Assembly: GCF_020252395.1 (NCBI RefSeq)
Contig: NZ_JADCDB010000002.1
Coordinates: 248,001 to 312,000 of the forward strand
Reading direction: 5' to 3'
Length of the DNA stretch: 64,000 nucleotides
Source: Aestuariivirga sp.
GTDB lineage: Bacteria > Pseudomonadota > Alphaproteobacteria > Rhizobiales > Aestuariivirgaceae
Shown: piece after piece, positions 1 through 64,000 of the stretch
How positions within the stretch are numbered: position 1 is the first letter of the stretch
Layout of the letters: each line of letters starts with the position of its first letter
Program-made: the position numbers and the translations under genes
Notes under the pieces: generated by a model
What the model was told of the DNA's origin: nothing
The model's database searches: none
What the model saw: the letters and a program-made list of their open reading frames with translations, nothing else

Positions 1-949
1 GTTTCAGCACCACCGAGAATAACCCGCAGGCGCCGCGGAAATCGCGCTTCCACAGTTCGTGCCCGGGCGCGTTGGACAGGGCAGGGTAGAGCACGGTGTC
101 GACCTCCGCCCGGCCGCGGAGCCACTCGGCCACGTTCATCGCGTTCTTCATGTGGCGCTCGAGGCGCACGTCGAGGGTGTGGATGCCGCGCAGGGTGAGG
201 TACATGTCATCGGGCCCGGCGAACTGGCCCATTTCCTCATAGGCGTGGCGGAAGGTCTCCCACGTCTCCTTCGTGCAGGTGACGGTGCCCATCATCGCAT
301 CGGAGTGGCCGACGAGATATTTCGTGGCCGCCTGGATCGAGACATCCGCGCCATGCTCGAAGGCCTTGAAATAGTGGCCAGCCCCCCAGGTATTGTCGAT
401 GAAGACGAGGACGCCTGCCTTGTGCGCGGCCTCCGCTATGGCCGGAATGTCCTGCACCTCCATGGTCTGCGAACCGGGGCTCTCGGCATAGACCACGCGG
501 GTGTTGGGCCTGATCAGGCTAGCGATGCCGCGGCCAATCAGCGGATCGTAATAGGTGGTCTCGACACCCAGCCCCTTCAGCAGCCCGTCGCAGAACTGGC
601 GGGCCGGCTGGTAGACGGTGTCGACCATCAGCAGGTGGTCACCGGCCTTCAGGAAGGCGAGGAGGGCGGTGGAGATGGCGGCAAGGCCCGAGGGCAGCAT
701 TTTGGCATTGTGCCCACCCTCGACGAGGGCCACGGCTTCCTCCACCGCGCGCGAGGTTGGCGTGCCGCGCCGGCCATAGACATAGGCCTGCGTGCGGTCC
801 TTGAGGGCTGCGGTATCCGGGAACAGCACGGTGGAGCCGTGGTAGACCGCCGGATTGACGAAACCGTGCTCGGCATAGTCGCGGCCCGCCGCCACCAGGC
901 GGGTCTCGGGCGACAGGGCGGACAGATCGGGTTTCGATTTCGACATCAT
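1..949 (-). CDS. metC: Cystathionine beta-lyase (partial, C-terminus outside window)
   Basis: PLP-dependent Cys/Met-metabolism enzyme that would cleave cystathionine to homocysteine, ammonia and pyruvate in methionine synthesis. About 316 codons are visible; the 3' end runs off the window. The start is ATG-ATG at 949/946. Family landmarks read in order: YVYGRRGTPTS, LPSGLAAIS, the PLP-pocket aspartate in FIDNTWGAGHYFKA, and the PLP-lysine segment ATKYLVGHSD near 300-330 of the window. These match cystathionine beta-lyase better than the gamma-synthase branch, though the two are close relatives. No clear Shine-Dalgarno is visible. The next gene is divergent. Confidence 0.93.
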   Translation of the reverse strand, partial: MMSKSKPDLSALSPETRLVAAGRDYAEHGFVNPAVYHGSTVLFPDTAALKDRTQAYVYGRRGTPTSRAVEEAVALVEGGHNAKMLPSGLAAISTALLAFLKAGDHLLMVDTVYQPARQFCDGLLKGLGVETTYYDPLIGRGIASLIRPNTRVVYAESPGSQTMEVQDIPAIAEAAHKAGVLVFIDNTWGAGHYFKAFEHGADVSIQAATKYLVGHSDAMMGTVTCTKETWETFRHAYEEMGQFAGPDDMYLTLRGIHTLDVRLERHMKNAMNVAEWLRGRAEVDTVLYPALSNAPGHELWKRDFRGACGLFSVVLK

Positions 950-1024
950 CACACGCCAATGTTAGGCTTGAGGGGCTAGCATGCGGGGCCGCGAGGGGGA
1001 ACCCCCGGCCATTGAAAGGGTCCC

Positions 1025-1243
1025 ATGTCGCCACTCGCCATCCTCGTCATGAAGGTCCTGCGCTGGGGCGTGCTGGGTGTTTCCGGCTTCCTGTGCCTCG
1101 TGCTTTTCATCGAGGCGTGGAAGCACGGTTGGGACCTGAAGGCCGTCAATTGGGGCTTCATGGCCGTGGTTGGGCTGCTCGCCGTGGCCGCCCTGTGGCT
1201 GGCCCGTTCCATCGGCCGGGAACTGGCCAAGCACGGGTCTTGA
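1025..1243 (+). CDS. Small two-TM membrane protein
   Basis: A 72-residue protein of unknown function. Two hydrophobic segments are evident, roughly residues 8-29 (LRWGVLGVSGFLCLVLFIEA) and 43-62 (FMAVVGLLAVAALWLA), followed by a short basic tail. It lies 47 bp upstream of gatB on the same strand and may share a transcript. No catalytic motif is visible. The start follows the metC-divergent region directly. Confidence 0.6.
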   Translation: MSPLAILVMKVLRWGVLGVSGFLCLVLFIEAWKHGWDLKAVNWGFMAVVGLLAVAALWLARSIGRELAKHGS

Positions 1244-1290
1244 ACCCGGGCTCCCGAGTGGCTACCAAGGCGCCAGATTGAGGTGAGAAG

Positions 1291-2769
1291 ATGCTGGATT
1301 CCGCGAAACGCGTGGCCGAGAAGAAGGACTGGATCAAGGGAGCGACCGGGGACTGGGAAGTCGTCCTCGGCCTCGAGGTCCATGCCCAGGTGCTTGCCAA
1401 GTCCAAGCTGTTCTCCGGCGCCTCGGCCGAATTCGGCGGCGCCCCCAACGACCACGTCTCCCTCGTCGATGCCGCCATGCCGGGCATGCTGCCGGTGATC
1501 AATGAATTCTGCGTCGAGCAGGCAGTAAGGACCGGTCTCGGCCTCAAGGCCCGGATCAACAAGCGCTCGGTCTTCGACCGCAAGAACTATTTCTACCCCG
1601 ATCTGCCGCAGGGCTACCAGATCTCGCAATACAAGCAGCCCGTGGTGGGCGAGGGCTCGGTGCATGTGGACGTCGACGGCCGTGCCGTCAAGGTCGGCAT
1701 CGAGCGGCTGCACCTGGAGCAGGACGCCGGCAAGTCGCTCCACGACCAGCATCCCAGCATGAGCTTCGTCGATTTGAACCGCTCCGGCTGCGCCCTGATG
1801 GAAATCGTGTCCAAGCCCGACATGCGCTCGGCGGAGGAGGCCAAGGCCTATGTGACGAAGCTCCGGCAGATCATGCGCTACTTAGGCACCTGCGACGGCA
1901 ACATGGAGCAGGGCTCGCTGCGCGCCGACGTCAACGTGTCAGTCCGCCGCCCGGGGGCTGAATTCGGCACCCGCTGCGAGATCAAGAACGTCAATTCAAT
2001 CCGCTTCATGGGCCAGGCCATCGAATACGAGGCGCGCCGCCAGATTGGCATCCTGGAGGACGGCGGCTCGATCGACCAGGAAACCCGCCTCTTCGACCCG
2101 AAGAAGGGCGAGACCCGCTCCATGCGCTCCAAGGAAGAGGCGCATGACTACCGCTACTTCCCCGACCCGGACCTGTTGCCGCTGGAACTTGAGGATGCCT
2201 TCATCGGCAAGATCGAGGCCTCGCTCCCCGAACTTCCCGACGGCAAGATCGCCCGCTTCATGACGGACTATGGGCTCACCGCCTATGACGCCCAGGTGCT
2301 GACCGCCGAGTGCGCGTCGGCCGACTTTTTCGAGCAGGTGGCGAAGGGCCGCGACGGTAAGTCCGCCGCCAACTGGGTGATCAACGAGCTGTTCGGCCGC
2401 CTGAACAAGGAAGGGAAGTCGGTCGACACCACCCCCGTCTCCGCCGCACAGCTGGGTGAGATCGTGGACCTGATTGCCGCCGGGACGATTTCCGGCAAGA
2501 TCGCCAAGGACGTGTTCGAGATCGTCTGGACCGAGGGCGGTTCGCCCGCCCAGATCGTCGAAACCCGGGGCATGAAGCAGGTGACCGACACCGGCGCCAT
2601 TGAGAAGGCGGTCGACGAGATCATCGCCGCCAACCCGGACAAGGTGGAACAGGTCAAGGACAAGCCCACCATGCTGAGCTGGTTCGTCGGCCAGGTGATG
2701 AAGACCACCGGCGGCAAGGCCAACCCCCAGGCCGTCAGCGGCCTGCTCAAGGCCAAGCTGGGGATATGA
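1291..2769 (+). CDS. gatB: Asp-tRNA(Asn)/Glu-tRNA(Gln) amidotransferase subunit B
   Basis: GatB of the GatCAB complex, which converts Glu-tRNA(Gln) and Asp-tRNA(Asn) to Gln-tRNA(Gln) and Asn-tRNA(Asn) in the cytosol. The 492 residues match the usual length. The N-terminal cradle carries [11 protein letters not shown], the Zn-site/fold region [15 protein letters not shown] and NVSVRRPG...[20 protein letters not shown] follows, and the C-terminal YqeY-like tRNA-binding tail occupies about residues 340-490 and ends [20 protein letters not shown]. gatA and gatC are not adjacent, which is common. An RBS-like GGTGAGAAG precedes the ATG. Confidence 0.98.
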
Positions 2770-2965
2770 GCGGCCCGCCCCAAAGCCGCTTCCCCTTTAG
2801 CTGTCACCCCGGCGAAGGCCTTCATGACGGCATTTGTTTTAATTTTTTCAATTACTTGCAAGAATTACCAGACTTCTCTTGTTAGCTCGTCCCGGCGCCT
2901 CAAGTTAGTGAAAACACCTCTTTTTGATAACAGATTTTCTTTTTCAGTCAGTGGCTTGGTTTCAG

Positions 2966-2995
2966 TTGTCCTTTCGCAATCTTCTCCGCTATAGT
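2966..2995 (+). promoter_or_regulatory. Candidate sigma-70-type promoter for the GST-like gene
   Basis: TTGTCC (2966-2971), a 17-nt spacer and CTATAG (2989-2994) sit about 50 bp upstream of the ATG at 3041, in a locally AT-rich intergenic region. A strong GGAGGAG ribosome-binding site follows at about 3027-3033. The call rests on sequence match only. Confidence 0.5.
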
Positions 2996-3040
2996 CCGTA
3001 CCCGGAGTTTTGTTGTGTCGGGGCCGGGAGGAGTTAAACC

Positions 3041-3862
3041 ATGGCGAAGACAGCCAAGAAGGCTGCGAAAAGACCTGAGTCGAAGAAGTCTGAGTCGAAG
3101 AAGCCTGTGGCAAAAAAAGCGGAGCCGAAGAAGACCGCCGCCACAAAGAAGGCGGCAAAGCCGATGCCGGCCAGGAAGCTGGCGGCGAAGAAGCCGGCGG
3201 CCGCCGCCGCGCCGGCCTCCGGCCCCGTCAACAAGGAGCGCTTCACGCTTTATGGCATGCTGGGCTCCGGCCCGACCTATACCGTGGGTCTCATGCTCTC
3301 GCTGGCGAAGCATCCCTTCTCCTATTTCCACGTGAACCTGCGCGAGGGCCAGCACAAGCAGCCGGACTATCTCGTCAAGAACCGCTACGGCCAGGTGCCG
3401 GCATTGCGTGACGGCCACGTCTATTACGTGCAGTCGGCGGCGATCCTGCAGCACCTCGCGGACGAGCTTCACAAGTTCGACGGCAAGACCGGGCTGGAGA
3501 AGAACCGCATCCGCGAGTGGCTGTTCTGGCAGTGGGACAAGCTGGCCGTTCCCATCTATCGCTTGCGTGCCCGCGCGCGCGGCCTGCGCCAGTTTGGCGA
3601 CGAGGTGCGCATCATGTATGACACCGAGGCCAAGGCGGCGCTTGCCGTTCTCGAGAACGAGCTCGCAAGGTCCGAGTGGATCGCCGCCAGGCGCCCGACC
3701 ATCGCCGACATCGGCGCCTATGGCATGCTGCGCTACACCGCCGAGGCGAACATCGACCTCACCCCATACCCCAATGTCTCCGCGTGGAAGAAACGCTTTG
3801 AGGCGCTTCCGGGCTTTGGTACGCCCGAACAGATACTTCCGATGGAGAGCAGGCTGATCTGA
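3041..3862 (+). CDS. Glutathione S-transferase family protein with Lys/Ala/Pro-rich N-terminal tail
   Basis: 273 residues. The first ~65 are a low-complexity basic tail of KKPxxKK/AAKK units like histone H1 C-termini. Residues ~68-273 are a GST fold: a thioredoxin-like N-domain (RFTLYGMLGSGPTYTV, cis-proline region YGQVPALRDG, VQSAAILQHLAD) and an all-helical C-domain ending PTIADIGAYGMLRY...PNVSAWKKRFEALPG. The substrate is unknown; members conjugate or reduce with glutathione. The tail could bind nucleic acid or another polyanion, but that is inference. The gene ends 20 bp before the next one, so the two are probably co-transcribed. Confidence 0.85.
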   Translation: MAKTAKKAAKRPESKKSESKKPVAKKAEPKKTAATKKAAKPMPARKLAAKKPAAAAAPASGPVNKERFTLYGMLGSGPTYTVGLMLSLAKHPFSYFHVNLREGQHKQPDYLVKNRYGQVPALRDGHVYYVQSAAILQHLADELHKFDGKTGLEKNRIREWLFWQWDKLAVPIYRLRARARGLRQFGDEVRIMYDTEAKAALAVLENELARSEWIAARRPTIADIGAYGMLRYTAEANIDLTPYPNVSAWKKRFEALPGFGTPEQILPMESRLI

Positions 3863-3882
3863 CCTCTTGTATGGAGTAGCGC

Positions 3883-4887
3883 TTGGGCCAACCGGCTGAC
3901 AGTCCATTGCAGACGCCAGAACAGCCGGAGGAAGTGGTGCCGCGCCGCAAGCGCAAGCCTACGGGCGGCTTCGGCTGCCTGCTGGGCCTGCTGCTGGGAC
4001 TGTGCGGCCTGGCGGCCACGCGTCTCGGGCAGTTGTGGATCGCCTTCGACGTCTTCTCGCATTTCACGCTGCAATTCGCGGTGGTGACGGTTGGATTTCT
4101 GGCCGGCCTGGCGATGCCGCGCGCCAGGCTTCTCGCCGCAACCGTGATCATCGTGCTGGGGCTCGTCGGCATCGGCGTCTGGCCGCATGTGGCGAGCCGG
4201 GAGCCGCGCAGTGTGGGGCAGGCGGCGGCGGGCGAGCGCGCCCTGAAAGTCGCGGCCTTCAATTCGTTCTGGCACAACGCCAACGCCGATGCGGTGCTCG
4301 CTGAGGTCGAACGGCTCGATGCCGACGTGATCGCCCTCGTCGAGCTGGGGCCGGCGCAGCGCCCGATCCTCGATGTGCTCAAAGGCCGTTATCCCTATCA
4401 ATACCACTGCCTGAAGACCGGCTTCTGCAGCATGGCGCTGCTGTCCAAACTGCCGTTCGCCGAAGCGGCCGGCCGCGGGCGGGATGGCGGTCCGTCTTTC
4501 CTGCGCGCAAGGCTTGGCCCGGAAGCCGGGGGGCTCACGGTATTCGCGGTGCACACCAATCGATTTCCCCGCTTCCTGCAGCAGTTCAGCGAAATGAAAC
4601 AACTTGCCGCTCTCATCGGGAAGGCGCCGGGGCCGCACCTGGTCATGGGAGACTTCAACGCCACGCCGTTCTCGCGAACCCTTTCGGTGCTGCCCGGCGC
4701 CGCCAACCTGACCCGGCTCACCAACCTGCCAAGCTGGCCGGCGCAGGCGGGCCTGCCGCAGCTCGCCATTGACCATATCTTCGTCTCGCCCGGCATCCGC
4801 CTGCTGGAGGCCGAACGCATCGGCGAGCCGGCCGGCTCCGACCATTATCCCGTGGCGCTCAGCATCGCGGTTCCGCTGCAGCCTTAG
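3883..4887 (+). CDS. Membrane-anchored endonuclease/exonuclease/phosphatase-fold protein
   Basis: 334 residues, TTG start at 3883. The N-terminus is basic and proline-rich, then three hydrophobic segments fall between about residues 32 and 105. A C-terminal EEP (DNase I/AP-endonuclease-like) domain follows at about 123-330. Catalytic-type motifs are visible: AAFNSFWHN (metal-site Asn), VIALVELGP (metal-ligand Glu), VHTNRF, GDFNATPFS and the terminal IDHIFVS...GSDHYPV with the catalytic Asp/His. Such proteins hydrolyse phosphodiester or phospholipid bonds at the membrane; the substrate cannot be told. It is the last gene before a terminator. Confidence 0.85.
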   Translation: MGQPADSPLQTPEQPEEVVPRRKRKPTGGFGCLLGLLLGLCGLAATRLGQLWIAFDVFSHFTLQFAVVTVGFLAGLAMPRARLLAATVIIVLGLVGIGVWPHVASREPRSVGQAAAGERALKVAAFNSFWHNANADAVLAEVERLDADVIALVELGPAQRPILDVLKGRYPYQYHCLKTGFCSMALLSKLPFAEAAGRGRDGGPSFLRARLGPEAGGLTVFAVHTNRFPRFLQQFSEMKQLAALIGKAPGPHLVMGDFNATPFSRTLSVLPGAANLTRLTNLPSWPAQAGLPQLAIDHIFVSPGIRLLEAERIGEPAGSDHYPVALSIAVPLQP

Positions 4888-4892
4888 GGAAA

Positions 4893-4920
4893 AATGCAAA
4901 AGGGCCGGAAATCCGGCCCT
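4893..4920 (-). terminator. Intrinsic terminator between convergent genes
   Basis: A 9-bp perfect stem, AGGGCCGGA / TCCGGCCCT, occupies 4901-4920. Read on the minus strand it is followed by TTTGCATTTTT, so it serves the minus-strand gene at 4949-5233 best. It may also stop the plus-strand gene ending at 4887. Confidence 0.75.
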
Positions 4921-4948
4921 CGCGCGTCATGCGGATTGTCAGCGCGGA

Positions 4949-5233
4949 TCAATAGTCGAGCTGGTCGTTATCGCCCAGATTGTCCGGCGTCTGTTCCTGG
5001 GTGAGGTTGAAGATGTTGCTGTCGAACTGCTTCCTGGCGAGGTTCCGGTTATAGACCTCGGACTGGTAGATATCGACCTGGGCGTTGAACTTGCTCTGCT
5101 CGCTGTCGAGCGGCGGCGCGGCATCGTTGCCCAAGCCATAGTCCTGCCCCATGGGGATGAAGTTCTGGTCCGCCAGAGCCGGAACGGCCGAAAGGGCAAA
5201 AACCGCGGCAGCGGCCATCATCAAATAACGCAT
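4949..5233 (-). CDS. Small secreted protein of unknown function
   Basis: A 94-residue protein with a typical Sec signal peptide (MRYLMMAAAAVFALSAVPALA, cleavage predicted after ALA), then a soluble, Gln/Asp/Asn-rich mature region of about 73 residues with no cysteines. An upstream in-frame TTG at 5245 is possible, but GGAG lies 6 nt before the ATG at 5233, which decides the start. No family was recognised. It is monocistronic and ends at a strong terminator. Confidence 0.75.
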   Translation of the reverse strand: MRYLMMAAAAVFALSAVPALADQNFIPMGQDYGLGNDAAPPLDSEQSKFNAQVDIYQSEVYNRNLARKQFDSNIFNLTQEQTPDNLGDNDQLDY

Positions 5234-5334
5234 GGTCAACTCCAATCCAGATCACGATAGCCGATTATGGTTGAAAAAGCATCCACAATCCGCAACCCGG
5301 AACCTTGACTTTTCAGACCCACCCGTCGGTCCTT

Positions 5335-5447
5335 AGAGCATGATCCGCAAAAGTGAAACCCACTCTTGCCTTAAGATCATGCTCAAGCTTTCGATCTGGC
5401 GCATGTTCTTATCGATCAGGCGAGTCCACCTGATCGGGACATGCGCT
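5335..5447. repeat. Intergenic mosaic palindromic repeat, rhizobial type
   Basis: Two nested stem-loops stand side by side. The outer arms GAGCATGATC (5336-5345) and GATCATGCTC (5375-5384) form the first. In the second, arms GCGCATGT...GATCAGG pair with CCTGATC...ACATGCGC over about 5399-5446. Elements beginning AGAGCATGATC are a widespread intergenic family in Rhizobiales. The element abuts the stop codon of the substrate-binding protein gene and may act as its 3' mRNA structure. Confidence 0.7.
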
Positions 5448-6480
5448 AGTCGTTGAAGCCCACCTCGTCGACCAGCTTCGAGGCCTGGGGCTCCAGCCTG
5501 GCGATCTCGGCCACGTTCAGCGTGTCGGGGGTGAAGCTGCCCCAGGAGGTGACGATGACGTTGGGCGGCACCATGGGATTCACCGGATATTCGAAATTGC
5601 CATTGGCATAAAGCGCCTGGGCCTCGTCGCTGGCGAGGAATTCCATCAGCTTCAGGGCGTTGTCCTTGTTGGGCGCGTTGGCGGTGAGCAGCATGCCGGA
5701 GATGTTCACATGCGTGCCGAAATCGGGCGAGGTGGGGAACACGATCTTCACCGACTTGGCCCACTGCTGCTGCTCGGGCTCCTTCGTCTCGGTCAGCATC
5801 TTGCCCATGTAATAGGTGTTGGCCAGCGCCAGGTCGCATTCCCCGGCATACACACTCTTGGCCTGGCTGCGGTCATTGCCCGACGGCTTGACCGCCAGAT
5901 TAGCCTTGAGGCCCTGGAGCCAGGTGCGCGCATAATCCTCGCCCTTGTGCGCAATCATCGCGGCGATGAGGCCCAGATTATAGGGGTGATTGCCGGGTCG
6001 CATGCAAATCTTGCCTTTCCACTTGGGGTCGGCCAACTCCTCATAGGTGATGGCGGTGATCGGCACCCGCTCGCGCGAGGCATAGACGACGCGGGCGCGC
6101 ATCGTGAGGCCGAACCATTGGTTGTCTTTGTCGCGCAGGTTGGCCGGCACCTTGTCGAGGATAGCGGGATCATTCACCGGCTGGGCAAGGCCGCGGGCCG
6201 CGGCCTCGACCAGGCGCCCGGCATCGGCGGTGAGCAGCAGGTCGGCCGGGCTGTTGCGGCCCTCCTGGGCGAGCCGTTCGACGAGGCCGCTGTCGGCGAA
6301 GACCGCCTTCACTTCGATTCCCGTCCTGGCGGTGAAGGCGTCGAAAAGCGGCCTGATGAGCTCGGGCTGGCGGTAGGTATAGACATTCACCACGCCATCG
6401 GCCCGCGCCGGCAGGCCAGCCCCGGCGGCAATGGCAAGGCCGAGACCGAGACACAGGAGATGGCGGCGCGAGGCGAACAT
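5446..6480 (-). CDS. Fe(III)-type ABC transporter substrate-binding protein
   Basis: 344 residues, periplasmic, FbpA/FutA/IdiA-like. The signal peptide MFASRRHLLC...LPARA decides the start at 6480, where AAGGAG lies 8 nt upstream. Mature motifs include VNVYTYRQPELIRPLFDAF, NSPADLLLTADAGRLV, GKICMRPGNHPYNLGLIAAMI and ALANTYYMGKML, whose adjacent tyrosines are typical ferric ligands of the family. The permease and ATPase genes are not next to it, so it is an orphan that must use components encoded elsewhere. A palindrome upstream may be an iron-responsive operator. Confidence 0.92.
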   Translation of the reverse strand: MFASRRHLLCLGLGLAIAAGAGLPARADGVVNVYTYRQPELIRPLFDAFTARTGIEVKAVFADSGLVERLAQEGRNSPADLLLTADAGRLVEAAARGLAQPVNDPAILDKVPANLRDKDNQWFGLTMRARVVYASRERVPITAITYEELADPKWKGKICMRPGNHPYNLGLIAAMIAHKGEDYARTWLQGLKANLAVKPSGNDRSQAKSVYAGECDLALANTYYMGKMLTETKEPEQQQWAKSVKIVFPTSPDFGTHVNISGMLLTANAPNKDNALKLMEFLASDEAQALYANGNFEYPVNPMVPPNVIVTSWGSFTPDTLNVAEIARLEPQASKLVDEVGFND

Positions 6481-6552
6481 GGCAAACTCCTTCAAAGCGA
6501 ATTGCGGGCGGCCTGCTCTATGGCGCGGCAGGGCCGGGTCTGTCAACAAAAA

Positions 6553-6569
6553 CCGACTAAATTAGTCGG
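6553..6569. promoter_or_regulatory. 17-nt palindrome upstream of the Fe-binding protein gene
   Basis: Arms CCGACTAA and TTAGTCGG surround a central A, 73 bp upstream of the substrate-binding protein ATG, in a short AT-rich stretch. The position and dyad symmetry fit an operator, and iron-responsive Rrf2-type regulators (RirA/IscR) use related sites in alphaproteobacteria. Assignment to a named regulator is inference. Confidence 0.45.
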
Positions 6570-6649
6570 ATTTTGGAACGGTTCCAAACTGGCAGCGCGC
6601 GGCGCAGAGGTCTATGGTGGGGCCAACGCGAACAGGAAAAGTGTGAACC

Positions 6650-6856
6650 ATGGCATTCGAGCAACTGAAGGCGCAGATCGGCATGCTGCTGGGCGAGATG
6701 AATGGCCAGCCGGAAGACTTGCATGAGCTCTACTTGCAGGTTCACCAGGAACTGGCCCAGATGCGCGCCACCGGCATGGACGTGCCCGCCGACCTCGTGG
6801 AACTCGAGCAGCGCCTCCTTGCCGAGTTCCCGCTGGCCCCGCCGCCCAGGGCGTGA
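6650..6856 (+). CDS. Conserved-looking small acidic helical protein
   Basis: 68 residues, mostly amphipathic helix (LKAQIGMLLGEMN...LHELYLQVHQELAQMRA), with no signal peptide, cysteines or recognised motif. AGGAAAA lies 11 nt upstream of the ATG. It stands alone between the divergent Fe-binding protein gene and tRNA-Ser. Function unknown; the coding call rests on codon pattern and a plausible fold. Confidence 0.55.
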   Translation: MAFEQLKAQIGMLLGEMNGQPEDLHELYLQVHQELAQMRATGMDVPADLVELEQRLLAEFPLAPPPRA

Positions 6857-6912
6857 AGCATCCCACGGCAGGCTTGCATCCCCCATCAAATCACGGCAAG
6901 AAGCCGCAAGCA

Positions 6913-7005
6913 GGAGACGTGGCCGAGAGGCTGAAGGCAACGGTTTGCTAAATCGTCATACGCTTTCAAGGCGTATCGAGGGTTCGAATCCCTCCGTCTC
7001 CGCCA
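6913..7005 (+). tRNA. tRNA-Ser (anticodon GCU)
   Basis: A complete type II tRNA. The acceptor stem GGAGACG (6913-6919) pairs with CGTCTCC (6995-7001), the discriminator G is at 7002, and CCA (7003-7005) is encoded. The anticodon stem ACGGT/ATCGT frames the loop TTGCTAA with anticodon GCT. A long variable arm (ACGCTTTCAAGGCGT) and the T-loop GGTTCGAATCC are present. All accessory DNA in the window begins right after it, as expected if this tRNA marks an integration hotspot. Confidence 0.97.
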
Positions 7006-7376
7006 GTTTCCTGTCGCAAACTCCGACACACCCCCAATAAGCCTCGAAATTCCTTTTGGTTTCAAAAGGGTTTGGCAGGACCGACCGTACTTGTGAGACT
7101 GCGCTGGAGCCGGAATCCGGTCTCAGAAGCCCCGCAGTCTCATTCCGACCGAACCTCGGACGAAATTGGTACGCATGAAAATGCATTGCGATTTCAATGT
7201 GTTAAAAATACCGCGAAAACGTCTCGTTTGAAACGTTCGTCTCGCCCTCGGTTTCATAGAAACCAGCAGTGGGCGTGGTCGCACGAAGATCTGCGGTGCG
7301 TAGAACTCCCCGCTGATTCAGGGACAGAATTGTCCTGCCCCTTGACCAGTTGTGGAGGGGGATACAGAAGCACGGT
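7006..7376. other. Gene-free stretch after tRNA-Ser, carrying repeat copy A
   Basis: No convincing gene. Positions about 7053-7165 align over ~110 nt, with about two thirds identity, to 63880-63990 near the far end of the window. Shared blocks include GTTTCAAA, GGGTTT, GGTCTC-GAA and CCCCGC-GTCTC. Between 7170 and 7350 the composition falls to a lower GC than the flanking chromosome. Confidence 0.5.
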
Positions 7377-7766
7377 ATGGGACTCATCAGGAACCTCAGG
7401 TCGGCAAGACTGCTCGTCCTCGCATTGTATGCGTTGGCGGCAGTATCCGTCGGGTTCGCTCATAAGACCGCAACTATCACTGCAACTTCGATTGAGCTCG
7501 CGGCCTACATCCTTCCAGACGGCTCGGTTCCTGTCATTTGCAGTGACGTTGGTAACCACGATGCGGATCATGGTTCTAAGCATACTAGCCCCGTATGCGA
7601 TGCGTGTCGTCTTGTGGCGGCACCTGGAGTGGTCTCGGCAAGTGAGTGTTGGGTCCCCGTCAGGCGTCCGTTGTCTTCGTTTCACTCGCGGGTCACTTCT
7701 GATCGCGATGAAATTCGCAGAAGCTCTCATGTTCCCCATCTGCGAGGACCTCCCGAAATAGGCTAA
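7377..7766 (+). CDS. Small exported protein, DUF2946-like, copper-associated
   Basis: 129 residues from ATG 7377; an in-frame TTG at 7350 would add nine residues. It has an N-terminal hydrophobic signal/anchor (LLVLALYALAAVSVGFAH) and a short exported region with ALPDG-like text (LPDGSVPVICSD), a His/Asp patch and a CDAC motif (VCDACRLVAAPG). This layout, with a Cys pair near a His-rich loop, resembles DUF2946 proteins found beside copper-handling genes. The link is supported by the next gene. Confidence in the family name is moderate. Confidence 0.55.
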   Translation: MGLIRNLRSARLLVLALYALAAVSVGFAHKTATITATSIELAAYILPDGSVPVICSDVGNHDADHGSKHTSPVCDACRLVAAPGVVSASECWVPVRRPLSSFHSRVTSDRDEIRRSSHVPHLRGPPEIG

Positions 7767-7952
7767 TCGCAATGTGATTGCAGCCTGACCGGATCATCAA
7801 GAACTGATCTTCGGGGCAGCCGCCGCTGCTTGGCGCATGTCTGCAGATCACATGTTTGTTTTCTGCACCGTCTCCTGTAGCTCCGACCAGTTGACGAAGT
7901 ATCGCGCTGTGCTCGCAGGAAGACTCCTCGATACAATGAAGGGATAAACATA

Positions 7953-8420
7953 ATGATGAACACTACGCGTCGCGCGGTTCTTGCTGCCTCTTTGGTGCTT
8001 GGGCTGTTGCCGAATGTGGTGCTGGCTCATGACGACCAGCATGAAATCATTCACTTGATGAAGGGCATGTTTGACACGCCCGAAAATCCGCTTTCGGTTG
8101 AGCCTGTCGTTGTTATCGGTGACAATGCAATTGCCGGTTGGGTACAGGGCGAACGCGGTGGTCGGGCGCTTCTTTGGCGCGTTGACGGCCAGTGGAAGAT
8201 TCGGCTTTGTAGTGGTGACAGTCTCAAAGACCCGAAGTTCTTAGAGAGCGCAAATATCTCCGCTGCGGATGCCACGACATTGGCCGCCCAGTTGGCTGCC
8301 GCTGAATCAAAACTGGATCCAGCCGTACTCGCTAAGTTCTCGAGCTTCGAAGGAACGATGATGATCGACCCCAAGGCCGGGCACGGAGGTCATAAACACG
8401 GCTCGACCACAACGCCGTAA
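7953..8420 (+). CDS. Copper uptake system-associated protein
   Basis: 155 residues with a signal peptide (TRRAVLAASLVLGLLPNVVLA). The mature protein reads HDDQHEIIHLMKGMFDTPENPL...VIGDNAIAGWVQGERGGRALLWR...IRLCSGDSLKD and ends with the His-rich tail GHGGHKHG. This order matches the periplasmic family annotated as copper uptake system-associated in alphaproteobacteria. Histidines at both termini and one Cys could bind copper. No copper transporter or chaperone gene lies alongside, so this may be a relic of a larger copper locus. AGGGA precedes the ATG. Confidence 0.75.
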   Translation: MMNTTRRAVLAASLVLGLLPNVVLAHDDQHEIIHLMKGMFDTPENPLSVEPVVVIGDNAIAGWVQGERGGRALLWRVDGQWKIRLCSGDSLKDPKFLESANISAADATTLAAQLAAAESKLDPAVLAKFSSFEGTMMIDPKAGHGGHKHGSTTTP

Positions 8421-8443
8421 TACACTTGGTGACGAGTTGGCCG

Positions 8444-8713
8444 TCAGCGCGCGCCAATCGGCCGCGCTGGCGGTTTGTATCGCACGCAGTCTCTGCAATC
8501 AAATACCTGCCCCATCTGCTCCACCCATGGCAGATAGGTGGCTTCGATGAGCTCGTTCGCCGACACCGACGGCGGGTCGCGCGAAATCACCAACCGCTCG
8601 AGCACAACAGGTGACAGGTAGGCCAGCCGCAGCATGCGGCTGACGAAGCGGTCGGTAACTTTCTCGGCCTCGGCAATGTCATGGATCATTGTGGCCTCAA
8701 CAGACTTGAGCAC
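8444..8713 (-). pseudogene. Truncated copy of the recombinase-partner gene
   Basis: About 205 bp (8508-8712) align with 10883-11090 at roughly four-fifths identity. They preserve the reading IHDIAEAEKVTDRFVSRMLRLAYLSPVVLERLVISRDPPSVS. The N-terminal third and the final residues of the intact 133-residue relative are lost. An open frame of 100 codons survives, but its ends are unrelated sequence. It lies in the same orientation as the intact copy, so the two bracket the phoX-like gene. It is read as a remnant of an earlier recombinase cassette. Confidence 0.7.
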
Positions 8714-8813
8714 ACGCCGCTTATGCAAGCAAAATGAGCTACGCACGGCTCGAAGAACCGAGTTATTTTTGCGTCATTCGGTTGCCCGCCAATGCGTCAC
8801 ATGCCTTGCCGGA

Positions 8814-10724
8814 TCAGGACGCGACTTCCGCTCTGTCAATCCGCTGGATCGCAACCACCGCGGGACGCGGCACGCCGCCTGCCGCAAAGTCCGGCCACAG
8901 GGTCGTTGCCGTGGCCAGCGTGGCGCTGTCTTCAGCGGGATGCTGCACGCTGACAAACAGCGTAGTACCATCGGGAGTAAAACAGGGCCCGGCAGCCTCT
9001 GCGCCGGCTGGGCAGGCGAATAGCAACTTCGGCAAACCGCGCGCTGGGCCTTCGGTGTCGATGCCGTAGATGCCATCGGCAATGCCAAAGTCGTTGGCCC
9101 CATCGGTCGCCACGAACATCCGGCCCTTGGGGTCAAAGGTCAGATAGTCCGGGTTGATGAACCAGCCATCCGTCGACGTGTCAGGATGGAACTTTGCCCC
9201 ATGCACCGGGTCGGCGGGGTTGCCTGCCAGCACGAACAGATCCCAGCCGTAGCTGCCAGCGGTGTGGTCGGCGTCCTTGCCAACCCCGCCCGGCGGGATC
9301 ATCTCGACGATGTGGCCATAGAAATTCTCGGGCCGGGTGTTAACCGCGTTCAACTTTTCTGCAGTGATCTTCTTGTTCTTCGTCATGTTGGCGTAGACGC
9401 GGCCCGTGATCGGGTTCGCCTCCATGCCTTCCGGCCGGTCCATCGGGGTGGCGCCAAGGGCATCGGCAGCAAGACGGGTTTTCAGTAGCACCTCGGCCTG
9501 ATCAGCAAATCCTTTTTCAGCGGTCAGCGGGCCCTGGCCATGAACCAGCGGCAACCAGTTCATTATGCCGTCGGCCGCAAACTGCGCCACAGACAGCGTG
9601 CCTGCGTCCAGAATATTTCTGCCCGTGGCCGGATTGGCCGGGTCATAGCTGGCGTCTGAGACAAAACGATAGACATATTCAAAGCTCGAATCATCGCCCA
9701 TGTAGACGACCACGCGGCCATCCTTGTTAACGACCACGGTCGATCCTTCATGCGCGAATCGTCCTAACGCAGTGCGCTTGATCGGGGTCGAGGTCGGATC
9801 ATAGGGATCAATCTCGACCACCCAATCAAAGTGGTTCGGCTCGTTCGGTTCCTTCTCAACGTTGAAGCGGTCCTCAGAACGGGCGAAGCCGTAATAGTCA
9901 TCTCCGGCATATCCATAGCGTTCCAGTACGGCGGAGAAGGGGGTCTTTGCAATGTCGCCTGCAAAGATGTCACCTGCACCTTCTTCGCAGGTCAGCACGG
10001 TGCCCCAGGGCGTCACGCCGCCGCCACAGTTGTAGTTGGTGCCGCGTGCCGTCATCCCCTCGGGATCGGCTGCGGTCTTCATCCACGCATGCCCCGCCGC
10101 CGGACCAGACAGCGCCATCGCAGTGTCCATGGTGATGCGGCGGTTCATCGGGCTGTCCTGCACGATCTTCCAGACACCGGCCTCACGCTTTACTTCGACG
10201 ATCGAATGCCCGATCGCGGCCTTGCACAGGGCCACCTGCTCGAGGGTCATCTTGGCGCCGCCTTCGCCATCATCAGGCATCTCGTCAAACATCACGTTGA
10301 AGCTGACATATTCGTTGTTCACGCAAAGCAGGCCGTTGTCGGAGTTCTGCGAACCCTTCGGTAGCGGCATGTAGCCAATGAAATCACAGTTGTAGCCAAA
10401 CCGCGAAGCCTGATCAGCAGCTGTCATGGTGCGCAGATCTGGCGCACCTTGACCCGCCTGCATCGCATCGCCCCAGGCGGCGACTACATCGGCCTTGTAG
10501 CCATCGGCCACGTGATGCGTCTTGTCATATATGCGCTTTAGCTCGGTAAAGGTCAGGCTCGATGTCGCAGCCTGCGCATGGGCCGCGCCAGAAAACAGCG
10601 AGCCTACAAAGCCACTGGCGGCTACGGCGGTGATCCCAGCACCAGAGCCAAGGAGAAAGCCCCGACGCGTGACGCGGTCAGCAATGATTGTACGAATCGG
10701 CTGGCTAGTGTTTTGGGTGCGCAT
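8814..10724 (-). CDS. PhoX-family phosphatase-like protein (DUF839), Tat-exported
   Basis: 636 residues. The Tat signal has a twin arginine at 20-21 (TRRGFLLGSGAGI) and ends near AAHAQA. The body has PhoX/DUF839 landmarks: FGYNCDFIGYMPLP, LLCVNNEYVS, RGTNYNCGGGVTPWGTVLTCEEG, GRFAHEGSTVVV, VVYMGDDSSFEYVYRFVS, RPEGMEANPITGRVYANMTKN, a late calcium-type PDTSTDGWFINPD, and a C-terminal VSVQHPAED. PhoX enzymes are Ca/Fe-dependent periplasmic phosphomonoesterases used under phosphate limitation. Whether this member has that activity is inferred. It stands alone, between two recombinase-associated fragments. Confidence 0.85.
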   Translation of the reverse strand: MRTQNTSQPIRTIIADRVTRRGFLLGSGAGITAVAASGFVGSLFSGAAHAQAATSSLTFTELKRIYDKTHHVADGYKADVVAAWGDAMQAGQGAPDLRTMTAADQASRFGYNCDFIGYMPLPKGSQNSDNGLLCVNNEYVSFNVMFDEMPDDGEGGAKMTLEQVALCKAAIGHSIVEVKREAGVWKIVQDSPMNRRITMDTAMALSGPAAGHAWMKTAADPEGMTARGTNYNCGGGVTPWGTVLTCEEGAGDIFAGDIAKTPFSAVLERYGYAGDDYYGFARSEDRFNVEKEPNEPNHFDWVVEIDPYDPTSTPIKRTALGRFAHEGSTVVVNKDGRVVVYMGDDSSFEYVYRFVSDASYDPANPATGRNILDAGTLSVAQFAADGIMNWLPLVHGQGPLTAEKGFADQAEVLLKTRLAADALGATPMDRPEGMEANPITGRVYANMTKNKKITAEKLNAVNTRPENFYGHIVEMIPPGGVGKDADHTAGSYGWDLFVLAGNPADPVHGAKFHPDTSTDGWFINPDYLTFDPKGRMFVATDGANDFGIADGIYGIDTEGPARGLPKLLFACPAGAEAAGPCFTPDGTTLFVSVQHPAEDSATLATATTLWPDFAAGGVPRPAVVAIQRIDRAEVAS

Positions 10725-10778
10725 GTGCTTCTCTTTCTATGTTTGACAAAATTTAAGATAAATTTAGCACCGGCTGAG

Positions 10779-10795
10779 TAACAAATTGATGACGC
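10779..10795 (-). promoter_or_regulatory. Possible degenerate Pho box upstream of the phoX-like gene
   Basis: TAACAAATTGATGACGC matches 12 of 17 positions of the reverse complement of the enterobacterial PhoB half-site pair (two CTGTCAT-like halves, 11-nt period). It lies 55-71 bp upstream of the ATG. An AT-rich stretch with TTGACAAAATTTAAGAT-like text sits between. The match is imperfect and the consensus is recalled, not searched. Confidence 0.35.
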
Positions 10796-10855
10796 AGGCT
10801 CAAAGCCCAAAACAGTGTCATCAATCATCTGGAAAACGAGTGATGCTGCAGGATT

Positions 10856-11257
10856 TTAGCGGGCTGAATTCCGATCCTCAAACACCCGCCTCATCTGCTC
10901 CGACCAAGGCAGATTGACCGCCTCGATGAGCTCGTTCATCGACACCGACGGCGGGTCGCGCGAGATGACCAACCGCTCCAGCACGTCCGGCGACAGGTAG
11001 GCCAGCCGCACCATGCGGCTGACGAAGCGGTCGGTGAATCCTTCGGCCTTCGCGATCTCGTGGATCGTTGCAGCCTCACCGGCTTCGAGCCGCCGCCGCC
11101 ACGCCCAGGCGCGGCCCAGCGCTTTGAGGATGTGCGGATCCTGACTGCGGGACTGGAAATGCGTCCCCGGCTCCGGTGGCAAGATACGCGGCCGGCCATT
11201 CTGCCGCCGCTGCGTCAGCTGGATGAACACGCGGGTGGTGTCGTTCGCTTGCGTCAT
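10856..11257 (-). CDS. Serine-recombinase partner protein with helix-turn-helix
   Basis: 133 residues. The N-terminus is basic (QLTQRRQNGRPRI). The middle and C-terminus hold a probable HTH (AATIHEIAKAEGFTDRFVSRMVRLAYLSPDVLERL). It overlaps the recombinase stop by 4 nt (ATGA), which indicates translational coupling. Proteins of this kind regularly follow such recombinases in alphaproteobacteria and may act in DNA binding or directionality, but no activity is established here. A truncated copy lies at 8444-8713. Confidence 0.7.
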   Translation of the reverse strand: MTQANDTTRVFIQLTQRRQNGRPRILPPEPGTHFQSRSQDPHILKALGRAWAWRRRLEAGEAATIHEIAKAEGFTDRFVSRMVRLAYLSPDVLERLVISRDPPSVSMNELIEAVNLPWSEQMRRVFEDRNSAR

Positions 11258-12573
11258 TCAGCAGCCTCCAGATGTACGATTTCGCCGATTTCTCGAACCA
11301 GCGTTGCAATGCCGTTATTTCGAAGATCGACCGCCATGCCGCTCGGCCCGACTGTGACCCTGTCGACCAGCAGCCGCACTATCCGGGTCTGCTCGGCCGG
11401 ATAGAGCGCGTCCCAAAGGTCATTGAATCGCTGGAGCGCAGCAACGATTGCCCGCTCGTCCATCGGCCCGCCGTCGCGGCGCTGCGACTCGATCACTCGC
11501 GCAGCAATCTCCGGTGCACCGATGATCCGTCGCATCTCAGTAATTACCGCGCCATCGACCATGGCGGCTGCAAGTCGCATGGGGCCATCCCCGCCGCGCG
11601 CGTCGCGATTTCTGATCAGGTCCATTGATGTGTAGTAATGGTAAAGGCGCTCGCCTTTCCGCGTGTAGGTAGGCGTCATGGCGGCACCGGTGTCGGTGAA
11701 GATGATGCCCTTAAGCAGCGCCTCTGAGCTATTGCGGTTCTTGGCGCGCCGCTCGCGCGGACTTTCCTTCAGGATTGCATGAACGCGGTCCCAGAGTTCC
11801 TGCGTAATGATGGCGTCGTGCTCGCCGGGATAGGACGTTCCCTTGTGCACCGCCTCGCCCAGATAGACGCGACTGTTGATCAGTTTGTAGATGAAGCCCT
11901 TGTCGATCCGCTTGCCACGCTTGTTGCGCACATCCTCTGCTTGCAGTGCGCGCGCCAAAGTCGACGCAGAGCCAAGGGCGGCGAAGCGCTCGAAAATCAT
12001 CCGCACCGTTACTGCCTCGGCTTCATTGACCACCAGCTTGCGGTCCTTGACGTCGTAACCCATCGGCACGAAGCCCCCCATCCACATGCCACGCTTGCGC
12101 GAGGCCGCGAACTTGTCGCGGATGCGCTCGCCGATCACCTCGCGCTCAAACTGCGCGAAGCTCAGAAGGATGTTGAGCGTCAGCCGTCCCATCGATGTGG
12201 TGGTGTTGAAGGACTGCGTGACCGACACGAAGGTGACGTTGTTGCGGTCGAACACCTCGACCAGCTTCGCGAAATCCATCAGTGAGCGCGACAGACGGTC
12301 GATTTTGTAGACGACGATGACGTCGATGAGCCCCGCCTCGATGTCGGCGATCAACCGTTTCAGTGCGGGGCGTTCCAACGTACCGCCGGAGAAGCCGCCA
12401 TCATCATAGCGGTCGCGGATGGCGACCCAGCCCTCCGCCTTCTGACTGGCGACATAGGCCTCGCAGGCCTCGCGCTGTGCCTCAAGGGAGTTGAACTCCA
12501 TGTCGAGGCCTTCCTCGGAAGACTTGCGGGTGTAGATGGCGCAGCGGGAGCGCTTGAGAGTGGTGCCGGCCAT
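11254..12573 (-). CDS. Large serine recombinase
   Basis: 439 residues. The start at 12573 overlaps the previous stop (TGATG). The N-terminal resolvase domain has the YxRxS nucleophile (YTRKSS, Ser18), FNSLEAQREAC, IVVYKIDRLSRS and FAQFEREVIGERIRDK. A recombinase domain follows (about 160-270, LARALQAEDVRNKRGKRIDKGFIYKLINSRVYLGE), then a helical C-terminus. The usual zinc-ribbon cysteines are absent (TDTGAAMTPTYTRKGERLYHYYTS), a feature of this subfamily. It catalyses site-specific DNA strand exchange, and it is the only recombinase visible that could have moved the neighbouring island or prophage. Confidence 0.93.
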   Translation of the reverse strand: MAGTTLKRSRCAIYTRKSSEEGLDMEFNSLEAQREACEAYVASQKAEGWVAIRDRYDDGGFSGGTLERPALKRLIADIEAGLIDVIVVYKIDRLSRSLMDFAKLVEVFDRNNVTFVSVTQSFNTTTSMGRLTLNILLSFAQFEREVIGERIRDKFAASRKRGMWMGGFVPMGYDVKDRKLVVNEAEAVTVRMIFERFAALGSASTLARALQAEDVRNKRGKRIDKGFIYKLINSRVYLGEAVHKGTSYPGEHDAIITQELWDRVHAILKESPRERRAKNRNSSEALLKGIIFTDTGAAMTPTYTRKGERLYHYYTSMDLIRNRDARGGDGPMRLAAAMVDGAVITEMRRIIGAPEIAARVIESQRRDGGPMDERAIVAALQRFNDLWDALYPAEQTRIVRLLVDRVTVGPSGMAVDLRNNGIATLVREIGEIVHLEAAE

Positions 12574-13079
12574 CAGCCCTTCCTCCCCGTACCGAGTGCA
12601 AAGAACCTGAAGCCGTTCCAACTCGTGCCGGTGATGGCCTTGGCGACGGCTGACAGCGATTTGAATTTCTTGCCCGCGAGGTCGTAGCCGTCGTGAAGGA
12701 CGGTGACGGTGTGTTCGGTGCCATTCCATTCCCGCACGAGCTTCGTACCCGGCAGCGGGTTGCGGGCGTCATCGGCCATGCCCTTGCGCGTGACCTTGCC
12801 TTCGACCTCATCGGCCAACAGGTCCAGCGCGCGGCGGGTGTCGCGGGTGAGCCCCCCATAAGTCAGCTCCTGGATTCGTCCCGCGATCCGTACCTCCAGA
12901 AACGCGCGGCTGTTGTTGGGCGCCGCCGTGGCGAAGAGGTCCTCCCACTTCACCTTGAGCTCGTTCACCGACAGGCGCTGCAGGGCCGCCAGCTGGGCCA
13001 GCACAGTACCGTCCGTCTTGGGATCTTCCCCGGCGCGCGGGAGCGCCTGGGGTTTGGGTTTCGTCGCGGTCTTCATCAT
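12573..13079 (-). CDS. DUF2924 protein of the recombinase cassette
   Basis: 168 residues from ATG 13079 (GGAGGGTG just upstream; ATG 13076 equally possible). It matches DUF2924 in layout: a helical first half (LAALQRLSVNELKVKWEDLF...SRAFLEVRIAGRIQELTYGGL) and a small beta-rich C-terminal domain (GTKLVREWNGTEHTVTVLHDGY...SLSAVAKAITGTSWNGFRFF). The latter resembles the DNA-interacting domain found with phage and plasmid recombinases. It sits between the small upstream gene and the recombinase with TGATG overlaps on both sides, so all four genes form one unit. Confidence 0.85.
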   Translation of the reverse strand: MMKTATKPKPQALPRAGEDPKTDGTVLAQLAALQRLSVNELKVKWEDLFATAAPNNSRAFLEVRIAGRIQELTYGGLTRDTRRALDLLADEVEGKVTRKGMADDARNPLPGTKLVREWNGTEHTVTVLHDGYDLAGKKFKSLSAVAKAITGTSWNGFRFFALGTGRKG

Positions 13080-13300
13080 CACCCTCCAACTCGGTTGCGA
13101 AGTTTGCGACGGTGAGCACCGCTCTTCAGGGGCGAGAAGTCGACCAAACTGTCTCGGGCTGCCGCAGATAAAGTGCTGGACTGTTCGGGCAGGATGCGTC
13201 GCAGGCCGGCGCTCAGAATCTGCACCAGTTCATCGAGGCGCTCGGGCGGCGTCATGCGTTCCGGCGGCGTCCAGTTCGGGGCTATGGGGCTGGTGCTCAT
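13079..13300 (-). CDS. Small first gene of the recombinase cassette
   Basis: 73 residues, unknown function. ATG at 13300; an in-frame TTG lies 3 nt upstream. It is proline-rich at the start (NWTPPERMTPPERLDELVQILSAGLRRIL) and basic at the end (KSGAHRRKLRNRVGG). Its stop overlaps the DUF2924 start by TGATG. Short proteins with the PPERLDE signature commonly head this cassette in alphaproteobacteria. Confidence 0.65.
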   Translation of the reverse strand: MSTSPIAPNWTPPERMTPPERLDELVQILSAGLRRILPEQSSTLSAAARDSLVDFSPLKSGAHRRKLRNRVGG

Positions 13301-13620
13301 CAAGACTGTTCGCGATTGAGGTTGATGAGCAAGAGATGCAGCTCAAAGTCGACAAACACAAGCATTTTCAATAACTTGCGAAAATGAAGCAAGCCTGAGG
13401 AAACGCTGGGAAATCCTGCGGTGTGGACAAGTTCAGGTCTGCTGGGGATTTCCACGCGGTTTGACCTCCGAGACTTCCGAATCGGGCTCGTCTGGGACTA
13501 CACGCACCGCCCCACTGAAAGATGTGGAAGGGGCATTGTTCAGTGTTCCCCATATTGAAAGTTCTTGTTATGTTCCAACAGAAGATTCCCAACCCACCCC
13601 CGCCTGAGAAAGGACCTTGA
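13301..13620. other. Intergenic regulatory region between recombinase cassette and orphan operon
   Basis: 320 bp without a convincing gene, AT-richer than its surroundings. It must contain divergent promoters for the cassette and for the plus-strand orphan pair, and it holds the GTTC-N7-GTTC site described separately. An AAAGGACCT ribosome-binding region precedes the ATG at 13621. Confidence 0.6.
13561..13575 (+). promoter_or_regulatory. LexA/SOS box (GTTC-N7-GTTC)
   Basis: GTTCTTGTTATGTTC is a perfect match to GTTC-N7-GTTC, the direct-repeat LexA operator of alphaproteobacteria. It lies 46 bp upstream of the ATG at 13621. A -35-like TTGAAA (13555-13560) directly abuts it, so bound LexA would cover the promoter spacer; the -10 is not obvious. 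It implies that the following two-gene unit is induced by DNA damage. Confidence 0.65.
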
Positions 13621-14832
13621 ATGGCACCAATCACTTCGTTTTTCTGGAAGACCCCGGTGCCAAGCCTAAAGGCTTATCTTGCCACCAAGCCGTTTACGTT
13701 GCCCGCGACGGTCACTTGGACCGGTGCCGACAGCGATGTTGTCGAGACACTGATCGCGGCGTTGGACACCCTGTCCGAGGCGGATCGCGAGACGCTGATC
13801 CTTGAGATCGCCCGCATGATGGCGCTTGCTGACGAACCTGGTCAGAACGCGTTGCTGGCTGTTGTCAGCAACCGCGTCATGTTCGACGCGGTTGAAGGTG
13901 GACACAATCGCGCGCTTTGGGTCCTCATGAATGAGCACGCGAATTTCCAGCTGGCCGAAGACGTCCGCTATAATGACGAGAAACGCCGCGGTCGGATGTG
14001 GCAGGGCTTCGTGGTTGAAAAACACAAACTGGTTCGCAAGGATCGGTTTTCGCGCGATGCGTTCACGGTCGAGATCCAGCGGAAGTTCAGCACCAACCAT
14101 GTGCATGTCGATGTCTTTGATCGGAATCGCGTGACGTTCGACGGCAAGAGCCACCAGCTTGTTCAAGTCGCCGTCTACCGTGAGGGCCGCCCAGACGATA
14201 CCCTTGGCTTTGACGGCGCAGGCAAGCTGCAACGGCACCTTGTGAAGCCGGTCTATGAAGCCTCGCTCACTTATGAGCCCAGCGAGGGCGTCATTGAGGT
14301 TGTGGCCGGCGACAAGGACGTTCGGGTAGCCATGGCAAGCATGATGGGCCGGACGCTTATGGACATCGAGTTCAAGGGCGAGATTTTGCCTGCGCGGGAA
14401 TATGACCTCGGTATCCTGATGGAGCCTTTCGACTTCCCGACCGATGCCCGAGCTCCGGCTGATCAGGTGGTCGAAAAGGTCCAAGTTCGCGAGCTTCGCT
14501 TCAAGCCACTGGATCGGAATGGCCAGCGCGTCACGCTGGAATGTGATGGATCGGGTGGTGACACCATCTGGGACATGGCCGATAGACACATCGATCCGGC
14601 TGCGCAGCGGCGTGCCGACTGGGTGATCACGCGGGCGCGTCTTGTCGTCAAATTTGCGCCTCATGGCAAATCGCGCCGCGCCCGGAGCCTGAACTTGACG
14701 ATCACTGTACCGCACGGCTGCAATCTGAAAGGCATGACACCGCCCGAACGGCTTGTCGGCGAAAAATATCTCCGGGATTGGGGCATCCTGAAGGGCAAAC
14801 CGGAGGCGATCGATGGCGCTGAACGCTCATAA
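13621..14832 (+). CDS. Orphan protein A of an SOS-box-controlled gene pair
   Basis: 403 residues; no family recognised. The first ~110 residues are helical and acidic (DTLSEADRETLILEIARMMALADEPGQNALLAVV) and read like a helical repeat. The middle is beta-rich with basic patches (RKFSTNHVHVDVFDRNRVTFDG, HLVKPVYEASLTYEPSEGVIEVVAG). The C-terminus ends in another basic strand-rich region (RARLVVKFAPHGKSRRARSLNLTITVPHGCNLKGM). There is no signal peptide, membrane segment, Walker motif or nuclease signature. Its 3' end overlaps the next gene by 20 nt. Candidate roles (defence, damage response, phage induction) are inference. Confidence 0.8.
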   Translation: MAPITSFFWKTPVPSLKAYLATKPFTLPATVTWTGADSDVVETLIAALDTLSEADRETLILEIARMMALADEPGQNALLAVVSNRVMFDAVEGGHNRALWVLMNEHANFQLAEDVRYNDEKRRGRMWQGFVVEKHKLVRKDRFSRDAFTVEIQRKFSTNHVHVDVFDRNRVTFDGKSHQLVQVAVYREGRPDDTLGFDGAGKLQRHLVKPVYEASLTYEPSEGVIEVVAGDKDVRVAMASMMGRTLMDIEFKGEILPAREYDLGILMEPFDFPTDARAPADQVVEKVQVRELRFKPLDRNGQRVTLECDGSGGDTIWDMADRHIDPAAQRRADWVITRARLVVKFAPHGKSRRARSLNLTITVPHGCNLKGMTPPERLVGEKYLRDWGILKGKPEAIDGAERS

Positions 14833-15748
14833 GGGAGCCGTCGATCTCCTCCTGAAGATCCTGGAGACGAGGTCAGCCAGGATGACGGGCTCGGTCATGA
14901 GGGCCAGTTTCGGTGAAGCATCCACCATTCTGATGGAGTCCGGCCTCCTGCTGAACGTCGGACGAGCGGAAACGGTCGCTTCCATGGACGATTTCGAGGA
15001 TGAGCCAACGCGCGTGGAATGGTCGGCGGAACAGGGATCTATTGGATACTATGCCAACAACGGCCGTTGGGTTGAAGTGTCTGCCGAGGAACTTGCCATT
15101 TACGGTGTGGCCATGCCGACGTTCCTCACTCAGCTTCTGGTCAGGTGCGAGCGCATTGCGGAAGGCGGCAAAGAGCCCCTCGTTCCCGATGTCGTCTGGG
15201 ACCTTGGTACCGTATGGCTGCACGGCCGCGGCAAGCCGGTTTCCGTGTGGTTCGCTCGCAGGCTTTCTGATACCCGACACCGTGGCGCGCTTGAGAACAT
15301 GGCGGCCCGACGCCCGCCTGCGGATCTGCGGGTTGTGATGACGCCGACGGCAGACTGCCCGAACCTAGATTTAATAGGTCATGTCCTGGTTTCACTGCGT
15401 GACGTTCTAGAGGCGCCCGACCGCATTGTCGTCGAACCGGCCATACTGGCGAAACGGCTGAAGCAGGTCCCAACTTCGTTATTGAAGCCGATCCAGCATT
15501 CGCCGGACTACGGCATGATTTACATCGGCGAAGAGAGTTACCCGTTCCGAGGCCCGCAACACCGCGCGATCCTCAAAATCCTCGTCGACGCCTACAACGA
15601 CAACGACCCCGTCCGGCTGACGGCGGACATCCTCGAGGAGATCAAACCTGGCCCCAAGGTCACGAACCTTGCGCGCGCCTTCAGCGGCAACAGGCACTGG
15701 CAAAAGTTCATCAAGGAGGAAGCCGGGCAATGCTGGATTGAGATTTGA
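14813..15748 (+). CDS. Orphan protein B with C-terminal winged-helix-like domain
   Basis: 311 residues. It overlaps protein A by 20 nt, so the two are translationally coupled. The N-terminus (about 1-110) looks like an HTH-bearing helical region (LLLKILETRSARMTGSVMRASFGEASTILMESGLL). The middle is a mixed domain with SVWFARRL and LDLIGHVLVSLRDVLE. The last ~75 residues (YPFRGPQHRAILKILVDAYNDNDPVRLTADILEEI...NRHWQKFIKEEAGQCWIEI) look like a winged helix. No catalytic residues stand out. The pair probably works as a complex. The gene ends just before an intrinsic terminator. Confidence 0.78.
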   Translation: MALNAHKGAVDLLLKILETRSARMTGSVMRASFGEASTILMESGLLLNVGRAETVASMDDFEDEPTRVEWSAEQGSIGYYANNGRWVEVSAEELAIYGVAMPTFLTQLLVRCERIAEGGKEPLVPDVVWDLGTVWLHGRGKPVSVWFARRLSDTRHRGALENMAARRPPADLRVVMTPTADCPNLDLIGHVLVSLRDVLEAPDRIVVEPAILAKRLKQVPTSLLKPIQHSPDYGMIYIGEESYPFRGPQHRAILKILVDAYNDNDPVRLTADILEEIKPGPKVTNLARAFSGNRHWQKFIKEEAGQCWIEI

Positions 15749-15770
15749 TGCCCTCCTCAACCTGACCATG

Positions 15771-15795
15771 AAGCCGCCTCTGGGCGGTTTTCTTT
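15771..15795 (+). terminator. Intrinsic terminator closing the orphan pair
   Basis: Stem AAGCCGCC / GGCGGTTT (one G-T pair) with a short TCTG loop, followed by TTCTTTATT. It separates the SOS-box operon from the prophage early operon, so the two units are transcribed independently. Confidence 0.85.
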
Positions 15796-15805
15796 ATTGT
15801 CGTCG

Positions 15806-15859
15806 CTCTCCTTCCGTTTCCCCTTCCTTCCACCTTCCCGTCCCCTTCCACCCCCTCCT
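15806..15859 (+). other. Polypyrimidine tract upstream of prophage early operon
   Basis: 54 nt with only four purines (15816, 15832, 15840, 15850). It lies between the terminator and the first early gene, where the early promoter would be expected. No good -35/-10 pair is visible in the 108-bp gap. Confidence 0.6.
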
Positions 15860-15903
15860 GCAAGGTCCCCGTCACGGTTGCTCACAAACCGATGGAGACC
15901 TGA

Positions 15904-16125
15904 ATGACTACGAGGCATTTGAACCAGACCGAGCTTGCTGCTCGCTGGACGATATCGCCCCGCACTTTGGAGCGGTGGCGGTTCACGGGTGAAGGCCCGC
16001 AATTCATCAAGATTGGCGGTCGCGTGGCGTACCGCCTCGGAGACGTCGAAGCCTATGAAGCGGAGCAGATCCGCCAGGTCACGCCTGGCGTGCGCCGCGG
16101 CCCCAATAGCGGGGAAGCGGCATGA
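15904..16125 (+). CDS. AlpA/excisionase-like helix-turn-helix protein
   Basis: 73 residues. It is a MerR-like winged HTH of the excisionase group: LNQTELAARWTISPRTLERWRFTGEGPQFIKIGGRVAYRLGDVEAYE, the arrangement used by AlpA, Xis and phage regulators. It is the first gene of the early operon and overlaps the next by 4 nt (ATGA). It could regulate early transcription or act as a recombination directionality factor for the serine recombinase; the sequence does not decide. Confidence 0.8.
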   Translation: MTTRHLNQTELAARWTISPRTLERWRFTGEGPQFIKIGGRVAYRLGDVEAYEAEQIRQVTPGVRRGPNSGEAA

Positions 16126-16607
16126 CCATCCTCAATCACATCACTCTAGAGGCGCTCCCGCGTCTGCCGATTGCCGAGATCGTCGCTCTGCCTGCGGGGG
16201 AACTCGCCCGCCTGCAGAGGGAAGCGGACGATGCCCTGCGCAAGGCCAAGTTCACCGTCACCTGGCTCGACAGCGCCCTCACCCAGAAATACGCCGACCG
16301 CGCCCGGCAGGCACGTGCCGAGGGCGAGAAGGACAATGGCACTGTCCGCTTCGAGGATGATGGCGTCACAGTCGTTGCCGATCTTCCCAAGAAGGTCGAA
16401 TGGGACCAGCGTGACCTCGCCGATCTGGTCGAACGCATCAAGGCCGAGGGCGAAGACCCGCGCGACTATGTCGAGGTCAGCCTCAAGGTCTCGGAGCGCA
16501 AGTACGGCTCCTGGCCCACGCACATCCGCTCGCTTTTCGAGCCGGCACGTACGGTTCGCGCCGGCAAGGAGACGTTCGAGCTGCTCGTCGAGCAGGAGGG
16601 CGTGTGA
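16122..16607 (+). CDS. Phage early protein of unknown function
   Basis: 161 residues, helical and charged in the first half (LARLQREADDALRKAKFTVTWLDSALTQKYADRARQARAEGEKD). The second half contains VVADLPKKVEWDQRDLADLVERIKAEGEDPRDYVEVSLKVSERKYGSWP and ends in ELLVEQEGV. Proteins of this type sit immediately upstream of Sak4-like ATPases in alphaproteobacterial prophages. No enzymatic motif is visible. It overlaps both neighbours. Confidence 0.75.
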   Translation: MTILNHITLEALPRLPIAEIVALPAGELARLQREADDALRKAKFTVTWLDSALTQKYADRARQARAEGEKDNGTVRFEDDGVTVVADLPKKVEWDQRDLADLVERIKAEGEDPRDYVEVSLKVSERKYGSWPTHIRSLFEPARTVRAGKETFELLVEQEGV

Positions 16608-17488
16608 TGCCACTCCCCATCATTCTCGCCGATCAGCGCCTGGCTGAACGCCGTGGCATCAAGGCTGCCATCTTCGGCAAATCGGGCATCGGCAAGACCA
16701 GCCTGCTCTGGACGCTGCCGCCGGACACGACGCTGTTCTATGACCTCGAAGCGGGCGATCTCGCCATTGAGGGCTGGAGCGGCGACACGATCCGCCCGCG
16801 CACCTGGGACGAGTGCCGCGACTTCGCGGTGTTCATCGGCGGCGCCAATCCCGCCATCCCTGATGGCCGTCCCTATAGCCAGCGTCACTTCAACGAGGCC
16901 TGCGCCAAGTTCGGTGATCCGCGCGCACTCGACAAGTACGCCACGATCTTCGTCGACTCGATCACAGTCGCGGGCCGCCTCTGCTTCCAGTGGGCCAAGG
17001 AGCAGCCGGAGGCTTTCTCCGAGAAGACCGGCAAGCCCGATGTGCGGGGCGCCTACGGCCTGCATGGCCGTGAGATGATCGGCTGGATCACGCATCTTCA
17101 GCACACGCGGGCGAAGGACGTTTTCTTCGTCGGCATCCTCGACGAGAAGCTCGACGACTTCAATCGCAAGGTCTTCGTGCCGCAGATCGACGGCGCCAAG
17201 ACCGGGCTCGAATTGCCGGGCATCGTCGATGAAGTGCTGACGATGACGGAATTGGCTGACGCCGCAAACCAGCTGCACCGGGTCTTTGTCTGCCGGACGC
17301 TGAACCCCTGGAACTATCCCGCCAAGGATCGTTCCGGCCGGCTCGACCTCGTCGAGGAAGCCCACCTCGGCCGCCTCATCGCCAAGATCGGCGAGCCCGG
17401 CCGCTCCCCTCTCGAACGCCTCACTTTCAGCCGCCCGGCGCCTGTCGTCCCGGAGGCCGACACCGCTCACCCCCAGTCCAAGCTCTGA
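16607..17488 (+). CDS. RecA-fold ATPase, Sak4-like phage recombinase
   Basis: 293 residues. The start at ATG 16607 has AGGAGG 7 nt upstream and overlaps the previous stop (TGATG). Walker A is GKSGIGKT (24-31). A Walker-B-like ATIFVDSITV follows at about 113, with a short helical region GLHGREMIGWITHLQH and PGIVDEVLTM. The compact RecA-like core matches phage Sak4-type single-strand-annealing ATPases. The next gene encodes a likely ssDNA-binding protein, the usual partner. Assignment is by motif and neighbourhood. Confidence 0.75.
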   Translation: MPLPIILADQRLAERRGIKAAIFGKSGIGKTSLLWTLPPDTTLFYDLEAGDLAIEGWSGDTIRPRTWDECRDFAVFIGGANPAIPDGRPYSQRHFNEACAKFGDPRALDKYATIFVDSITVAGRLCFQWAKEQPEAFSEKTGKPDVRGAYGLHGREMIGWITHLQHTRAKDVFFVGILDEKLDDFNRKVFVPQIDGAKTGLELPGIVDEVLTMTELADAANQLHRVFVCRTLNPWNYPAKDRSGRLDLVEEAHLGRLIAKIGEPGRSPLERLTFSRPAPVVPEADTAHPQSKL

Positions 17489-17503
17489 TCCAGGAGAATT
17501 CCC

Positions 17504-18166
17504 ATGACGAACGCATGGAACGATTTCAACGACGCCAAGCAGAATGCCAATCTCATCCCCAAGGGAACCATCGCCAAGGTGCGCCTGACGATCCGTCCCG
17601 GCGGTTTCGACGACCCGTCGCAGGGCTGGACCGGCGGCTACGCCCGACGCGGCACCACGGGCTCCGTCTATCTCGATGTCGAGTACACGGTCCTCGAGGG
17701 TCCTTTCGCCAAGCGCAAGATCTGGTCGCTGATCGGGCTCTACAGCGCGTCCGGCCCGAACTGGGCCAACATGGGCCGCAGCCTGGTGCGCAGCATACTG
17801 AACTCGGCGCGGGGTCTGTCCGACAAGGACAATTCGCCCGATGCGCAGAATGCCCGCCGGATCTCCGGTTTTGCGGATCTCGACGGGATCGAGTTCTTGG
17901 CCCGCATCGACATCAGCAAGGACAGCAATGGCGAAGATAAGAACGACATTCGCCAGGCGGTGACGCGCGATCACAAGGAGTATGCCGCTGCCACGGGTGG
18001 CCATGCCGCGCCCATCGGCTACGCCACGGCTCCGGCCTATGCGGCCCCGGCCCAGCAGTCGGGCTACGTGGCCCCGCAGGCCCAGCAACCTACCTATGCG
18101 CCGCAGGCCCCGCAGCAGGCCGCCCCTGCGCCCGCCGCCGGCGTGCGTCCCACCTGGGCGAAGTGA
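17504..18166 (+). CDS. Putative phage single-stranded-DNA-binding protein
   Basis: 220 residues. Residues 1-~160 form a beta-rich domain (KGTIAKVRLTIRPGG...SVYLDVEYTVLEGPFAKRKIWSLIGL). The last ~60 are a disordered Ala/Pro/Gln/Tyr-rich tail (repeated YxAPQAQQP text), as in SSBs. The placement between a Sak4-like ATPase and a helicase fits an SSB role. There is no acidic tip like the bacterial SSB DDDIPF; it ends GVRPTWAK. AGGAGAATTCCC gives a good ribosome-binding site. Confidence 0.65.
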   Translation: MTNAWNDFNDAKQNANLIPKGTIAKVRLTIRPGGFDDPSQGWTGGYARRGTTGSVYLDVEYTVLEGPFAKRKIWSLIGLYSASGPNWANMGRSLVRSILNSARGLSDKDNSPDAQNARRISGFADLDGIEFLARIDISKDSNGEDKNDIRQAVTRDHKEYAAATGGHAAPIGYATAPAYAAPAQQSGYVAPQAQQPTYAPQAPQQAAPAPAAGVRPTWAK

Positions 18167-18175
18167 GGTCACGCC

Positions 18176-19858
18176 ATGCTGCTTCGTCCCCGTCAGAAGA
18201 TCTTTGTTGAGCGCAGCCTGTCTGCGCTCAACACCCGCCGCAACACGCTGGGCGTCGCTCCGACGGCGGCCGGCAAGACGATCATGCTCTCGGCCGTTGC
18301 CGGCGAGGTAGTGCGCGGAACCGAGGCCAAGGCCTGTGTCCTCGCCCACCGGGATGAACTGACCGATCAGAACCGGACGAAGTTCGGCCGCGTCAATCCG
18401 GGAGTCACCACGTCTGTCGTCGACGCGAATGCAAAGTCCTGGGATGGCCAGGTGACGTTCGCCATGGCACCGACCCTGTCACGCGCCTCGAACCTTGTCG
18501 ACATGCCGGCGCTTGATCTCCTGGTCATTGATGAGGCGCACCACGCGGTTGCTGACAGCTACCGGCGCATCATCGATCACACCTTGCAGCGGAACCCGTC
18601 TGCAAAGATCTTCGGTGTCACCGCCACACCGAACCGGGGCGACAAACAGGGCCTGCGCGAGGTCTTCGACAATGTCGCGGACCAGATCCGCATCGCCGAG
18701 CTGATCGCGTCCGGCCACCTCGTGCCCCCGCGCACCTTCGTCATTGATGTCGGTGTGCAGGATGCCCTGAAGAAGGTGCGCCGTGTCGCGGCCGATTTCG
18801 ACATGGGCGAGGTCGACGCGATCATGAACAAGTCGCCCGTTACCGATGCGGTGATCGCCAACTGGAAGGAGAAGGCCGCCGGCCGCCAGACGGTCGTGTT
18901 CTGCTCCACGGTCGATCATGCACGCAACGTGGCGGACGCCTTCAAGGCCGCCGGTGTCTCCGCCGCGCTCGTCCATGGCGAGATGGGCGATGCCGACCGC
19001 AAGGCGACGCTCGCTGCCTATGACAAAGGTGAGATCCAGGTCATCGCCAATGTTGCGGTGCTGACCGAGGGCTGGGACCATCCGCCCACCTCCTGCGTTG
19101 TGCTACTCCGGCCGTCTTCCTACAAGTCCACCATGATCCAGATGGTCGGGCGGGGCCTGCGGACCGTGAATGCGGAAGAATACCCCGGCGTGATCAAGAC
19201 CGACTGCGTCATCCTAGACTTTGGCACCTCGAGCCTCATCCACGGTTCGCTTGAGCAGGATGTCGATCTGGACGGGCGGCAGGCGACAGGGGAGGCGCCC
19301 ACCAAGTGCTGCCCCTCCTGTGAGGCGGAGGTTCCCGCCGCCGTGATGGAATGCCCGCTCTGCGGCCATGTCTGGGAAAGCGAGCGCGATGCAGGCGACC
19401 CGGAAGCGCTCGGCCACTTCGTGATGACGGAGATCGACCTTCTGGCGCGCTCCAGCTTCGCCTGGGTCGACATCAACGGGGACGGTTCTGTCATGATGGC
19501 TGCCGGCTTCACCGCTTGGGCTGGGGTCTTCCATGAGGACGGACGCTGTTATGCGGTGGGCGGCGCCAGGAACAAGCCCTCCGCCCTGCTGGGAGTGGGC
19601 GAAAGCATCGTCTGCCTCGCAGCCGCCGATGACTGGCTCAACAACAATGAGACGGACGAGTCGGCGCACAAGACCAAAGCCTGGCTGCGCCAGCCGCCGA
19701 CCGAGCGGCAGTTCGCCTTCCTGCCTCCCACCTGTCGGATGGACTACAGCCTGACCCGCTACCAGGCCTCGGCCATGCTGAGCCTCAAGTTCAACCTTGC
19801 CGCCATTCGTGCCCGGATCAGCGAGGCCAAGGGCGCCCGGTTCGCGGTGGCCGCGTGA
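18176..19858 (+). CDS. Phage DEAD/DEAH-box helicase with zinc ribbon
   Basis: 560 residues, superfamily 2. Motif I is APTAAGKT (28-35), motif II LLVIDEAHHAV (~118), motif III-like FGVTATPNR, and the helicase-C region contains TVVFCSTVDHARNVADAF, VLTEGWDHPPTSCVVLLRP and MIQMVGRGLR (motif VI). A four-Cys zinc ribbon CCPSC...ECPLCG lies at about 378-395. The C-terminal ~170 residues are phage-specific. It unwinds DNA during phage replication or recombination. It begins 10 bp after the SSB-like gene. Confidence 0.92.
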   Translation: MLLRPRQKIFVERSLSALNTRRNTLGVAPTAAGKTIMLSAVAGEVVRGTEAKACVLAHRDELTDQNRTKFGRVNPGVTTSVVDANAKSWDGQVTFAMAPTLSRASNLVDMPALDLLVIDEAHHAVADSYRRIIDHTLQRNPSAKIFGVTATPNRGDKQGLREVFDNVADQIRIAELIASGHLVPPRTFVIDVGVQDALKKVRRVAADFDMGEVDAIMNKSPVTDAVIANWKEKAAGRQTVVFCSTVDHARNVADAFKAAGVSAALVHGEMGDADRKATLAAYDKGEIQVIANVAVLTEGWDHPPTSCVVLLRPSSYKSTMIQMVGRGLRTVNAEEYPGVIKTDCVILDFGTSSLIHGSLEQDVDLDGRQATGEAPTKCCPSCEAEVPAAVMECPLCGHVWESERDAGDPEALGHFVMTEIDLLARSSFAWVDINGDGSVMMAAGFTAWAGVFHEDGRCYAVGGARNKPSALLGVGESIVCLAAADDWLNNNETDESAHKTKAWLRQPPTERQFAFLPPTCRMDYSLTRYQASAMLSLKFNLAAIRARISEAKGARFAVAA

Positions 19859-19870
19859 TGGAGGAGCTTC

Positions 19871-20266
19871 ATGTCGCCATCACCCAACTCTGCCGGTGCG
19901 CGGTTTACCTTCTGGCATCCGCGCTTCGCGCTCTGCGCAGTGTGTCGGCAGCCGACGCGTGGCTTTGGCTGGTCCGAGCCTCAGCGTGTGAGCCGGCCGC
20001 GCCCCTCGGTGTGGTTCTGCTCCATGACCTGTCAGGCCTTCTTCTGGCAACGGGCCCGGAGGTCTTCCGCCATGGTTGATCTCACCGAGGAAGAAAAATC
20101 CGCCATGCGCCAAGCCATGCAGATAGTGGCCGAGGTCATGGAGGAGATCGGCTGGCAGACCAAGCTGATCGACCTCAGCGAACCGCAGGTCCTCACCCTC
20201 ATCGAAGTCGCCATCGGCGGCTTCCAGGACGCGATGCGCGAGATCACCGCGGGCAACAAGCAGTAA
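19871..20266 (+). CDS. DUF6511-like phage protein
   Basis: 131 residues. The N-terminal half has a Cys-pair zinc-finger layout (FALCAVCRQPTRGFGWSEP...VWFCSMTCQAFF). The C-terminal half is a helical acidic domain (TEEEKSAMRQAMQIVAEVMEEIGWQTKLIDLSEPQVLTLIEVAIGGFQDAMREI) that I associate with DUF6511. An overlapping 74-codon frame from 19855 is less convincing. It is placed between the helicase and the nuclease, so it probably belongs to the replication module. Confidence 0.72.
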   Translation: MSPSPNSAGARFTFWHPRFALCAVCRQPTRGFGWSEPQRVSRPRPSVWFCSMTCQAFFWQRARRSSAMVDLTEEEKSAMRQAMQIVAEVMEEIGWQTKLIDLSEPQVLTLIEVAIGGFQDAMREITAGNKQ

Positions 20267-20283
20267 TTTCCAGAGGTGCTATT

Positions 20284-21054
20284 TTGACACTCGATTACAA
20301 TCACACGCGCAGTTTCGCGGAAGCCCTCAACGACGCCATCAATACGGCGCTGACCGATGAAAACGACACGCGTCCCTACCGCGAATATCTCGGCGGATCG
20401 CGCGTGGGTCACGCCTGCGAGCGCGCCCTGCAGTTCGAGTTTGCCGGCGCCCCGAGAGACGATGGTGCTGACTTTCCCGGCCAGACCCTGCGCATCTTCG
20501 CCATCGGTCATGCGCTCGAGGATCTGGCAATCCAGTGGCTGCGCGCGGCTGGGGTCGATCTCTATACCCGCAAGGGCAATGATCCCGATGGTGAGCAGTT
20601 CGGCTTCTCGGTGGCGGGTGGTCGTATCCGCGGCCATGTCGACGGCATCATTGCTGCCGCCCCCGAGCCCATGTCACTCGGCGTGCCTGCGCTCTGGGAA
20701 TGCAAGACCATGAACGCAAAGAACTGGCGCGCCTGCGTCAAGGACGGGGTGGTGGTCTCAAAGCCGGTCTATGCGGCGCAGATCGCGCTCTACCAAGCTT
20801 ATATGGACGCCTCCGTTCCGGGGCTGGCATCGAACCCGGCGCTGTTTACCGCCATCAACAAGGACACTGCAGAGCTGCATCACGAGCTGGTGCCGTTCAA
20901 CGCCGAGCTTGCGCAGCGGATGAGCGACCGCGCCGTGCGGATCCTGAGCGCCACCGATGCAGGCGATTTGCTGCCGCGCATTGCGCGCGACCGCGATCAC
21001 TTCGAGTGCCGGATGTGCGCTTACGCCAACCGCTGCTGGAGGCTGGCCCAATGA
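20284..21054 (+). CDS. Cas4-like Fe-S PD-(D/E)XK nuclease
   Basis: 256 residues, TTG start with AGAGGTG upstream. The nuclease core has IRGHVDGII (metal-binding Asp, ~120) and LWECKTMNAKNW (E-x-K, ~140). Four cysteines are spaced as in Cas4/AddB: Cys45 in GHACERAL and Cys242, Cys245, Cys251 in ECRMCAYANRC, so a 4Fe-4S cluster is expected. In phages such enzymes resect DNA to make ssDNA for Sak4/Red-type annealing. No CRISPR array or cas1/cas2 is nearby. It overlaps the next gene by ATGA. Confidence 0.88.
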   Translation: MTLDYNHTRSFAEALNDAINTALTDENDTRPYREYLGGSRVGHACERALQFEFAGAPRDDGADFPGQTLRIFAIGHALEDLAIQWLRAAGVDLYTRKGNDPDGEQFGFSVAGGRIRGHVDGIIAAAPEPMSLGVPALWECKTMNAKNWRACVKDGVVVSKPVYAAQIALYQAYMDASVPGLASNPALFTAINKDTAELHHELVPFNAELAQRMSDRAVRILSATDAGDLLPRIARDRDHFECRMCAYANRCWRLAQ

Positions 21055-23375
21055 GCGATGATCATGACGACAAAACCACTGGCGAAGTGATCCACTTCAA
21101 TCCATGGCGCGATTTCAACGACGCGGCGCCGCAGGAGGACCCGTTCGGCATCGAGCCCGATGCGGACCAGCTGGCGACGTTTATGGATGTGGTCTTCAGC
21201 TATTGCGAAGGCCCGATCCCGGTGCGCGGCTTCGTCGACAAGGGACAAGGCCGGGACGGCAAGCCCAACAATATCTGGATCGAGGCTGACGCCTCGGCCT
21301 TCGATAAGCTGAAGACCTTCGCCACCTGGGCGTGGCGCGAGGGTGCGGCCCTCTATGTCATCCCGGGGACCGTGGCGGCCCAGGGCCAGGCGCGTGCCCA
21401 CGAGGTCCTGCAGATGCAGGCCATCGTCGTGGATCTCGATGCAGGCGACATTCCGGCAAAGCTCGCGCACCTCGTGCGACATCTCGGCACACCCACGCTC
21501 ACGGTCGAGAGCGGCGGCCGGACGCCGGAGGGCGCCATCAAGCTGCATGTCTGGTGGAAGCTTACCGAGGCCGCCACCGGCGAGGATCTTGCAGCCCTCT
21601 GCCGCCTGCGCGGCGACATCGCAATGAAGGTGGGTGGCGACACGCATTTCCGGTCGGCGCACCAGCCGATCCGTGTCGCCGGTTCCGTCTATCACAAGGG
21701 CGGCTTCCAGCGGCTCGTCCAGATCCGCGACCATCACCCGGTTGAGGTGGAACTCGCGGAGTTCGCTGAGCAGGTAGCTGCCATGCCGGCATTGCCGGGT
21801 GTCGGCATGGAGCCCACGCCAGAGGCAAGCGCCAAACCTTCGCTCGAAACCATTCTCACCACCCCGGTGCATGAAGGCGGCACGGACCACTGGACCCGGT
21901 TCGAAGGCGCGAGCGCTGCGATTGGCCACTACGTCCGGCTGGTCCACGACGGCAAGATGACGCCGAATGATGGTTGGGAAGCGATCTGCCAGTACAACGC
22001 CGCCATGCTGCGCCCGTCGTGGCCGCCGGAACGCCTGCAGCAGGAGGCCGACCGCCTCTGGGCGCTGCACGTCAGGAAGAACGGCCCGGCACTGCTGCGT
22101 GCTGAGGAGAACGCAACCTCCGCCGCCACTGCGATCCCGGTGTTTTCAATGGGGGAGTTGCTTGATGACCGCTCGCCCATGCCGGAGGACATCATTGCCC
22201 CACGCGTTCTTACTCCGGGTGGCCTTCTGGTGCTCGGTGGCGCACCGAAGGTGGGCAAGAGCGATTTCCTGATCAGCCTTCTCGCCCACATGGCGGCTGG
22301 AGTGCCTTTTCTCGGGTTTACGCCGCCGCGCGCAATGCGGGTGTTCTACCTCCAGGCGGAAATCCAGTACCACTATCTGCGCGAGCGCATGCAGCAGATC
22401 CGTCTCGATGCACGCGTCATCACGGGCGCGCGCGACCGGCTGTTCGCTACCCCGAAGCTGCGCATGATCCTCGACGACAAGGGCCTCGCCCTGGTGGTTG
22501 AGGCCGTGCGGGTCCGTTTCCCCGACGCGCCGCCTGACATTATCTGCCTCGACCCGATCCGCAACCTGTTCGACGGCGGCGAGGACGGCGGCGGGGAGAA
22601 TGACAACGCAGCGATGATGTTCTTCCTGACCGAACGGGTGGAGCGGCTGCGTGAGGCAGTGGCGCCCGACTCCGGCATCATTCTCGCCCACCACACCAAG
22701 AAGATGAACCGCAAGGCTGTTCTCGAGGATCCGTTCCAGGCGCTGTCGGGCGCCAGCGCGCTGCGTGGCTTTTACACCTCAGGGCTGCTCATGCACCGGC
22801 CTGACGAAGAGAGCACCATGCGCCGGCTGGAAATCGAACTCCGCAACGGTCCGGCGCTTCAGCCCAAGCTGATCGACAAGGAGAACGGCCGCTGGGTCGA
22901 GATCAACCCCATGAACGAGCGCCTCGTGCGCAAGGACCTGGGCGCCAGGCATGACGCCGAGCGGATGCGCAAGAACGAGGTGATCCTCGGCCTGATCTAT
23001 GAGGAGGCACGCGACGGCAAGGTCTACACCATGACCAGCTTTGCCGAGGCCTTTGAGAACAAGGCTGGGCTCAGCGGACAGACGGTCATCCGTGACCGAC
23101 TCGGAGTGCTCACCACCAAGGGCTTTGTGAAGTTTGTCCGCGGCACCGCCGCCACCGAAATTGGTCTCGCCGCCGAGCGCAGCAAGTACGGCTACCTCTG
23201 TGTCGAGGGGATGGAACTCGGTACTGGCAAGGACCAGGTCGATCCTGCCACCGGGGAAGTCATGCCCGAGCTCCTTCCGGTCCTGCCGAGCCACTACAAG
23301 TGCACCCAGACCGGTGCCGTGCTGCCCGTCGAGAACCCCGCCGTATGGGTCTACCGCGAGGAGGATCTGGCATGA
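21051..23375 (+). CDS. Phage replication protein: primase-like N-domain plus RecA-like ATPase
   Basis: 774 residues from ATG 21051, which overlaps the nuclease stop; an upstream in-frame ATG at 20700 would lie inside that gene and is rejected. Residues ~20-260 look like an AEP-type primase/RepB domain (QMQAIVVDLDAGD, TLTVESGGRTPEGAIKLHVWW, HQPIRVAGSVYHKGGF). Residues ~380-620 form a KaiC/RepA-like ATPase with Walker A GGAPKVGKSD and IICLDPIRNLFDGG, then ILAHHTKKMNRK. A winged-helix C-terminus follows. It probably initiates phage replication at the repeat cluster just downstream. Confidence 0.8.
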   Translation: MSDDHDDKTTGEVIHFNPWRDFNDAAPQEDPFGIEPDADQLATFMDVVFSYCEGPIPVRGFVDKGQGRDGKPNNIWIEADASAFDKLKTFATWAWREGAALYVIPGTVAAQGQARAHEVLQMQAIVVDLDAGDIPAKLAHLVRHLGTPTLTVESGGRTPEGAIKLHVWWKLTEAATGEDLAALCRLRGDIAMKVGGDTHFRSAHQPIRVAGSVYHKGGFQRLVQIRDHHPVEVELAEFAEQVAAMPALPGVGMEPTPEASAKPSLETILTTPVHEGGTDHWTRFEGASAAIGHYVRLVHDGKMTPNDGWEAICQYNAAMLRPSWPPERLQQEADRLWALHVRKNGPALLRAEENATSAATAIPVFSMGELLDDRSPMPEDIIAPRVLTPGGLLVLGGAPKVGKSDFLISLLAHMAAGVPFLGFTPPRAMRVFYLQAEIQYHYLRERMQQIRLDARVITGARDRLFATPKLRMILDDKGLALVVEAVRVRFPDAPPDIICLDPIRNLFDGGEDGGGENDNAAMMFFLTERVERLREAVAPDSGIILAHHTKKMNRKAVLEDPFQALSGASALRGFYTSGLLMHRPDEESTMRRLEIELRNGPALQPKLIDKENGRWVEINPMNERLVRKDLGARHDAERMRKNEVILGLIYEEARDGKVYTMTSFAEAFENKAGLSGQTVIRDRLGVLTTKGFVKFVRGTAATEIGLAAERSKYGYLCVEGMELGTGKDQVDPATGEVMPELLPVLPSHYKCTQTGAVLPVENPAVWVYREEDLA

Positions 23376-23781
23376 TCTGTACCTTGCGGAAGGTTCCGAA
23401 ATCTGCCCCCCGATTTCCGGAATCTGGACCAGATTTCGCAAAATCTGCTCAGCCCCCGAAATCTGGAATCTGGATTTTCTGTCGCTTTCTCAATGGCTTA
23501 GATGGTGCATTCCAGATTTCGGAAACAACTTTCCGCAATCTGCTCCGCAATCTGGAGTTCATTAGTGAAATCAATGACTTTGAGCAGATTTCAGATTACG
23601 GATTTCTCCCCCTAAAGGGGAGGTGCCACCCGCTGAAGCTGGGTATGGCACCTTCCCGGGAACCTGTTTGGTGGGACGATGGGTAAGTAGATCCATTCCC
23701 CCCAATCCAGACGGACGGCTGCCTTCAGCGCGCCACCCCCTGACCATCCATCACCCCATCACCCTCATGACGGAGACCATC
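23376..23781. other. Non-coding region with repeat cluster, candidate phage replication origin
   Basis: Eleven copies of a 9-nt motif close to CGAAATCTG, in both orientations, fill 23397-23600. They lie at about 23397, 23419, 23439, 23457, 23465, 23534 and 23546 on plus, and 23429, 23512, 23585 and 23592 on minus. The segment is AT-rich against GC-rich flanks and follows the replication ATPase gene. A 104-codon frame starting at ATG 23372 crosses it, but its peptide simply reflects the DNA repeats. The remainder up to 23781 has no clear gene. Confidence 0.6.
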
Positions 23782-24294
23782 ATGGCTTCGAATGCCCAGA
23801 CTCTGCCTGCCGCCAGACCCAACCCCGCGACAGGCTCCATTCTCGCCCTCGACCTCGGCACCAGCATGGGCTGGGCGCTGCGGCTTGGGAACGAGACCCA
23901 CAGCGGCACCGTATCCTTCCGCCCCAGCCGCTACGACGGCGGTGGCATGCGCTACGTCCGCTTTCGTCACTGGCTCGATCAGCTGGCCGTGACAACCGGA
24001 TTGCCCGAGGCCGTTTACTTCGAGGAAGTGCGCCGCCACGCGGCCACCGACGCGGCCCACATTTACGGCGGCTTCCTCGCCTGCCTCACCGCCTGGTGCG
24101 AAGAACGCGGTCTTGCCTACCAGGGCGTGCCTGTCGGCACCATCAAGCGGCACGTGACGTCCAAGGGCAATGCCGACAAGCAGGCGGTGATCGAAGCCGT
24201 CCGCGCCCGCGGCTTCACGCCTGCCGACGACAACGAAGCCGACGCCATCGCCCTCCTCCTCTGGGCCATTGAGACCAAGGGTGGTGTGCTGTGA
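23782..24294 (+). CDS. RuvC-like Holliday-junction resolvase
   Basis: 170 residues. GGAG lies 6 nt before ATG 23782, preferred over the in-frame ATG at 23767. RNase H-fold catalytic residues are visible: Asp24 in ILALDLGTSMGWAL, Glu in VYFEEVRRH (~80), and the terminal acidic motif PADDNEADAIALLLW (~150). PVGTIKRHVTSKGNADKQAVIEAV is typical of phage RuvC relatives. It would cut branched intermediates before packaging. The stop overlaps the next gene by TGATG. Confidence 0.88.
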   Translation: MASNAQTLPAARPNPATGSILALDLGTSMGWALRLGNETHSGTVSFRPSRYDGGGMRYVRFRHWLDQLAVTTGLPEAVYFEEVRRHAATDAAHIYGGFLACLTAWCEERGLAYQGVPVGTIKRHVTSKGNADKQAVIEAVRARGFTPADDNEADAIALLLWAIETKGGVL

Positions 24295-24572
24295 TGAGCG
24301 GCGAAGCAATGCTCATTGAGGCCGCCCGCATCATTGCCAAACGGCGTGTGGCCTATGGCCACCCAGCCTCGTCCATGGCGGCGATCGCGGCCCGCTGGTC
24401 GGTGACCCTCGGCACGCCCGTCACCCCCGCAACCGTCGCCCTCTGCCTGATTGATCTGAAGCTTGCGCGTCTCGCGCACGATCCCGCTCACGCCGACTCC
24501 ATCACCGACATCGCAGGCTACGCGGCCGTGCTCCGCGAAGTCGTCACCCAACATCAGCAGGAAGGAATCTGA
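24294..24572 (+). CDS. Small phage protein, DUF6378-like
   Basis: 92 residues. AARIIAKRRVAYGHP at the start and LIDLKLARLAHDPAHADSITDIAGYAAVLREVV at the end match the short phage family DUF6378, as far as can be told by eye. Function unknown. The start is ATG 24294 (a GTG sits 3 nt upstream). It overlaps the resolvase gene and is followed 3 bp later by the next gene. Confidence 0.68.
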   Translation: MSGEAMLIEAARIIAKRRVAYGHPASSMAAIAARWSVTLGTPVTPATVALCLIDLKLARLAHDPAHADSITDIAGYAAVLREVVTQHQQEGI

Positions 24573-24575
24573 ACC

Positions 24576-25136
24576 ATGGTTCGTGGAAGAAAACGTAAAC
24601 CTGGAAAACGCTACCCTTGCGGCAAGCGCATGCGCGAGGAAACAGAGCGCGAGGCCATGTCGACCGTGCTCGATGCGCGTAAGCGCCATTTCGGGGTGTC
24701 GGGCAAGGAAGCGCGTGATGAACGCCTTGGCACCGCACTCGGACGGCTCGCCTTCAAGGGGTTGATCAGCGACGTGCAGTACCAGGCCGGTGTCGCTTTT
24801 GCCGACCTCTACCTCAGGCACAACGTTACCGTCGGATTGCCAATGCCGAGCCCGAGCTCGGTCACAGGGCTTCTGATCAACGAGGGAATCTTTGGCGCCA
24901 GCCCCAGCGAGCCAGTGCTTGAGGTGATCGAAAAGGTCAAGCGGCGTTATGCCGACGCCACCGCAGTCCTCGACGAATGCGACCGCGAGCAGCGGCTGTC
25001 ACCCGGACGCCGGCCGACCTTCCTCGTCTACCGGGTGATTTGCGCCGACGAGGACGTGCAGCACTGGGACACGGAAGATATCGGAAATCTGCGCGTCGCA
25101 CTCAACGCTCTGGTGCGCGTGTTCCGCCTGGGGTGA
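24576..25136 (+). CDS. Last early gene, basic N-terminus, unknown function
   Basis: 186 residues. It begins with an Arg/Lys-rich segment (VRGRKRKPGKRYPCGKRMRE) followed by helical regions and ends ALNALVRVFRLG. No family is recognised. Its position, last in the early operon and directly ahead of the promoter-terminator pair at 25.2-25.3 kb, is where lambdoid phages encode the late antiterminator Q. That role is only a positional hypothesis. Confidence 0.7.
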   Translation: MVRGRKRKPGKRYPCGKRMREETEREAMSTVLDARKRHFGVSGKEARDERLGTALGRLAFKGLISDVQYQAGVAFADLYLRHNVTVGLPMPSPSSVTGLLINEGIFGASPSEPVLEVIEKVKRRYADATAVLDECDREQRLSPGRRPTFLVYRVICADEDVQHWDTEDIGNLRVALNALVRVFRLG

Positions 25137-25217
25137 GGTTATCCACACGACAGGACTACGATGCGCTTCGCACCAGTGCGCAGGAGTTATCATGTTGATT
25201 TATATTGCGAAAACGTC

Positions 25218-25246
25218 TTGACGATCAACCGAAACGCGACTAAAAG
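25218..25246 (+). promoter_or_regulatory. Candidate phage late promoter
   Basis: TTGACG (25218-25223), a spacer of exactly 17 nt and TAAAAG (25241-25246). It sits in an AT-rich gap between the early and late gene blocks. Transcription would begin near 25253, only 20 nt before a terminator stem. Confidence 0.6.
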
Positions 25247-25272
25247 TTCCGTTATTGGATGCTTAGAAATGT

Positions 25273-25306
25273 GCCCGGAGATAACCCCTCCGGGCCTTTT
25301 CTTTTT
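25273..25306 (+). terminator. Intrinsic terminator directly behind the late promoter
   Basis: The 8-bp stem GCCCGGAG / CTCCGGGC with a 7-nt loop (25273-25295) is followed by CTTTTCTTTTT. It would stop a transcript of about 50 nt from the promoter above, and also block early read-through into the late genes. The next ribosome-binding site, GGAGG at 25309-25313, follows directly. Confidence 0.85.
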
Positions 25307-25321
25307 CCGGAGGTGTCGAAG

Positions 25322-25894
25322 ATGCGTGTCGTCTTCCTCGAGGCAGACGATGTGCGGATCCGCTTTGAAGCTGCCTGCACCCGTCTGGGCGAAGGCGAAG
25401 CTCGCCGTGCCTTCTCGATGGCGCTGAACAAGGAAGGCCGCAAATCCTTCACGGCGATGCGCCGTGCGCTGAGCCTCCAGTCCTCGATCCCTCGCGGTGC
25501 CGTGAATGCAGCGATGCGCTTCAAGGGTGCGACACGTGCCACGCTCTCGACCACGACCGCTGGCACCGGCCGGCATCTGCCGCTGTCCTTCTTCGGCGCC
25601 AAGCAGTTCTCCTACGGTGTGCGTGCCAAGATCTGGGGACGTGCGCAGACCTTCCGCTCGGCCTTCGTGGTCAACCGTTACGGCAACGGCGCCTTCAAGC
25701 GCAAAGGTAAGGCTCGCTTTCCAATCGAGCAACTATGGGGTCCTGCGGTCCCTGTCGAAATGTTGCGTGACGAAGCGTATGCCGCGTGGACCGATCAGCA
25801 TCCTCGCGTGCTGCGTGAGTGTGAGCGTCTGATCGCACTGGTGCTGACTGGAGCGGGGTTCCGCGGTGCCCAGCGCAATCGTAGTGCTGCGTAG
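25322..25894 (+). CDS. Phage minor tail protein Z-like
   Basis: 190 residues from ATG 25322 (GGAGG 8 nt upstream). The layout FEAACTRLGEGEARRAFSMALNKEGRKSFTAMRRAL, then aromatic and basic strands (FSYGVRAKIWGRAQTFRSAFVV...GNGAFKRKG), resembles the minor tail Z (GpZ) family. Its position ahead of the packaging genes is unusual for that family. First gene after the late promoter and terminator. Confidence 0.6.
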   Translation: MRVVFLEADDVRIRFEAACTRLGEGEARRAFSMALNKEGRKSFTAMRRALSLQSSIPRGAVNAAMRFKGATRATLSTTTAGTGRHLPLSFFGAKQFSYGVRAKIWGRAQTFRSAFVVNRYGNGAFKRKGKARFPIEQLWGPAVPVEMLRDEAYAAWTDQHPRVLRECERLIALVLTGAGFRGAQRNRSAA

Positions 25895-26054
25895 GGGGGC
25901 GGGGCTAGGAGCCCCATTGCGGACTTCTGAGTAGCGCTGCCGCCGCCGCCCGATATTCGCGTGTTTTTTCTGGTTTCGTTTTTCCGTTTTGTTTTGATTT
26001 CGGGCGCCTGAAAGCCCCGAAAATCCGCCACTTCCATCTTGAACCGGGGGCTCC

Positions 26055-27296
26055 ATGATCGTCACTGAAATCCCGGTCGGCCGGCTCGTCCCCTATGCGC
26101 GCAACCCGCGCAACAACACGGCCGCCATCGATGCCGTCAAAGCCTCTATCGCCGAGTTTGGCTTCCGCCAGCCCATCGTTGTTGACGAAAAAATGGTGGT
26201 GATCGTCGGGCACACGCGGCTCGAAGCTGCCAAAGCGCTCGGCCTCAAGGTTGTGCCCGTGCATGTGGCCGAAGGTTTGAGCCCCGCCCAGGCGCGCGCC
26301 TATCGCCTGATGGACAATCGCTCGCATGAGAATGCCGATTGGGACGATGAGCTGCTGAGGCTCGAATTCGGCGACCTGAAACTCGATGGTTTCGATCTCG
26401 GACTCACCGGCTTTGAAGAGGAGGACCTCGACCGCCTTCTGGGCGCCGAACAACTCGATGGATTGACCGATCCGGACGAAGCGCCGGAGCTGCCCGTGGA
26501 GCCTTTGAGCAAGCCTGGTGATCTCTGGATACTCGGCGACCACCGGGTGCTCTGCGGCGACTCCACCGTGCTGACAGACGTGGAGAAGCTGATGGGCGGC
26601 CAGCTGGCCGACATGTGCTGGCAAGATCCGCCCTACAATGTCGATTATGGCAACAGCGCAAAGGACAAGATGCGCGGCAAGGACCGGCGCATTCTGAACG
26701 ATGCCCTGGGTGACAGATTTTCCCAGTTTCTCTACGACGCCATGGTCAACACACTGATGGTAACCAAAGGTGCCTGCTACGTCTGCATGAGTTCATCGGA
26801 ACTCCATACGTTGCAGAAGGCCTTCACCGATGCGGGTGGCAAATGGTCGACCTTCGTCATCTGGGCCAAGAACACCTTCACGCTCGGGCGCGCTGATTAT
26901 CAGCGCCAGTACGAGCCGATCCTCTATGGCTGGAAGGACGGCAGCCAGCACTACTGGTGCGGCGCCCGCGACCAGGGCGACGTGTGGTTTGTGGACAAGC
27001 CGCGGGTCAACGATCTCCATCCCACAATGAAGCCGGTGGAACTCGTGGAGCGGGCGATCACCAATTCCTCAAAAGGCCGGGACATCGTCCTGGACCTCTT
27101 CGGTGGCTCCGGCAGCACGCTCATTGCTGCAGAGCGCACAGGCAGGTCGGCCCGGCTGATGGAACTCGATCCGAAATATGTCGATGTCATCGTCCAGCGC
27201 TGGCAGGACTACACTGGAAACAAGGCAGTCCTCGATGGCGGGGACCGCCTCTTTGATGATCTCAAATCCCCGCGCCTTGCGAAGGATGCAGCCTGA
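26055..27296 (+). CDS. ParB-domain DNA methyltransferase
   Basis: 413 residues. Residues 1-~100 are a ParB-like nuclease fold (IPVGRLVPYARNPRNNTAAIDAVKASI...VGHTRLEAAKALGL). The methyltransferase part has the catalytic DPPY (191-194), the SAM-binding FGGSGST (~349) placed after it, and RTGRSARLMELDPKYVDVIVQRWQ, so it is a beta-class N4/N6 amino methyltransferase. No restriction gene is adjacent. It probably protects phage DNA or alters host methylation. A T-rich spacer (25.9-26.05 kb) precedes it. Confidence 0.93.
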   Translation: MIVTEIPVGRLVPYARNPRNNTAAIDAVKASIAEFGFRQPIVVDEKMVVIVGHTRLEAAKALGLKVVPVHVAEGLSPAQARAYRLMDNRSHENADWDDELLRLEFGDLKLDGFDLGLTGFEEEDLDRLLGAEQLDGLTDPDEAPELPVEPLSKPGDLWILGDHRVLCGDSTVLTDVEKLMGGQLADMCWQDPPYNVDYGNSAKDKMRGKDRRILNDALGDRFSQFLYDAMVNTLMVTKGACYVCMSSSELHTLQKAFTDAGGKWSTFVIWAKNTFTLGRADYQRQYEPILYGWKDGSQHYWCGARDQGDVWFVDKPRVNDLHPTMKPVELVERAITNSSKGRDIVLDLFGGSGSTLIAAERTGRSARLMELDPKYVDVIVQRWQDYTGNKAVLDGGDRLFDDLKSPRLAKDAA

Positions 27297-27511
27297 TGCA
27301 AACGCGGCTGATGTCACTCGCCGAGTCGGTTGCAAACATCGTCGTGGGTTATGGAGTCGCGGTTATCACGCAACTTCTGGTCTTTCCGCTCTTCGATCTT
27401 GGCGCATCGCTCAGCGACACTCTGGCCATCGGTCTAATCTTCACCATCGTTTCGCTGGCGAGGTCTTATGTGCTGCGGCGGCTTTTCAACGCACGGGCAT
27501 CGAACACATGA
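27296..27511 (+). CDS. Small membrane protein, DUF7220-like
   Basis: 71 residues with two membrane segments (SVANIVVGYGVAVITQLLVFPLF and DTLAIGLIFTIVSLARSYVLRRLF). The wording SLAESVANIVVGYG...RSYVLRRLF matches a recurring phage family that I know as DUF7220. Its start overlaps the methyltransferase stop region. Function unknown. Confidence 0.7.
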   Translation: MQTRLMSLAESVANIVVGYGVAVITQLLVFPLFDLGASLSDTLAIGLIFTIVSLARSYVLRRLFNARASNT

Positions 27512-27534
27512 AGCCCGCATCTGGTGCGGGCTTC
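27510..27534. terminator. Strong hairpin terminator between convergent genes
   Basis: The 10-bp stem GAAGCCCGCA / TGCGGGCTTC with a 5-nt loop sits between the plus-strand membrane gene ending at 27511 and the minus-strand DUF3489 gene ending at 27557. It lacks a long T run but is placed for bidirectional use. Confidence 0.65.
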
Positions 27535-27556
27535 GGTTCCGGTTCGCCGTCTCTGA

Positions 27557-28030
27557 TCAGCTGATGCGATAGACGCGGCCTCTGCTCTCGTCTTTCTCGG
27601 ACGTGATGGTGAGGCCTAACTTCTTCTTCAACGCTCCGGCCATTGCACCCCTCGCAGTGTGCCGTTGCCATCCAGTGGCGGTGACGATCTCATCGATGGT
27701 GGCACCCGCCTTGCGCTTCAGCATCTCGATGAGCAGCTCCTGTTTCGTGCCCTTTCGGACTTTAAGTTCCTTTGGAGCCTCAGACGTATGCGGCGCTTTG
27801 TCCTCGGTCTCGGGCTTTGCCAGCACGAGCTTCTGCCCGTCCTTGGCGTAGTCGCCATCACGGGCGGGGCCGCGCGGTTCAAGGATGCCCTTCTTGATGA
27901 GGCTGGCAATTGCCGCGCCATAGGCACGGGCATCGGCCTTTGACCTCGCCCGTTCGCGGGTTGGGACGGTGCCGTTGTTCCGGGCGACGGCGGTGAGGAT
28001 GACCTGTTCGGTGTCGGTGAGTTTCATCAT
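27557..28030 (-). CDS. DUF3489 protein, predicted DNA-binding
   Basis: 157 residues. The N-terminal winged-helix-like domain (LTDTEQVILTAVARNNGTV...AYGAAIASLIKKGILEPRG) and the C-terminal DUF3489 domain (TKQELLIEMLKRKAGATIDEIVTATGWQRHTARGAMAGALKKKLGLTI) are joined by a charged linker. GGAG lies 8 nt before ATG 28030. It is one of only two minus-strand genes within the prophage late region. A regulatory role is plausible but not shown. Confidence 0.85.
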   Translation of the reverse strand: MMKLTDTEQVILTAVARNNGTVPTRERARSKADARAYGAAIASLIKKGILEPRGPARDGDYAKDGQKLVLAKPETEDKAPHTSEAPKELKVRKGTKQELLIEMLKRKAGATIDEIVTATGWQRHTARGAMAGALKKKLGLTITSEKDESRGRVYRIS

Positions 28031-28132
28031 GGATCTGCTCCATCAAGGGTTTCCGGAGCGGCGGGACTGCCGGTTCCTACGACCCCAAGCCCCGCATTTG
28101 AGGCGGGGCGGAGCCCTTGGTTGGGCGAGCAG

Positions 28133-28360
28133 CTATTCGGCGTGTTCGCCTTCCTTGAAGGCGGCGTCGGTGATGCGCCGGAGATTGCGGGCGTGGTCCT
28201 CGAGGGTCCCGACATCGCCCCAGTTCACCTTGTCGGGATCCGCGCCGAAGTGGTCCTCGCTCAGCTTCGCGATCCTCGTGAGCATCGTGTCAATTTCCGC
28301 CTTCTTCGCGATGAAGGCGTCGATCGCCTTTCTGTTGTCCCATGCCCGTCTGCGCATCAT
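28133..28360 (-). CDS. Small conserved phage/island protein
   Basis: 75 residues from ATG 28360 (GGGAGG just upstream; an earlier ATG at 28393 lacks one). It is basic at the N-terminus (MMRRRAWDNRKAIDAFIAKKAEIDTMLTRI), then acidic and helical (WGDVGTLEDHARNLRRITDAAFKEGEHAE). It is commonly found beside DUF3489 genes. Function unknown. A hairpin CCCCGC/GCGGGG lies between this gene and DUF3489. Confidence 0.65.
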   Translation of the reverse strand: MMRRRAWDNRKAIDAFIAKKAEIDTMLTRIAKLSEDHFGADPDKVNWGDVGTLEDHARNLRRITDAAFKEGEHAE

Positions 28361-28465
28361 GTGCCTCCCTTGTTGGGGCCATGAATGCTTCATGTTCGGG
28401 AGAAGACAAGCGGAATAGCGTTGTAATCCTATTGTTTCTGATCATTCTGCCGGAGGCGGGGGCAT

Positions 28466-29023
28466 ATGGCTGAACATGCAGGTCTCATCCCCATCGGCCA
28501 GGCAGCACGGCTTTTGATGATCTCCGAAGAGCGCATCCGGCAGCTCGTCAAACAGGGCTTCATACCGAAGCCGGAGAAGCGCGGCGCCGTGCAACTCGTG
28601 GGTGCCGTGCAAGGGTATCTCAGATACCTGAAGGACGATGAGCGCCGCTCGACCAAGTCAGCCGCTGACAGCCGGGTGCGCGATGCAAGGGCGCTGGAGA
28701 TCGAACTTCGGATTGCCGAGCGCTCGCGTGACCTGATCCCGGTCGAGGATGCGCTCACTGACATGGCGGAGTTTGCAGGCCTCGTGCGCTCGGAACTGGC
28801 GGGGCTTCCCGCGCGGCTGACCCGCATCATCGACGAGCGTCAGAAAGTTGAAGCGGAAATCGATGGTGTCCTCACGCGCCTTGCCGAGCGAGCCGCTCAA
28901 AAGGCTGAAAGCCTGGAGGCTGGCCGAAGCCATTCTGCGGCCGGCGCCCCGGCTGCCGCCCGACGAATGGGCGCGCCTCAACAGGGTCTATCCGGAGACC
29001 TCAGGTCTACCGGGCCCGCGTGA
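28466..29023 (+). CDS. Terminase small subunit, Nu1-like
   Basis: 185 residues. The N-terminal winged HTH (IPIGQAARLLMISEERIRQLVKQGFIPKPEKRGAVQLVGAVQGYLRYL) binds the packaging site. The helical part KSAADSRVRDARALEIELRIAERSRDLIPVEDAL is the Nu1-type oligomerisation region. The last ~55 residues overlap the terminase large subunit gene in another frame and are low-complexity, so the functional protein may effectively end near residue 145. Confidence 0.85.
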   Translation: MAEHAGLIPIGQAARLLMISEERIRQLVKQGFIPKPEKRGAVQLVGAVQGYLRYLKDDERRSTKSAADSRVRDARALEIELRIAERSRDLIPVEDALTDMAEFAGLVRSELAGLPARLTRIIDERQKVEAEIDGVLTRLAERAAQKAESLEAGRSHSAAGAPAAARRMGAPQQGLSGDLRSTGPA

Positions 29024-30887
29024 TCCCTCGATCACGCCCTATGTCATTCCGGTGGTGCGGGCGGTCCATGCCGGCCATCACAAGCGGGTCGTCATGGTCT
29101 GCGGCGCCCAGATGGGCAAAACGGACGGGCTTCTCGACATCATCGGAGCCCGGCTTGATCAGCGCCCCGCGCCGATCCTCTATGTGGGTCCAATCCGGGA
29201 TTTTCTGACCGACCAGTTCGAACCACGGCTGATGAGTCTTCTCGATGAGGCGGAGACCCTGGCGGCGAAGGTGGTGCGCGGGCGGCGCATGAAGAAGACC
29301 CTGAAGGTCGTGGCCGGCGTTCCGGTGCGACTTGCGCATGCAGGATCCTCGGCAGGCCTCAAATCAAGCCCGGCGGCTCTGGCCCTGGTCGACGAATACG
29401 ACGAGATGCTGGCGAACGTAAAAGGCCAAGGCGATCCGCTGGGGCTCGTCGAAGCCCGCGGCGAAACCTATGCCGACTTTGTCACGGCGATTACATCGAC
29501 ACCGTCACGTGGCCTGATCGAAACAGAACTCGATAGGAAGAGCGGGCTCACCTTTTGGAAGCTCGGGGATCCGGAGGCAGTCGAAAGCGCCATCTGGAAG
29601 CTCTGGCAGTCCGGCACGCGCCACCACTTCTGCTGGCCCTGCCTTCACTGCGAGAAGTATTTCGTGCCGCGCTTCGAGCAAATGCGCTGGCCGGAGAATG
29701 CCACGCCGGCGGAGGCTTCAAAAGCGTCGCAGCTGCAATGCCCGCATTGTAGTGGCCTCCATCACGACGACGACAAGACGGAGATGAACGCCCGGGGGCT
29801 CTACGTGGCACCCGGTCAATGGATCGAGGATGGAGAGGTACGGGGCCACCCGCCCGCGAATGCGGTGATAAGTTTCTGGACGAGCGGGCTTGCAAGCCCC
29901 TTCGTCACCTGGGGCACAAGGGTCGAACGTTGCGTCCGCGCTCTTGCATCCGGCGATCCCGACCAGCTGCAGACCGCACTCAATGCCGGCTTTGGCGAAT
30001 GCTACACGCCCGCCTCGGGGCGCGATGCGCTCGATTGGCAGGAGATCTTCCAGCGGCGTGCACCCTATCAGATGAAGGAGGTGCCCGACGGCGTCTTGCG
30101 CCTCGGCATGGCGGTCGATGTGCAGAAACTGTCGCTCTACTACACGATCCGCGGCTTTGGCTCGCGCGGCCGGTCCTGGCTCATCGACCGGGGCCAGTTG
30201 TTCGGCCCCACCGATGACGACGAGGTCTGGAACGCGCTTGCTGATCTGATGCTGACACCCATTGCGGGGCTGCAGATCGAGCGGGTGTTCATCGATTCCG
30301 GGTTTCGCCCGAACAAGCTCGACGGTGGCGATGAGCACAAGGTCTATGAGTTCACGCGGCGCTATCCTTGGCTCGTCTCGCCCACCAAGGGGCGCGCGAC
30401 CATGTCACCGCCTTACCGGGTGTCGAAGATCGAGGTGACGCCCAAGGGAAAGCAGGCGGCCTATTCGATCAATCTCGTCTGGCTCTCAACAGACTTCTTC
30501 AAATCGCTGCTGGTCTCGCGGATCCGCACGCCGCTCGATCAGCCGGGATCCTTCATCGTTCCCGACGACATTGACGAGGATTACGCAAGGCAGCTTGTCT
30601 CCGAGGTCAGGGTCGTTGATTCTGCCACGGGCAAGCCGCAATGGGTGCAGCGCTCAAGGCAGAACCACTACCTCGACTGCGAGGCCCTCGCGATGGCGAT
30701 CGGCTATTCCCTGAACGTCCAGCGCATTCCGGAAGGCATCCTGCGGGAGCAAAGCGAAACAGCGCTTGCCGACGCGCAGGACAACGAAACCAAGAGCAAG
30801 TCTGAGACGGTTGCAGCCCTCGCGGTTGCAGCGGCGCCTGATTTGCGCGCCCGCTTTGCCGGGCTCTCCTCAAGATTGAACAGGTGA
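28863..30887 (+). CDS. Terminase large subunit, GpA family
   Basis: 674 residues from ATG 28863; ATG 28848 is also in frame. N-terminal ATPase: VVMVCGAQMGKTDGLL (Walker A) and ALALVDEYDEML (Walker B). A Cys cluster HFCWPCLHCEKYF...LQCPHCSGLHH marks the GpA family. The C-terminal nuclease has LRLGMAVDVQ, VFIDSGFRPNKLDGG and NHYLDCEALAMAIGYSL. It cuts concatemers and pumps DNA into the prohead at the portal. It overlaps the small subunit gene by about 160 nt. Confidence 0.95.
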   Translation: MVSSRALPSEPLKRLKAWRLAEAILRPAPRLPPDEWARLNRVYPETSGLPGPRDPSITPYVIPVVRAVHAGHHKRVVMVCGAQMGKTDGLLDIIGARLDQRPAPILYVGPIRDFLTDQFEPRLMSLLDEAETLAAKVVRGRRMKKTLKVVAGVPVRLAHAGSSAGLKSSPAALALVDEYDEMLANVKGQGDPLGLVEARGETYADFVTAITSTPSRGLIETELDRKSGLTFWKLGDPEAVESAIWKLWQSGTRHHFCWPCLHCEKYFVPRFEQMRWPENATPAEASKASQLQCPHCSGLHHDDDKTEMNARGLYVAPGQWIEDGEVRGHPPANAVISFWTSGLASPFVTWGTRVERCVRALASGDPDQLQTALNAGFGECYTPASGRDALDWQEIFQRRAPYQMKEVPDGVLRLGMAVDVQKLSLYYTIRGFGSRGRSWLIDRGQLFGPTDDDEVWNALADLMLTPIAGLQIERVFIDSGFRPNKLDGGDEHKVYEFTRRYPWLVSPTKGRATMSPPYRVSKIEVTPKGKQAAYSINLVWLSTDFFKSLLVSRIRTPLDQPGSFIVPDDIDEDYARQLVSEVRVVDSATGKPQWVQRSRQNHYLDCEALAMAIGYSLNVQRIPEGILREQSETALADAQDNETKSKSETVAALAVAAAPDLRARFAGLSSRLNR

Positions 30888-30890
30888 CCT

Positions 30891-32492
30891 ATGAGCATGA
30901 TGGACATGGTTCGCGACTGGTTTGCGCCAGTTCGCGGCCGCAACGTCATGCCGCCTGCCATCCGGGCCGAATTTATGCGCGGCAATCGCGGCGTGGTGTT
31001 TGGCGGTTGGCGGCCGGCGCTGCGTGAAGCTGCCGATGACGTCGGCGCCTCCTGGGATCTGGCAGCGGCGCGCACGATTGATCTAATCCAGAACTCCGGC
31101 TGGATGGCTGGCGCCCTTGATCAGGCTGTCGCCAATACGGTCGGCAATGGCCTTCGTTTGAAGGCGATGCCGGAGAACGAGCTCTTCGGCATGACCAATG
31201 ATCAGGCCGAGGAATGGGCACAGCTTGTTGAGCAGCGCTGGAACCTCTGGGCCGACCGGCCTTACGAGTGTGACATCGAAGGACGCCGCACCTTCGCGCT
31301 GATGCAGGCCGCAGCCTTCCGCTCCTGGTTCGCCACCGGCGAAATCTGGGCAGAAATCCCCTGGCGCGAGCGCCCAGGCGGCCGTTACGGCACCAAGGTG
31401 CGGATCATTCCGCCGCACCGCGTGGTCCGCCGAGACGACTCCCTGCGCAATATCGCTCAAGGCGTGCGCATGAATGGGGACGGCATGCCCGTCGCCTATC
31501 TTGCAACCCGCAAAGATGTCCTGCGCGGTACAACCGAGGAATATGAGGTTCTGGCACGCGATGCCCGAGGGCGGGCCCGTGTCGTCCACGTCTATGACGG
31601 CATGCCGGGCCAAATCCGGGGCATCAGCCCGCTGACGCCCGCCTTGCAGGTGGCGCGCCAGTTCGACCAGCTCTCGGATGCAACACTGACCGCAGCAATC
31701 CTGCAGACGGTCTTCGCGGCTTCGATCACCTCGGATGAACCGACTGAGGAAGTGCTCGCGGGCCTTCTGACGCCGCAGGAGCAGGCCCGCCTTGCTGCCA
31801 GTGGTGTGTCGCCCTGGGACGCCTATGTCCAGGCGCAATCGGGCTGGTACGACAACGCCACCATCGATCTCGGCATCAATGGCCGAATTGCTCATCTCTT
31901 TCCGGGCCAGAAGCTGGAGCTTCACCGCGCCCAGCATCCCCATTCCGATTACCGGGACTTTGCAGCCCATTTACTTCGTGAACTCGCCCGCTGCATGGGG
32001 CTCACCTATGAAAGCGCCACGGCAGATTACACGAATGCGACCTATTCGAGCGTGCGCATGGCCACGGGCGAGATCTTCCAGATTACGCTCTATCGTCGCG
32101 CCCATCTGATCGCGCCGTTCTCCAATGCGGTCTACGAGGCCTGGCTCGAAGAGGAGATCGCCCGCGGTGGCATCCCCTTCCCGGGCGGCCTCGACGGGTT
32201 TCTGGCCAATCGCTCGGCTGCATCACGGGCCATCTGGCGCGGCGCCCCCAAACCACAGGCCGATGATCTCAAGACCGCCAAGGCTCATGAGATCTGGAGC
32301 CGTCTCGGCGTCATGACCGACGCCGCGATTGCCGAGGAACTCGGCCACGATATCGAGGATGTCTACGCGCAGCGCGCCCGCGAATTGGCGATGCGCGAGA
32401 CCTATGGTCTCCCAGAAGCACAACACCAGGGCATCACCGGCAACGGCGATCCGAACGCCGCCGACCCTGCCGGAGACAGCACAAACCCATGA
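30891..32492 (+). CDS. Portal protein, lambda GpB family
   Basis: 533 residues. It forms the dodecameric DNA gate at the head vertex. Family text includes NRGVVFGGWRPALREAADDV, LIQNSGWMAGALDQAVANTVGNGLRLKA, FRSWFATGEIWAEIPWRER, HVYDGMPGQIRGISPLTPALQVARQFDQL and YESATADYTNATYSSVRMA. The length matches lambda-type portals. It begins 3 bp after terL and overlaps the next gene by 4 nt. Confidence 0.95.
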   Translation: MSMMDMVRDWFAPVRGRNVMPPAIRAEFMRGNRGVVFGGWRPALREAADDVGASWDLAAARTIDLIQNSGWMAGALDQAVANTVGNGLRLKAMPENELFGMTNDQAEEWAQLVEQRWNLWADRPYECDIEGRRTFALMQAAAFRSWFATGEIWAEIPWRERPGGRYGTKVRIIPPHRVVRRDDSLRNIAQGVRMNGDGMPVAYLATRKDVLRGTTEEYEVLARDARGRARVVHVYDGMPGQIRGISPLTPALQVARQFDQLSDATLTAAILQTVFAASITSDEPTEEVLAGLLTPQEQARLAASGVSPWDAYVQAQSGWYDNATIDLGINGRIAHLFPGQKLELHRAQHPHSDYRDFAAHLLRELARCMGLTYESATADYTNATYSSVRMATGEIFQITLYRRAHLIAPFSNAVYEAWLEEEIARGGIPFPGGLDGFLANRSAASRAIWRGAPKPQADDLKTAKAHEIWSRLGVMTDAAIAEELGHDIEDVYAQRARELAMRETYGLPEAQHQGITGNGDPNAADPAGDSTNP

Positions 32493-32740
32493 CCATTCTG
32501 ACCGATTACGCCGACCCTTGCGCTGTGCTGCCAAGGATCCGCGAAGCCTATTACGCGCTCCTCGAAGGACGCCGCGCCGAAGTTGTTGAATTCGATGCCG
32601 GCAACGGCGTCAGGCGGCGGGTTCAGTATGGGAAGAGCGACATCGGTGCGCTGCGGGCTGAACTCTCGCGCCTTGAGGCGCTTTGCAAAGGCCAATCCGG
32701 CCATCGCCGCCGCTTTGGCCTCCGCTCAGGGGGATACTGA
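32489..32740 (+). CDS. Head-tail joining protein, gpW-like
   Basis: 83 residues, small alpha+beta: PRIREAYYALLEGRRAEVVEFDAGNGVRRRVQYGKSDIGALRAELSRLEALC, the compact gpW fold. It stabilises packaged DNA and joins the tail. In lambda gpW also sits between terL and the portal; here it follows the portal. TGATG overlap with the protease gene. Confidence 0.8.
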   Translation: MTILTDYADPCAVLPRIREAYYALLEGRRAEVVEFDAGNGVRRRVQYGKSDIGALRAELSRLEALCKGQSGHRRRFGLRSGGY

Positions 32741-34023
32741 TGCCGGGACAGTTGCTTCACCTTGCAGATCGCCTCCTCAACACGCCGCTTCTGCTCCATC
32801 CGGCCAAGGCCGAGATCATCCTCGGCGTGCTCAGCGGCCGCATAGGTATCGATGCCAGTCTTGTCGACGGCAAGGCCCCGGATGCCAGCCGTTTTGTGGG
32901 CTCTCAGCGCCGCGAAAGCGGTGGCCGGGCCTTGACCCGTGCCAGCGGGGGCGTTGCCATGGTCCCCGTGCTCGACACTCTCGTCAATCGCGGGGCCTGG
33001 CTCGACAGCCGGTCCGGAATGACGAGCTATGAGGGGATTGCGGCGCAAATCCGCGATGCAGCATCAGACCCGGATGTACGGTCGATCCTGCTCGATATCT
33101 CCTCCCCCGGGGGTGAAGCCTCCGGCATGGCGGGTCTGGCGGATCTGATCCGTTCGGTGCGCCAGACCAAGCATGTGACGGCGCTTGTCAACGACATGGC
33201 GGCCTCCGCCGCCTACGGGATTGCCAGTGCCGCCAATGAAATCGTGATCTCGCCCACCTCCATGGTGGGGTCGATCGGTGTCGTCATGTTGCATGCCGAC
33301 CGCTCGGGCGAACTCGCGGCACAAGGCGTGAAGCCCACCCTGATCTTTGCAGGCTCCCACAAGGTCGATGGCAATCCGTTCGAGCCCTTATCGGATGCAG
33401 TGCGGGCCGATCTGCAGTCGAGTGTCGATGCTCATTACCAGCAGTTTTTGGAGGTGGTGGGCGCCGGCCGCGGCAACAAACTCCCAGCCTCCATGGCGCG
33501 CGCCACCGAAGCCCGCACCTTCATCGGCCAAGAAGCCATTGCCCTTGGTCTTGCCGACCGGATTGCCAGCTTCGACGAAGTTCTTTCCACACTTAGCCAA
33601 CAACCCCGCCCATCCGGGCGTAACGCTCGCACAGGAGGGATCAAGATGAGCACGAATGAGGGCGCGCCGGCCACCGATAATGCCGGAATTTCCGTTCAAG
33701 AACATAGCGCGGCTGTTGCAGCTGCGCGCCAAGAGGAACGTGCCCGCATCCGGGCAATCGTTTCCGGTGAAGAAGCCAAGGGCCGTGGCGCCCAGGCCCT
33801 GATCCTGGCCACCGAAACGGCGCTGTCGGTCAATGAGGCCGAAAAGCTTCTTGCCGCCTCTCCCAAGGAAACCGCCGTCGATGCGCTCGCGTCACGCGCG
33901 ATGAGCGGCCCCGAGATTGGGGCCAGCACCGAGCCCCGAGAACCAGATGCACGCGAGCGCGCCAGCCGCGGATGGCAACACGCCATCGCCGCCGCAAACC
34001 GCTCGATCGGCGTGAAGCGCTGA
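32740..34023 (+). CDS. S49-family head maturation protease with C-terminal scaffold region
   Basis: 427 residues. The N-terminal ~285 form a ClpP/SppA-like serine protease: ILLDISSPGGEASGM, NDMAASAAYGIASAANEIVISPTSMVGSIGVVMLHAD, IFAGSHKVDGNPFEPLS. The last ~125 residues are helical and charged (EHSAAVAAARQEERARIRAIVSGEEAKGRG) like the lambda Nu3 scaffold. A strong AGGAGGG ribosome-binding site and ATG at 33646 lie in frame inside the gene, so scaffold can be made separately. Start at 32740 from the TGATG junction. Confidence 0.92.
   Translation: MPGQLLHLADRLLNTPLLLHPAKAEIILGVLSGRIGIDASLVDGKAPDASRFVGSQRRESGGRALTRASGGVAMVPVLDTLVNRGAWLDSRSGMTSYEGIAAQIRDAASDPDVRSILLDISSPGGEASGMAGLADLIRSVRQTKHVTALVNDMAASAAYGIASAANEIVISPTSMVGSIGVVMLHADRSGELAAQGVKPTLIFAGSHKVDGNPFEPLSDAVRADLQSSVDAHYQQFLEVVGAGRGNKLPASMARATEARTFIGQEAIALGLADRIASFDEVLSTLSQQPRPSGRNARTGGIKMSTNEGAPATDNAGISVQEHSAAVAAARQEERARIRAIVSGEEAKGRGAQALILATETALSVNEAEKLLAASPKETAVDALASRAMSGPEIGASTEPREPDARERASRGWQHAIAAANRSIGVKR
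33646..34023 (+). CDS. Internal in-frame scaffold protein, Nu3-like
   Basis: 125 residues sharing the reading frame and stop of the protease gene (codon 303 onward). AGGAGGG at 33633-33639 lies 6 nt before ATG 33646, far stronger than expected by chance inside a coding region. The product MSTNEGAPATDNAGISVQEH... is helical and charged, as scaffolds are. In lambda, C and Nu3 are arranged the same way. Expression is inferred from the ribosome-binding site. Confidence 0.72.
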   Translation: MSTNEGAPATDNAGISVQEHSAAVAAARQEERARIRAIVSGEEAKGRGAQALILATETALSVNEAEKLLAASPKETAVDALASRAMSGPEIGASTEPREPDARERASRGWQHAIAAANRSIGVKR

Positions 34024-34048
34024 TCAACCCTCACAAGGAGACCTTCCC

Positions 34049-34426
34049 ATGCCCACTGTTTTCAACGAAGGCCGCCATCCCGGCGAGTTCCTGCTGTCCG
34101 AAGGAGCAGGCCAGATTTCCCGGGAGGCCGGCATCGTGGCTTCCGGATCCGGCATCATTGCGCCCGGCACCGTCCTCGGAAGGCTCACCATCAGCGGAAA
34201 GCTGGTGCCTTCGCCCGCAACCGGCGCCGACGGTTCGCAGACGGCCGTGGCCGTAGCCCTCTATGGCTGCGACGCGACGAGTGCTGATCAGATCATCGCC
34301 ATCATCGCCCGCGACGCGGAGGTGAGGGTGGACGCTCTCGTTTATCACGCCACCGTCAATGACGCGGCCAAGCGCGCGGCGAAGGCCACGCAGCTCGCCG
34401 CGTTTGGCATCATCGTCCGCGCCTGA
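34049..34426 (+). CDS. Head decoration protein, gpD-like
   Basis: 125 residues. NEGRHPGEFLLSEGAGQISREAGIVASG...IIAPGTVLGRLT and ALYGCDATSADQIIAIIARDAEVR are typical of the lambda gpD/HDPD family, which trimerises on the expanded capsid. AAGGAG lies 8 nt before the ATG. It stands between the protease/scaffold and the major capsid gene, in the lambda order. Confidence 0.9.
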   Translation: MPTVFNEGRHPGEFLLSEGAGQISREAGIVASGSGIIAPGTVLGRLTISGKLVPSPATGADGSQTAVAVALYGCDATSADQIIAIIARDAEVRVDALVYHATVNDAAKRAAKATQLAAFGIIVRA

Positions 34427-34456
34427 TCGCCGGACTTCAGAAAGGAATAACGGGTC

Positions 34457-35488
34457 ATGCCTGTGCTCGATATCTTCAACGCGGACGCCTTCTCGGTCAC
34501 CACCATGACCGAGGCCATGCGCGAAATCAGCTACGTTCCCGGCCGCATCGGCGAGCTTGACCTGTTTCAGGTCGAGAGCATCGATACGCTCGATGTGGCC
34601 ATCGAAAAGCAGTCGGCGGAGAGTCTTCTGCTGATTCCATCGTCGCCGCGCGGCGGCCCCGGCGATACGCGTGATATCGGCCGCCGGTCGCTCCGCAAGC
34701 TGACCGTTCCTCATTTTCAGAGGAACGATGCCATCTACGCGGACGAGGTGATGGGGGTTCGCGCCTTCGGATCGGAGATCGCTGTCGAAACCCTGCAGGG
34801 CAAGATCGCGCGCAAGGCCGCGGTCCACTCGCAGGACTTCGCGCTGACCGAGGAGTATCATCGTCTCTCGGTCATCAAGAGCGGCATCCTCTTCGACAGC
34901 GACGGCACGACCCAGATCTACAACTACGCAACGGAGTTCGGCGAAAGCCTCCCCGCCGAGGTCGACTTCGATCTTGACAACACAAGCCCCGCCGCTGGCG
35001 TGCTCCGCAGGAGGTGTGCCGTGCTGTTGCGCGCCATGGCCGACAGCCTTGGCGGCCTGCCTTTCCGCGGCGTGATGGTCATCATGGGCAAGGCCTTTGC
35101 TGACGACTTCTATGCCCACAAGGAGGTCCGCGAGACCTACCTCAACTATTCAGCGGCGGCCGATCTCCGGGCGGGCTACGTCTCGACCACGGGCAAGACC
35201 TATGGCGGGTTCGAGTTCGGCGGCATCGTGTGGGAGGAATACCGCGGCGGCGGCAGCGTGTCGGTTGGCGATGACAAGGCCCATGCGTTCCCCATCGGCG
35301 TGCCGGGTCTCTTCAAGACCCTCTATGCGCCGGCGGACTACATCGAGACCGTCAACCGGCCGGGCCAGCGCCTCTATGCGAAACAGTGGCAGAAGCCCAA
35401 CGACAAGGGCGTGAATGTGGAGTTCCAGATGAATGCACTCCACTACTGCACGCGTCCGCGCGTCCTGATGCCGCTGCGCCGCACGTAA
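34457..35488 (+). CDS. Major capsid protein, gpE family
   Basis: 343 residues, HK97-fold lambda gpE type: FNADAFSVTTMTEAMREISYVPGRIGELDLFQ near the start, LTVPHFQRNDAIYADEVMGVRAFGSE, IYNYATEFGESLP, and a C-terminal YVSTTGKTYGGFEFGGIVWEEYRG...AHAFPIGVPGLFKTLYAPADYIETVNRPGQRLYAKQW. The length is normal. AAAGGAA lies upstream of the ATG. Confidence 0.96.
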   Translation: MPVLDIFNADAFSVTTMTEAMREISYVPGRIGELDLFQVESIDTLDVAIEKQSAESLLLIPSSPRGGPGDTRDIGRRSLRKLTVPHFQRNDAIYADEVMGVRAFGSEIAVETLQGKIARKAAVHSQDFALTEEYHRLSVIKSGILFDSDGTTQIYNYATEFGESLPAEVDFDLDNTSPAAGVLRRRCAVLLRAMADSLGGLPFRGVMVIMGKAFADDFYAHKEVRETYLNYSAAADLRAGYVSTTGKTYGGFEFGGIVWEEYRGGGSVSVGDDKAHAFPIGVPGLFKTLYAPADYIETVNRPGQRLYAKQWQKPNDKGVNVEFQMNALHYCTRPRVLMPLRRT

Positions 35489-35502
35489 GGAGGTCTGACG
35501 CC

Positions 35503-35919
35503 ATGGTCTCGCCGTTCGATGCTCTCGACGGGCTGATGTCCTCCGCCGTCGAGACAGCTTACGGCGAGGCCGCAATCCTGACGCCGCGCGTGTCCTCTCA
35601 ATATGTGCAGCGCTCAGCTGACGACAATCGCCCCGCGGCCAATGTCTGGGGCGTCTTCTCGGCGGGCCCGGGCGAGTCCCAGATCAAGGGCCAGGCCAGT
35701 GGCGGCGAGTTCTCGGGCTCCACCCGCATGCAGGTCATGCGGGCCGAGTTCTGGATGACCGCTGCCCAGGTCTCGGCGCTCGGCTTCGCTCCCGCCAGGG
35801 GCGACAGGATCGCATTCCCCGGCAGGGCTGGATCGCCCTTCTACGCTGTCTCAGGCGTCCAGCACACAGACATGGGTGACACCGCCCTCATACTCGTCCG
35901 CGAGGATCAACCCGCATGA
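35503..35919 (+). CDS. Head-tail connector protein, gpFII-type position
   Basis: 138 residues from ATG 35503 (AAGGAGG 10 nt upstream), beta-rich with no catalytic motif: YGEAAILTPRVSSQYVQRSADDNRPAANVWGVFSAGP...FWMTAAQVSALGFAPARGDRIAF...ALILVRED. The region VREDQ ends in an ATGA overlap with the next gene. Head-tail joining is assigned from position after the capsid gene. Confidence 0.65.
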   Translation: MVSPFDALDGLMSSAVETAYGEAAILTPRVSSQYVQRSADDNRPAANVWGVFSAGPGESQIKGQASGGEFSGSTRMQVMRAEFWMTAAQVSALGFAPARGDRIAFPGRAGSPFYAVSGVQHTDMGDTALILVREDQPA

Positions 35920-36719
35920 GCCTGTCCCGCCTCGCCATGCGCATCGCCGCGGCGCGCGCCGTCAAAGGCGCGACACTGGCCGAGGACCGGGTCTTCGACA
36001 GCGCCATCGATCCCATCGACCTCACCATCGCCGAGAACCGGCAGCCGATCCTGGTGGTGATGACCGACGAGCATGAGGCGATCCCCACGGGCCGTGACCT
36101 GTTCCACGCCGATGTCGCCTGCGATCTCGTCATCGAGGCGGCGATCGCCGCGCGGGTGGAGATCGAGGGCGAGGTGACGATCACCATTCCGCACACCGAT
36201 GAGGGCATGGAGCTGGTGCTCGACATGATGGAGCACCAGGTGATGGCGGCGCTGACCCGCGAGCGCAACAGCTGGTCCCGGGTCTGGATGAAGCTGGTGC
36301 CGCGTGTGAAGCGGCGCCTGTCGCGGCGCGGTGCTTCCGCCGAGGGCGGGGTCCGCTTCGCTGCGAGGCAGATCGTCCTTACCTGTGACCTGATCGAGGC
36401 CCCGGCTGACGGCGCAGTCCTCGCGGCTGGCTCGGCCTGGGCGGATGTTCTCGCCGTCATGGAGGAGGATGAGGCCTTGCAGCCGATCGCCGATCTGCTG
36501 CGCCTGACCATCGAGGGGGCCGAGGTCGCCCAATGGAAACGGGCGGCCAACATGCTGGGGATACACAAGGCGACGGCCAGTGCCATCGGGCTGGGTCCGG
36601 TCCTCGGCGAGGGCGGCGATCCTGCCGTGGTCGAGGGCATGGCCGTGACTGGCGGCATCAGCGCAACCCTCGATGACGGGGCGTTGGCAGAGCAAGGGGT
36701 CCCGCATGGCGGTCCGTGA
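35916..36719 (+). CDS. Phage structural protein of unknown function
   Basis: 267 residues. The N-terminal half looks like a tail-terminator type domain (LSRLAMRIAAARAVKGATLAEDRVFDSAIDPIDL...ILVVMTDEHEA, DLVIEAAIAARVEIEG), with a helical C-terminus and an acidic tail. It probably closes the tail-head joint, but no firm homology was recognised. Overlaps the genes on both sides (ATGA upstream, 14 nt downstream). Confidence 0.65.
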   Translation: MSLSRLAMRIAAARAVKGATLAEDRVFDSAIDPIDLTIAENRQPILVVMTDEHEAIPTGRDLFHADVACDLVIEAAIAARVEIEGEVTITIPHTDEGMELVLDMMEHQVMAALTRERNSWSRVWMKLVPRVKRRLSRRGASAEGGVRFAARQIVLTCDLIEAPADGAVLAAGSAWADVLAVMEEDEALQPIADLLRLTIEGAEVAQWKRAANMLGIHKATASAIGLGPVLGEGGDPAVVEGMAVTGGISATLDDGALAEQGVPHGGP

Positions 36720-37290
36720 ACTGGTCGAGCTCGCCTCCCGCATTGCCGAGCTCGAGCGGCGTTTCTCCGGCGTCATGCGGCACGGTACGGTCGAGGAGGT
36801 CGATGCGGCGAGGCAGCGGGTCAGGCTCAACTTCGGCAAGGATGTGGATGGCAAGCCGTTCCTCTCGCCCTGGGTGCCTTACGCCCAGATCGCCGGGGCG
36901 CTCAAGGTCCACACGCCGCCGTCGAAGGGCCAGCAGTTCACGCTGTTGTCGCCTGGCGGCGACTGGCAGCAGGCGGTGGTGCTCCCGATGACCTGGAGCG
37001 ACAAGAACCAGTCACCCTCATCAAAGGGTGACGAGAACGTCCTGACTTATGGGAACGTCAAGGCAGCGATCAGGGATGATCTGACGCAGCTCAAGGTGGG
37101 CGGCACGGAGTTCGAGATCACGAGCGGGCGCGTTCTCATCAAGGTGGGCGGCGTCGCGGTCGAGATCACCCGCAGCGGTGTGGCCATCACCGGCGGCAAG
37201 GTCACGCATGATGGCAGGAACATCGGCTCAACCCACATCCACGGTGGCGTGGCGCCCGGCGGCGGGCTTACCGACGTCCCGGCAAACTGA
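36706..37290 (+). CDS. Baseplate assembly protein, gpV-like spike
   Basis: 194 residues from ATG 36706. The OB-fold part VMRHGTVEEVDAARQRVRLNFG...LSPWVPYAQIAG...PPSKGQQFTLLSPGGDWQQAVVLPM is typical of P2 gpV. A C-terminal beta-helix spike follows (GTEFEITSGRVLIKVGGVAVEITRSGVAITGGKVTHDG). It ends GSTHIHGGVAPGGGLTDVP with the tip HxH motif that usually binds iron. It punctures the host envelope during contraction. Confidence 0.93.
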   Translation: MAVRELVELASRIAELERRFSGVMRHGTVEEVDAARQRVRLNFGKDVDGKPFLSPWVPYAQIAGALKVHTPPSKGQQFTLLSPGGDWQQAVVLPMTWSDKNQSPSSKGDENVLTYGNVKAAIRDDLTQLKVGGTEFEITSGRVLIKVGGVAVEITRSGVAITGGKVTHDGRNIGSTHIHGGVAPGGGLTDVPAN

Positions 37291-37301
37291 GGAACAGACC
37301 A

Positions 37302-37550
37302 ATGACACGATACATCATCACCGAGAAGGCCGGCCGCTTCGTGGCCGGGCGCAACAATACGGGCGTTGGCACCGTTCTGGAGCTGACCCCGGCGGAGGCC
37401 CAATACGAACTGACACTCGGCACGCTGGCCCTGGAGGAGGCTCCGGTGGAGACCGCCGCCGGGGCCCCGGAGGCCGAAACGGATGAAGGCGGTGACGCCA
37501 CCGATGAAGGCGCGCCGAAGCCCAAGTCCAGGACGAAAAGCGCCGGGTGA
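37302..37550 (+). CDS. Small phage protein with acidic tail
   Basis: 82 residues. RYIITEKAGRFVAGRNNTGVGTVLELTPAEAQYELTLGTL is a short beta domain, then an Ala/Glu/Asp-rich disordered tail ending PKPKSRTKSAG. Function unknown; it lies between gpV and the gp25-like gene and overlaps the latter by one base (TGATG). Confidence 0.68.
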   Translation: MTRYIITEKAGRFVAGRNNTGVGTVLELTPAEAQYELTLGTLALEEAPVETAAGAPEAETDEGGDATDEGAPKPKSRTKSAG

Positions 37551-37975
37551 TGGCGATGGCCGCCGATCTCAACAGCCCGTCGGCAGGCCTCGACGCCGCG
37601 ACGGGCGGGATCATCACCGGCTGGGACCATGTCGTGCAGTCGCTGGCCGACATCTTCGCCACGCAGTTCGGCACCCGCATCATGCGCGAATGGTACGGGT
37701 CCTTCGTTCCGAATCTGCTGGGCAGGCTGATCACACCCGACGAGGTGGTCCCATATTTTGCGGCGGTCACGTCAGCGATCGAGCAGTGGGAGCCCCGCTT
37801 CCGGATCACGCAGATCCAGGTGGTCGAGGTGACCAGAGACGGCCAGCTGCATGTGTTTCTCGACGGCGAATACCGTCCGCGCGCTGTCTATGGGGATTTC
37901 ACGGTCGATGGCGCGCGCCGTCTCGATGCTTATGCCAACCCGGACGGCATCAGGTTTCAGGAGCGAGCGGCATGA
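37550..37975 (+). CDS. Baseplate wedge protein, GPW/gp25 family
   Basis: 141 residues. GLDAATGGIITGWDHVVQSLADIFATQFGTRIMREWYGS matches the gp25-like signature, with TPDEVVPYFAAVTSAIEQWEPRFRITQI in the second half. It is part of the baseplate wedge with gpJ. An ATG six nt further in is an alternative start. It overlaps gpJ by ATGA. Confidence 0.92.
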   Translation: MAMAADLNSPSAGLDAATGGIITGWDHVVQSLADIFATQFGTRIMREWYGSFVPNLLGRLITPDEVVPYFAAVTSAIEQWEPRFRITQIQVVEVTRDGQLHVFLDGEYRPRAVYGDFTVDGARRLDAYANPDGIRFQERAA

Positions 37976-38829
37976 GCCACGACACCGCGCTTGATCTCTC
38001 CGTGCTGCCGCCGCCCGAGGTGATCGAGACGGTCAGCTACGAACCGATCGTCACCCTCATGCGGGACGATCTGGTGGCGCGGTTTCCCGCGATCGCCGGG
38101 GTCATCGACCTCGAGAGCGAGCCCGCCCGGAAGCTGATCGAGGTGTTCGCCTATCGCGAAATCCTCCTCCGCGCCCGCGCCAATGACGTGGCCCGCGCCA
38201 ATCTCCTGGCCTTTGCCGCCGGCGCCGACCTCGATCATCTGGCGGCCTGGTATGACGTGACGCGACTCGCAAATGAAAGCGATGCGCGGCTGCGCAGCAG
38301 GATCATTCTGGCGATCCGCGGGAGGTCGACGGGCGGCACCGAGCCGCGCTATCGCTTTGTCGCACTGAGCGCCAGTCCGCGCGTTGCCGATGCCGTGGTG
38401 TGGCGCGACGGGCTGACGCCGGTCGTGCGCTGCGCGATCTACGCTACCGACAATAATGGCGTCCCGGACGCGGACCTGATCGCCACGGTGACCGGGCATC
38501 TGACCGCGGCGGACGTGCGCATGGTGAACGACACCATCGCCGTTTCGGCGGCCGTCCAGAAACCGCAGAACATCACAGCACAGCTCACCTTGCTGCCCAA
38601 TACGAGCGAGAGCATTCTCGCTGACGTCGAGGCGGCGCTCAGGGCCGACTGGCTCGCTGAACGCCGTTTGGGCTTCGACATGACGCTGTCCTGGATCACG
38701 TCGCGGCTGATGCGCGCCGGCATCTACAAGGCGGCGATCACGCTTCCCGCCACCGATGTGATCGCCCAGCCCAGCGAGGCGATCTCGGTCGGGACGGTCA
38801 CGCTGACGGTCGCCGGACGGGACTTCTGA
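37972..38829 (+). CDS. Baseplate protein J
   Basis: 285 residues from ATG 37972. LPPPEVIETVSYEPIVTLMRDDLVARFPAI, KLIEVFAYREILLRARANDVARANLLAFAAGADLDHLAAWYDVTR, RLRSRIILAIRGRSTGGTEPRYRFVALS and TVTGHLTAADVRMVNDTIAV all match P2 gpJ. It joins gp25 and gpI in the wedge. The next gene begins 4 bp after its stop. Confidence 0.95.
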   Translation: MSHDTALDLSVLPPPEVIETVSYEPIVTLMRDDLVARFPAIAGVIDLESEPARKLIEVFAYREILLRARANDVARANLLAFAAGADLDHLAAWYDVTRLANESDARLRSRIILAIRGRSTGGTEPRYRFVALSASPRVADAVVWRDGLTPVVRCAIYATDNNGVPDADLIATVTGHLTAADVRMVNDTIAVSAAVQKPQNITAQLTLLPNTSESILADVEAALRADWLAERRLGFDMTLSWITSRLMRAGIYKAAITLPATDVIAQPSEAISVGTVTLTVAGRDF

Positions 38830-38833
38830 TCGC

Positions 38834-39955
38834 ATGACAGACCTTCTGCCATGGCATGCCACGCCGTTCGAAAAGGCGTTTTCGCGCGCCAGCGATCCGG
38901 CGGTGAGGCTCGATACGCCGATCACCATATCGCGCGGCATCAAATATATCGGAACGCCGCCGTCGTGGCTGCCGTTCCTGATCTACGAGTATGGGCTGGG
39001 CGAGCTGTCGCCCTATGTCCCGAACCTCTATCAGCTCATCGACGACGGTATTCGCTGGCAGCGCGTCAGAGGGACGCCAGCCGCCATAGCCAGGGGGCTG
39101 GGCTGGCTCGGATACTCAGGCGCTATCGAGGAAGCAGAAATTCGCCGCACCCGCTGGCACCTGTTCCAATTGCATCTGGGCAGGGTCCGCGACAGCGAGG
39201 AACGGGACCTCAACCGGATCGAGGGCGTTACGCAGCTGTCAGTCCCGGTGCGTTCGCATTTCTGGCGCGGCTTCCGGACCCATGACCTGCGGGCCATGGA
39301 GTATTCGTGGAAGCGGCGCTCAAACGCCATGTATTCAACCCACTCCGGCGCGTGCATCCGGACGGGCGGGGCAAAGTGGAGCTTCGGGCGGCTCTATGAA
39401 CGCGACCACACCATGACGCAGGCAGAGCTCACCGCGCTCGGCGTCTGGGTGGCCAGCGTGCCGCCTCCTACTGTTTCGACGTGGTCAGCCACGCCATGGC
39501 CCGCGGCGCCGTGGTCGGATGTCGGCCAGCAGATTCGCCGCGACACGATCATCGGCAATCTTGCGGCGATGAGCGCCTGGATCACGTTCCTGACCGCCGG
39601 TGGCGCGGTGATCGGGCATCGCCGCGCGCGGGTATGGCGGCGCGTGACCAGCGGCAGCGCGGCCTCGCCCTATCAGGTGGGCGGGTCGCAATTCGATCCG
39701 CTGTCCGCCGGCGTGACCGGCGCTTCGGCGCTTTATGTCGAGGCCCAGACGGATTTCGGCGATGGCTACGGGCAGACCGCCGCCAGATGGCAGGTCCGGC
39801 TCGGCGCAACGCTGGCCGATCCGGCGCGGCCCGGACTGCTCTGGGCCGATGCCCCGGCGCTGAGGGGTGGCGCCGGGGCCGTCGAAAAGACCGAGACCAT
39901 CGAGTTTGGTCGCACGGTTCGCGAGCGCTGCCGCGCCGTGCTGCGTGTCGTCTAG
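38834..39955 (+). CDS. Tail protein I
   Basis: 373 residues, longer than P2 gpI. LLPWHATPFEKAFSRASDPAVRLDTPITISRGIKYIGTPPSWLPFLIYEYGLGELSPYVPN and WQRVRGTPAAIARGLGWLGY are typical of gpI. The C-terminal ~180 residues (HRRARVWRRVTSG onward) are an extra domain that may link to the large protein encoded next. Confidence 0.85.
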   Translation: MTDLLPWHATPFEKAFSRASDPAVRLDTPITISRGIKYIGTPPSWLPFLIYEYGLGELSPYVPNLYQLIDDGIRWQRVRGTPAAIARGLGWLGYSGAIEEAEIRRTRWHLFQLHLGRVRDSEERDLNRIEGVTQLSVPVRSHFWRGFRTHDLRAMEYSWKRRSNAMYSTHSGACIRTGGAKWSFGRLYERDHTMTQAELTALGVWVASVPPPTVSTWSATPWPAAPWSDVGQQIRRDTIIGNLAAMSAWITFLTAGGAVIGHRRARVWRRVTSGSAASPYQVGGSQFDPLSAGVTGASALYVEAQTDFGDGYGQTAARWQVRLGATLADPARPGLLWADAPALRGGAGAVEKTETIEFGRTVRERCRAVLRVV

Positions 39956-39963
39956 GAGAGACA

Positions 39964-42900
39964 ATGCCCGCACCCTTCAACCATTCCTCCGGCCTCGCGG
40001 GCGTTTACGACCGGACGCCGGACAAGCCGCATGTGGCGCGCGTCCTGTTCCGCGAGGAAAAGCTGGCGCAGGCCGCCGAGCACATGGAGGCACAGAGCAT
40101 CGCGGAAGCGCGGAACCGCCGGGTGGGCGATCTCATCGCCAAGGACGGCGACCGCGTGACCGGCGCCGAAATCCTCGTCGATCCGCAGACCGGCACCGTG
40201 GTGCTGGGGGCCGGCACGATCTATGTGCAGGGCGACGTCCGCCCGGTCGCAGCTCAGACCCTGAACGGCGTGCCGATGACCGGCGCTGTGTCAGTCGGCG
40301 TTCGCCTCATCCGCACCGTGGTGACCGAGGTCCAGGACCCTGATCTTCTGGGCCTCCACCCTGGCTCCGAGGCAGAGGGCGAGCCAGGTGCCGGCCGCGA
40401 GACGGAAACCATCGCCTGGGGCCGCTCGGGCGACGGCCAGACCGGCAACCTGTTCTCGGTCTATCTCATCAAGGACGGGGCGGTCGTCGACCAGACCCCG
40501 CCGCCCCAGCTATCCGGCGTGACGGCGGCGCTTGCAACCTATGACCGCGACGCCCATGGCAGCTACATCGTCGAGGGCTGCCGGGTGACGGCGCTGGGCA
40601 AGACCGGAACCAGGCAGCGCTTCTCCATTGAAGAGGGTATCGCCAATATCTACGGTTTCAAGCGCAGCCGGGACGCGGCGATCATCCACGAGGAAACCGA
40701 GGCGTGGGATACCGAGACCATCGCTGCCGAGCCTTCGACCTTCGCGGATGGTGGCACCGGCACCGCCGTCATCACCGTGCTCTATCCGCCCATCGCCACG
40801 CTGACGTCGGCGATCGTCACCAAGGAAGTGACCCGGACCATCATCAAGGGCACGACGAACAGCGCTGACGCGCTGCCCGATCCTTCGGTCACCTCGATCA
40901 TCGAGGTCAGGCAGGGCGGCACGACCTACGTGGCCGGGACCAGCTACAATCTGGTGAACGATACGGTGTCGTGGGCGCCGGCCGGCGCCGAGCCCGCCAC
41001 GGGATCGAGCTACACCGTCAAATACCGCTATCTCTCCGCCGTGACGCCGGTCACCCAGACCGACAGGACCGTGACCCTCACGGGAGGTGTCACCGGAACC
41101 ACGGTGCTGCTGAGCTACAGCTGGAAGCTGCCGCGCTTCGATCTCCTTTGCCTCGATGCCAGCGGTCTCCCTGCCTATGTGAAGGGTGTTTCCATGCGGC
41201 GCGCGCCGCAGCCGCCCATTGCACCCGTCACGCTGTTGCCGCTCGCCGTGGTCGAGAACAACTGGATGGGCACTCCCACCATTCGCAACATCGGTGTCCG
41301 GGCCTATCACTTCACCCGCATCCACCGCATGTATGAGAAGCTGGTCGATGCCTTCAACCTTCTCGGTCTGGAGCGGCTGAAGCGCGAAATCGACAGCCGC
41401 GAGCCTGTGGCGAAAAAGGGTGTGTTTGTCGATCCGCTCATCAATGATTTCTATCGCGATCTCGGCACGGCCCAGACCGCGGCGGTGTTTCAGGGGGCGA
41501 TGCAGCTTCCGATCACGCCAAGCTTCTTCTATCCTACGCTCGCCGCGCCGGCACTGCTGAATTACACCGAGGAGGTGATCGCCTCGCAGCCGCTGGTGAC
41601 CGGCCAGATCAGGATCAATCCCTATAACAGCTACGAAAATCTGCCCGCCGAGATGAAGCTGGAGCCGCCGGTCGATTTCTGGGTCGATCAGCCACAGGAC
41701 ACGCTGCAGCAATCCTTCGTCACCCAGCAGGTCGTGCAGACTGTTCAGCGCAATGTGACTGGCAATAATCCGGGCCGTCGCGTCACCGAGACTGTGCGCG
41801 AACAGGTCTCGGTCGACGAAAACCTCGTTTCAGATGCTGTGGCGCTGTCACCGTTCATGCGGCAGATCACGGTCACCGTCACGATCTCCGGTTTCGGCGC
41901 GGGCGAGAACCTGTCGAAGCTGGAGATGGCCGGTGTCAGCGTCAAGCCACCCGGCTCGCAGACCGCCAATGCGCTGGGTACGATCGCGCTCACCTTTACC
42001 ATTCCGGCGAACATGCCCGCCGGCCGGGCGATGATCTACGCCGAGGGTGCCGGCGGAAGCTGGGCGCAGGCCCTGTTCGTGTCGAACGGCTACTATGACG
42101 CCGACACGATCCAGCGCACCACGACCGTGACGCGCTTCATCACGCGCACCGTAACCACGACAAGGGCACCACGGCCGCAACCACAGAACCCAGGCGTTCC
42201 GGTCGATGGCGTCAGGGAGCCTTCGCGTTCGCCCGATCCCGTGGCCCAGACCTTCATCATCGAGGAAGACCGCTTCATCGCCGGGTTCGACGTCAAGTTC
42301 GCGGCATTCGGCGACAAGTCCAAAGGCATCATGGTCGAGCTCGTCCGGACTGAGCACGGCTTCCCGACCGGCGAAAGCATCGCCCAGACATTCACGGGCA
42401 TCGCGAACGCGGTGGCCGGTCAGTGGGTGCAGGTTCGGTTCCCGGTCCCGGTTCACGTCACGGGTGGCCTCGAATATGGCTTCATCGTCCGGACCAATGA
42501 CGATGATCATGCGCTGGCGCTCGCCAGCATCGGCGGCTTCGACCCTGTGGCCCAGCAGTTCGTGGGCGCCCAGCCCTATGTGGTGGGCATGCTGCTGTCA
42601 TCGGCGACCGCCACGGCATGGACCGCGCACCAGAAGGACGATTTATCATTCCAGATCGTCGCGGCCAGGTTCTCAGCAGTCTCCAGGACCATCTCCTTCG
42701 GCACGTTCCCGCTCACCAATGCCTCCGACCTCATGGCGCGCGCCTCGGTTCTGATCCCGTCGGGTGACACCAATGTGGTCTTCGAGATCGTGCGGGCGGG
42801 TGGTGAGGTCAAGAAGCTCTCGCCCAATACGAACTGGGAGCTCGACGCCTTCGTGACGGAAACGGTGACGCTGCGCGCCGTTCTGAGCGGCAGCGCGAAG

Positions 42901-43245
42901 ATGAGCCCGATCCTGTTCCCCGGCATCATTCTTGTGGCGGGGACCATAGCCACGTCGGCTACCTACGTCTCCAGGGCGATGGCCATGGGAACGGCGGTGC
43001 GGCTGTCCGCTTACATGAAGCTGTGGCTGCCGGCGGGAGCAGCGGTCGATGTGGCCTTCGACAAGTCGGACGGCGTCTGGCTCGCGACGGCCATCCAGCA
43101 GACCGACGTGCTCGACGACGGCTGGCTGGAGCGCGAGTACCGCTACCCGTCGATCACCGCGGTCACCGGCCGCATGAAGGTCACGCTGACGGGGTCTCCC
43201 GCCGCGCGCCCGGCGGTGCAGGACCTCCGCGCCGTGTCGATTTGA
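39964..43245 (+). CDS. Large phage structural protein, DUF4815 family
   Basis: 1093 residues from ATG 39964 (GGAGAG 6 nt upstream); longer frames upstream lie inside gpI. The N-terminus FNHSSGLAGVYDRTPDKPHVARVLFREEKLAQAAE is the DUF4815 signature. Beta-rich repeats and a Thr/Val-rich coiled segment (TTTVTRFITRTVTTTR, ~720) follow, then a domain with DPVAQTFIIEEDRFIAGFDVKFAAFGDKSKGIMVEL. It is probably a baseplate-hub or tail-fibre-network protein that anchors receptor-binding parts. Confidence 0.85.
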   Translation: MPAPFNHSSGLAGVYDRTPDKPHVARVLFREEKLAQAAEHMEAQSIAEARNRRVGDLIAKDGDRVTGAEILVDPQTGTVVLGAGTIYVQGDVRPVAAQTLNGVPMTGAVSVGVRLIRTVVTEVQDPDLLGLHPGSEAEGEPGAGRETETIAWGRSGDGQTGNLFSVYLIKDGAVVDQTPPPQLSGVTAALATYDRDAHGSYIVEGCRVTALGKTGTRQRFSIEEGIANIYGFKRSRDAAIIHEETEAWDTETIAAEPSTFADGGTGTAVITVLYPPIATLTSAIVTKEVTRTIIKGTTNSADALPDPSVTSIIEVRQGGTTYVAGTSYNLVNDTVSWAPAGAEPATGSSYTVKYRYLSAVTPVTQTDRTVTLTGGVTGTTVLLSYSWKLPRFDLLCLDASGLPAYVKGVSMRRAPQPPIAPVTLLPLAVVENNWMGTPTIRNIGVRAYHFTRIHRMYEKLVDAFNLLGLERLKREIDSREPVAKKGVFVDPLINDFYRDLGTAQTAAVFQGAMQLPITPSFFYPTLAAPALLNYTEEVIASQPLVTGQIRINPYNSYENLPAEMKLEPPVDFWVDQPQDTLQQSFVTQQVVQTVQRNVTGNNPGRRVTETVREQVSVDENLVSDAVALSPFMRQITVTVTISGFGAGENLSKLEMAGVSVKPPGSQTANALGTIALTFTIPANMPAGRAMIYAEGAGGSWAQALFVSNGYYDADTIQRTTTVTRFITRTVTTTRAPRPQPQNPGVPVDGVREPSRSPDPVAQTFIIEEDRFIAGFDVKFAAFGDKSKGIMVELVRTEHGFPTGESIAQTFTGIANAVAGQWVQVRFPVPVHVTGGLEYGFIVRTNDDDHALALASIGGFDPVAQQFVGAQPYVVGMLLSSATATAWTAHQKDDLSFQIVAARFSAVSRTISFGTFPLTNASDLMARASVLIPSGDTNVVFEIVRAGGEVKKLSPNTNWELDAFVTETVTLRAVLSGSAKMSPILFPGIILVAGTIATSATYVSRAMAMGTAVRLSAYMKLWLPAGAAVDVAFDKSDGVWLATAIQQTDVLDDGWLEREYRYPSITAVTGRMKVTLTGSPAARPAVQDLRAVSI

Positions 43246-43254
43246 GGGTGAACC

Positions 43255-44178
43255 ATGCCAGTTAACAACACCACTTCGAACCGGGGCTATCAACTCCCCC
43301 ACGCCACGAACTTCCTCGACGAGGACGTGGCCCGCCTCATCGCCGCCCTTGGCGCGATTGACACCGACATGGCGGCGGTGATGGCGGGGCTTCTCTCCAG
43401 GGCTGCCGCCACCCACGGCCATGTCATCAACGACGTGGCGGGCCTGCAGGCAGCCCTCGACGCCAAGATGAGCGCCAGTGTCCAGCTGGCGCTGGCAGCA
43501 CTTTCCGACGTCGATCTGACGGGGGCTGCCGCCGGCATGTTCCTCAGGCTCATCGGCAACAAGTGGTCGCCCATCGCCTTCGACGCCAGCATGATCGCCA
43601 GTGGCACGGTGCCGGAGGCGCGGCTTCCGGCCGGTCTCGCGGCGACAGCACTGGCGGCCGCCTTTGCGCCCCTCAGCCACACCCATCCGCCTTCGCAGAT
43701 ATCCGGACTCCCCGCGCCGTCCGGCACCCGCATGCTGTTCCAGCAGACCACTGCGCCGACCGGATGGACCAAGGACGCCAATCCCGGCTACAATCATTCA
43801 CTGCGCGTCACCGGTGGAGCGGCGGGTTATGGAGGCAGTCTTGCATTCACGGCCGTCTTCGCTGACCGTGGCATTGCCGGCGTCACCAATGGGGTGGCTG
43901 CGGGCGGTTCGGTCGGGGATACGACACTGTCAACGGCCCAGATGCCGTGGCACCAGCATGCCTTCGTCGAAATCGGCGGAAACGGCGGCAGCGGCTCGGG
44001 TGAAGCCTACGATGACGGGCCCTATCGGCTAAGAACCTATAGCCGCGTGACCGATGGCGCCGGCCTCTCCCTCGCTCACGGTCATTCGTTCACCGGTTCC
44101 GCTCACAGCCATTCCGTGTCGGCCAGCCTGAACATGAGCGTGGCCTATGTCGACGTCATCATCGCGCAGAAGGATTGA
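43255..44178 (+). CDS. Tail fibre protein with collar-type C-terminus
   Basis: 307 residues. The N-terminus NRGYQLPHATNFLDEDVARLIAALGAIDTDMAAVMAGL is the attachment part. The middle has SHTHPPSQISGLP. The tip reads GTRMLFQQTTAPTGWTKD...HSLRVTGGAAGYGG, STAQMPWHQHAFVE and HGHSFTGSAHSHSVSASLNMSVAYVDVIIAQKD, the His-rich metal-stacked collar tip seen in T4-like fibres. It is the likely receptor-binding protein. Confidence 0.9.
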   Translation: MPVNNTTSNRGYQLPHATNFLDEDVARLIAALGAIDTDMAAVMAGLLSRAAATHGHVINDVAGLQAALDAKMSASVQLALAALSDVDLTGAAAGMFLRLIGNKWSPIAFDASMIASGTVPEARLPAGLAATALAAAFAPLSHTHPPSQISGLPAPSGTRMLFQQTTAPTGWTKDANPGYNHSLRVTGGAAGYGGSLAFTAVFADRGIAGVTNGVAAGGSVGDTTLSTAQMPWHQHAFVEIGGNGGSGSGEAYDDGPYRLRTYSRVTDGAGLSLAHGHSFTGSAHSHSVSASLNMSVAYVDVIIAQKD

Positions 44179-44181
44179 GGC

Positions 44182-44490
44182 ATGTTCGGACGCAAGGACG
44201 AGGCCGAGCCGCTGTGCCGTTACATCGGCAAACCCTGCATCGGGCACAGATGCAAACAGTACATCCCGGTGCGCGGCGTCAATCCGCAGACGGGCGAGCA
44301 CGTTGACAAATGGGACTGCGTCGATGTCTGGATTCCGCTGCTGCTCATCGAGAACAGCCAGCAGCAGCGCCAGACGGGAGCGGCCGTCGAAAGCTTCCGG
44401 AACGAAATGACGAAGGCCAACGAGGCAAGCCAGCAGGTGCTGCTGGCGAGTGTCGTCTCAAGGCTCGATCCGAAACTCATTGGAGGTTGA
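44182..44490 (+). CDS. Small phage protein after tail fibre
   Basis: 102 residues with five cysteines near the start (PLCRYIGKPCIGHRCKQYI ... WDCVD), possibly a metal site, and a helical C-terminus (SQQQRQTGAAVESFRNEMTKANEASQQVLLASVV). Located 3 bp after the fibre gene. It could be a fibre-assembly chaperone by position; no homology was recognised. Confidence 0.7.
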   Translation: MFGRKDEAEPLCRYIGKPCIGHRCKQYIPVRGVNPQTGEHVDKWDCVDVWIPLLLIENSQQQRQTGAAVESFRNEMTKANEASQQVLLASVVSRLDPKLIGG

Positions 44491-44491
44491 G

Positions 44492-44737
44492 ATGAGACTT
44501 ACGATGATTCGCCACGACGCAGTGTGCTGCATTGACGGCGTGTGCCGCGCCGGGATCGACGTCAGCAGTCTGCCTGCCGATGTCCATGCCCTGCAATGGT
44601 ACGGGGACCATGGCATTGTTGAGCGGGTCGACCCGGACACCCGGCACTACGAGAATGAACGCATAACATCGCTCGATCCCTATCGGGCCGTGATCGCCTC
44701 GTGGGAGGCGAAGAGCATTATGCCGGAGGCCACATGA
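44492..44737 (+). CDS. Small phage protein of unknown function
   Basis: 81 residues from ATG 44492 (GGAGG 7 nt upstream). RLTMIRHDAVCCIDGVCRAGIDVSSLPADVHALQWYGDHGIVERVDPDT is a compact mixed fold that recurs among short proteins following phage tail-fibre genes. It overlaps the next start by 4 nt. Function unknown. Confidence 0.7.
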   Translation: MRLTMIRHDAVCCIDGVCRAGIDVSSLPADVHALQWYGDHGIVERVDPDTRHYENERITSLDPYRAVIASWEAKSIMPEAT

Positions 44738-44991
44738 ACTGCCCGCTCCCCCGCTATTACCTCTGCCACGCGGTCGTCGCGTTGCTCATCGCCGGCGCCG
44801 TCTGGCTGATCCTCGGCCTCCATGCCGGGCTCGCCGCGGGCGCGTTCTTCTACGTGGGCCGCGAGTTCACGCAGTGGGAGCAGGGTGGCGGACCCGGCCT
44901 GCCGTTCGACTGGAAGGGACTCGCCGTTCCCGTCCTTGTCTGCGCCCTTGCCCTCGCCGCTATCGACATCGCGACCGGCTGGCCTGGCTGA
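44734..44991 (+). CDS. Small membrane protein, possible holin-like
   Basis: 85 residues with two or three hydrophobic segments (YYLCHAVVALLIAGAVWLILGL, AGLAAGAFFYVGREF, AVPVLVCALALAAIDIATGW). A motif FYVGREFTQWEQGG lies between them. It could be a holin by topology, but it is far from the endolysin, so this is tentative. Confidence 0.7.
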   Translation: MNCPLPRYYLCHAVVALLIAGAVWLILGLHAGLAAGAFFYVGREFTQWEQGGGPGLPFDWKGLAVPVLVCALALAAIDIATGWPG

Positions 44992-44995
44992 TCGA

Positions 44996-45019
44996 TTCAC
45001 CCCTTCACCCCTTCACACC
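44996..45019 (+). repeat. Tandem octamer repeat TTCACCCC before the sheath gene
   Basis: TTCACCCC, TTCACCCC, TTCACACC in tandem, followed by a pyrimidine-rich run to about 45040 and a short GGCGC/GCGCC hairpin (about 45048-45064), in the 91-bp gap before the tail sheath gene. Confidence 0.6.
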
Positions 45020-45082
45020 TTCCCGCCGTCCCCATCCCCGTCAACCCGGCGCAAAAATCGCGCCTTCTGAAAGGAAACTGGA

Positions 45083-46795
45083 ATGTCCGACCCGGCATTT
45101 GGCATCTCGATTACGCGTGTCGACAAGGAGCCGCGCCCCGCGGTCTTCAGCGACATGAGCGTCGCCGGCATCATCGGCACCGCGCCGGCCGCCAACGCAA
45201 CGTCGTTTCCGCTGAACACGCCGGTGTTCATGTACAGTGACGACGCCACGCTTTACGCCGCGCTCGGCACGGGCGGCACGATCAGTGACGCAATTGACCT
45301 GATCAACGCCCAGCTCGGCGAGTTCCAGGTTGCCGCGAAGCTTGTCGTGGTCCGCATCACCGATGGCGTGAACGCTGCCGCCACCATCCAGAACATCATC
45401 GGCAGCTCGGCGCTCAAGACTGGCATTCACGCCTTTGTCGAGGCCGGGCCGGTGCTTGGCGTCATCCCGCGCCTGATCTGTGCTCCGGGATTTACGTCGC
45501 AGCAGGAAAACGGCGTTTCCGCCATCTCGGTGACAAACCTCGGCAACAACTATACCTCGGCGCCCACCGTCTCGTTCTCCGGCGGTGGCGGTTCCGGGGC
45601 AGCCGCAACGGCAGTGCTGACCAATGGCGTCGGATCGATCTCCGTCACGACGGGCGGCACAGGGTATTCCAGCGCGCCCACCGTCACGCTGTCCGCGCCG
45701 CAAACCGCTGGTGGCATCCAGGCCACTGCGACCGCGACGGTTGCGGCAGGCGTGATCACGGGCTTCACGGTCACCAACCCCGGGTCGGGCTACAGTTCGC
45801 CCCCAGCCGTGGCCATCGCCGGGGCGGGCACCGGTGGGGCGGGTACGGCCGTTCCGGCCGGCCGCGTTGGTTCCGTGACCATCACCAATCCGGGCTCCGG
45901 CTACAGCTCGGCCCCCACGATCGCGTTCTCCGGCGGCGGCGGCTTGGCGGCGGCAGCCACGGCCACCTTAGCCCTTCTCGCCAATGCCGTGTGTGCAGCA
46001 CTTCCGGAGGTGCTGAACAAGCTCCTCGCCCATGCCGTCGTGGACGGGCCCGCCACCACCGAAGCGGCGGCTATCGCCTGGCGCGCTACGATCAGCAACA
46101 GCAGGATCATTCCTGTCGATCCGGCGGTGAAGGTTCTGGCCAATGGCGTCTCGGTCAACAGGCCAATGTCGCCCGCCGTGGTGGGGATCGGGGTCCGGCG
46201 CGATCACGAGAAGCAGGGGCGGCCGTTTCATTCCTGGGCGAACCAGCCAGTGGCGGGTATCCTCGGGCCGTCCCGGCCCATCAACTTCTCGCTCACCGAC
46301 GGGGCGACCGAGGGCCAGCGCCTGCTCGCCGAAAACATCGGCGTGCTGTTGCGCGGCGAACTCGGCGTCGAGACGTCCATCGCCGCCGGCGGGTTTGTCT
46401 ATGTCGGCACCGACAATGCCGGAACCGACGATCTCTGGCGTTTCTATAACGTGACGCGGGGCAGGGATTACATCCACCTGATGTTCCTGCGCACGCTGCG
46501 CTTCTACCTCGGTCGCTTCAACCTCACCGGCCAGACCATCCAGGCGGTGCTCAACACCATGAGCTTCGCCATGCGCGACCTCAAGGCGGATGGCGACATC
46601 CTCGGCTACGAGGTGAAGTTCACCCGCGACCAGAACTCGCCCGAGCAGCTGCGCCAGGGCCGGTTCACCATCAACTTCGCCGCCGAGGAGGCCCCGGTGC
46701 TGCGTTACCTCGGGATCCAGTCCGCCCGCTACCGTCCCGCACTCGATGCGCTGCTGGATGACCTGCTCGCGCAGGTCGATGCGGTCACCGGCTGA
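45083..46795 (+). CDS. Contractile tail sheath protein with repeat insertion
   Basis: 570 residues, P2 FI family. [30 protein letters not shown] opens it, and the C-terminal two thirds are standard ([98 protein letters not shown]). Between [10 protein letters not shown] and [10 protein letters not shown] an insertion of about 155 residues (143-298) holds four beta-type repeats built around [10 protein letters not shown]. It would sit on the outer surface of the sheath. Contraction drives the tube through the envelope. Confidence 0.95.
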
Positions 46796-46821
46796 GCGCC
46801 AAACAGAAAGGATATCAAGCC

Positions 46822-47352
46822 ATGAGCACCATCTACATCATGGAGGCGTGTAACCTGTTTTGTGGCGATCATGATCCCGCCGCATCGAAGCACCTCACGC
46901 TGGCCGAGCTCAAACTGCCACCGCTCCAGGAAATCTACCAGGACCACCACGCCGGTGGATCCCGGGTGCAGATCGAAGTGGCGGTCGGCATCCAGAAGCT
47001 GGAGCCCACTTTCAAGCTGAACGGCTGGGACCCTGATCTGCTGACCCAGTTCGGTCTCGGCTCCTCGCGCCAGAAAGTGTTCACCGCCTATGGCGTGATC
47101 CGCGACAAACGGGTGGGGCTGGCCATAGAGGCCAAGGCCATCATCGAAGGCCGCCTCGGCAAGATCGAGTCCGACGCCTTCCAGCGTGGCGAGTTGCAGG
47201 GCCACGAATACGCCATCAACGAGGTCATGCACTACGAGCTCTGGTTCAATGAGAAGGAGAAGCTGTTCTGGGACTTCTTCGCGGCCGAGTGGCGGCTGGA
47301 CGGTGTTTCGCAGAACGATGACGAGCGCCGCATCCTGCGCGTCCAACGTTAA
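46822..47352 (+). CDS. Major tail tube protein
   Basis: 176 residues, P2 FII family: YIMEACNLFCGDHDPAASKHLTLAELKLPPLQEIYQDHHAGGSRVQIEVAVGIQKLEPTFKLNGWDPDLL and HEYAINEVMHYELWFNEKEKLFWDFFAAEWRLDGV are characteristic. It polymerises inside the sheath and follows it by 26 bp, as in P2. AAAGGA precedes the ATG. Confidence 0.95.
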   Translation: MSTIYIMEACNLFCGDHDPAASKHLTLAELKLPPLQEIYQDHHAGGSRVQIEVAVGIQKLEPTFKLNGWDPDLLTQFGLGSSRQKVFTAYGVIRDKRVGLAIEAKAIIEGRLGKIESDAFQRGELQGHEYAINEVMHYELWFNEKEKLFWDFFAAEWRLDGVSQNDDERRILRVQR

Positions 47353-47374
47353 CTGACCAGCCTGGGAGATAATG

Positions 47375-47644
47375 ATGACTGATACCGCTCGCGTGAAACT
47401 CTCCCACCCGATCGAGGTGGGAAACAGGACCATCGCCGAAGTGACCATCCGCCGCCCAAAGGTCCGTGACCTCCGGGCAATGGAAAAGGCACGGGAGCCC
47501 GGGGCGAGCGAGATCGACCAGGGCGTCGCGATGGCCGCCACGCTCTGCGATCTGCCGCTGGAGGCCATGGACGAGATGGATGCCGCGGACTTTGCGTCGA
47601 TCTCGGAGGTGCTCGGCGGTTTTTTACCCAGGGGCCCGGCATGA
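47375..47644 (+). CDS. Tail assembly protein, P2 gpE-like
   Basis: 89 residues. RVKLSHPIEVGNRTIAEVTIRRPKVRDLRAMEKAREPG...AATLCDLPLEAMDEMDAADFASISEVLGGFL is typical of the P2 E family, chaperones of the tape measure protein. ATG 47375 is preferred because GGGAG lies at a normal spacing; ATG 47372 is just upstream. It contains a slippery site near its end (next entry). Confidence 0.9.
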   Translation: MTDTARVKLSHPIEVGNRTIAEVTIRRPKVRDLRAMEKAREPGASEIDQGVAMAATLCDLPLEAMDEMDAADFASISEVLGGFLPRGPA

Positions 47645-47784
47645 AAGGCTGGCGTGGCGTCGTGGCGGATGTCGCGCATGTCCTGTCGACGCCCATCACC
47701 GCCTTCGATGACATGGACTGGACCGAACTGCTGCTCTGGCACGCCGAGGCGCGCCGCATCGCCGGCGCCAGGGGTACACATTAG
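47375..47784 (+). CDS. -1 frameshift product E+E' of the tail assembly gene
   Basis: T-TTT-TTA occupies 47620-47626 in the exact 0-frame phase (GGT TTT TTA). A -1 slip there leads into a second frame (ACC CAG GGG CCC GGC ATG AAA GGC TGG) that stays open to TAG at 47782-47784, giving a protein of about 136 residues. The added part, RGVVADVAHVLSTPITAFDDMDWTELLLWHAEARRI, resembles P2 E' extensions. P2 and lambda G/T use the same device. The tape measure ATG starts right after the stop. Confidence 0.85.
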
Positions 47785-50115
47785 ATGGCCAGCATCACGT
47801 CACAACTGATCGTCAGCCTGCTCGACCAGGTGACCGGCCCGGCGCGCCGCGTCGCCAACAGCCTTCGCGGCATCACCCGCACGGTGAAGGAGGCGGCCTC
47901 CGGCACGATCGGGATGTCGGACCGGCTCGATGCCGCGATCACCCGGAACAACCGCGCCATGGATGCCGCGCGCGGGCGGATGCTCGATGCCGTGGGTACG
48001 CTCTATATCCTGAGGAGTGCGCTTGGCGCGCCAGTGCGGGCCGCCCAGGAGTTCGACCGGGCGCTCGCTGAGATCGGCGCCAAGGGCAATCTCACCGCGG
48101 AGCAGATGACGGCCATAGGCGAGGCGGCGAAGCAGACATCTTCGCACATGAACCAGTTCGCGACGGACATCGTTCGGGCGCAGGATTTCCTGGTCGGCAT
48201 GGGCCTCGATGTGGAGCGCGCCACCAGGGCCATGCCATCGATCGCACGGGCCGCAACCGCCACGGGGGCTAGCCTCGAGGACCTCTCGAAGGCGGGCTTC
48301 GCCGCGATGGCGAACCTCGGTCTGGCAGCCGAGGACCTGGGCAAGTCCTTCGACGTCATGGCCGCCGCCGGCAAGGCGGGCGGCTTCGAGCTCCGCGACA
48401 TGGCACAATATCTGCCATCGATCACGGCGCTCGCCAATTCCAAGGGGATCACGGGCGGGAGTGGCCTTGCGCAGATCGCCGGCGCCCTGCAGATCGTGCG
48501 CCGCGGCGCAGGCGACGCCTCGGAGGCCGCCACGAATTTCAGCAACATCCTGCAGAAGATCAATTCCAACGATGCCATCGGAAACTTCAAGGATCTCGGC
48601 ATCGATATCCAGAAGGTGCTGAAGGACGCCAGGGCCAATGGTACCGATCCCCTCGAGGCCTCGCTCCGCGCCATCAACACGGCACTCGGCGGCGACATGT
48701 CGAGGCTGGGTGAACTCTTCGCCGACGCCCAGGTCCAGAAGGGCCTCATACCGCTCCTCACCGGCCTCGAGGACTACATCAGGCTCCGAGACGAGGCGGC
48801 GAAGGCCGATGGCGTGATCAGCGCCGACTTCGCCCGCATGATGCAGACGAGCGTCGAGCAGGTGAAGCAGTTCCAGATCGCGCTGCAGAACTTCCAGACC
48901 AGCATCGGCGCTGCCCTGGTCCCGGTCCTGGGCGGCATCGCGGGCGCGCTGAAGCCCGTACTCGAACTGCTGACGGCCATCGTTAATCAGTATCCCGGCG
49001 TGTCGGGCGCCCTGGTTGCCATCACGGCGGGATTCGTGGCGCTCAGGGCGGCTCTGGCGGGCCTCACCTTCATCGGGCTCATGGGCAAGGGCGGCCTGCT
49101 GGCGTCCCTGGCCTTCGGGCTGAGGGGGCTTACGGCGGCCCTGGCGGCCCTCCGGGCCGTCGTCATCACAGCGCCACTCGGCATGCTTGCGAGCGGCCTG
49201 ACAAGCCTCCGGGGATCGCGCCTCGGTCTGACCATGCTTGGGTCCGCCGGCGGCCTCAAGGCGGTGGCCGGCACCCTTGGCTCCAGCCTTCTGGGCTTGC
49301 TCAACCCTCTGCGGCTGGTGACGGCTGCTGCTGTCGCCCTCCGCGGCGCGCTGATGCTGACTGGCGTGGGTGCGATCCTGATCGGCATCGCCGTTGCCGG
49401 CAAGTTCATCTACGACAACTGGCAGGGCATCAAGGAGATGTTCGCTGCCTTCGGCGAGGCGTTCATGGCCGCGCTGGGCCCAGTCAGGCCGATGCTGGAT
49501 CCGGTGATCTCGGGGGTCAGTTCGCTCTTCGGCTGGATGTCCAGGCTCAGCCTAGAAATCGCGCCGGGCACCTGGCGTCAGTGGGGCGCCGCGGCGGGCA
49601 CTGCCATAGGTAATGTCGTGAGGTGGTTCGCGGAGCTCCCGGGCAGGATCGCCGCGGCGGTCGGGAGCCTCTACGAGCTCGGCCGGCAGATGATGCAGTC
49701 CTTCTTCGACGGCATCGTCTCCGTCGCCAATGATCTCCTCAACTACGTCTCCGGCATTGGAAGCCGGATCAGGTCAGCGCTCTCCTTCGGCGGCGCCGAA
49801 GGGGTGTCCAGCGATCCGATGGGAACGGGTGTCATCGATGGCCAGCGGGCGAAGGGCGGCCCCATCTCCCGAGGTTCGACCTATCTGGTCGGCGAGCGCG
49901 GTCCGGAACTGATCACCGCCGGGCGCTCCGGCTATGTCAACAGGGCAGGCTCATTCCCCGCCGGCGGCATCACCGTCGCGCCGGTCTTCCACATGACCTT
50001 CAACGGCACGACCGACTCCGAGGACGTGGTCCAGCAGATCCGGCGCGTGCTGCGTGACGAGGTCCGCGAAACGTTCCGTGGCGTCTTCGCCGACACCTCC
50101 ATGAGGTTCGCCTGA
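47785..50115 (+). CDS. Tail tape measure protein
   Basis: 776 residues; its length sets the tail length. The N-terminal half is helical with the TP901/P2 T motifs FDRALAEIGAKGNLTAEQMTAIGEAAKQTSSHMNQFATDIVRAQDFLVGMG and LADLG-like text (NLGLAAEDLGKSFDVMAAAGKAGGFELRDMAQYLPSITALAN). Central membrane-like hydrophobic segments span about 400-560, and a C-terminal GGPISRGSTYLVGERGPELI module is common to these proteins. AlphaFold-style coiled organisation is expected, not proven. Confidence 0.95.
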   Translation: MASITSQLIVSLLDQVTGPARRVANSLRGITRTVKEAASGTIGMSDRLDAAITRNNRAMDAARGRMLDAVGTLYILRSALGAPVRAAQEFDRALAEIGAKGNLTAEQMTAIGEAAKQTSSHMNQFATDIVRAQDFLVGMGLDVERATRAMPSIARAATATGASLEDLSKAGFAAMANLGLAAEDLGKSFDVMAAAGKAGGFELRDMAQYLPSITALANSKGITGGSGLAQIAGALQIVRRGAGDASEAATNFSNILQKINSNDAIGNFKDLGIDIQKVLKDARANGTDPLEASLRAINTALGGDMSRLGELFADAQVQKGLIPLLTGLEDYIRLRDEAAKADGVISADFARMMQTSVEQVKQFQIALQNFQTSIGAALVPVLGGIAGALKPVLELLTAIVNQYPGVSGALVAITAGFVALRAALAGLTFIGLMGKGGLLASLAFGLRGLTAALAALRAVVITAPLGMLASGLTSLRGSRLGLTMLGSAGGLKAVAGTLGSSLLGLLNPLRLVTAAAVALRGALMLTGVGAILIGIAVAGKFIYDNWQGIKEMFAAFGEAFMAALGPVRPMLDPVISGVSSLFGWMSRLSLEIAPGTWRQWGAAAGTAIGNVVRWFAELPGRIAAAVGSLYELGRQMMQSFFDGIVSVANDLLNYVSGIGSRIRSALSFGGAEGVSSDPMGTGVIDGQRAKGGPISRGSTYLVGERGPELITAGRSGYVNRAGSFPAGGITVAPVFHMTFNGTTDSEDVVQQIRRVLRDEVRETFRGVFADTSMRFA

Positions 50116-50537
50116 TGCTGATGTCACTGGGCCCCATCAAATTCGAGGTCTACCCGTTCAATGCGACGGAGTACGGCCATGACCATGAGGCGGCCTTCGT
50201 CGAGAAGCCTGTCCTCGGCGCCCGGCCGGCGCTCGAGTGGGTGGGCGAGGGTTCCGAAAGCTGGTCGATCAGGGCGCGGATCTTCCCGCACAGGTTTGGC
50301 GGCCTGGGCGACTTGAAGAAGCTCTACCAGGCCCGCGCCGCTGGACGCCCGCTCTACCTGATGCGGGGTGACGGCGCGCAGATGGGCTGGGTGGTGATCG
50401 ACAAGGTCTCCGAGCGCTCCAGCTACCTCGATGCCCGGGGCATCGGCAAGATGATCGATGTGGACATCTCGGTGCGCCGCTCCGCCAAGCCTTCCAACGG
50501 CAGCTTCTTTTCGGTCTTCTCAGGCGTGTTCTCATGA
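50115..50537 (+). CDS. Tail protein U
   Basis: 140 residues. SLGPIKFEVYPFNATEYGHDHEAAFVEKPVLGARPALEWVGEGSESWSIRARIFPHRFGGLGDLKKLYQARAAGRPLYLMRGDG is the P2 gpU family, a tail tip/LysM-bearing hub neighbour. It overlaps the tape measure stop (ATGA type) and the next gene by 4 nt. Confidence 0.93.
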   Translation: MLMSLGPIKFEVYPFNATEYGHDHEAAFVEKPVLGARPALEWVGEGSESWSIRARIFPHRFGGLGDLKKLYQARAAGRPLYLMRGDGAQMGWVVIDKVSERSSYLDARGIGKMIDVDISVRRSAKPSNGSFFSVFSGVFS

Positions 50538-50755
50538 TCGTCGAACCAGTCACGGTCCAGGGTGATTTCGTCACCGTCTCGCTCATTGTCTGGCGGCGCT
50601 TCAAGCGGCCGATGCCGGGCCTCGTGGAGCAGATCCACGACATGAACCCGGGGCTGGCCGATCTTGGAGCCTTCCTGCCGGCCGGCGCCACCTTCAACAT
50701 GCCTGTTCCGGCGCCGCGCGGGCCGGCCATCCTCGATCCCGTCAAGCTGTGGTGA
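50534..50755 (+). CDS. Tail protein X
   Basis: 73 residues, LysM-like: DFVTVSLIVWRRFKRPMPGLVEQIHDMNPGLADLGAFLPAGATFNMPVPAP. Short gpX proteins bind near the tail tube tip between gpU and gpD. It ends 6 bp before gpD. Confidence 0.93.
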   Translation: MIVEPVTVQGDFVTVSLIVWRRFKRPMPGLVEQIHDMNPGLADLGAFLPAGATFNMPVPAPRGPAILDPVKLW

Positions 50756-50761
50756 TCCTCC

Positions 50762-51769
50762 ATGTCGAAGCGCGCGGTGTTCATGGTCACGGTCGCCGGG
50801 ACCAACATCACGGCCACGCTCTCGCCGGTTCTCATCTCGCTCTCGGTCTCCGACAAGGTTGGAACCCACTCCGATACAGCGAATCTTGAGATCGATGACA
50901 CCGATGGCCGGATCGTCCTGCCGCTGATCGGCGCGCCCGTCATCGTGGCGCTGGGATGGGAGGGCCAGGGAGTGCGCGTGGTGTTCACCGGTACGGTCGA
51001 CGAGGTCAGGTCATCGGGCTCGCGCGGGAGCGGGCGGACGCTGCAGATCGCCGCCAAGGGCATGGACACCACCAGGAAGCCGAAGGAAGGCCAGCAACGG
51101 CATTTCGACGGCACGACGGTCGAGGATATCCTGAAGGCGGCGGGGCAGACCGCCGGGGTGACGGAGATCGAGATCGACCCGTCGCTGGCCGCCATCAGGC
51201 GCGAATACTTCGAGATGCGCGACGAGAGCTTCATCCACATGGGCGAGCGTCTGGCGCGCGAGATCGGCGGTAACTTCCGGATGGCCGGCCAGAAGGCCAT
51301 CATGTCGAAGCGCGGCGGGACCTACACCGCGGCTGTCCTGGCCGTCTGGGGCCGCAACCTCCATGGCTGGGACATTTCGCCGGCACTCGGGCGGGCGCAG
51401 TATTCGCAGGTCCGTGCGCGCTGGTACGATCCGAACAAGGCCGAATGGCGGGAGACGGAAGAGCGCACCTCTCTCGCCGTCGATGCCCGGCACGATCACC
51501 GCTACGCGAAGCCCGATGAAGGCGAGGCGCGGCAGCAGACCGCCTCCGACAGGGCCACCTCGGAGCGCGATGCGGGCGAGGGGTCAGTGACCATCGAGGG
51601 CGATACAGCCGCCATCCCGGACGGGCTCTGCATCATCACGGGCGCAAGGCCAGGAATAGACGGCCCGTACCGCATCGAGAGCGTCACCCACAGCTATTCC
51701 CGCGGCGGCGGGTTCGTCACCCAACTGAGCCTGAAGCAGCCGGGGTCCGGCGGCGCGGGCGGCATCTGA
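50762..51769 (+). CDS. Baseplate hub protein, gpD late-control family
   Basis: 335 residues. ITATLSPVLISLSVSDKVGTHSDTANLEIDDTDGRIVLPLIGAPVIVALGWEG, LQIAAKGMDTTRKPKEGQQRHFDGTTVEDILKAAGQTAG and a C-terminal DGLCIITGARPGIDGPYRIESVTHSYSRGGGFVTQLSLK match P2 gpD, the trimeric hub on which the gpV spike sits. The family name late control is historical and does not imply regulation here. Confidence 0.93.
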   Translation: MSKRAVFMVTVAGTNITATLSPVLISLSVSDKVGTHSDTANLEIDDTDGRIVLPLIGAPVIVALGWEGQGVRVVFTGTVDEVRSSGSRGSGRTLQIAAKGMDTTRKPKEGQQRHFDGTTVEDILKAAGQTAGVTEIEIDPSLAAIRREYFEMRDESFIHMGERLAREIGGNFRMAGQKAIMSKRGGTYTAAVLAVWGRNLHGWDISPALGRAQYSQVRARWYDPNKAEWRETEERTSLAVDARHDHRYAKPDEGEARQQTASDRATSERDAGEGSVTIEGDTAAIPDGLCIITGARPGIDGPYRIESVTHSYSRGGGFVTQLSLKQPGSGGAGGI

Positions 51770-51791
51770 CAGCATCTGACAGCATCTGACA
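51761..51791 (+). repeat. Threefold 10-bp tandem repeat at the gpD stop
   Basis: Three consecutive units of GCATCTGACA cover the last codon and stop of gpD and run into the AGGAG ribosome-binding site of the next gene. The spacing equals one DNA turn. It looks like slippage-generated duplication of the stop region. Confidence 0.85.
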
Positions 51792-51803
51792 GGAGATATC
51801 CTG

Positions 51804-52121
51804 ATGACCCATGACTGGACCGGGGACATCCCGGCGGCGGTGTATTTCGTGGTGGGGCTCGGCGGCCTCGCCGGCGCTCTCCTCGCCATGCTGAAGCTGA
51901 AGGAGGCGCTCGTCCCCGACGCCGGTCAGCAGATCAAGAAGGACATCGCCACCATCAGGGCCGACATCCACGACATCCGCGCCCGCGTCGGCACGCTGGA
52001 ACTCGATGTCGCCCGCATCGACCAGCCGTCGATCACCCGGCGCTTCGACGCCATCGAGGGCAAGATCGACAAGCTCTACGCCTTCCTGCTCGAGCGCCTG
52101 ACCAAGCTGCCGCCGCTCTGA
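51804..52121 (+). CDS. Small membrane protein with coiled coil, lysis region
   Basis: 105 residues. One membrane segment (AVYFVVGLGGLAGALLAMLKL) is followed by an amphipathic helical part (IKKDIATIRADIHDIRARVGTLELDVARI) with heptad spacing, ending LERLTKLPPL. Its location just before the endolysin and the single membrane span suggest a holin or lysis accessory. No homology was recognised. Confidence 0.68.
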   Translation: MTHDWTGDIPAAVYFVVGLGGLAGALLAMLKLKEALVPDAGQQIKKDIATIRADIHDIRARVGTLELDVARIDQPSITRRFDAIEGKIDKLYAFLLERLTKLPPL

Positions 52122-52215
52122 GCGGCGCACCGGCACACCCACCCCAGCCATCCATTCAACCCGCAACCGAAGCCGAAGGCCGCGAGCGCCTCCGGCCATG
52201 AGAAGGAATTTGCCA

Positions 52216-53151
52216 ATGACCCACATGACCATCGCCCGGAGCCTCCTCGGCACGAAGGAGCTGAAGGGCTCCGCCGACAACCCGAAGATCATGGAGATGT
52301 ACCGTACCGTCGGCCACCATTGGGTGGAGCATGACGAGGTCGCCTGGTGCGCCGCCTTCGCCGGCTACTGCCTCGAGAAGGCAGGCATCGCATCGACGCG
52401 CAAATTGAATGCGCGGTCCTACCTCACCTGGGGCGAGAAGGTGGCCGGCCCCGAGCAGGCGAGGGAGGGAGATATCGTCATCTTCACGCGCGGCGCGAAC
52501 ACGGCGCAAGGCCATGTCGCCTTCTTTCTCAAGGCAACGGGCAGCCAGATCGAGGTGCTGGGCGGCAACCAGTCCGATGCCGTCACAGTGACGCGCTACC
52601 CGAAGTCCCGGTTGCTCGGCATCCGCCGCCCCATAGCTGCCGGCGGGCCACAGCGCCCTGAGCTGAAGGTCGTCCAGCAGCAGCTGAAGGACCTCGGATA
52701 CTTCGAGGTCGGCATCGTGGACGGGCGCTACGGTCCGCGCACCAGGGCTGCCGTGCTGGCCTTCCGGGCCGACAACGAGCTGGGCCTCAGCCCGGATGTC
52801 GATACCGTCCTCGTGGAGGCCCTGCAGCGGGCCAGGCCGCGCGCTGTGTCGCGGGAGCGGGCGGAGGGCAGGCCGGAAGGATCCCGCATAGTGAAGGCTG
52901 CCGACGCCCAGATCGCCACGGGCATCGTGGGCATGGCCGGGGCCGCCGCCTCGGTCGTGGTGCCCGCTGTGGAGACCGCCGAGCGGGCGAAGGATGTGAC
53001 CGAGCGAACCGTGGGTCTCCTCAATCTCACCGACTGGCTGCTGCCGGTGCTGCCGTGGGCCGGGGCGGCGATCTTCCTGATCGTCATCCTGCTGGCCTGG
53101 AAGGCGAAGGCTGCCCGCATCGAGGATCACCGCACGGGGAAGACGCCGTGA
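52216..53151 (+). CDS. Endolysin: CHAP-type amidase plus peptidoglycan-binding domain and C-terminal membrane anchor
   Basis: 311 residues from ATG 52216 (AGGAA 9 nt upstream). The N-terminal TIGR02594/CHAP-like domain has nucleophile Cys45 in DEVAWCAAFAGYCL and the catalytic His in GHVAFFLKATG (~101), with GDIVIFTRG between. A peptidoglycan-binding domain follows at about 149-195 (VVQQQLKDLGYFEVGIVDGRYGPRTRAAVLAF). A hydrophobic C-terminus (LLPVLPWAGAAIFLIVILLAW, ~277-297) anchors it. It degrades the cell wall at lysis. Confidence 0.88.
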   Translation: MTHMTIARSLLGTKELKGSADNPKIMEMYRTVGHHWVEHDEVAWCAAFAGYCLEKAGIASTRKLNARSYLTWGEKVAGPEQAREGDIVIFTRGANTAQGHVAFFLKATGSQIEVLGGNQSDAVTVTRYPKSRLLGIRRPIAAGGPQRPELKVVQQQLKDLGYFEVGIVDGRYGPRTRAAVLAFRADNELGLSPDVDTVLVEALQRARPRAVSRERAEGRPEGSRIVKAADAQIATGIVGMAGAAASVVVPAVETAERAKDVTERTVGLLNLTDWLLPVLPWAGAAIFLIVILLAWKAKAARIEDHRTGKTP

Positions 53152-53405
53152 TGGGGGTGCTCGTCTCGATACTGGCCGCCGCCTGGTCCCGTCTGTCGGG
53201 CTGGGCGGCGCTCCTCGCCGCACTCATCGCGGCGCTGGGCATTGCCTGGCTCAGGGGCCGCGCCGCGGGACAAGCGGCTTGGGAGGCCAAACGGGAGGCA
53301 GCACGAAACAAGTCTATTCGGCAATCAGGGGAGACAAGACATGACGTTCAGAACAGCAGCGATCCTGCTCTCGATCGCCGTCTCGGCCGCTGGATGCGCG
53401 ACTGA
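53151..53405 (+). CDS. Inner-membrane spanin-like protein, i-spanin (Rz type)
   Basis: 84 residues. One N-terminal membrane segment (LSGWAALLAALIAALGIAWL) with a short charged helical periplasmic part (RGRAAGQAAWEAKREAARNK) ending in the typical DRRLGRWMRD. It overlaps the endolysin stop (TGATG) and in its 3' part overlaps the next gene by 65 nt in another frame, the layout of Rz/Rz1. Confidence 0.78.
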   Translation: MGVLVSILAAAWSRLSGWAALLAALIAALGIAWLRGRAAGQAAWEAKREAARNKSIRQSGETRHDVQNSSDPALDRRLGRWMRD

Positions 53406-53541
53406 CCCGCGGCTTAAGAACGACTGCGACTGGGCGCAGCCCATCCGGCCCTCCCGGCAGGATGTGCTGACCCGCCAGACGAAGGAGCAGATCCTCGCCC
53501 ACAACGAGACGGGCCAGAAAATCTGCGGGTGGCGGCGATGA
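53341..53541 (+). CDS. Outer-membrane lipoprotein spanin, o-spanin (Rz1 type)
   Basis: 66 residues. Signal peptide with lipobox SAAGC (lipidation at the Cys of AAGCATDPRLK). The mature part is short and proline-containing (WAQPIRPSRQDVLTRQTKEQILAHNE). It is embedded in the +1 frame over the end of the i-spanin gene. The ATG is at 53341, with GGGGAGA 5 nt upstream. It completes outer-membrane disruption with its partner. Confidence 0.78.
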   Translation: MTFRTAAILLSIAVSAAGCATDPRLKNDCDWAQPIRPSRQDVLTRQTKEQILAHNETGQKICGWRR

Positions 53542-53885
53542 GCGTCCCGGTCTCGGACGGTCCGGCCATCGTCGTGGACTATGAATGTCGCCTGCAGCTC
53601 GAGGCCGAGAGCGACCTGTTTCCGGCCGGGGCGACATTCACCGAGCAGCTCCGCGCAAAGGTGAGCGCCGCGATGCCGGTCACGACTCTGAATAGCGGGA
53701 ATGGCGGTGTCACGCGAGTGACGGACCGGATCGTGGAACTGGTAGTGCCCGCAACCGAAACTGCCAGCCTCTCGCCTGGGAGCGCGGTGCTGGATCCTAT
53801 TCGCACCGATCTCACGCTGCCCAGGCATCTCGTCTTCATGCTGGAAATTCCTGTGGTGCAGCCCGTGACGCGGGGGCTCGGATGA
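53538..53885 (+). CDS. Beta-rich phage protein of unknown function
   Basis: 115 residues from ATG 53538, overlapping the lipoprotein stop (ATGA). YECRLQLEAESDLFPAGATFTEQLRAKVSA...DRIVELVVPATETASLSPGSAVLDPIRTDLTLPRHLVFMLEIPVVQPVTRG reads as an immunoglobulin-like or carbohydrate-binding fold. Location after lysis genes suggests a decoration or fibre-associated protein. Not recognised further. Confidence 0.65.
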   Translation: MSVPVSDGPAIVVDYECRLQLEAESDLFPAGATFTEQLRAKVSAAMPVTTLNSGNGGVTRVTDRIVELVVPATETASLSPGSAVLDPIRTDLTLPRHLVFMLEIPVVQPVTRGLG

Positions 53886-54118
53886 CAGGGGCTTGGATGA
53901 CAGGAGCTGTCTCCTGCCGGTCGGTCACAGGGCCGATCCGCCTGAAAACCCAATCCGATGTGCCCATCACGGCGCGCGTTCTCGCGAGTCCTGTGGCGGT
54001 CGGTGTTCTTGGAACCACCGGGCCAACAGGGGAGCAGGGGCAAACGGGATCCGCAGGACCCCAAGGCCCACCCGGCAATCTCGACACCGGCCTCGTCCTC
54101 GATGGCGGCAACTTCTGA
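53882..54118 (+). CDS. Short protein with collagen-like repeat
   Basis: 78 residues. The region GTTGPTGEQGQTGSAGPQGPPG is seven Gly-X-Y triplets, a collagen-like stalk of the sort found in phage fibres. It ends TGLVLDGGNF. The start overlaps the previous stop by 4 nt. Probably a surface or fibre accessory protein. Confidence 0.65.
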   Translation: MTGAWMTGAVSCRSVTGPIRLKTQSDVPITARVLASPVAVGVLGTTGPTGEQGQTGSAGPQGPPGNLDTGLVLDGGNF

Positions 54119-54139
54119 CAACAAGGGAAACTCTCATCC

Positions 54140-54208
54140 ATGGCAAACGTCATCGCCATCTCGGGCGGTAGCGTCGATGGTGTCACGCTGGATGGCGGGA
54201 CGTTCTGA
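54140..54208 (+). CDS. 22-residue microprotein ending the prophage
   Basis: ATG 54140 to TGA 54206-54208 encodes MANVIAISGGSVDGVTLDGGTF. Its C-terminal VTLDGGTF mirrors LVLDGGNF of the preceding gene, so the two share a terminal motif. GGGAAA lies 11 nt upstream, which is weak. It may be a real small gene or the remnant of a longer fibre protein; the shared end supports a functional motif. Confidence 0.35.
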   Translation: MANVIAISGGSVDGVTLDGGTF

Positions 54209-54246
54209 GCGGTTGGGGAATTCTGAGAAGTTTATTCACTGAACGG

Positions 54247-55188
54247 TCAAGTCGCAGTTTGCTGAGGACCTTCTTGTCCCGCCTCCCATTCCGAATAGGT
54301 ATGGCCATCCGGCAGTTTCCATAGAATGCGCCCATTCGCGCTAGCACCAATGACAGCTGAAGCGGCGGATGAAGGAGAAGAAAAACTGTAGCTACTGGTG
54401 AATACCAGGAAGTCGCCATCGCGACGGAGGACACCCCTTTCGAGCAATGTCTCCCGAAGTGCTAACGTCCCTCGAGGCACGGTTCGGGTTGTGCGAGCCC
54501 GGGCCTTTGACCCTTCTGTCACGACGAATTCCCCAGACGAACCCACCATCATTTTCGCAGCGTAGCCTTCACCAATGAAGGTGAACATCGCAGGCCTATC
54601 GGTAGCTGGCTCAGAAACATTCGCAGTCTGACCTGGTATCTCTGGCGGCCGCCCTTTCATCTCACGGAATAGATCCCATCCTAGCGCCCCAACCAGAGTC
54701 TTTGTCTGGTCGACAAACTCGTCCATGTCGACGCGATCTTGGAGGGGCAGCTTACCCGCATCATCAGACGGTCGCTTGGAGTTCGGCATTGACCATCGAA
54801 TACTGCCGCCGATATTTCGTATGAGAGACGATTCCACATATCGAGCATGGCTCTTCGTCAGGTTTTCATCCTTGCTGATCAGAACGACAGTATCCGTCCA
54901 GAAGCCCTTAGCGTCTCGGCCGGATTCATTCGAATTATGGTAAGACAGTCTTGCGCCAACACCCTCAGATTCGCCGATATAAGCGAGTTGCCTGTCTTGG
55001 TGGTTTTCGTCTGAACCAATCAGGATATAGACGCCAGGTCGCTCGATCTCGGGAAACGTTTCCCTCACACGACGTAGTTGATTGCGCCGAAAGGCAATCG
55101 CCTGGATCGTCGACATTGAAATTTGAGCGACCCTGATGCCGCTTGGGTCGCCATCAAGCAGGAATATGTTGATCGAGCGCGGCTTCAA
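54247..55188 (-). CDS. GIY-YIG nuclease family protein with DUF4357 C-terminus
   Basis: 313 residues, TTG start at 55188. The GIY-YIG core shows GVYIL (52-56), AYIGES (69-74), Arg80 and a Glu in RYVESSLIRNIGG. The C-terminal ~100 residues contain GEGYAAKMMVGSSGEFVVTEGSKAR...RDGDFLVFTSSYSFSSPSSAASAVIGASANGRILWK, which matches DUF4357. It is on the strand opposite to the prophage and has lower GC, so it reads as cargo. A DNA-cleaving or defence role is likely but undetermined. Confidence 0.85.
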   Translation of the reverse strand: MKPRSINIFLLDGDPSGIRVAQISMSTIQAIAFRRNQLRRVRETFPEIERPGVYILIGSDENHQDRQLAYIGESEGVGARLSYHNSNESGRDAKGFWTDTVVLISKDENLTKSHARYVESSLIRNIGGSIRWSMPNSKRPSDDAGKLPLQDRVDMDEFVDQTKTLVGALGWDLFREMKGRPPEIPGQTANVSEPATDRPAMFTFIGEGYAAKMMVGSSGEFVVTEGSKARARTTRTVPRGTLALRETLLERGVLRRDGDFLVFTSSYSFSSPSSAASAVIGASANGRILWKLPDGHTYSEWEAGQEGPQQTAT

Positions 55189-55581
55189 TTTGGTGATACT
55201 GTCCGTCAGGAGAATATTTCAGAGTTTGAAGCGTCTGATCGAATAGGGGATCTGACCTATCTGTCTGCGTGAAACATATATGCCCTTCCTTCGTCATTGC
55301 AAGCGTCGAGCATTTGCCGTGTCGCGTTTGACCGCCAGGTGCCAGAGATATTCCCATCCTCGATCCAACCGTCTCTTCTCAGAGCAGTAGTGCCGAAAGG
55401 ACCGAACAACTCCTCTGGGAGGCAAAGCCAAGGTGTGGACTGGATCGAAGTGGGTGGGGAAGCCCGTCAAGTACGGGTACACTTATCTCATGATTACCTG
55501 TAGCTTCGACTTCATTCTGAAAGTCGCTGTTAAACAGCAACATGAGCAATAACATATCCCAGATAGTGCCGCTAGCTCCTC
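55189..55581. other. Low-GC gap between GIY-YIG gene and spanin remnant
   Basis: No convincing gene. Two short minus-strand frames (55154-55357 and 55294-55482) overlap in different frames and could be one broken gene, but neither matches a family I recognise. The upstream frame ends 35 nt into the GIY-YIG start region. A small hairpin CGCTGTTAAACAGC lies near 55528. Confidence 0.5.
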
Positions 55582-55785
55582 GTGATCGCGACGCTCTCGC
55601 TGACCGCCTGCGCGACGGCACCTTCTAGGCCGTCCGTCGTCTGCCCGCCGGTCGCGGCTTACGATCGCGCCTTCCAAGCCCGGCTTGCCGACGAAATCCT
55701 GCGCCTGCCACCCGGCGCGGCGCTGGAACGAGCAATGCTGGACTACGCTCGGCTGCGCGATCAGGCGCGGGCTTGCCTAGCTTAG
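55582..55785 (+). pseudogene. 5'-truncated phage Rz1-like lipoprotein
   Basis: 67 codons from GTG 55582. A lipobox is visible (LTACAT), then PSVVCPPVAAYDRAFQARLADEILRLPPGAALERAMLDYARLRDQARACL, which resembles small phage lipoproteins of alphaproteobacteria (CPP near the start, LPPGAAL in the middle). The normal signal peptide start is missing: the homology begins abruptly at the low-GC junction. This points to a second, older prophage or to displacement of the original lysis gene by the GIY-YIG insert. Confidence 0.55.
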
Positions 55786-55786
55786 C

Positions 55787-57214
55787 TCAAGCTCGCGGAC
55801 CAAGTGCAAGATGCTCGTCCGCGATGGCGGCGAGCAGCGGTTGGTCGTGACTGATCAGGACAAGGCCGAGCCCCTGTTGATCGACGGTTGCCCGCAGCAG
55901 CTGCATCGTCTCACGTTGAACGACCGGGTCGAGCCGCGAGGTCGGCTCATCGGCGACAATCGCTACTGGATCGAGAAGGAGGATGCGTGCCAGTGCGAGC
56001 CGCTGGGCCTCGCCGCCGGAAACCTCGCAGGGGCGACGGTTCATCAGCCGATGATTGACCTTCAGCCTTTCCAGCAGCGGCGGCAGATCGCGTGCGGCCG
56101 AGAGGCCGGACTTGACGTCTTCGAGCGCAAGGAACTGGCGTGCGAAGGTCAGGTGCGGCACGAAGGCCGTGATCGGATCCTGATGCAGCTTTTGATAGCG
56201 CTGCCTGAGCGGCGGTATCGCCGACGGCATCGCCACGATATCCAGCCCACCCCATTCGACGCTGCCGGCCATCGGACGACGCAGACCCAGCAGAATGTCG
56301 CCGAGCGTGCTCTTGCCGCTGCCGCTCGGCCCGGAGATCGCCAGCACGCCGCCTTTCGGGAGATGCAGGTCAAGGTCCTCGAACAGCATTCCCCCTTTTG
56401 GCCAGCCAAAGGAGAGACCGTGCGCAGATAGCGCAAGGCTCGTCATGTCGCAGCAGCGGTGGCAGCGTGGCCAGTGGCGCGGATCGGCCGCTAGCCATGT
56501 TCGGGCGTAGTCGCTTTGAGGCGCAGACAGGAGTCCTGCACTCGGGCCATGTTCTACGACTCGGCCATTCCTGATGATCGCCAGTTCTCCAGGAAGCTCC
56601 TCTGCGAGCCTGCGATCATGGGTGATGACGAGCAGGCTGCGTCCAGCGGCCGAAAGGCGCTTGAGTGCGGCGATCGCCTGAGTGACGCGGTCGGAGTCCA
56701 GACCCTTGGTCGGCTCATCAGCAACAATGATCGGCGCGCCGACGCCCAGCGCCGAGGCCACCAGCACCCGTTGAGCCATGCCGCCGGACAGCGTGAATGG
56801 GTAGGCGTCTGCCGTCGAACCAGGCAAATCGAAAGCCGCGAGTGCGGGCTTGATGGCCTCCTCTTGGAGGCCTGCCAGCGCCATCTGCCGCTTTACGCGC
56901 ATGGTCGGATCGAGCGCAGCGGATGGCTCCTGCGGGATCAGCATGATCTGCTCGCGCCAAAGCGCGGCAAGACGTTTCGGTTCGCTCGCAGGAATCGACT
57001 CGTGGCCGCCAATCGTGATGGTTCCCGAGACGGACAAGCCGGCCGGCAGGAGGCCGAACACGGCCTGCGCGATCAAACTCTTGCCGCTGCCGGTTTCGCC
57101 GATGAGCGTCAGAACGCCCCCGCGCGGCACTGACAGCGACACGTCATCAACAAGAGCAGCGCCGCTTCTGTCGTGGATCGAAAGATGGGAGATTGTGAGG
57201 GCCGCTTCGGTCAT
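55787..57214 (-). CDS. ABC transporter ATPase, fused double domain (Dpp/Opp/Nik type)
   Basis: 475 residues from ATG 57214, overlapping the permease stop (ATGA). Two complete nucleotide-binding domains are fused: the first has GETGSGKSL (Walker A), YPFTLSGGMAQRVLVASAL (signature) and PIIVADEPTKGLD (Walker B). The second has GPSGSGKSTLG, CEVSGGEAQRLALARIL and AIVADEPTSRLD. They correspond to the DppD and DppF subunits. The ATPase energises uptake by the two permeases encoded upstream. Confidence 0.96.
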   Translation of the reverse strand: MTEAALTISHLSIHDRSGAALVDDVSLSVPRGGVLTLIGETGSGKSLIAQAVFGLLPAGLSVSGTITIGGHESIPASEPKRLAALWREQIMLIPQEPSAALDPTMRVKRQMALAGLQEEAIKPALAAFDLPGSTADAYPFTLSGGMAQRVLVASALGVGAPIIVADEPTKGLDSDRVTQAIAALKRLSAAGRSLLVITHDRRLAEELPGELAIIRNGRVVEHGPSAGLLSAPQSDYARTWLAADPRHWPRCHRCCDMTSLALSAHGLSFGWPKGGMLFEDLDLHLPKGGVLAISGPSGSGKSTLGDILLGLRRPMAGSVEWGGLDIVAMPSAIPPLRQRYQKLHQDPITAFVPHLTFARQFLALEDVKSGLSAARDLPPLLERLKVNHRLMNRRPCEVSGGEAQRLALARILLLDPVAIVADEPTSRLDPVVQRETMQLLRATVDQQGLGLVLISHDQPLLAAIADEHLALGPRA

Positions 57215-58035
57215 TGCGCACGACCCGTTGAATTCGAAGCAAGCGCTTGGCCTGCCAAAGTCAGTGTCAGCACCGACACAAAGATCATCAGACAGGGCGC
57301 CGCCATCTGGACGAAGCCCTCGGCGAGGAAGGGCAGCAGCTCGTTGATCATCGCGCCCCATTCGGGTGTGGGAGGCTTCAGACCAAGCCCGAGGAAACCA
57401 AGTGCCGAGATCGACATGATGGCCTGCCCGACGCCGAGCGTCGCCAATGGCATCACCGCGCGCAGCACGGACGGCAGGACATGGCGCTTCAGGATTGTTA
57501 GCTCCGGGAAACCCGCGAGGCGCGCGGCCTCGACATGGCCTTCCCGGAGAACGCTCGTGGCCACCGCCTCAGCCATGCGGGCGTACTGCGGCCAAAGCGC
57601 CAGCTTGAGCCCGATAAGCATGGGCCAGATACCGCCACCGAGGAACCCGGCAAACAGGAGAGCCAGCAACAGTCCGGGGAAGGCGAGCATCAGGTCGGCA
57701 AGACGCATGATCAGCGCCCTGACAAGCGCGCCGCTATTGGCCGCGATCAATCCGAGCGCGACGCCCACGCTAGACGCCAGCGCCACGCAGAGCACGGCAA
57801 GGCCCAGCGAGTGCGGAGCGCCAGCCAGGACACGCGAGAGAATGTCGCGTCCAACATGATCGGTGCCGAGCAGGTGAGCGATGCTTGGCGCTTCCATGAC
57901 CCGCATCAGATCCTGCGCATTGGGGTCCTGCGGCGCAAGGAATGGGCCGGTCAGCGCAAGGCCAGCCAGCGCCGCCAGCGGCCAGACGGAAGGCGGCAGG
58001 CTCCGCGCACGAACAGGCTCGAGAACGAGGCTCAT
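57211..58035 (-). CDS. ABC transporter permease, DppC-like
   Basis: 274 residues with five to six membrane spans. The N-terminal APQDPNAQDLMRVMEAPSIAHLLGTDHVGRDILSRVLAGAP motif and the EAA loop REGHVEAARLAGFPELTILKRHVLPSVLRAV are diagnostic of DppC/NikC-type permeases. Overlaps both neighbours by 4 nt (ATGA). Confidence 0.95.
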   Translation of the reverse strand: MSLVLEPVRARSLPPSVWPLAALAGLALTGPFLAPQDPNAQDLMRVMEAPSIAHLLGTDHVGRDILSRVLAGAPHSLGLAVLCVALASSVGVALGLIAANSGALVRALIMRLADLMLAFPGLLLALLFAGFLGGGIWPMLIGLKLALWPQYARMAEAVATSVLREGHVEAARLAGFPELTILKRHVLPSVLRAVMPLATLGVGQAIMSISALGFLGLGLKPPTPEWGAMINELLPFLAEGFVQMAAPCLMIFVSVLTLTLAGQALASNSTGRAQ

Positions 58036-58985
58036 GCGCGCGCCTCCTCAAGCCCGCGTGGGTCGAGCCACAGGCGCGTAAGGTCAGCCAGCAGGCTAAC
58101 AACTGCGAAGGCAAAACCGATGACGAGGCCCGCCCCCATAATGACCGGTACATCGCGCGCGATCAGCGCCTTGACGAGCAGTTCGCCGAGGCCCGGATAG
58201 TTGAACAGGGTCTCGATGACCACGAAGCCATCGATGACGAAAGCGAATTGCAGCGCGGCATAGGTCACCACTGGAATCGCAGCGTTGCGCACCCCATGGT
58301 GCCGGAAAGCAGCAGCAGGGGTCAGCCCCTTCACCCGTGCATAGGTCATGAAGAACGCCGAGCGCACCTCCACCACGGCGTTGCGGATCACGGGGATTGA
58401 GAAGGCCACGAGCGAGAGTGCCAGCGTAAAGGCCGGCAGCACCATGTGCGCGCCCGTCCTGAAGCCGGCCGGCGGCAGCCAGCGCAGGGTCAGCGCAAAC
58501 AGAGTGATGAGCCCGATGCCGACAAGGAAGCTGGGCAGCGAGGCGAGCGTCACGGCCAGCGCGTCGGTTATCCGGTCGACAACGCCGCCGGGCCTGAACC
58601 CAGCCATGATGCCGAGCGGCAAGGCGATCAGATAGGACAGGAGCCAGCCGATCAGGCCGAGTTGCAGGGTGAAGGAGGCGTGATAGGCGAGTTCCTGTTT
58701 GACCGGCTTGCCCGAGAGCAGCGAACGGCCGAGATCGCCCTGGGCGAGGTTGCCCATCCACTGACCATACTGAACGATGAGCGGCCTATCGAGGCCCTCC
58801 TCGCGTCGGATGCGATCGGCGGTCTCTGGCGTGACGCGTTCGTCACCGACACGGGCGGCTGCCACGCGCAAGGCGAGATCGCCCGGCAGCGCATGCACGA
58901 AAACGAAGCAGAGCGAGGCGAGCACCGCGGCCGTCGCGAGCGCCTGACCGATCCGAAGCATGATGACGCGCAGGACCGTGTTCAT
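58032..58985 (-). CDS. ABC transporter permease, DppB-like
   Basis: 317 residues from ATG 58985 (4-nt overlap with the exporter stop). RIGQALATAAVLASLCFVFVHALPGDLA, LDRPLIVQYGQWMGNLAQGDLGRSL, SFTLQLGLIGWLLSYLIALPLGIMAG, and the EAA loop YARVKGLTPAAAFRHHGVRNAAIPVVTYA are typical of DppB/NikB. Forms the channel with the DppC-like subunit. Confidence 0.95.
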   Translation of the reverse strand: MNTVLRVIMLRIGQALATAAVLASLCFVFVHALPGDLALRVAAARVGDERVTPETADRIRREEGLDRPLIVQYGQWMGNLAQGDLGRSLLSGKPVKQELAYHASFTLQLGLIGWLLSYLIALPLGIMAGFRPGGVVDRITDALAVTLASLPSFLVGIGLITLFALTLRWLPPAGFRTGAHMVLPAFTLALSLVAFSIPVIRNAVVEVRSAFFMTYARVKGLTPAAAFRHHGVRNAAIPVVTYAALQFAFVIDGFVVIETLFNYPGLGELLVKALIARDVPVIMGAGLVIGFAFAVVSLLADLTRLWLDPRGLEEARA

Positions 58986-59920
58986 GCCGGCGAAGCTTTC
59001 AGCCGCGCGCCGATCCTGTCGGCGAAGGCGACACAGGCCGCGGCGATCACGATGAGCAGTGCACCGATGAGGCTGACCGGCTCCGGCCAGAGCGCGAAGA
59101 CGGCGAGGTCGAACAGGATGGCCCAGATCATCGCCGTGTACTCGAACGGCGCCAGCGTTGACACCGGCGCGCGTGCCACAGCTTCGGTCATGGCGATATG
59201 CGCGAGACCACCGAACAGGCCCGACGCGATCAGCGCGAGGAGCGCCGTCTGGCCAACATCGGCCCAGCCGAGCGGCATGGTCGCCAAACCGCACGCCGCG
59301 CAGACCACAGCGAAGTAGAAGGCGATCGCCGCCGGCGCTTCTGTCGCGGTCAATCGTTTGATCTCGGTCTTGGCTAGCGCGGTGGTTGCGGCGCAGGCGA
59401 GCCCAGCGCCCACGCCGATCAGCGTGCTGACCGCGAGTTCTGGCCCCACCATGGCCGGCCAGAGCATCAGCCCGACGCCGAGGAAGCCGAGAAGTGTCGC
59501 AGCCACCACAACGATTCCAGGCCGCTCGCCGAGCAGCGCCACCGCGATTGGCACCACGATCAGGGGCGCGAGGAAAGAGAGCGCCGTTGCCAGAGCCAAC
59601 GGCAGATGGGCGATCGACAGGAAGGAGAAGAACATCGCCGCGCAGCCATAGAGGCTGCGTTTGACGTGCCCGAGCGGCCGTTCGGTCTTGAGACCGTGGC
59701 GCAGTTGCCCGCGCCAGGCGAGATAGACGAGGATCGGCACGAGTGCGACCGCGCTGCGCCAGAACACGATCTGGCCGACCGGAGCCTCCACCGATGCGAT
59801 CTGTACAGCAAGGCTCATCAGCGAGAAGAACAGGGTAGCGAGCAGGCGCAAGGCAATCCCAGCGCCTGTTGCACCAACAATCCCGCCCATCTCGGTCGAC
59901 GCGCTGCTCACCAGTCTCAA
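58982..59920 (-). CDS. EamA/DMT-family transporter
   Basis: 312 residues, about ten membrane spans in two EamA repeats (first: VFWRSAVALVPILVYLAW, LSIAHLPLALATALSFLAPLIVVPIAVALLGERPG; second: FGGLAHIAMTEAVARAPVSTLAPFEYTAMIWAILFDLAVFALWPEP). The start is uncertain: TTG 59920, GTG 59911 or ATG 59890. Embedded in the ABC-import operon. In pseudopaline-type metallophore loci (CntI) an EamA protein exports the ligand; that role here is a hypothesis. Confidence 0.9.
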   Translation of the reverse strand: MRLVSSASTEMGGIVGATGAGIALRLLATLFFSLMSLAVQIASVEAPVGQIVFWRSAVALVPILVYLAWRGQLRHGLKTERPLGHVKRSLYGCAAMFFSFLSIAHLPLALATALSFLAPLIVVPIAVALLGERPGIVVVAATLLGFLGVGLMLWPAMVGPELAVSTLIGVGAGLACAATTALAKTEIKRLTATEAPAAIAFYFAVVCAACGLATMPLGWADVGQTALLALIASGLFGGLAHIAMTEAVARAPVSTLAPFEYTAMIWAILFDLAVFALWPEPVSLIGALLIVIAAACVAFADRIGARLKASPA

Positions 59921-59924
59921 ACCC

Positions 59925-61472
59925 TCAACCCAAGCTTACCTTGTGCAGCATGTAGCGGGTCTCGAACGGATCGATCACGAGGCCTTTCACGCGCCTGTTG
60001 ACCGCGACCGTGTGCTCGAACCACGCAACGGCCGCGACGGGGACCTCATCCTGAATGATCTTCAGGATCTCCCGCCGTAGCGTTGCCTTCCGCGCCTCGT
60101 CGAAGCTCTGGACGTATTCGTCCGTCAGCGCCTTGATGCGGTCACGGCCCGGCCAGTTCAGCGTGCCCCAGGTCGAGCGTTCGCGCGTGAAGTCCGGGAT
60201 AATGGTGGCGATCACCTCGGGCACGTTGACGTAAGTGCGCGCGAACATCGTCATCTGCATCGTGCCGGCCTGGATGGCGGCGGGAATGGCGGCGGACGGG
60301 CCCGGCTCGACAGTGAGCTCCATGCCGATCGCTTTCAGCTGCGCCTGCATGGCCGTCCCCATCACGGTGAGCTCGGGGCGGTTGGCGATGGTGAGCATTT
60401 TGGCGGCCAAGCGCACGCCGTCCTTCGCGCGCACGCCATCGGTCCCGCGCACCCAGCCCGCCTGATCGAGCAGTGCGTTTGCGCCGGCTACGTCGAAGGG
60501 ATAGGCGGGGAGAGCCGCATCATGCCAGGCGGGCACGGCCGAAGGCAGCAACTGTGTCGCGGCCGATCCGGGATGGCGCAGGATGGCGCTGGCGATGCCC
60601 CTGCGATCGATGGCCATGTTGATCGCGCGGCGCACGCGCACATCAGCGAACTGCGGCAGGCCGGAATTGAACGCCATGGCCCTCACGCGCGGGATGGTGA
60701 GGCTCTCAACCTTCATCTGTCCGGCCGCATCGATGCGCGGCGTCGCCGCCGGCACCGTCGTGAAGATGATGTCCTGATCGCCAGCGATGGCGACATTGGT
60801 GCGCGTATCGCCATTTGCGATGGCGGTGTACCGGGCGCGGGCGACCTTGGGCTTTTCGCCCCAGTAGCGGTCGAAGCGTTCAAGCTCGATCACGGTCTTC
60901 CCGTCGATCGATGTGATGCGGAACGGGCCGGTGGCGATGACGCGGGAGACCTTGCCGTCCGCGCCCCATGAGGCCGGTGCGAGAATAACGGAGGCATAAT
61001 CCACCAGCACCGCCGGCAGATGGCTGAACGGGGTCTTTGTCTTGAGCACCAGCGTGTCGCCTTCGGTCGAGAGGCTGTCGACCGGGATCTGCTGCATGCT
61101 TTCGCCGGCGAGGGAGCGCCTGAGGCTCGCCGCCGCTGCTTCCGCCGTCACCGGCGAGCCATCATGGAAGACGACGCCCGCGCGGACCTTGAACCGCCAC
61201 GTGAGTCTGTCATCGCTTACCGTCCAGCTCTCGGCGATGCCGCCGACCAGCTTACCGTCCGGCTCGACCATCACCAGCGTCTCGGCGATCTGCATCCGGG
61301 CCATGATGTAGCCGGTGTCGGTCGGCTCGTTGGAGGTCCATTCCCAGGGCGAGGCGACCCGAAGGACGCCCGCTTCTTGAGCGAAGGACTGCGATGGCAA
61401 GGCTGCGGCAGCAACAGCCGATGCTGAAAGTGCGAGCGCCGAGCGGCGCGTGATCGAGAGTTTTTCGGTCAT
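59925..61472 (-). CDS. ABC transporter substrate-binding protein, family 5 (peptide/nickel/opine type)
   Basis: 515 residues with a Tat-like signal (ITRRSALALSASAVAAAALPSQSFA). Family-5 motifs: GKLVGGIAESWTVSDDRLTWRFKVRAGVVFHDGSPVTAEAAAASLRR, ATGPFRITSIDGKTVIELERFDRYWGEKPKV, FADVRVRRAINMAIDRRGIASAIL and ANALLDQAGWVRG. It would capture peptides, Ni or metal-opine ligands in the periplasm. Given the Zur/CobW context, a metal-chelate ligand is favoured. It ends 4 bp before the exporter gene. Confidence 0.92.
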   Translation of the reverse strand: MTEKLSITRRSALALSASAVAAAALPSQSFAQEAGVLRVASPWEWTSNEPTDTGYIMARMQIAETLVMVEPDGKLVGGIAESWTVSDDRLTWRFKVRAGVVFHDGSPVTAEAAAASLRRSLAGESMQQIPVDSLSTEGDTLVLKTKTPFSHLPAVLVDYASVILAPASWGADGKVSRVIATGPFRITSIDGKTVIELERFDRYWGEKPKVARARYTAIANGDTRTNVAIAGDQDIIFTTVPAATPRIDAAGQMKVESLTIPRVRAMAFNSGLPQFADVRVRRAINMAIDRRGIASAILRHPGSAATQLLPSAVPAWHDAALPAYPFDVAGANALLDQAGWVRGTDGVRAKDGVRLAAKMLTIANRPELTVMGTAMQAQLKAIGMELTVEPGPSAAIPAAIQAGTMQMTMFARTYVNVPEVIATIIPDFTRERSTWGTLNWPGRDRIKALTDEYVQSFDEARKATLRREILKIIQDEVPVAAVAWFEHTVAVNRRVKGLVIDPFETRYMLHKVSLG

Positions 61473-61502
61473 GAGAGTCCCCGGACTGTTTGGCTGTGGT
61501 GA

Positions 61503-61940
61503 TCAGGTGGCTTGGACAGCTGCGGGCCGGTGCTCGACCTGTCGCGCTCCAGCAGTCAGCGGCGGCACCCGGCCGAGAATACCGGCTTGCAGGACTTCAG
61601 GTCGCTCGAAGCGCTCCATGAAACCGTCCGGCCTTGTGCGATAAAGGGCGAAGGCATCCAGCACAGCCGCAGCATCGCGCGCTGGGTCAAGGTCACCGAA
61701 GAGATAGGTGAACCGACCTTCGCCGGAGAACGCCACGACGCAGGGCCGCTTGCACTGGCTCATGCAGCGGACATCGCGAAGCACCTCCAGATCGATGCCA
61801 CGCCGTGTCGCTTCCGCCCCGATCGCATCGGCGAGATCAGCGCCGGGGCGACGCGCATCTGCGATCCCGGGCCAGCCCTCGGGCTTGCAGCGGAAGCAGA
61901 TGGAGAGGCAAGCGACTTGAGCGGGATCTTTGACGCTCAT
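61503..61940 (-). CDS. DUF1636 metal-binding protein
   Basis: 145 residues from ATG 61940 (ATGA overlap with cobW). Cysteines in [12 protein letters not shown] and [15 protein letters not shown] suggest a thioredoxin-fold 2Fe-2S or zinc site, and AGDLDP-like text ([21 protein letters not shown]) follows. DUF1636 genes are recurrently paired with COG0523 GTPases in metal and cobalamin loci. The exact function is unknown. Confidence 0.88.
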
Positions 61941-63160
61941 GCCGCCTGCCGCTCCCAGTTCGGGAAAGGATCGTGCAGATGCCTCCACGCGTCTGGCGTG
62001 AAGCGGTCGACCATGCCCGTGAGCGCCGCATCCAGTTCGGCACGGATGGCGGCTTCGTCCATTTGATCGGCAAGGCCGATAAAGACGATCTCCTGCCGGC
62101 GGTCGCCGAAGGTTTTGTCGAAGTAGGGCTTCATGCTCTCGCGCCACTCGGCGCTGTCGGGCCAGCGCTCGCGCGGCACGGCGGACCACCAGAGGCCACG
62201 TTTCGACGTGCGCACCAGCGCTCCGGCCTGGGCCAGTTCGCCCACGAAGTTTGGCCGGGTCGCGAGCCAGAAAAAGCCCTTGGCGCGGATCACGCCCGGC
62301 CAGGGCTTGTTGACGAAGGCATTGAAAGCCATCGGCGCGAAAGGACGCCGGGCGCGATAGACGAAGGATCGGATGCCGTATTCCTCGGTCTCCGGCATGT
62401 GGTCCTTGAAGCCGTTCAACTCCTTGAACCAGAGAGGATGCGTCTGCGCGCGCTCGAAATCGAACAGCCCTGTATCGAGCACCGCGGCGAGGGGCACGCG
62501 CCCATAGTCCGCTTCGATGATGCGCGCCTCGCTGTTGAGCGCGGCGATGATCTTTCGGGCGAGGTCCCGTTGTTCCGGCGTCGCCGTGCCGGCCTTGTTG
62601 AGCACAACGACATCGGCGAACTCGATCTGCTCCACGAGGAGATCGACAAGCGCGCGGTCATCCTCCTCCCCCGCCGTCTCGCCGCGATCGCGCAGAAAAT
62701 CCTGGCTCGAATAGTCCTTGAGAAGGTTCACCGCGTCGACGACTGTGACCATCGTGTCGAGCCGGGCGACGTCCGAGAGAGACTGTCCGTCCTCGTCGCG
62801 GAAATCGAAGGTGGTCGCAACGGGCAGCGGTTCCGCGATGCCGGTGGACTCGATCACGAGGTAGTCGAAGCGCTTGTCCTCGGCGAGCCGGCGCACTTCC
62901 TTGAGGAGATCGTCGCGAAGCGTGCAGCAGATGCAGCCATTGGACATCTCGACGAGCTTCTCGTCGGTGCGTGACAGGCCGCCATCCTGCTTCACGAGCT
63001 CGGCATCGATGTTCACCTCGCTCATGTCATTGACGATGACCGCGACCTTCATCCCCTCGCGGTTGTTGAGGATGTGGTTGAGCAGCGTGGTCTTGCCCGC
63101 GCCGAGGAAGCCGGACAGCACCGTCACGGGCAGGCGATTGTCCGATTGGGTCTTGGCCAT
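61937..63160 (-). CDS. COG0523/CobW-family GTPase, zinc metallochaperone type
   Basis: 407 residues. P-loop GFLGAGKTT (17-25), Switch/metal motif CICC (Cys76, Cys78, Cys79), Walker [16 protein letters not shown] (NKxD-like GTP base recognition, ~194) and a C-terminal CobW_C domain ([25 protein letters not shown]). This matches ZagA/ZigA/YeiR-type proteins that deliver zinc to client enzymes under depletion. The first gene of the minus-strand operon, 83 bp from zur, with operators between. Confidence 0.95.
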
Positions 63161-63168
63161 GATCCCCC

Positions 63169-63218
63169 AAGGGTGTAATGTTGTGACACTCAGGGAAGTG
63201 TAATAGTATTACACCCTT
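63169..63218. promoter_or_regulatory. Paired palindromic operators between cobW and zur
   Basis: Site 1 is AAGGGTGTAATG...GACACT (63169-63190). Site 2 is the perfect 17-nt palindrome GTGTAATAGTATTACAC (63198-63214). Site 1 and the reverse complement of the 22-nt span around site 2 agree at 18 of 22 positions, so they are two copies facing each other. A plus-strand promoter TTGTGA - 17 nt - TAGTAT (63181-63209) for zur overlaps site 2. Consistent with Zur autoregulation and control of the zinc operon. Confidence 0.8.
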
Positions 63219-63242
63219 GCGATTGTCAAGGAGGTCTCGGCC

Positions 63243-63752
63243 ATGGCCGGCGAAAAAGCTCATCACGAGCGATGCGAGGGGCACGGCCATGCGCACTCGC
63301 CCCACTCCGACGTGGCAGCCATGATTGAATGCGCCCGCGCGTTCGCTGCGGCACGGAAACTCCCGTTTACGGAGATGCGCGCGCGTGTTCTGACCGTGCT
63401 GGCCCGCGAGGAGAAACCGCTCACGGCTTATGAGATCACGGATCGCTTGAGCGTATCGAAGAAAGTCCAGGCAGTTCAGGTCTACCGCGCGCTCGACTTC
63501 CTGCAGGAGGCCGGCTGCGTCCACCGGCTCGCCTCAAAGGCGTCGTACTTCGCATGCGATCATGAGCATCACCCCGGTGAAGCCGTGGTGTTCATGGTGT
63601 GCAGCCAATGCGGCACGGTGCAGGAAGCGCCATCGGATCTGGTGGCCCAAGGGCTCCAGGGTGCCGCTGAACATGCAGGCTTCAAGCCTGCTTATCCCAT
63701 CGTAGAACTGGAAGGCGAATGCGCGCGGTGCTCGGAGACGAAGGCGGCATGA
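63243..63752 (+). CDS. zur: Fur-family zinc uptake regulator, Zur
   Basis: 169 residues. A His-rich N-terminus (HHERCEGHGHAHSPHSD) precedes a winged helix (RARVLTVLAREEKPLTAYEITDRLSVSKKVQAVQVYRALDFL) and the dimerisation domain with ACDHEHHPGEAVVFMVCSQCGTVQ and the last CARC. The CxxC pairs form the structural zinc site. Divergence from a COG0523 gene and the operator pair favour Zur over Fur. AGGAGG lies 8 nt upstream. When zinc is replete it should repress both directions. Confidence 0.9.
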   Translation: MAGEKAHHERCEGHGHAHSPHSDVAAMIECARAFAAARKLPFTEMRARVLTVLAREEKPLTAYEITDRLSVSKKVQAVQVYRALDFLQEAGCVHRLASKASYFACDHEHHPGEAVVFMVCSQCGTVQEAPSDLVAQGLQGAAEHAGFKPAYPIVELEGECARCSETKAA

Positions 63753-64000
63753 TGCGCAGGAATTCGGTCAGTTTTCCCTGATTGCGCACGAACCAGAGCA
63801 GAATGCCCGCATCCGGTTTCCAATCCTCCGCCACATATCATTCGCGAACCCGAGACCAAGTCCCTGACGGGGCCTTTTTTCTTTTTGTTTCAAAGGGGTT
63901 TAGCGAGGCTATCCGACTTTCGGAGATTGGCACCTAGCCCGAAGTTGGTCTCTGAACGCCCCGCGTCTCTTTCCACCCGCCCTTCACCCAAATCGAGACG
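63753..64000. repeat. Repeat copy B at the window end
   Basis: No gene is visible. Positions about 63880-63990 resemble 7053-7165 (copy A just after tRNA-Ser) over ~110 nt with about two thirds identity. Shared blocks include GTTTCAAA, GGGGTTTAGC, GGTCTC-GAA and CGCCCCGCGTCTC. A T-rich run (CCTTTTTTCTTTTT) precedes it and may end the zur transcript. Confidence 0.5.

Follow-up and report, generated by a model that had tools for sequence, protein, structure and literature searches.

The window, the whole 64,000-nt stretch of Aestuariivirga sp. DNA that was analyzed, contains two overlapping reading frames, here called A and B, which lie between a divergent recombinase cassette and a set of phage early genes. 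The features of this region are the following, by position in the window:

11254..12729, minus strand: serine recombinase, divergent from A-B
12573..13082, minus strand: DUF2924 protein, a member of the recombinase cassette
13561..13575, plus strand: LexA-type operator GTTCTTGTTATGTTC (GTTC-N7-GTTC), 45 nt ahead of the start of A
13621..14832, plus strand: reading frame of protein A, 403 aa
14813..15748, plus strand: reading frame of protein B, 311 aa, overlapping A by 20 nt
15476..15745, plus strand: OmpR/PhoB-type winged-helix domain of B (residues 222-311), from a predicted model
15770..15791, plus strand: intrinsic-terminator-like hairpin and T run, 3' of B
15810..15849, plus strand: array of four CCTTCC direct repeats with 12/11/11 bp spacing, candidate binding site of B (or A-B)
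15861..15866, plus strand: -10-like hexamer CAAGGT, 11 nt after the last repeat, candidate activator-dependent early promoter, read from the window sequence
15904..16125, plus strand: first early gene, 73 aa, HTH_17 excisionase/regulator-like (Pfam HTH_17 slightly below the cut-off; phrog_66 at E 3e-8)
16604..17488, plus strand: early gene for a Sak4-like recombination protein
18176..19858, plus strand: early gene for a DEAD/ResIII helicase

Both reading frames and their overlap were found as the original prediction had described them. Its further claim that the unit is isolated from the prophage did not hold, as A-B sits in the control slot of one. Genes for a terminase, portal, major head protein, tail sheath and tape measure lie downstream of the early genes in the window, and their presence indicates a tailed prophage; judged from gene order, A-B is part of it and occupies its control slot. 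The same arrangement, with the recombinase cassette upstream and the early genes downstream of A-B, was found within the range searched in at least 107 of 182 distinct loci, a lower bound since many of the remaining loci end too early. A second prophage in the host genome (L321/L058) carries a distant A (E 2e-7) with a B recognized by place and by eye, and has its own box, GTTCTTGCTACGTTC.

Relatives of A were collected in an IMG/VR scan (214 relatives, best 80 of 214 kept; 27 loci with A and B fused as AB), a scan of bacterial genomes (139 relatives, best 80 of 139 kept) and one further search (best 80 of 116). Where loci shared the same first 601 nt of A, one was counted, and L002 and L005-L010, copies of other loci, were skipped; near-identical copies are still contained in the raw counts. 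Most of the titles of the best 80 bacterial relatives name, by eye, alphaproteobacterial genera, and L249, L250 and L255 are MAGs labelled otherwise. An order-wide search found a phrog_37634 match in 6 of 297 genomes, that of the host included, and in none of the 8 others of its genus. Tblastn against phage records gave no match for A or B, and against plasmids it gave one match for A (L011) and none for B. This plasmid copy adjoins genes that resemble, by eye, a ubiquitin-like system.

Searches of A and B against Pfam, NCBIfam, PADLOC and PDB sequences returned no usable match, and their profiles found nothing significant in the PDB. Protein A does match the phage family phrog_37634 (E 6e-65), which bears no function label, and is therefore not family-less. 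The statement that neither protein belongs to a recognized family thus stands for the pair, which has no named family, and for B, which has none at a useful E-value, but not for A. In the predicted model of A, residues about 1-121 form a helical N-terminal domain and residues about 119-399 a domain with an RdgC / CENP-N-CENP-L-like fold. At the sequence level, A had no Pfam match to the RdgC family (PF04381), and hhalign against 28 RdgC sequences gave a probability of 0.3. RexA was absent among the structure matches listed for A, and the PF04381 profile had no match in the host genome.

The winged-helix-like domain proposed for the C-terminus of B is supported by its predicted model, in which the protein ends in a winged helix of the OmpR/PhoB type. 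A second winged helix may be present near the N-terminus, where some structure matches start at residues 1-4. No receiver domain was matched in B by Pfam, the structural matches that span residues 100-311 have rmsd values of 11-16, and RepE/RepA-type initiators were not among the 50 structure matches listed for B. The two proteins are closely linked: with their own profiles, B was found behind A in 145 of 148 split loci (exceptions L277, L316 and L320, two of them at a contig end), and in 33 loci A and B form one protein of 730-817 aa, cut in one case to 494 aa. The fusion argues that A and B act together.

The resemblance of A to RdgC, whose fold RexA shares according to the available part of PMC11077077, could point to a RexAB-like unit for phage exclusion or altruistic defence; the plasmid copy beside ubiquitin-like-looking genes (by eye) could be read in the same direction. 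We regard such a role as highly unlikely, because B is predicted to be a globular winged-helix protein, unlike the membrane protein RexB, and no PADLOC match was obtained. Moreover, the cI promoter drives rexAB in lysogens, as the same part of PMC11077077 has it, whereas A-B lies behind a LexA box or beside XRE-type and M78-type genes. RexAB-type defence was accordingly rejected as first choice, there being no predicted membrane partner and no repressor gene of the searched types in or beside the operon with which A-B could be co-expressed.

The perfect GTTC-N7-GTTC operator predicted ahead of A is present and is kept in relatives. The 15-mer GTTCTTGTTATGTTC is unchanged in L001 and L002 although the flanks drift, spacer variants occur in L060, L062 and L064, and the box of the window clade as a whole reads GTTCTTG[TG]T[AC]TGTTC, at about -60. 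The fused clade has GAAC-N7-GAAC, located between -93 and -104 and with spacers that vary; it was found in 24 of the 27 loci of the first fused set (missing in L222, L225 and L234) and, with HMM-defined starts, in 28 of 32. Half of the 12 split loci without a visible XRE/M78 gene carry it, the other six being the plasmid copy L011 and five loci with less than 0.5 kb upstream. In L058 and L221 it falls within the longest ORF (+90 and +92; another scan places the L221 box at -103), and the true start is therefore taken to lie further in. Conservation upstream of homologues was thus observed both in the window clade (six split loci) and in the fused clade, two divergent groups whose A proteins are about 22% identical and which hold the operator in opposite orientation with variable spacers. 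Control motifs in the fused loci gave no match when reversed or with an N6 spacer and 2 with an N8 spacer; for all 176 loci the respective numbers were 0, 0 and 5, with three of the five in the XRE/M78 set. Since the bare GTTC-N7-GTTC pattern occurs genome-wide near chance (93 matches versus 81 for the reversed control), it is the conservation among relatives that argues for a genuine, selected box. Boxes with similar T/A-rich spacers adjoin recA, ssb and imuA of the host genome (genes named by eye).

Two other elements were considered upstream of A. The TTGAAA that abuts the operator, originally read as a -35-like element, was dropped, as it is not conserved in L001 or L002 and a sigma-70 promoter scan of 13480-15960 found 0 promoters (0.9 in shuffles). 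The gammaproteobacterial LexA motif, CTGT-N8-ACAG, was rejected: a scan of 93 loci gave 2 matches ahead of A, at -207 and -344, which belong to one shared sequence.

Control of a different kind is found in most relatives. The 182 distinct loci divide into 131 with an XRE-type and/or M78-type gene only, 35 with the box only, one with both (L105), 4 with neither and 11 with too little flank to judge; these genes, like those for CI/S24, were found by similarity to five representatives, with Pfam run on a few. Both XRE and M78 were seen in 123 of the 132 loci that have such a phage repressor or protease gene beside A, and the box occurs in just one of the 132. This distribution suggests that host LexA and a phage switch are near-exclusive alternatives upstream of one pair. 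In the window, an XRE repressor and M78 protease are absent beside the operon, and S24, M78 and HTH_3 gave no match at E <= 1. On a tree of 62 rows, built by a quick method with the root not placed, the window clade (5 LexA rows, 100*) is nested in a starred clade of 16 rows that includes L105 and 10 XRE/M78 rows; the tree requires 6 changes in box status.

A third lineage (L137/L181-type) has a CI-like HTH_3 + S24 repressor opposite a protein of 229-279 aa whose C-terminus matches B, and has no A. Fifty Sak4-anchored loci with enough flank held in the same slot A+B (16), fused AB (4), the B-like protein (14) or something else (16), and a CI/S24 gene was present in 13 of the 14 loci with the B-like protein; eight of the 16 other slots were inspected and contain different genes. 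The slot survey thus indicates that related regulators in one slot are controlled by three repressor types, LexA, XRE/M78 and CI/S24, which we take to be damage-responsive.

The position of the pair in this slot also bears on whether A-B could be a recombination or repair module, in which an RdgC-like A would modulate RecA after damage and B would be autoregulatory. The predicted RdgC-like fold of A and the SOS-type operator agree with that role, as does the lowering of RecA activity and LexA cleavage by E. coli RdgC described in the available part of PMC11077077. Against it stand the lack of sequence relation between A and RdgC, the phage control slot in at least 107 of 182 loci and the alternation with phage XRE/M78 control, and we consider it very unlikely. 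That the pair occupies a control position of the phage, governed by a damage-responsive type of repressor, makes both defence and repair less likely.

Downstream of B, the predicted terminator was found as a hairpin followed by a T run. The weight of this call derives from similar hairpins seen by eye at the same place in L001, L060, L064, L065, L105, L132, L146, L159 and L012, and not from the terminator scan itself, which found 1 in the window versus a shuffle mean of 2.6. In L071, L086 and L114 a similar hairpin behind B was not seen by eye. Between the terminator and the HTH_17 gene, the CCTTCC repeats start at 15810, 15822, 15833 and 15844; no other place in the whole window, on either strand, has three or more CTTCC in succession spaced 10-13 bp apart. 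This C/T-rich tract was also considered as a Rho site, a reading dropped in favor of the periodic array.

The periodicity extends to relatives. Autocorrelation was performed on 57 split and 13 B-like loci that remained after a similarity filter. The split loci gave z scores of 12.3 at 12 bp and 7.1 at 11 bp (30 shuffles), with lesser peaks of 5.5 at 20, 5.1 at 16 and 4.5 at 6, and the B-like loci, where the repeat differs (ATCCC), gave 8.0 at 11 bp, the next being 5.1 at 6. Fused phages carry GTCTAAC repeats at the end of AB in 20 loci, with z scores of 6.7 at 33, 5.3 at 12, 3.7 at 11 and 3.5 at 22, and also 4.4 at 15 and 4.3 at 18. A fixed set of repeat cores was applied to 165 distinct regions that precede an HTH_17-type gene, 56 of which showed three or more repeats. 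Seven of these had tails shortened by the ORF start used, which left 49 for scoring the distance to the -10. In 49 of 49 the hexamer [CG]A[TA]NNT starts at a distance of exactly 11 nt from the last core, and of the 26 columns only its A and T are invariant. The row of the window itself lies outside this count, its 11-nt spacing having been read from the sequence. A scan for -35/-10 pairs found none at the early promoter or before A. PhoB binds direct repeats of 11 bp (the Pho-box rule), and the array with its -10-like hexamer resembles a Pho-box promoter, one that depends on an activator.

An array of direct repeats beside replication genes might instead be an origin or centromere-like site, with A-B as a phage replication-initiation or partition pair whose replication SOS merely times. 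Direct-repeat arrays do adjoin replication genes, A resembles CENP-N/CENP-L in its predicted model, and the possible second winged helix of B recalls plasmid initiators, which carry two. The fixed -10 spacing in all 49 scoreable loci is nevertheless accounted for by a promoter and not by an origin, the 11-12 bp spacing suits OmpR/PhoB boxes better than the usual iterons, and the unit has no NTPase partner, so that this role appears unlikely. An opposite regulatory sign must also be weighed, in that B could restrain the phage, acting on the early genes as an SOS-induced repressor or a Cro-like brake; winged helices are able to repress, and the array lies at a promoter-like site. Such a brake would, however, be present at the time meant for lytic growth and missing from the lysogen, the scan found no -35 at the early promoter, which fits an activator, and in the L137/L181-type phages the B-like protein stands opposite a CI/S24 repressor; we find it quite unlikely.

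The reading that we prefer, and hold to be probable, is that A-B is an induction trigger and activator of the lytic early genes, repressed by host LexA and released by the SOS response. Among the roles originally offered for a damage-inducible unit at this position, the trigger of prophage induction is the one supported, by the conserved operator, the XRE/M78 alternative and the array with its -10-like element as read from sequence, while defence and repair are less likely. LexA repression, DNA binding, activation and the role of A are inferred here, from the comparison of loci and from the predicted models. While the prophage is dormant, host LexA bound to GTTCTTGTTATGTTC would keep A-B off, and DNA damage would remove LexA, after which A and B would be made together. 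The winged helix of B would then bind the CCTTCC array behind its own terminator in a PhoB-like manner and bring RNA polymerase to the -10-like element that lies 11 nt further on, so that the early genes for the HTH_17 protein, Sak4, the helicase and an AAA_25 protein would be turned on. A would act with B, probably by gripping DNA beside the array and stabilizing the lytic state. With the searches for S24, M78 and HTH_3 genes in the window negative, lysogeny may depend chiefly on LexA as its repressor, a situation like that of the phage GIL01 discussed below.

More tentatively, and with somewhat less than even confidence, we propose for this group of alphaproteobacterial prophages a single lytic activator made of a DNA clamp (RdgC/RexA/CENP-N fold) and a PhoB-like winged-helix subunit working on a tandem 11-12-bp array, and that at least two lineages of the group dropped their own damage-sensing repressor and protease and ceded lysogeny to host LexA. 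The group offers a natural experiment in the rewiring of a phage switch. Its members seem to retain the activator pair, the array and the spacing to the promoter, while they sense damage through different proteins: host LexA in some, a phage XRE/M78 pair in others and, in phages that have the B-like protein, a CI/S24 repressor. For phage family phrog_37634 the model of A-B supplies a possible function. It also predicts that the host SOS repressor is what mainly holds the prophage, and assigns the RdgC/RexA/CENP-N fold a place in a transcription switch, a setting open to direct test.

Several known systems share parts of this arrangement. The OmpR/PhoB regulators resemble B in the predicted fold of residues 222-311 and in an 11-12 bp array directly upstream of a -10-like element; they differ in that B has no recognized receiver domain, a different N-terminal part and a link to A. 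ICEBs1 ImmR-ImmA and Deinococcus DdrO-IrrE are switches of the XRE-type + M78-type, and most relatives of A-B (132 of 182) adjoin one or both of these gene types, whereas in the window clade and the fused clade a LexA-type box takes their place. Tum of coliphage 186 is a LexA-controlled antirepressor that acts against the phage CI repressor; like Tum, A-B would be LexA-repressed phage genes whose product triggers induction, but the window lacks the S24, M78 and HTH_3 genes sought. RexA of lambda has the RdgC fold and stabilizes the lytic state of the lambda switch, according to the available part of PMC11077077. A shares with RdgC, CENP-N-CENP-L (Chl4-Iml3) and RexA the predicted fold and differs from this group in its extra N-terminal helical domain and in having no detectable RdgC sequence similarity. 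Further differences are its winged-helix partner and an SOS-type operator in place of expression with the repressor, and no repressor gene of the searched types lies in or beside the A-B operon.

LexA-held lysogeny, RexA-fold switch proteins and PhoB-like repeats are thus each already known. The claim that no known system has this architecture stands insofar as the pair is unnamed, but its parts are similar to folds already described, and lysogeny held by LexA has a precedent in GIL01 (PMC6182141, available part). In the literature search, which covered open-licence papers, no paper was found on the A-B pair by name, and among the papers listed neither the combination nor the exchange of LexA for an XRE/M78 switch upstream of one activator pair was encountered. 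The nearest parallels are RexA and this Bacillus phage, in which, as far as the available part of PMC6182141 describes it, lysogeny is held by host LexA and not by a dedicated phage repressor, gp7 is a LexA co-repressor, gp6, a LexA homologue, is the late-gene activator, and a phage DNA-binding protein activates lytic transcription from a site overlapping the -35. Here too a conserved LexA operator stands at the phage control operon and LexA-held lysogeny is proposed; the difference is that an RdgC-like protein and an OmpR/PhoB-like winged helix, both predicted, would be aimed at the early genes.

The XRE/M78 genes and the GTTC-N7-GTTC box were found together at a single locus, L105, where the box (GTTCCTCTTTTGTTC) lies about 161 nt upstream of gene A. 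This locus possibly represents an intermediate stage in the proposed exchange of LexA-box and XRE/M78 control upstream of the A-B pair. Additionally, the genome from which the window derives houses a second prophage (L321) carrying relatives of both genes:

L321 11639-13928 (host contig C20): distant versions of A and B with their own GTTC-N7-GTTC box

Within the window, three features were recorded:

15875-15891: short inverted repeat CGGTT...AACCG, immediately upstream of the HTH_17 gene's ribosome-binding site
10856-11257: small gene behind the serine recombinase
8444-8746: ORF duplicating much of that small gene, as judged by eye

The inverted repeat may form a hairpin in the 5' UTR of the HTH_17 gene; by eye, a comparable element (GGTTTTCG...AAACC) occupies the same place in relatives. 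The ORF at 8444-8746 looks as if it were left over from an earlier integration. Another serine recombinase-like gene, on a different host contig, is possibly SOS-controlled:

L055 1254-1286 (host contig C46): GTTCACGCTATGTTC, ending 17 nt upstream of the longest ORF of this gene

Two further loci concern the surroundings of A and B:

L014 11457-12176: early gene whose protein contains sigma-70 region 4 (Pfam E 1e-6)
L011 9989-14670 (plasmid CP013100.1): A-B pair away from the usual phage slot

The former lies shortly downstream of AB in a phage encoding both as one fused protein. On the plasmid, the genes next after the pair resemble, by eye, those for multi-ubiquitin, JAB peptidase and E1-like proteins.
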